40,178 nt of DNA from assembly GCA_009602725.1 (NCBI GenBank), contig WELB01000297.1, positions 69,407 to 109,584 on the forward strand, in the 5' to 3' direction. Shown here piece after piece: positions 1 to 40,178 of this stretch (position 1 is the first letter of the stretch; each line of letters opens with the position of its first letter). The notes under the pieces were generated by a model. It was not told the DNA's origin. It saw only the letters and a list, made by a program, of their open reading frames with translations, and did not search any database. This stretch comes from Spirogloea muscicola (Eukaryota; Streptophyta; Zygnematophyceae; Spirogloeales; Spirogloeaceae). The translations under genes and the position numbers were made by a program.

Positions 1-24405
<24,405 letters not shown>

Positions 24406-25970
24406 GCTATTCTTCATTCATAGCTGGACTCCTGGCTCAGGAGCAGAATAAGAGATGAAGTCCGCACAGCCTGGTATACGCCATTTAAAAGGTCCAGCCA
24501 TTATTGACTGACGCTCTCTCCTTCTGCTGCAAGACTTGGCTTAAGGTAGTCTGACCTTTTAAAGGCTGACGTTGTTGCTGGTGGCCGGAGAGGATACTCT
24601 TGCTATGTGAGCATATTGATCGCAGAAAATCCTTCTTGATCACATATTGATTTCCAAAAGATGTGAAGGAGAGCACATTAGCCTCCAATTCGTTCCTGTT
24701 ATGTCCAAACGATGTAAAGACTGGCTCTATACGGCCTACAGACATTGACACTCATTCTTTGACTGCAAAACTCTCTTCTTGACTGTGTACCGCTTGTGCA
24801 TTCTTTCACATGAACATTCTCTAAATACACCACAAGTTTCTAATGTTAGCTGGATGTGCCATAGTTGATGGTCATTTTGAGCAATGTGCAAATGACCATT
24901 TTGCTACCTGTGTGATCCACAGTGGAAGATGGCGTATCTTGTGCCTGCGACTTGAAGTAGTAGAGTCCAAAGATGGCTCGAAAAATCACTTGCAAGAAAT
25001 GATTGCAGTAATTTGACTTCCTTTGCTTGTGAATGAGAGAGTCAGATGCGTTTTGAAAGCTGAGAATGCACTCATCGAAAACTGGTCTGCTGCTGTAAGG
25101 AGTGCACTGCGCTCTTAAGCAATACCGAACAGCCCATCCCTAAAGTGTAAGGAAACAGCTCTCCACCAGTAAAGCATGGCGTCCTTGGCAGCTGCCAGTC
25201 CCTTCCATGGTGAACGAGCTCTACTGGGAAAAGCACCACTTGGAGTTATGATTTAGGCTGCAAAGAAGGCTTCCACCAACCAAAAGGGTGTGCATGCAGT
25301 TCCAACTTCATTGACATGCTCCTGCAACATGAACACCAATGAAGTACTGTAAAGGATGCGCGGCTGGTGGCTGGGAGAGACCAGCCCAAAGGAATGGACA
25401 AAGTCTGAAGGAGCCGGATGGAGCAGAAAGCAAGGTACCAAGTGCTAAGACGGCAGCAAGGGGAATCTCAGTAACCTGTAGTCAGTAGATGCAAATCAGA
25501 ATAACTGTAAGCAGTTACTAACGCAGGGGTCGTTGCAAGAGGTCCAAATGCTGGAGACAGTCTGCGGATGATTGCACGGACGTCTTTATACTTTCATGCT
25601 CTACATTCTCCTTAGCTACCTTACTACGCAATGATACAAGCACCCAGACGAGATGTAATGTGCAAACCAAAGCCGTAGAGTATAACAAAGCTCAAACGCC
25701 TACAAATAAAGCTAAAATTTAAATATAGCTCACAGATAAGGTACAAGGTCACTGGGATATATCCATCTGCTATATAAGTTCCTCCTCATCTACTACAACG
25801 TTTTAGAGACACTCTTTTGATTAATGAAAGATTGTTTTATGACTTTGCTAAGTTTCTCTAGAAGCTGGTGCTTTCAGATATGGCACAGCCTCTTCATACA
25901 ATATGTCCATCACTGTGCTTAAGTATTCGCTTGCAATTTCCATGGAGGACACAAATCATGACTGTGTGCC
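24406..25970. other. Intergenic spacer between convergent genes
   Basis: This stretch holds the 3' flank of the sacsin gene and the 3' flank of the first cysteine-rich gene, which point towards each other. I see no exon with protein similarity and no clear poly(A) signal; the chlorophyte-type TGTAA is absent just after the sacsin stop. One fragment of the repeats described further right occurs at 25381-25411 (ACCAGCCCAAAGGAATGGAC). A reading frame at 24485-24751 on the - strand lacks any support. Confidence 0.6.
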
Positions 25971-27374
25971 CTAGGGCTTAGGACAAATAGTGCCTTTGTA
26001 ACAAATGTTGCCCTGTGACTCGACGCAACAAATCTGCATCAACCGAACACTACACAATAGGATCAGTGCCCTGGCTGCATAGTTATTAATGATCAGCCGC
26101 CTCTGAAAGTGTATCAAGATGAATCAAACGTCATTGACCCCATCAGCCAGGTTCATGCAGCCTGCCATCTCCATATTCTGTTGTACTCGAGTTGAGTACT
26201 GGCTTAAGTACAAACAGCAGGAGTATGTGAGGGTGATCAGAGAGTGGCTGACTGTAGAGTGGCACAGACGAATTACCGTGCCAAGGGGGCAGCAGGTGGC
26301 TTGATAGCGGCCACACGTGTCTGGGGTACAGCACACACGTTGGACGGGAACGCAAGTATGGCTGGTTGGGCAGCACGCTTGGCCAACTGGACAGAGAATT
26401 GGTGGGCCACTCGGCAGCGGACACACGCGGCACTTGTCGACGCAATTGCCCTGACAAGGAGGAAGGTAACCAAGCACACAATCAGTTATCATTGGCGTTG
26501 GGGATGATCACTCGCCTTTCTATCTGAAGGGCACATTGGATATAGGAATGTGCATCCCAGCAGATAGACAGCCAGTGAAGGCTAAGCAGGTCACCTCGTA
26601 GCAAGCTTGAGTGGATGGGCAGCACCCACAGGTCATATTGGTACGGAGGCACTGCTCATGGACGCACAGCACAAATCAGAGGCTGCCTGACGCACATTGC
26701 TACTTTGCACGCTGAACACGCCAATGTAAGTCTATCTGAAGCATCAATTAGGCCTTGAAAGGGCCCTGATGGCGTGGTGCTCCGAAGCCCACATGGTGGT
26801 CCTCAAATTTCAGGCTCCTTAGGAACAAAGCCAGAGTCCACCAAATGGTGGTCTCTGAGGCCTCTGGAAATACAAAAGAGGCCAGATTTGCAGCCCTGCT
26901 TCTGCCAGAATGCCACTTCTGCAATTGCTGGAGTCTTATAGAGAGGCGAAATGCAGGAGATGTCATTGAGCCTCATTGATTTCGTCAATGCTTGCAGGCA
27001 GAGTACAGCACACGTACCCATGCACATGTATCGGTGCAGATGGGGGGGCATGACTGCGCCTCCACATGCATTGCAGCCACTGCATTGAACAGCAAAGGAG
27101 TCAGTACCACCCTCGTACAAGAATTGCTGGCACCGAGAGTGAGGACAGGGCCAAGCACGCCGAGCATAAGCCTGCAGGAGGCGAAATGCTGCACGGAACT
27201 GCTGTCAGAAGGGAGAGGAGGCGCGCAGTGCGCATGAAATGTAAGGGTGGCCAACTCAAGCCAATACATTGTTCAGAGGCGGAGGCAGTCAGACAGCAAG
27301 TGGGGCAAAGAGCGGTGCCCACCTGCGAGCAGCGCGACGAGGAGGCCGGCGGCGGCGGCAGCCTTGAGGGCCAT
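25971..27374 (-). CDS. Small secreted protein with 24 cysteines, copy A, five exons
   Basis: Read 5' to 3' on the - strand, the exons are 27374-27323, 27079-27018, 26651-26595, 26450-26277 and 26033-25971, giving about 135 residues. Exon 1 starts MALKAAAAAGLLVALLA and exon 2 continues VAAMHVEAQSCPPICTD, so a signal peptide of about 25 residues is cut near HVEA|QS. Exon 3 reads CLRTNMTCGCCPSTQACYE. Exon 4 has CVDKCRVCPLPSGPPILCPV, GQACCPTSHTCVPVQRVCC and DTCGRYQATCCPLGT. Exon 5 reads ICCVESQGNICYKG and ends ICPKP-stop. All introns are GT-AG; phases are 1, 0, 0, 0. Exon 3 could start three bases earlier (26654). The mature part has 24 Cys in about 110 residues, probably 12 disulfides. Its paralogue copy B has the same structure, which validates the model. 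The family is unknown to me; the CCPxxxxC spacing only loosely resembles granulin. It is transcribed towards the sacsin gene. Confidence 0.85.
27206..27290 (-). mobile_element. Tail fragment of the LTRGY repeat family inside intron 1 of the cysteine-rich gene A
   Basis: On the - strand the segment reads CTGAACAATGTATTGGCTTG, then GTTGGCCACC, then TTTCATGCGCACTGCGCGCC and a pyrimidine tail. The same order occurs after the stop codons of the copies at 30284-30501 and 34215-34645. It is therefore the 3' end of the same element, inserted in an intron of a host gene without disturbing its exons. Confidence 0.6.
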
Positions 27375-27461
27375 GGCGGCGGGAGGTGGGGAAGTGGCGA
27401 GCTTGAGGAAGAGAGGAGCGCAGATGTGGAGTGCTGGAGCTCAACTTGGGGGCCGAGGCTC

Positions 27462-27467
27462 TTTGTA
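27462..27467 (-). promoter_or_regulatory. Possible degenerate TATA element of cysteine-rich gene A
   Basis: TACAAA on the - strand lies about 88 bases before the ATG, in the context CTACAAAGAG. The equivalent place in paralogue B has TTATAAAG. The match is weak and rests only on that comparison. Confidence 0.25.
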
Positions 27468-27645
27468 GCTCGCCGGGGGCCTGCCATCTTGCTGGGCTGG
27501 GCTGCCGCTTGTCGGGGGATATGGGTGCGGAAGACTGAGGAAGACTCAAGTGCATCCCAATTTGGGGCCTTGGCTGGTAATAGCCAGCCCAAGAAAAGCA
27601 TCGACAAGCTCCGATGGGCCCGGAAACGAGAATAGTCCGACAGGA

Positions 27646-27870
27646 GAGGGGGACATGGGCCGGAGGGGGAAGCGCACAGGACGAAGGAGTGGGGAGGAGG
27701 AAGCAGGAAGAAGCAGCTCTGCCAAAGGCGGTGAGGGCTGTGAAAGAAGAAAGTGCTCGCCCATTGAGAATAGGGGCTGAAACAACCAGCCCGAAAAAGA
27801 ATGAACAGAGTACGAGAAGGGGGCCAGGGGAAGCGCTAAGTAACAGAAACAAAGCTGCTACGAGACACTC
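27646..27870 (+). repeat. Dispersed repeat block, copy 1 (GCTCGCCCATTGAG...CCAGCCC...GAAT)
   Basis: The part 27746-27835 (AGTGCTCGCCCATTGAGAAT, AACCAGCCCGAAAAAGAATG, GTACGAGAAGGGGGCCAGGG, GAAGCGCTAAG) is nearly identical to 29207-29302. The words GGGCGAGC and GGGCTGGC in inverted order recur throughout 27.6-39.2 kb. No coding capacity is evident. A G-rich part upstream (GACATGGGCCGGAGGGGGAA) recurs near 38609. Confidence 0.65.
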
Positions 27871-28283
27871 AGTAACCCTGCTAAGCAGCCGCAGATCAGA
27901 GTGTGAAAGGCCAGCCCACAAAAGAAAGGGAATCTGCTGTCCAAGATTCATTCAGCGCTTTTCGGCCCCTTCGAACCCTGTCAATTGTTGTCGGGCTGAT
28001 ATTTCCACAGTCCTCGTCCCCTTGGGAGAGCCACTTTCGTTCCCAAGATGAAGGCGATGGCTGTGAGAACAAGCAGCTCTGTGAAAGAGAAGCAGAAAGT
28101 GCGGCTACTAAATAGAGGTTATTCTGTCATTGTCCTACATAATCCTTGCTTAGAAGAAGTAAGCTCATCAGCTAGGGGGCGAGGGCTGTGAAAGAAGAAG
28201 TGGCACTCCAAATGGGGGCAAGGGCTGTGAAATCCAGCCCGAAAAGAATTGACAAATGGGCCATAGTAGGCTTAGCAGCTACG
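27871..28283. repeat. Fragments of dispersed repeats, no gene
   Basis: Short matches to the same repeat words occur: AGGCCAGCCCACAAAAGAAA near 27908, GGGCTGTGAAAGAAGAAG near 28183 and ATCCAGCCCGAAAAGAATTG near 28232. Nothing else can be named. Confidence 0.5.
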
Positions 28284-28675
28284 AAGAAAATGCGTGTATA
28301 TTAAGAGATGGGGAGGCCATGTGTGGCCAAGTACAAAGGCAAGCACATTGGACAAATGTACGTCACCTGCTGCTAAGCTGACCCGCTCAGTAACCACGAG
28401 TCAGCACATAGAGGTCGCTAGCTGACGCTCGAATACCGGACGGCAATTGACTAGCTCTTGTGCCAGCAGCTAAGGCTCGACCAGCTTTCTGATTTTTCTT
28501 CTTTTTTCTGATGCAGAGCATACGCCTGAGCTCGTTGCAGACAGGTTGACACTCGACGTCGCAGAAATGACAGATAGGCTGCCGGCATACCCATCTGGGC
28601 TGGGAGCATATCCTCGCGTCGTGCATATCCCAGACTCGCTATGTTCTCGAGTAGGGTATGGCAGCGAGGACCCAC
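28284..28675 (-). pseudogene. LTRGY repeat-borne coding sequence, copy A, with frameshift
   Basis: On the - strand the copy reads LGYARREDMLPAQMGMPAAY, LSFLRRRVSTCLQRAQAYAL, then, after a frameshift in an A-rich stretch near 28490-28510, KAGRALAAGTRASQ and ASASDLYVLTRGY-stop (stop at 28387). The region after the stop (TGAGCGGGTCAGC...ATGTGCTTGCC...TACTTGGCCA) is shared with copies at 30705-31061, 38679-39039 and 39640-39790. The protein family is unknown. The copy is disabled by the frameshift, but its codons differ from copy B mostly at silent positions. Confidence 0.65.
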
Positions 28676-29010
28676 GAAGGGGCCTGAAGAAGCTATGTCA
28701 GGGCGGGGGGAGGCTTGCCCCCATTGGGAGTGCCGCTTCTTCTGGGCTGGCCACACATCAGCCATCACTCTCCACTGGAAAAGCGCGGCCGAATTGACTG
28801 GAAGGGCTGTGAAAGCCAGCCCAAAAAGAATTGACAAGGGTTCGGAGGGGCCGACAAACGTTTAGCAGGTACAGAGGGGCCTGAAGGTGTCATGTTAGCA
28901 CAGGGGGAGGATGGATCACTCAGTAGTTACGAAGCGTCTTTCTCTTCCTCATTCACAGTCGCCCGCGAAGTTCAGCAGCCGCTTTCCCTGCTGCTCCTCT
29001 CAGCCATTGC

Positions 29011-29044
29011 GTTACGTAGGAAAAGCTTTTCCTTCCTATGTAAC
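29011..29044. repeat. Interrupted palindrome (foldback)
   Basis: GTTACGTAGG and CCTATGTAAC pair around a central AAAAGCTTTTCCTT that contains its own palindrome GGAAAAGCTTTTCC. It may be the tip of a small inverted-repeat element. Confidence 0.55.
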
Positions 29045-29048
29045 CTAC

Positions 29049-29125
29049 GGTCCTGCCCGAATGTCGGGCTTGAGAATTCTCAGGCCGCATCTTCTAGATG
29101 CCGCGGCGGCGCCCGCCCCACGAGA
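29049..29125 (+). repeat. Dispersed repeat, partner of 39358-39430
   Basis: GTCCTGCCCGAATGTCGGGC, TTGAGAATTCTC and GCATCTTCTAGATGCCGCGG recur in order at 39359-39425 (GTCCTGCCCTAGATGTCGGG, CTTGAGATACC, GCATCTTCTAGATGCCCGGG). Both contain the small palindrome GCATCTTCTAGATGC. Confidence 0.65.
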
Positions 29126-29203
29126 AGTGGCTTGGGAGGAAGCGGAAGATGACAACACAGGCCGAGGGGGGAGTGAGGGAGAGGGTCTGCCCCCCTCTGA
29201 GTG

Positions 29204-29305
29204 GAAGAAAGAGCTCGCCCATTGAGGATAGGGGCTGGAACAGCCAGCCCAAAAAAGAATGGACAAGTACGAGAAGGGAGCCAGGGGAAGCGCTAAGGAA
29301 AACAA
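29204..29305 (+). repeat. Dispersed repeat block, copy 2
   Basis: Nearly identical to 27743-27838: AGAGCTCGCCCATTGAGGAT, CAGCCAGCCCAAAAAAGAAT, GTACGAGAAGGGAGCCAGGG, GAAGCGCTAAG. Same orientation. Confidence 0.7.
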
Positions 29306-29720
29306 GCACAAGTGGAGGGGGGCAGATGCCTGGGGCTGGCCCACCATACGGTCGGCACGGAGTGGGCCCGCAGGCGGTGTGCCTCGTCAGCACCCTGAGA
29401 GGCACGTCCTGGAGCGGCGCCTGACTGTTTACGCGGGTAAGTAAAGCTGGCTAAGAAAGGGAGTCGGCTGACGAAAAGTGATGTCCATCATTATAGTCAA
29501 ACAGACATGTGGGCCAAGCATTCAGAGGCTACAAAAACACCTGAGACACATGTCGCCCATACCAATGCTGGAGAGTGAAACAACCCCTCAACACTTATGC
29601 TGAGTACACTAAACACACCAAGAAAAGCTGCATACCCAATGGTATACGGTTTTTGTACACAGAAGAGAGAAAGATCTTTATGGGAAGTCCTTGGTCTACT
29701 GCATGGACTGTAGTGTAGTT
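29306..29720. other. Stretch without recognisable gene
   Basis: I see no repeat partner and no protein similarity here. A - strand frame (29497-29958) contains hydrophobic residues but runs through repeat sequence, has no homologue that I recognise and is not called. Confidence 0.4.
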
Positions 29721-29739
29721 CTTTTTCGGCACCTCTTTC

Positions 29740-29820
29740 TTTGGCTTGGGATATTGTCCATTCTTTTTGGGCTGGCTTTGCCAGCCACTCTTCTCTATGG
29801 GCGAGCACTTCTCTATTGGC
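29740..29820 (-). repeat. Dispersed GGGCTGGC/GGGCGAGC repeat arm
   Basis: ATTGTCCATTCTTTTTGGGC, TGGCTTTGCCAGCC and CTCTATGGGCGAGCACTTCT match the left arm of the foldback at 31345-31505 and, reversed, the blocks at 27746 and 29207. Confidence 0.65.
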
Positions 29821-30214
29821 CGTAATCAGCACACAGACGAAAATAGTCCAAATAATGAATTTTCTCAGAACAGGGAGGCACCTGACGCGGCTGCGCCACC
29901 GTGGCGAGCCGACAAGCCGCCGGTCTATCTGGGGGTCCGGTTGGGCCCGCCCACTCACTGTTGTAGGCCCATTGAGGGCAGGCGCTGGCCGCCCACGACC
30001 TCCTCAGAGATGCTACATTCAGCATCTTCCTGAAGGCGGGGGCGTGCTGGCGGCAGATCCCAATCCGACGGCCTCCATGCAAGGCCGAGCTGGGTGGCCA
30101 TCAAGCCTGCCGGCGAGCCCCGCATCATCACTGATGTGGTCATCATGGACGCTGTCTACTTGTAGAAGATCGGCGCTTTCCGGCTCCTCCGGACCTTGTT
30201 TATTCCATTTCTCC

Positions 30215-30600
30215 ATCTCTTGCCATCTCCCTGTAGCGTTCCTTGCTTCTGACTCGTGGTTACTGAGCGGGTCAGCTTAGGAGAGAGAGAGAGAGAAGGC
30301 GCGCGGGGCGCATGAATTGAAAGGGAGGCCAATTCAAGCCAATACATTGTTCAGGCAGAGTCGAGTGCAGACTAAACAATGCTACATAATACGGAGACCT
30401 AATCTAAGGTACCTAAGATGACATTAGTACCCACGGGTGAGCACAAACAAATCTGACAAGCTAACTTGGGGAGCTGGAGCGCCGCCACGAAAGCCGGAGG
30501 CCTTAGGAGCAGGTGATATACATCTGTCAATGTGCTTGCCTTGAACTTGGCCACTCAGGCCCTCCATTACGTTATACGTATCCAATTTCCTTGGTCTTTG
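30215..30600 (+). pseudogene. LTRGY repeat copy split by a nested insertion
   Basis: The left part ends LLLTRGY-stop followed by GAGCGGGTCAGCTTAG; the right part resumes at 30502 with CTTAGGAGCAGGTGATATAC and ATGTGCTTGCC...ACTTGGCCACTCAGGCCCTC. Copy A has the two halves joined (GGGTCAGCTTAGCAGCAGGT). The interrupting 218 bases are annotated separately. Upstream of the LTRGY end the peptide is badly decayed. Confidence 0.6.
30284..30501 (-). mobile_element. 5'-truncated LTRGY element with 8-bp target duplication and (CT)n-type tail
   Basis: The insert is bordered by CTTAGGAG on both sides (30276-30283 and 30502-30509). Read on the - strand it starts inside the coding part (APAPQVSLSDLFVLTRGY-stop), continues through about 120 bases of 3' region with CCTGAACAATGTATTGGCTT, and ends GCGCGCCTTCTCTCTCTCTC. 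Truncation at the 5' side, a simple-repeat 3' tail and a target duplication are typical of non-LTR retrotransposition. The exact right border within the GA run is uncertain. Confidence 0.65.
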
Positions 30601-30704
30601 CCGTGAACTTGCGGGCGGGCCGCGCCTCTTACTGCTGCTTCCGACAGGGCGACGCTTTTCCGCTTCTGGGCTGGCTGTGCTAGCCCCTCATCTCTCAGGA
30701 AGAA

Positions 30705-31061
30705 AATTTCGTGTATTTGAAACAAACATAGGCCAATGGCCAAGTACAAAGGCAAGCAAGCACATCTAAATATCTACATAACCTACAGCAGGTTGACCCG
30801 CTCAAAATCCACGGGTCAAAACATAAAGGTCGCTAACCGATGCATGAATACTAGATGTCAGGTACGAAGCCCTTCTGTCACCAATTAGAGCTCGCCCAGC
30901 TTTCTTATGCAAGGCATTAGCCTGAGCTCGCTGCAAACAGGCCGAAACTCGACGTCGCAAGAACGACAAATATGCAGCTGGCAAGCCCATTTCAGCCGAA
31001 ACACATCTGCACGTCGTGTGTAGCCTCTCAGGGCGCGCCATTCTTTTTTTTTAATGGGCGA
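30705..31061 (-). pseudogene. LTRGY repeat-borne coding sequence, copy B
   Basis: On the - strand this copy reads MGLPAAYLSFLRRRVSACLQ, RAQANALHKKAGRALIGDRR and HASVSDLYVLTRGF-stop (stop at 30802) without interruption for about 60 residues. Upstream, GYTRRADVFR matches copy A after a one-base shift, so the copy is not intact. The 3' region TGAGCGG-like word, ATGTGCTTGC and TACTTGGCCA matches copies A, F and G (here the stop is TGA directly followed by GCGGGTC). Confidence 0.65.
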
Positions 31062-31084
31062 GCACTTTCTTCTTTGTCCTTCCG

Positions 31085-31274
31085 CCCTCTACTTATTCTG
31101 AGTCAGGCCCAGGTCTTTCGCATGCGCTTGGCGGTATCGTTCCAGCGATCCCTTGCCCACGCTGTCCACACGCGCGCAGGACGCGCTCTGGCCGCGGCCT
31201 CCGGGTCTCGGCGGAGTGCCTCCTTCCCTGCCTCGAGCTACTCGGACCTGATGTTGCTCACTCGCGGGTACTGA
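31085..31274 (+). pseudogene. LTRGY repeat-borne coding sequence, copy C
   Basis: Reads QVFRMRLAVSFQRSLAHAVH, TRAGRALAAASGSRRSASFP and ASSYSDLMLLTRGY-stop (stop ends 31274). A possible acceptor TTCTGAGTCAG precedes it, so it could be a terminal exon. Upstream sequence is repeat DNA with a T run. Between this copy and copy D I count about 27 silent and 6 replacement codon differences over 48 codons. Confidence 0.6.
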
Positions 31275-31344
31275 GCTTCCCTAGTATGTTGTCGTGATTG
31301 GTAGAGTAGAGGAGTCCTTCCTCGGCTTCTCATTCTTCGGCTTT

Positions 31345-31505
31345 TGGACATTGTCCATTCTTTTTGGGCTGGCTTTGCCAGCCCCTCTTTCTCTATGGGC
31401 GAGCCTTCTTCTGAAGAAAGTGCTCGCCCATAGAAAAGAAAGAAGGCTCGCCCATAGAAAAGAGGGGCTGGCAGAAGCCAGCCAAAAACGAATGGACAAA
31501 AACCA
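31345..31505. mobile_element. Foldback element with about 66-bp arms
   Basis: The left arm TTGTCCATTCTTTTTGGGCT...GGCTTTGCCAGCCCCTCTTT...ATGGGCGAGCCTTCTT (31345-31410) pairs with 31439-31505 (AAGAAGGCTCGCCCATAG...GAGGGGCTGGCAGAAGCCAG...GAATGGACAA). A third partial arm, AAGTGCTCGCCCATAGAAAA, sits in the loop. The right part extends to 31535 as an inverted copy of 31895-32000. It has no coding capacity; single arms are scattered through the window. Confidence 0.75.
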
Positions 31506-31639
31506 AAGAGCCACAACAGGTGCCGAAAAGAAGGGAAACACACAGCTAGGGTCTGATTCGCACTTGCTGACTAGAGATTGTTCAGCGTTCGTCCAAATAA
31601 AGTAACTTAGAGTAGTTCTGTGTTTTGGCGCCTTCCGGG

Positions 31640-31845
31640 GGGGCTGCCCGGCTTCAACGCGGCCGGCTCCCTGGCCCAGGTATTCCGGATGCGGCTCTCC
31701 GTGTCCCTCCAACGCTCCCTCGCCCATGCCGTCCACTCGCGTGCCGGCCGCGCTATCGCGGCTGCTTCTGGGTCGCGCCTGTATGCATCTTTTCCAGCTT
31801 CGAGCTACTCTGACCTGATTTGCTCACGCGCGGGTATTGAGCTTC
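31640..31845 (+). pseudogene. LTRGY repeat-borne coding sequence, copy D, with end frameshift
   Basis: Reads GLPGFNAAGSLAQVFRMRLS, VSLQRSLAHAVHSRAGRAIA and ASFPASSYSDL, then loses one base relative to copy C (GATTTGCTC instead of GATGTTGCTC), so the LTRGY end is out of frame. The 3' flank TGAGCTTCC is shared with copy C. Confidence 0.6.
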
Positions 31846-31894
31846 CTGTGGTCTCGTCGTGTCTAATTGTCTAGGATGCCTAGCTGTGAATATC

Positions 31895-32005
31895 TCTTCT
31901 TTTCGGCACCTGTTGGGGCTCTTTGGAATTTGTCCATTCTTTTCGGGCTGGCTTCTGCCAGCCCCTTTTTTCTGTGGGCGAGCACATTCTTCCGGCCCTT
32001 TCAGA
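31895..32005 (+). repeat. Dispersed foldback arm, inverted partner of 31414-31535
   Basis: CTTTTCGGCACCTGTTGGGG, TTTGTCCATTCTTTTCGGGC, TGGCTTCTGCCAGCCCC and GTGGGCGAGCACATTCTTC repeat, in reverse complement, the right part of the foldback element. Confidence 0.65.
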
Positions 32006-32059
32006 TGCTTCGAGCATTTTCTTTCTTTATTAATTCCTCTGAGCTGGCCTCTTACGAAT

Positions 32060-32182
32060 GAAACAACTCTTCCAATGCAAGGCAATGGCTATGCAAGGCA
32101 ATGACTGTAAGTTGCCAGCCCTTGGCAACTTACAGCCAAAGGAAGGTGCACACAGCCGTTGCCTTACATTAAGAGCTGTTTC
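32060..32182. mobile_element. Foldback MITE-like element with nested perfect hairpin
   Basis: Outer arms GAAACAACTCTTCCAATGCA...GGCAATGGCT (32060-32090) and AGCCGTTGCCTTACATTAAG...CTGTTTC (32154-32182) pair imperfectly. Inside, CTGTAAGTTGCCA and TGGCAACTTACAG (32105-32117, 32123-32135) pair perfectly over a GCCCT loop. The arm sequence recurs singly near 32226, 32353-32382 and 33130-33160. Confidence 0.65.
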
Positions 32183-32440
32183 TTCTTTGAAATGTCCTCA
32201 CGCAGCCATCGCCTGACGCTGGACAGAGCTGTTTCTTTCTTTTGGCCGCTGGCCTCTCACAGCCATCGCCCCCTGGAGAGTGTTCCCCTGGAGAGTGTTT
32301 TCTGCGCCTTCCGGTCCTATCAGCCCGTGTTCATTTCTTTTGGGCAGACCTCTCACAGCCGTTGCCTTACATTGAAACAGCTGCTTCTGTCTTTTATCTC
32401 GACGAGCTTCTTCCGACAAGTCCAATCCACGCAGCTGTGA
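32183..32440 (+). repeat. Repeated arms of the GCCTTAC...GAAACAGCTG family
   Basis: CTCACAGCCATCGCC, CTCTCACAGCCGTTGCCTTA and CATTGAAACAGCTGCTTCTG recur with the word TTCTTTTGGGC. A short tandem CCCTGGAGAGTGTT is duplicated at 32270-32299. No gene is seen. Confidence 0.5.
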
Positions 32441-33657
<1,217 letters not shown>

Positions 33658-33799
33658 CTTCTCTCTAAGAGCGACCCTTATCCAATAGTTCCTTCGAGCT
33701 GCATTGCCTTCTTTGAGACCATTTAGCGTCCATTCGTAAGAGTCACGGAGAGTAGTTCCGTGTCTTTGCAATTTCTAGCCCTTCCGGACCTTGTTCATT

Positions 33800-33975
33800 T
33801 CTTTTGGGCTGGCCCATCATAGTCACCGCCTTATCTGAGAGCTATTTTTCTGTTTGCGCGCATGCGCATATTGGTAGTCAAGCTCTTTCAGAGTAAGGCA
33901 ATGGCTGTGAGAGGTGAGCCCAAAAGATAGAGTGTAAGGCATGGCTGTGAGAGGCCAGCCCAAGAGGAGAGGATT
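33800..33975. mobile_element. Foldback MITE-like element plus an extra arm
   Basis: TCTTTTGGGCTGGCCCATCA...CACCGCCTTATCTGAGAGCT (33800-33842) pairs with AGCTCTTTCAGAGTAAGGCA...GTGAGCCCAAAAGA (33881-33927). The loop holds GCGCGCATGCGCAT. A second right arm follows directly (GTGTAAGGCATGGCTGTGAG, 33932-33951), so arms can occur in tandem. Confidence 0.65.
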
Positions 33976-34214
33976 TCTTGCGAAGGGCGACTACTGTGAA
34001 TAGCCAGCCCGTAAGGGAGAAGCGCAAAAAGCTCGAAAGCCCAAAAGGAAAGACACGCATGCCGTAATTGTACCACTATTTTGAGTGCCAGACTTGCGTG
34101 TTAACGCTTTCAATCAGGCTGTGTGACGTAGACGTCACTCACTGTAGGCCCTAATCATCTCGTGGCAGTGACCGTAGAGAATGTGCGAGCTTCCAAGCAG
34201 AGCAAGTGCTGCGT

Positions 34215-34645
34215 CGAAGAGGTGCATGTGTCGCGCAGTAGCAAAGCTGGCCTTGGCCGCTCCGGCGGCGGGCCTGCTGGCATGCTCGCCAGCGTAGGGC
34301 CTGTCGGGGCAGCCGCGGCCGTGCTCGCGCCCCCATTATTGCATATTACGGAGTGCGGCTTCGCTTAGTTTGCAGCACTCGCAAGCTCTGGCTATTCATC
34401 AGCGTTATGGGCGCGCTCTCAAGTCAGCCCACCTGCTTCCGTGGCGGCGCTCCGGCTCCCCAATGGCTTGTTGGATTTGTATGTGCTCACTCGTGGGTAC
34501 TGACGTCACACCGTTCCTTAGCCAAGTTAGCGTAGGGCTTTGTTTTATGTAGTCTTATTGCTTTGCATAGTTTCTACCTGAACAATGTCTTTTGCCTTGG
34601 ATTGGCCTCCGCTTATTTCATGCGCACCGCGCGCCTTCTCTATTT
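34215..34645 (+). pseudogene. LTRGY repeat-borne coding sequence, copy E, frameshifted, with 3' tail
   Basis: Reads LQHSQALAIHQRYGRALKSA, then after a frameshift LLDLYVLTRGY-stop (stop at 34501-34503). The 3' region includes CCTGAACAATGTCTTTTGCC, GGATTGGCCTCC and TCATGCGCACCGCGCGCCTT followed by CTCT, the same end as the insert at 30284-30501 and the intron fragment at 27206-27290. Confidence 0.6.
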
Positions 34646-36973
34646 TGACTTACATTGAGTGAGCTGTTTCGATATGAGTAAAGCCCTGGGGCACAGCCAG
34701 ACACACCCTCAGACGAGCTAGGGAATGTAGATAAGCAGACGGACGCAGCCGTTGAGGGCGCGCAACATCGACGCAGATGCAACCCTGACTAAGGGCGCGC
34801 GACGACCGAAGGCGCAACCTGGAAGTCTGGCGCGCGAATGAATAACGTTGATGGTTGAGTCTTCACAGCAATTGCCTCTTGTCGCTCTTTCCAGTGCCAG
34901 CATTGGCGCTGTCTTTTGCAACCTTTCCCGGCCGTGCCGTTCGTATGTCTGCTTGAGGAAGCGGACAAACTTTCCCTCATCGCCTCCTGGAGAAGCCTTA
35001 TCTCCAGGCATCTGTCAAGCCATCTTCCTGCGGCATTGACATTCCAATTGGAAAATGCATCATGAATCATTGGTGGATTTTGCCTTTAGATCCGCGTGTA
35101 CCAGAAACTGGTGAGGCTTGTCAAGAAAATCTAACATCCTCTGTGAACATTCTGTACAATGATGCCAACGATGCTATCAGATCCCGCATGTTGCAATAGA
35201 TGATCCACGCGTAGTCTTGTTGTCGCTCCATGGTGGTACTTCGCAATGGTCTCAAGGTGGTCAAACCAAGATGATGGCTTTCGCTTCTCACCATAAGCGC
35301 CTGGTAAGCACATACATTGTGACCGTAAAGGTACAATCTCGTCATCAATAGCTGTCATGCTGTGGAAGGGTTTCGGATGACCTCAAAATCATTGTTCACA
35401 GTGGAGGTCAACTGCATCCAACTTGACAGGCTAATGCCTATGTTTTAGCATGGCGGTCAACAAAATTGGTTGCGCGCTTGCAACCGGTTGGATTAATCAC
35501 CGGCAAGGTCCTGTTTGACGATGCTGCCAGATTCTGAGTGCATAAGGAAGTGCTCATGAGCCTTCTCAGCGATGCTCCATACGTCCTACATCGCACTGTC
35601 ACGTGTGTGGGCCGACCACGATCGTGAACTAAAGTGTGACTAGCTTAGATCAATCAACAAATTCTAAAAGTAGACAGCAACACAATACTCACATACTGAT
35701 TTCCTTGCCAAATTCCTTGTTGGAACACACTATAGAGTAACCGGCTTGCTAAACGGCTGCCAACGGCAGCAAAGACGAGTGAAGAGCCCAGCTTAGGAGG
35801 AGAAAGAGAAATTCCAGCGGTGTGCGAGGCCACCAAAGAGCCATAAAGAGCCTGATGTCTATCATCGACGCAGACGGAACGGCTCCAATCGGTCGAATGG
35901 GCTCAGCTTTCGAGGTGGATTAGGGTTTGGGTTGGAATCGGTCTAGTAATCAAATTTAGGGCTCAGCAGTGACGGTGGCGGGAGCCTATGGAGGAGGTGA
36001 GTGAGACGACCGGGGATGGCCACCTGGACAGAGCACACTTGAGTACGGCCACGTGCGCTGGCGCAGGCAGTGCCTGGCCCAGACAGCACCTAAGCTCACG
36101 TGCGGGAATGTCGAACACCTCAGCTGACTGAAGATTCTTGAAAGATGCATCACGTGACTCCCCGTGCGATTCGGCTCCGTCAGCCCGCCCCTGCTGTCGG
36201 TGGTGGGCGGTGCCGTCATCACACTCGGTTGCCGTCACCGTCAAGAGACACCTTTTCCTGCTGGCAAAGCCCCCCCATAGCCATCTCCTTCTCAGCCAGA
36301 GAGACCCTCGTCCGACAGGAAGCGAATGGCTGGGAACGGCTACTAAGGAGAAAGTGGACAAGGTTCAGAGAGGAGCCCCATTGGCGAAGCACTCAGCAGT
36401 ACAAGTGGCCACTTCTGGCTTCTCCATGTGACACTAGCATCACGAGCACTGTCGATGGTGAAACTGGCGAGCTCCACCGAGACGGACAACGGCTGTCATT
36501 GACCAGCCCAAAGGCACAGACTGTTAGTTGCCATAAGCATCTGCTTACCTGCAGATATACACGCATTGATGAAAGTGATCATTAGTCGAGCGGGATAAGA
36601 AGGGTCGATAAGCTTCTGCAAAGATTGTGCGTTCGATGGATTTATGATTGATTCTGACTTGTTGCCTTGCATCTCGCCCTTGCTCGCAATGAAGGAAGCC
36701 TCCAAGGCAGATGTCTATTAGAAGCCCAAAACTGTATGCACTCCGATATAAAGCTCCTAAACGTGGAGCCTACAAGCTCACTACACTAAGTATATCCACT
36801 CAAGGAAGTTGTCACATCCTCATGAAAGATGTATTCTTGTGTAAAAGATTAATCTACAGCTGGTAATATCAGGTACGACACAGTTTCTGTCTGCAACAGC
36901 TTCGTAATTCTGCAACTTGCGATGTGGTATGTTCCCGCGTTGCCCTCAGAGAGGACACAGACCGTGACAAGGC
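34646..36973. other. Stretch without recognisable gene
   Basis: No exon with a recognisable protein match and no RNA gene was found. Reading frames on the - strand at 34718-35011 and 35131-35358 look protein-like in composition but I cannot match them, and both are bounded by stops. ATTAGGGTTTGGGTTGG near 35920 recalls telomere words. Near 36349-36382, GTGGACAAGGTTCAGAGAGG is a fragment of the foldback family. Confidence 0.45.
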
Positions 36974-38314
36974 TTAGGGCGTAGTCGGGGGGCACACAGT
37001 GCCAGTAATGCAAGTGACACCACCAGTGGGCTTGGGGCAACAAATCTGCACCATTGCAGACATCCAACAGTAAAATCAGTGCTCACCCCTGCGTTAATGG
37101 CCACTGCCCTTCTGTCAAAGTCAATGAAGTCATTGACCAATCAATGCAATGTGATGCAACCTGCATCTTCATCATCTACCTTGGCAAAGTAAGAACAGCA
37201 GTTCGAGCGAGGTCTACCACAGAGTGGCAGAGTGCAGGATGGACGACTGGATCACCTGGCCAGCAGGGCAGCAGGTGGGGCGAAGGCGGCCACACGAGTC
37301 CTTAGTGCAGCACACACGTTGGCCGGCGACACAAGTGTGCGAGGTCGGACAGCACGCAGCCCCCACAGGACAGAGTATCGGTGGGCCAGCCAGCTGTGGG
37401 CACACTCGGCACTCATTGACGCACTTGCCCTGACACGGGGCAACATGTGAGCAGACTTGCAGTCAGCATGTGTCAGCATCTTCAGGATCAAGATTGACTG
37501 CTCGCCTTCTGATGTGCAGTTGCGCTAGATGCACTTCGCAATGAAGGAGAAGTGGAACGACATGGAGAGAAGGCTGAAGAGGTTACCTGGAAGCAATCTT
37601 CATTAGAAGGGCAGCACCCGCAAGTGTTATTGGTACGGAGGCACTGCTCATGGCATAAGAGTGCACGCATCAAGGACTGCTCTTCAGAACATATTGCTTC
37701 GCATGCTAAGCAAACCTACGTGAATCTGATGGAAGCATCAGCAAAGCCACAACAGCCCTGAGGGCTCTGAGGGCCAATGGTGGCCATGAAGGCCTAGGGT
37801 CTTCAGGGACATAGCCAGGGGTCGAGGACACAGAGACTTCTTAGACTACTGACATTACCACAAGGCCACAAGTGAGTCTGTGCTTCTGCTCGGGTGCATT
37901 TTCCTAGAGTCTCTCGGAAAAGCGACAGTTAGGTGGCCTGAGTAAGACGTGCAGGTGAGGCTGTCAATGCTTGACAGGCATAGGATGTCGTACACACCCA
38001 CTGACATGAATCGGTGCAGATGGGGGGACAAGCCTGTGCCTCCACGTGCACTGCAGCTACTGCATCAGAAGAGCGCCAAGGTCAATTACACCCTCGTACA
38101 GAAAATTATCCGTGGTGTTGCAGAAAGTCAGGATGGGGGACGCAAAAGGCGCGCAGCCTTGCAAGGAACTTGCGTGCATTGAAGGAATGACGCAGGTCGC
38201 GAGTTGGTGCAGGGGTCCGGCATCAAAGGCAGAGACACACGGGCAGAGCGGGCACGGCCCACCTGCGAGCAGCGTGACGAGGAGAACGGCGGCGGCGGCG
38301 GCCTTGAGCGCCAT
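36974..38314 (-). CDS. Small secreted protein with 24 cysteines, copy B, five exons
   Basis: Read 5' to 3' on the - strand, the exons are 38314-38263, 38059-37998, 37643-37587, 37429-37256 and 37045-36974, giving about 138 residues. Exon 1 starts MALKAAAAAVLLVTLLA and exon 2 continues VAAVHVEAQACPPICTD: a signal peptide with probable cleavage near HVEA|QA. Exon 3 reads CLRTNNTCGCCPSNEDCFQ. Exon 4 has CVNECRVCPQLAGPPILCPV, GAACCPTSHTCVAGQRVCC and DSCGRLRPTCCPAGQ. Exon 5 reads ICCPKPTGGVTCITGTVCPP and ends TTP-stop. Exons 1-4 have the same lengths as in copy A (52, 62, 57 and 174 bases), phases are the same, and all 24 cysteines align. In exon 4 about 42 of 58 residues are identical. The protein is probably exported and disulfide-rich; a wall, matrix or defence role is possible but unproven. 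Confidence 0.87.
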
Positions 38315-38396
38315 GGCGGCGGTGGCGGGAGAGGAGGTGGGCTTGGAGGAGGGCTGGAGACAGGAAGATTGCGGCTTCTGATATCAAAAGAGCGGC

Positions 38397-38402
38397 TTTA
38401 TA
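38397..38402 (-). promoter_or_regulatory. TATA box of cysteine-rich gene B
   Basis: TATAAA on the - strand, in the context GGCTTATAAAGCCGC, lies 83 bases upstream of the ATG. Transcription would start about 50 bases before the ATG if normal spacing applies. Confidence 0.5.
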
Positions 38403-38459
38403 AGCCAGGGAGGTGCGTACAGCGGTTGTTCATTAAACAACTCAGGACGGAGAACGGGC

Positions 38460-38640
38460 AGGCCCCTTGGTACACTCCTTTGGGCTGGCGCCTCTTCTCA
38501 GCCAGTGCCTTGATTTTGAAAGAGATTTATCTTCTTTCTTCCTTGGTTAGCTTCTTGAGCTGACCCGAGGGAGGCGGGAGGAGGGGGGGTGTCTCCCGGG
38601 GGAGGGAAGACATGGGCCGGGGGGCGAAGCGCGGCTGGAG
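38460..38640 (+). repeat. Repeat fragments upstream of gene B
   Basis: TTTGGGCTGGCGCCTCTTCT, CAGCCAGTGCCTTGATTTTG and AAAGAG are an arm of the foldback family. GACATGGGCCGGGGGGCGAA matches the block near 27649. Confidence 0.5.
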
Positions 38641-38678
38641 GGGGGGAAGCAGCGCCGCGGAGGAGCTCCTTCCTCCTA

Positions 38679-39039
38679 GGTCCTCGTTTCCACGCCCTCG
38701 AGAAATATTCCAATCTAGGCTATGCACGACCCGCAGGTGTGCCTCCCACCGGGACGGGCTTGCCAGCTGCGCATTCGTCGTCTTGCGCCGTCGTCTGTCA
38801 GCCTGTTTGCAGCTTGCATGCTCTGCCGGAGAGCTGGGCGAGCTCTAGTTGGTGGCAGAAGGCCTTTAGAATTTACCATCCGGTGTTGAGGCATTAATGA
38901 GCGTTCTCTAAAGTGCTGACCCGTGGATCGTTAAGCTGGTCAACTTGCAGTGAATAATGTCTGTCATCAGATGTGCTTGCCGTTGTACTTGACCACTTTG
39001 GCATTCCATTACTTTACTACACGCAAGTTTCCTTGCGGC
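38679..39039 (+). pseudogene. LTRGY repeat-borne coding sequence, copy F, frameshifted
   Basis: Reads GPRFHALEKYSNLGYARPAG and TGLPAAH, shifts to VVLRRRLSACLQLACSA, then to RAGRALVGGRR, and near its end VLTRGS (38914-38932). The 3' region TCATCAGATGTGCTTGCCGT, TGTACTTGACCACTTTGG and CATTCCATTAC is shared with copies A, B and G. Several frameshifts disable it. Confidence 0.6.
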
Positions 39040-39089
39040 TGCAGCGCTCCCGACAAATCAAACCGCAAATGTCAAATGTACATTTTGTG

Positions 39090-39640
39090 GCCCCCTAGAA
39101 AGTGCTCGCCCATAGAGAAGAGGGGCTGGCACCTGCCTCACCGCCCCACCGCGCACGTCTTCAGAAGCGGGCCTTCCTTGAGACGGAGGCCCTCCTGTCC
39201 AACTCTTGCCCATCCCTGCCGGCTCCGTCGGCAACATGGTCGCAGCCCTGTTCAGTCCATTGTTTAATCAATGGGCGAGCCCATTGAATGAACTCTCATG
39301 CAGCCCCTCGCGTTGCCTGCAGCTTGCTTTGCTTCTCTTGGAGCCAACATCACGTGCCGGTCCTGCCCTAGATGTCGGGCTTGAGATACCGTCGGCAGCA
39401 TCTTCTAGATGCCCGGGCGGCGCGCCACGCGTGGATCTGGTGGGGGGAAGCGCGCTAGCAAACGTGGCAGGACGATGGAGGTAACAAGGTGAGGGGGGCC
39501 TTCGAAGGCAACGGCAATCACCGGCTAGCCTGGAAGGGGGCAGTTTACGGAATTGCGGCTGCTGATATTACGGCCTTACCATTCACGGTCTCATTTAACC
39601 AGCGGTGGCTGTGAGAAGCGCATTCCTAATTGTTGATGTC
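39090..39640. repeat. Mixed repeat fragments, no gene
   Basis: AAAGTGCTCGCCCATAGAGA and AGAGGGGCTGGC (39100-39130) are one arm of the foldback at 31345-31505. The part 39358-39430 is the partner of 29049-29125. AACCAGCGGTGGCTGTGAGA near 39598 recalls the other foldback family. Confidence 0.55.
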
Positions 39641-39790
39641 CTAATAGTGGCCAAGTACAACGGCAAGCACATCTGATGACGTACACTACCCACTGCATTT
39701 TGACCCGCTCAGTGACCACGGTTCAACACAACAGTCGCTAACCGATGCTTGGATACCAGATAACCGGGAAGGGGGGGATGGCGGGCCCCA
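39640..39790 (-). pseudogene. LTRGY repeat, copy G, decayed 3' end
   Basis: On the - strand LSGIQASVSD continues, after a frameshift, into a degenerate version of the LTRGY end (GTTGAACCGTGGTCACTGAG). The 3' region GCGGGTCAAAATGC, GTACGTCATCAGATGTGCTT and GTACTTGGCCA matches copies A, B and F. Confidence 0.55.
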
Positions 39791-39984
39791 CCGGAAGGGC
39801 GGCGGCCGCCAGTGGGCGGTAGGCCACGTCGGCACCCACCGCACGAGGGCCCCCTGCCAGCCTGGCGGGGCCGACCAGCAGCCGGGTTGTGCGGGCGCCG
39901 CCCGGGCCACTTCCACGCCCGGGCTCCTCGGTCACTCCCGGTCTGCCTGCGTCTAACGGGTGTCTATCTCTCTCTCTCCTCTCT

Positions 39985-40178
39985 CAAGCTGACCAGCGGC
40001 GCCGGGAGCAGGGTGCTGCCCTTCCCGGTGGCTCGGTGCCTTTGGGTCTGGTGTCCTGCTACCGTATGCGACTGTCTATGTCCCTGCAGCGCTCCCAAGC
40101 GCTTGCTTTGCACCGCCGCGCTGGTCGCGCCCTTGCAGCAGCCTCTGGCTTGCGCAGCGGGGTTGCTCTTCCTCCCCT
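39985..40178 (+). CDS. LTRGY-family coding sequence, copy H, cut by the right edge
   Basis: After a CT-rich tract and a possible acceptor (CTCTCTCAAG|CTGACC) one frame reads QGAALPGGSVPLGLVSCYRM, RLSMSLQRSQALALHRRAGR and ALAAASGLRSGVALPP without a stop to the window end. It is homologous to copies C and D with mainly silent codon differences. It could be a terminal exon of an intact gene or element continuing to the right, or another fragment. Confidence 0.4.

Follow-up and report, generated by a model that had tools for sequence, protein, structure and literature searches.

Ten dispersed stretches between positions 28284 and 40178 of a 40,178-nt piece of Spirogloea muscicola DNA (contig WELB01000297.1; the whole piece is hereafter the window) encode parts of one peptide. 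From which protein does it derive, and how did its copies spread? A preliminary description saw an unrecognised kind of protein, and suggested either the C-terminus of a transposon protein or a fast-expanding host gene family. A non-LTR retrotransposon (LINE) turned out to be the source: the peptide forms the final ~60 residues of its single ORF. With a probability of about 0.93, the ten stretches were left by an autonomous non-LTR retrotransposon that has a restriction-like endonuclease (RLE) and comes in several related families, each stretch being a 5'-truncated insertion. Upstream, the ORF encodes a reverse transcriptase (RT) and RLE-LINE motifs, which bears out the transposon suggestion and supersedes the unrecognised protein; the elements are new families of RLE-LINE, not a new kind of element.

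Intact copies elsewhere in the 153-Mb genome contain a frame of ~1,400 codons that encodes, in this order, C2HC fingers, RT, a CCHC-like finger, RLE motifs (D-X14-D, KX2KY) and an LLTRGY tail. This tail is conserved and ends with L(T/S)RG(Y/F)-stop. Six of the nine loci examined for long frames have a frame of 1,386-1,433 codons with RT; loci L047-L049 are broken by N. Among the 139 places scored in the RT search, eight reached 100% over the whole query, and 18 equal-scoring places at 73% have open frames of 1,142-1,403 codons. Pfam identified RVT_1 in the type A ORF (E 2.3e-13, over the cut-off) and in all five family representatives, and the (F/Y)ADD box of the RT reads TYADD, SFADD or SYADD. 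Each of the four long family ORFs (A, B, C, and E) is a single ORF in which N-terminal finger(s) precede the RT, followed by the C-terminal finger and then the RLE motifs. The N-terminus of type A is proline-rich with two C2HC fingers.

The region following the RT is a putative RLE, assigned from motifs and not from fold. D769, D784, K814, and Y818 are invariant in all five families, in line with the KX2KY motif as defined in excerpts of PMC5678591. The motif takes the forms KEKKY (A), KELKY (B and E), KERHY (C), and KMQHY (F), the first K and the Y being invariant in 5/5. The CCHC-like finger is at the expected place but has a variant spacing, CX1CX12HX3C (CX1CX11HX3C in type F), instead of CX2-3CX7-8HX4C, and the conserved W lies in GX2W instead of GXW (published forms from the same excerpts, PMC5678591). 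Outside the RT, no Pfam match exceeded the cut-off for the C-terminal pieces, the full ORF or the family representatives. Three C-terminal pieces gave a single sub-threshold Pfam match, and the full ORF outside the RT gave sub-threshold matches only (Pfam and NCBIfam); an NCBIfam group II intron RT match (E 0.02, far under the cut-off) is located on the RT itself. A five-family profile searched against PDB had R2 entries as its top three matches (3.9e-8, 5.2e-8, and 1.8e-7), covering the RT only, followed by an RNA-directed DNA polymerase (0.23) and LINE-1 (0.42). R2 was found by this profile only, as phmmer with the full ORF against PDB gave one chance match (E 4.7).

Six related families (A-F) were met, and the window holds 5'-truncated copies or 3'-UTR stubs resembling each; type F is known only from C-terminal parts of up to 373 codons, and the type D copy that was read lacks its N-terminus. 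Between the five family representatives (~920 codons), dN/dS is 0.18-0.27 in all ten pairs, which agrees with the earlier proposal of selection on the protein before the copies decayed. The preliminary description had named a dN/dS well below 1 and extension into a longer ORF as its checks, and both were found, the ORF having ~1,400 codons. It had also counted 27 silent and 6 replacement differences in 48 codons between the copies at 31.1 and 31.7 kb. The silent bias stands (dN/dS ~0.07) while the count becomes 27/8 in 49 codons, the last two codons coinciding with a one-base slip of the second copy.

All ten stretches are homologous to one element clade by protein or DNA match. The peptide core reported for them is not kept by every copy; 30215-30600(+) outside its insert, 38679-39039(+), and 39640-39790(-) were recognised by DNA and have no protein match at E<=0.01, except a C-terminal-like piece at 30588-30662 (E 0.001). 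The original list was correct in its ten entries and incomplete: it missed 32480-32806(+), 29949-30156(+), and 3'-UTR stubs such as 27745-27901(-), 29204-29308(-), 29709-29812(+), and 31440-31508(-). The copies in the window are as follows.

25364..25506 (-): type E 3' end stub (77%, E 2.9e-25 with L063)
27219..27275 (-): type C 3'-UTR stub (86.2%)
27745..27901 (-): young type B 3'-UTR stub inside GGGCTGG sequence, with direct repeat TTCACA (98.7% over 157 bp)
28323..28675 (-): decayed type F copy, ...SDLYVLTRGY-stop and 3' UTR, with a frame slip
29204..29308 (-): type B 3'-UTR stub (89.6%)
29709..29812 (+): type D 3'-UTR stub (91.4%)
29949..30156 (+): degraded piece of the CCHC/RLE region, broken by stops and a frame slip (matched by the five families in two tblastn pieces, E 8e-8 to 2e-4)
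30215..30600 (+): older type F copy, LTRGY-stop at 30249-30266, 3' UTR resuming after 30509; split by a type C insertion
30276..30283: target-site duplication CTTAGGAG, left copy
30290..30502 (-): 5'-truncated type C copy ending SLSDLFVLTRGY-stop, and 3' UTR, inside the type F copy 30215-30600 (91.6% to L062)
30502..30509: target-site duplication CTTAGGAG, right copy
30705..30990 (-): type F copy, ...SDLYVLTRGF-stop and 3' UTR (tblastn E 6.5e-9)
31101..31412 (+): young 5'-truncated type A copy, final 57 residues to ...MLLTRGY-stop (31101-31274) and 3' UTR with terminal hairpin (tblastn, 98% protein identity)
31440..31508 (-): type A 3'-UTR stub (88.6%)
31635..31992 (+): 5'-truncated copy akin to types A/D, its frame slipping by one base close to the stop, and 3' UTR (82% protein identity in tblastn, E 2.5e-26; blastn to 31983-31992)
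32480..32806 (+): degraded C-terminal copy with in-frame stops (tblastn E 3.9e-15 with L063)
34339..34641 (+): older type C copy, ORF end and 3' UTR (76.8%, E 2.7e-57)
38717..39035 (+): decayed type F copy (70% to 30732-31026, E 1.2e-26; 38960-39035 matches 30523-30593)
39646..39761 (-): type F 3' end stub (75.8% to 30737-30856, E 2.5e-16)
39976..40178 (+): C-terminal piece closest to type C, cut off where the window ends, with an N run just beyond (tblastn 61% to L062, E 1e-15)

Positions 31107-31412 (306 bp) are 99.3% identical to the intact type A copy L043, and the copy at 31635..31992 has 39 other genome places at 91-96% among those scored. The type F stretches 28284-28675(-), 30705-31061(-), 38679-39039(+), and 39640-39790(-) match each other at the DNA level (E 1.2e-26 to 1.2e-7). 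The overlap of stretches 30215-30600(+) and 30284-30501(-) reflects the insertion of a type C copy into an older type F copy. This insertion has an exact 8-bp duplication, and once rejoined, the type F flanks line up with copy 28284-28480(-), which is uninterrupted; both the duplication and the matching empty site are what LINE integration would leave.

Across the genome, LINE copies probably number in the thousands, mostly short and broken, and activity is apparently recent. First-look counts, which are unscored candidates for queries of differing length, were 20,150 for the 174-residue C-terminus, 1,591 for the 278-residue RT and 10,757 for 62 residues of the type F copy 30705..30990(-), 150 of these last being scored. 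Among 60 distinct 3'-anchored copies outside loci chosen for length, the median is 84 bp and one reaches at least 1 kb, lengths being bounded by the ~3.2-kb loci and an 80% identity floor. Nine random 5-kb stretches (28,094 readable bases) are covered for 3.5%, too small a sample for a genome figure. Of 63 pattern matches in viral contigs, none was confirmed as a relative. Full-length copies are near-identical, 5' truncation is prevalent and its points vary. Direct repeats of at least 6 bp occur at 8/84 junction pairs vs 136/5,000 mismatched pairs, and of at least 5 bp at only 13/84 vs 348/5,000. The copies show the LINE hallmarks of a fixed 3' end, 5' truncation and short target duplications, with direct repeats in a minority.

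The 3' UTR is short with a family-specific fixed end; types A, B, and D share a GGGCTGG...CCAGCCC hairpin and a ATGGGCGAGC box there. In six full-length type A copies, compared by eye with long terminal repeats in mind, the 5' end is unlike the 3' end. The eight hairpin stem pairs form in 70, 89, 88, 88, 89, 87, 78, and 45 of 91 distinct copies, and since the changes are almost all one-sided, they lend no real covariation support.

Could the elements be self-targeting RLE-LINEs, with an insertion preference for the hairpin and box at such 3' ends of clade members? We consider this unlikely. Single cases exist (L025, L069, L006, L031, and window 27745-27901), and GGCTGG/CCAGCC lies within 20 bp of 14/84 junctions vs 1,593/20,000 control positions (8.0%), including four of the 13 junctions with direct repeats. 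However, the hint failed in a stricter paired-flank test (5/87 vs 115/3,000, 3.8%), whose 87 events include L062, L063, and L064, master copies cut at arbitrary points and so no real junctions, which the 84-junction set omits. Only 3/28 remain once copies shorter than 60 bp or below 90% identity are set aside, the junctions have no clean consensus beyond pyrimidine richness, and the sampled loci had been picked for holding such 3' ends. The broader scenario, an RLE-LINE radiation with an altered CCHC finger that homes to its own clade's 3' terminal hairpin, builds nested clusters and so spares genes, is slightly more doubtful still.

That the short copies are SINE-like non-autonomous elements with a borrowed LINE 3' end would suit their very short median length, but is improbable: 5' ends differ per copy, the 24-base left flanks have no common head by eye, and the window has no tRNA match and no Rfam match (rRNA included). 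A little less probable again is a Dualen/RandI-type element, an RLE-bearing LINE group according to excerpts of PMC4640811, with an overlooked APE besides its RLE. RLE motifs and RT do share one ORF here, but the type A ORF (1,358 residues) has no Pfam match at E<=1 to an endonuclease/exonuclease/phosphatase domain, and the finger-bearing, proline-rich N-terminus also speaks against it. Purifying selection on a host gene family that spread by DNA duplication and then decayed would explain the low dN/dS between copies. This alternative is very improbable and unsupported, given fixed 3' ends, varied 5' truncation and direct repeats at both ends of some copies, next to nesting, the RT-bearing ORF into which longer copies extend, intact RT-bearing copies, and the target-site duplication.

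For the RLE-LINE, we propose that the ORF protein would bind the 3' end of its own RNA and the RLE would nick target DNA, the freed 3' end priming reverse transcription (TPRT). Reverse transcription would usually stop early and leave short 3' stubs; the fingers and the conserved tail may contact RNA or target DNA.

The R2 clade shares the layout: a single ORF running from N-terminal finger(s) through the RT and a CCHC-like finger to an RLE bearing KX2KY. Truncation at the 5' end and a TPRT-like mode of insertion are also common to both, and R2 provides the nearest PDB sequences by RT, few LINE clades having solved structures. In contrast to R2, the copies here are dispersed in varied flanks with no observed tie to 28S rDNA, the finger is spaced differently, and the RLE is followed by a conserved tail of their own. 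In the excerpts of PMC4640811, Utopia has one to three N-terminal fingers, a central RT and a C-terminal finger with RLE, and HERO has many non-specific members; our families resemble the former in layout and the latter in non-specificity. A difference from the Utopia/NeSL/HERO group is that no link to U2 snRNA genes was seen in the loci examined. The same excerpts describe RLE-LINEs mostly as target-specific (PMC4640811). As several related families are dispersed here with near-identical long copies, they offer material for studying RLE-LINE life without a strict site. Within the open-access library searched, we found no paper combining all terms for RLE LINEs in green algae or Chlamydomonas, though such papers may exist. 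Recognising this abundant, apparently unknown signature as the tail of an RLE-LINE keeps it from being annotated as a host gene family. Zepp-type elements of Chlorella and Coccomyxa are APE L1 elements that form nested LINE clusters in green algae; the nesting is alike, whereas the motifs here are those of an RLE.

A TTTAGGG-like array was also observed.

The repeated peptide of the window is a real and abundant feature, best explained by truncated copies of non-LTR retrotransposons with a restriction-like endonuclease (RLE); this kind of element is already known and its families here, six related LINE types (A to F), are new. The relatedness of the ten dispersed stretches put forward in the preliminary description was confirmed for all ten when the window was compared with itself and searched in translation. 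The best matches to an intact genome copy were 31101-31271(+) and 31635-31835(+) (E 2.5e-26 each, translated search), and the type F stubs were recognized chiefly at the DNA level, in the self-comparison. Queries of families A to F cover 2,586 of 40,176 readable window bases (6.4%), about 390 of which are window pieces that themselves served as type F queries; at nine other positions picked by round number, 997 of 28,094 readable bases (3.5%) are covered. A (TC)n array of about 113 units (33440-33666) adjoins the LINE cluster.

The window lies on contig C297 of a 153-Mb assembly. When one copy served as the query of a DNA search of this genome, 40 matches were scored, at 91-100% identity and with the query itself among them. 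A 174-residue protein query met 20,150 candidates at first look; 150 of them were scored (weakest of these E 2.7e-81). In longer copies the frame of the peptide extends upstream, and the longer ORF that the preliminary description had named as a check was indeed found: six of the nine loci fetched for long frames contain a single open frame of 1,386-1,433 codons with a reverse transcriptase (RT), the length of the remaining three (L047-L049) being due to N. The protein of L043, an intact type A copy, counts 1,358 residues from the shared methionine and comprises two C2HC fingers, the RT, another finger and the LLTRGY-like tail; its RT matches Pfam RVT_1 above the cut-off (E 2.3e-13).

The RT search yielded 1,591 first-look candidates with 139 places scored, including eight at 100% across the whole query, 18 equal-scoring at 73% and further places near 82%, 76% and 60%. 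The RVT_1 match of locus L019 belongs to a different RT, with the motif YLDDILIF, which seems to be of LTR type rather than part of the RLE LINE studied. The families are represented as follows.

Type A: L043
Type B: L061
Type C: L062
Type D: L064, N-terminus missing
Type E: L063
Type F: read as C-terminal parts only, with finger and RLE, ending in SDLYVLTRG(Y/F)-stop

Between the five representatives (A to E) dN/dS is 0.18-0.27 in all ten pairs (about 920 codons), well below 1 as the preliminary description had expected. Its codon count for two copies held for the 27 silent differences and was revised for replacements, now eight of 49 codons instead of six of 48. For this pair dN is 0.119 and dS 1.74, a ratio of 0.07 that is only rough because dS is close to saturation on a very short piece; the final two of the 49 codons fall at a one-base slip. 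The ratios between the representatives indicate that selection operated on the source elements, which explains the silent bias among dead copies.

According to PMC5678591, RLE LINEs have the order finger, RT, CCHC, RLE and a KX2KY motif. Downstream of the RT we found a finger CECG...H...C, an invariant H, D-X14-D and KX2KY; D769, D784, K814 and Y818 (type A numbering) are invariant in the five aligned families, which show 52-80% identity to A. KX2KY is present in A, B, D and E, and replaced by KX2HY in C and F. The published CCHC spacing CX2-3CX7-8HX4C was not found in this finger, which reads CX1CX12HX3C. R2 proteins are the nearest PDB entries to the five-family profile, taking the top three places (3.9e-8 to 1.8e-7; LINE-1 only 0.42) with a likeness limited to the RT region.

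The copies have common 3' ends and differing 5' ends. Across the window and loci of some 3.2 kb, matches of at least 80% that include the 3' terminus of a family amount to 84 distinct complete events. The 60 outside the loci fetched for length have a median of 84 bp (at most 120 bp in 45, at least 1 kb in one). Eight of the 84 events lie between direct repeats of 6 bp or longer; among mismatched flank pairs, such repeats occur in 136 of 5,000. One insertion in the window is laid out as follows:

30290-30502, minus strand: type C copy flanked by CTTAGGAG
30276-30283 and 30502-30509: direct repeat CTTAGGAG, either side of the type C copy

When its two flanks are joined, they match the type F copy at 28284-28480(-), which is uninterrupted. 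The repeats and the matching uninterrupted copy form the trace left by LINE target-primed reverse transcription, a step that the ORF protein itself would presumably carry out. In the 5' flank of L043, about 35 bases separate the start of the element from a duplication-like AATTCAA; by eye they resemble the antisense 3' UTR of another copy, as if from a template jump.

Type A/B/D-like 3' ends occur in 121 copies (91 distinct), most of which retain the stem GGGCTGG/CCAGCCC, with chiefly one-sided changes; the type C end is unlike A/B/D, as by eye is that of type F. Several insertions have landed inside a second copy, in its hairpin or its box. In loci that had been picked for containing such 3' ends, with identical junctions counted once, the tests for self-targeting gave mixed results: 5/87 versus 115/3,000 with paired flanks and 14/84 versus 1,593/20,000 with hexamers, the latter rising to 4/13 for events with direct repeats but standing at 3/28 for copies no shorter than 60 bp with at least 90% identity. 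Self-targeting of the 3' ends of their own clade is unproven.

An identical LINE C-terminus is present at three places on contigs C27, C94 and C95 (loci L006, L007 and L021-L023). Since C94 and C95 share about 2 kb at 99.9%, their likeness points to a recent duplication of the region, not separate insertions. The window also holds two copies of a gene, 26238-27409(-) and 37218-38350(-), that have diverged to 66% across about 900 bp. The start of the protein (MALKAAAAA...LLAGG) resembles a signal peptide, and a stretch rich in cysteines (ACCPTSHTCV...RVCC) is presumably granulin-like.
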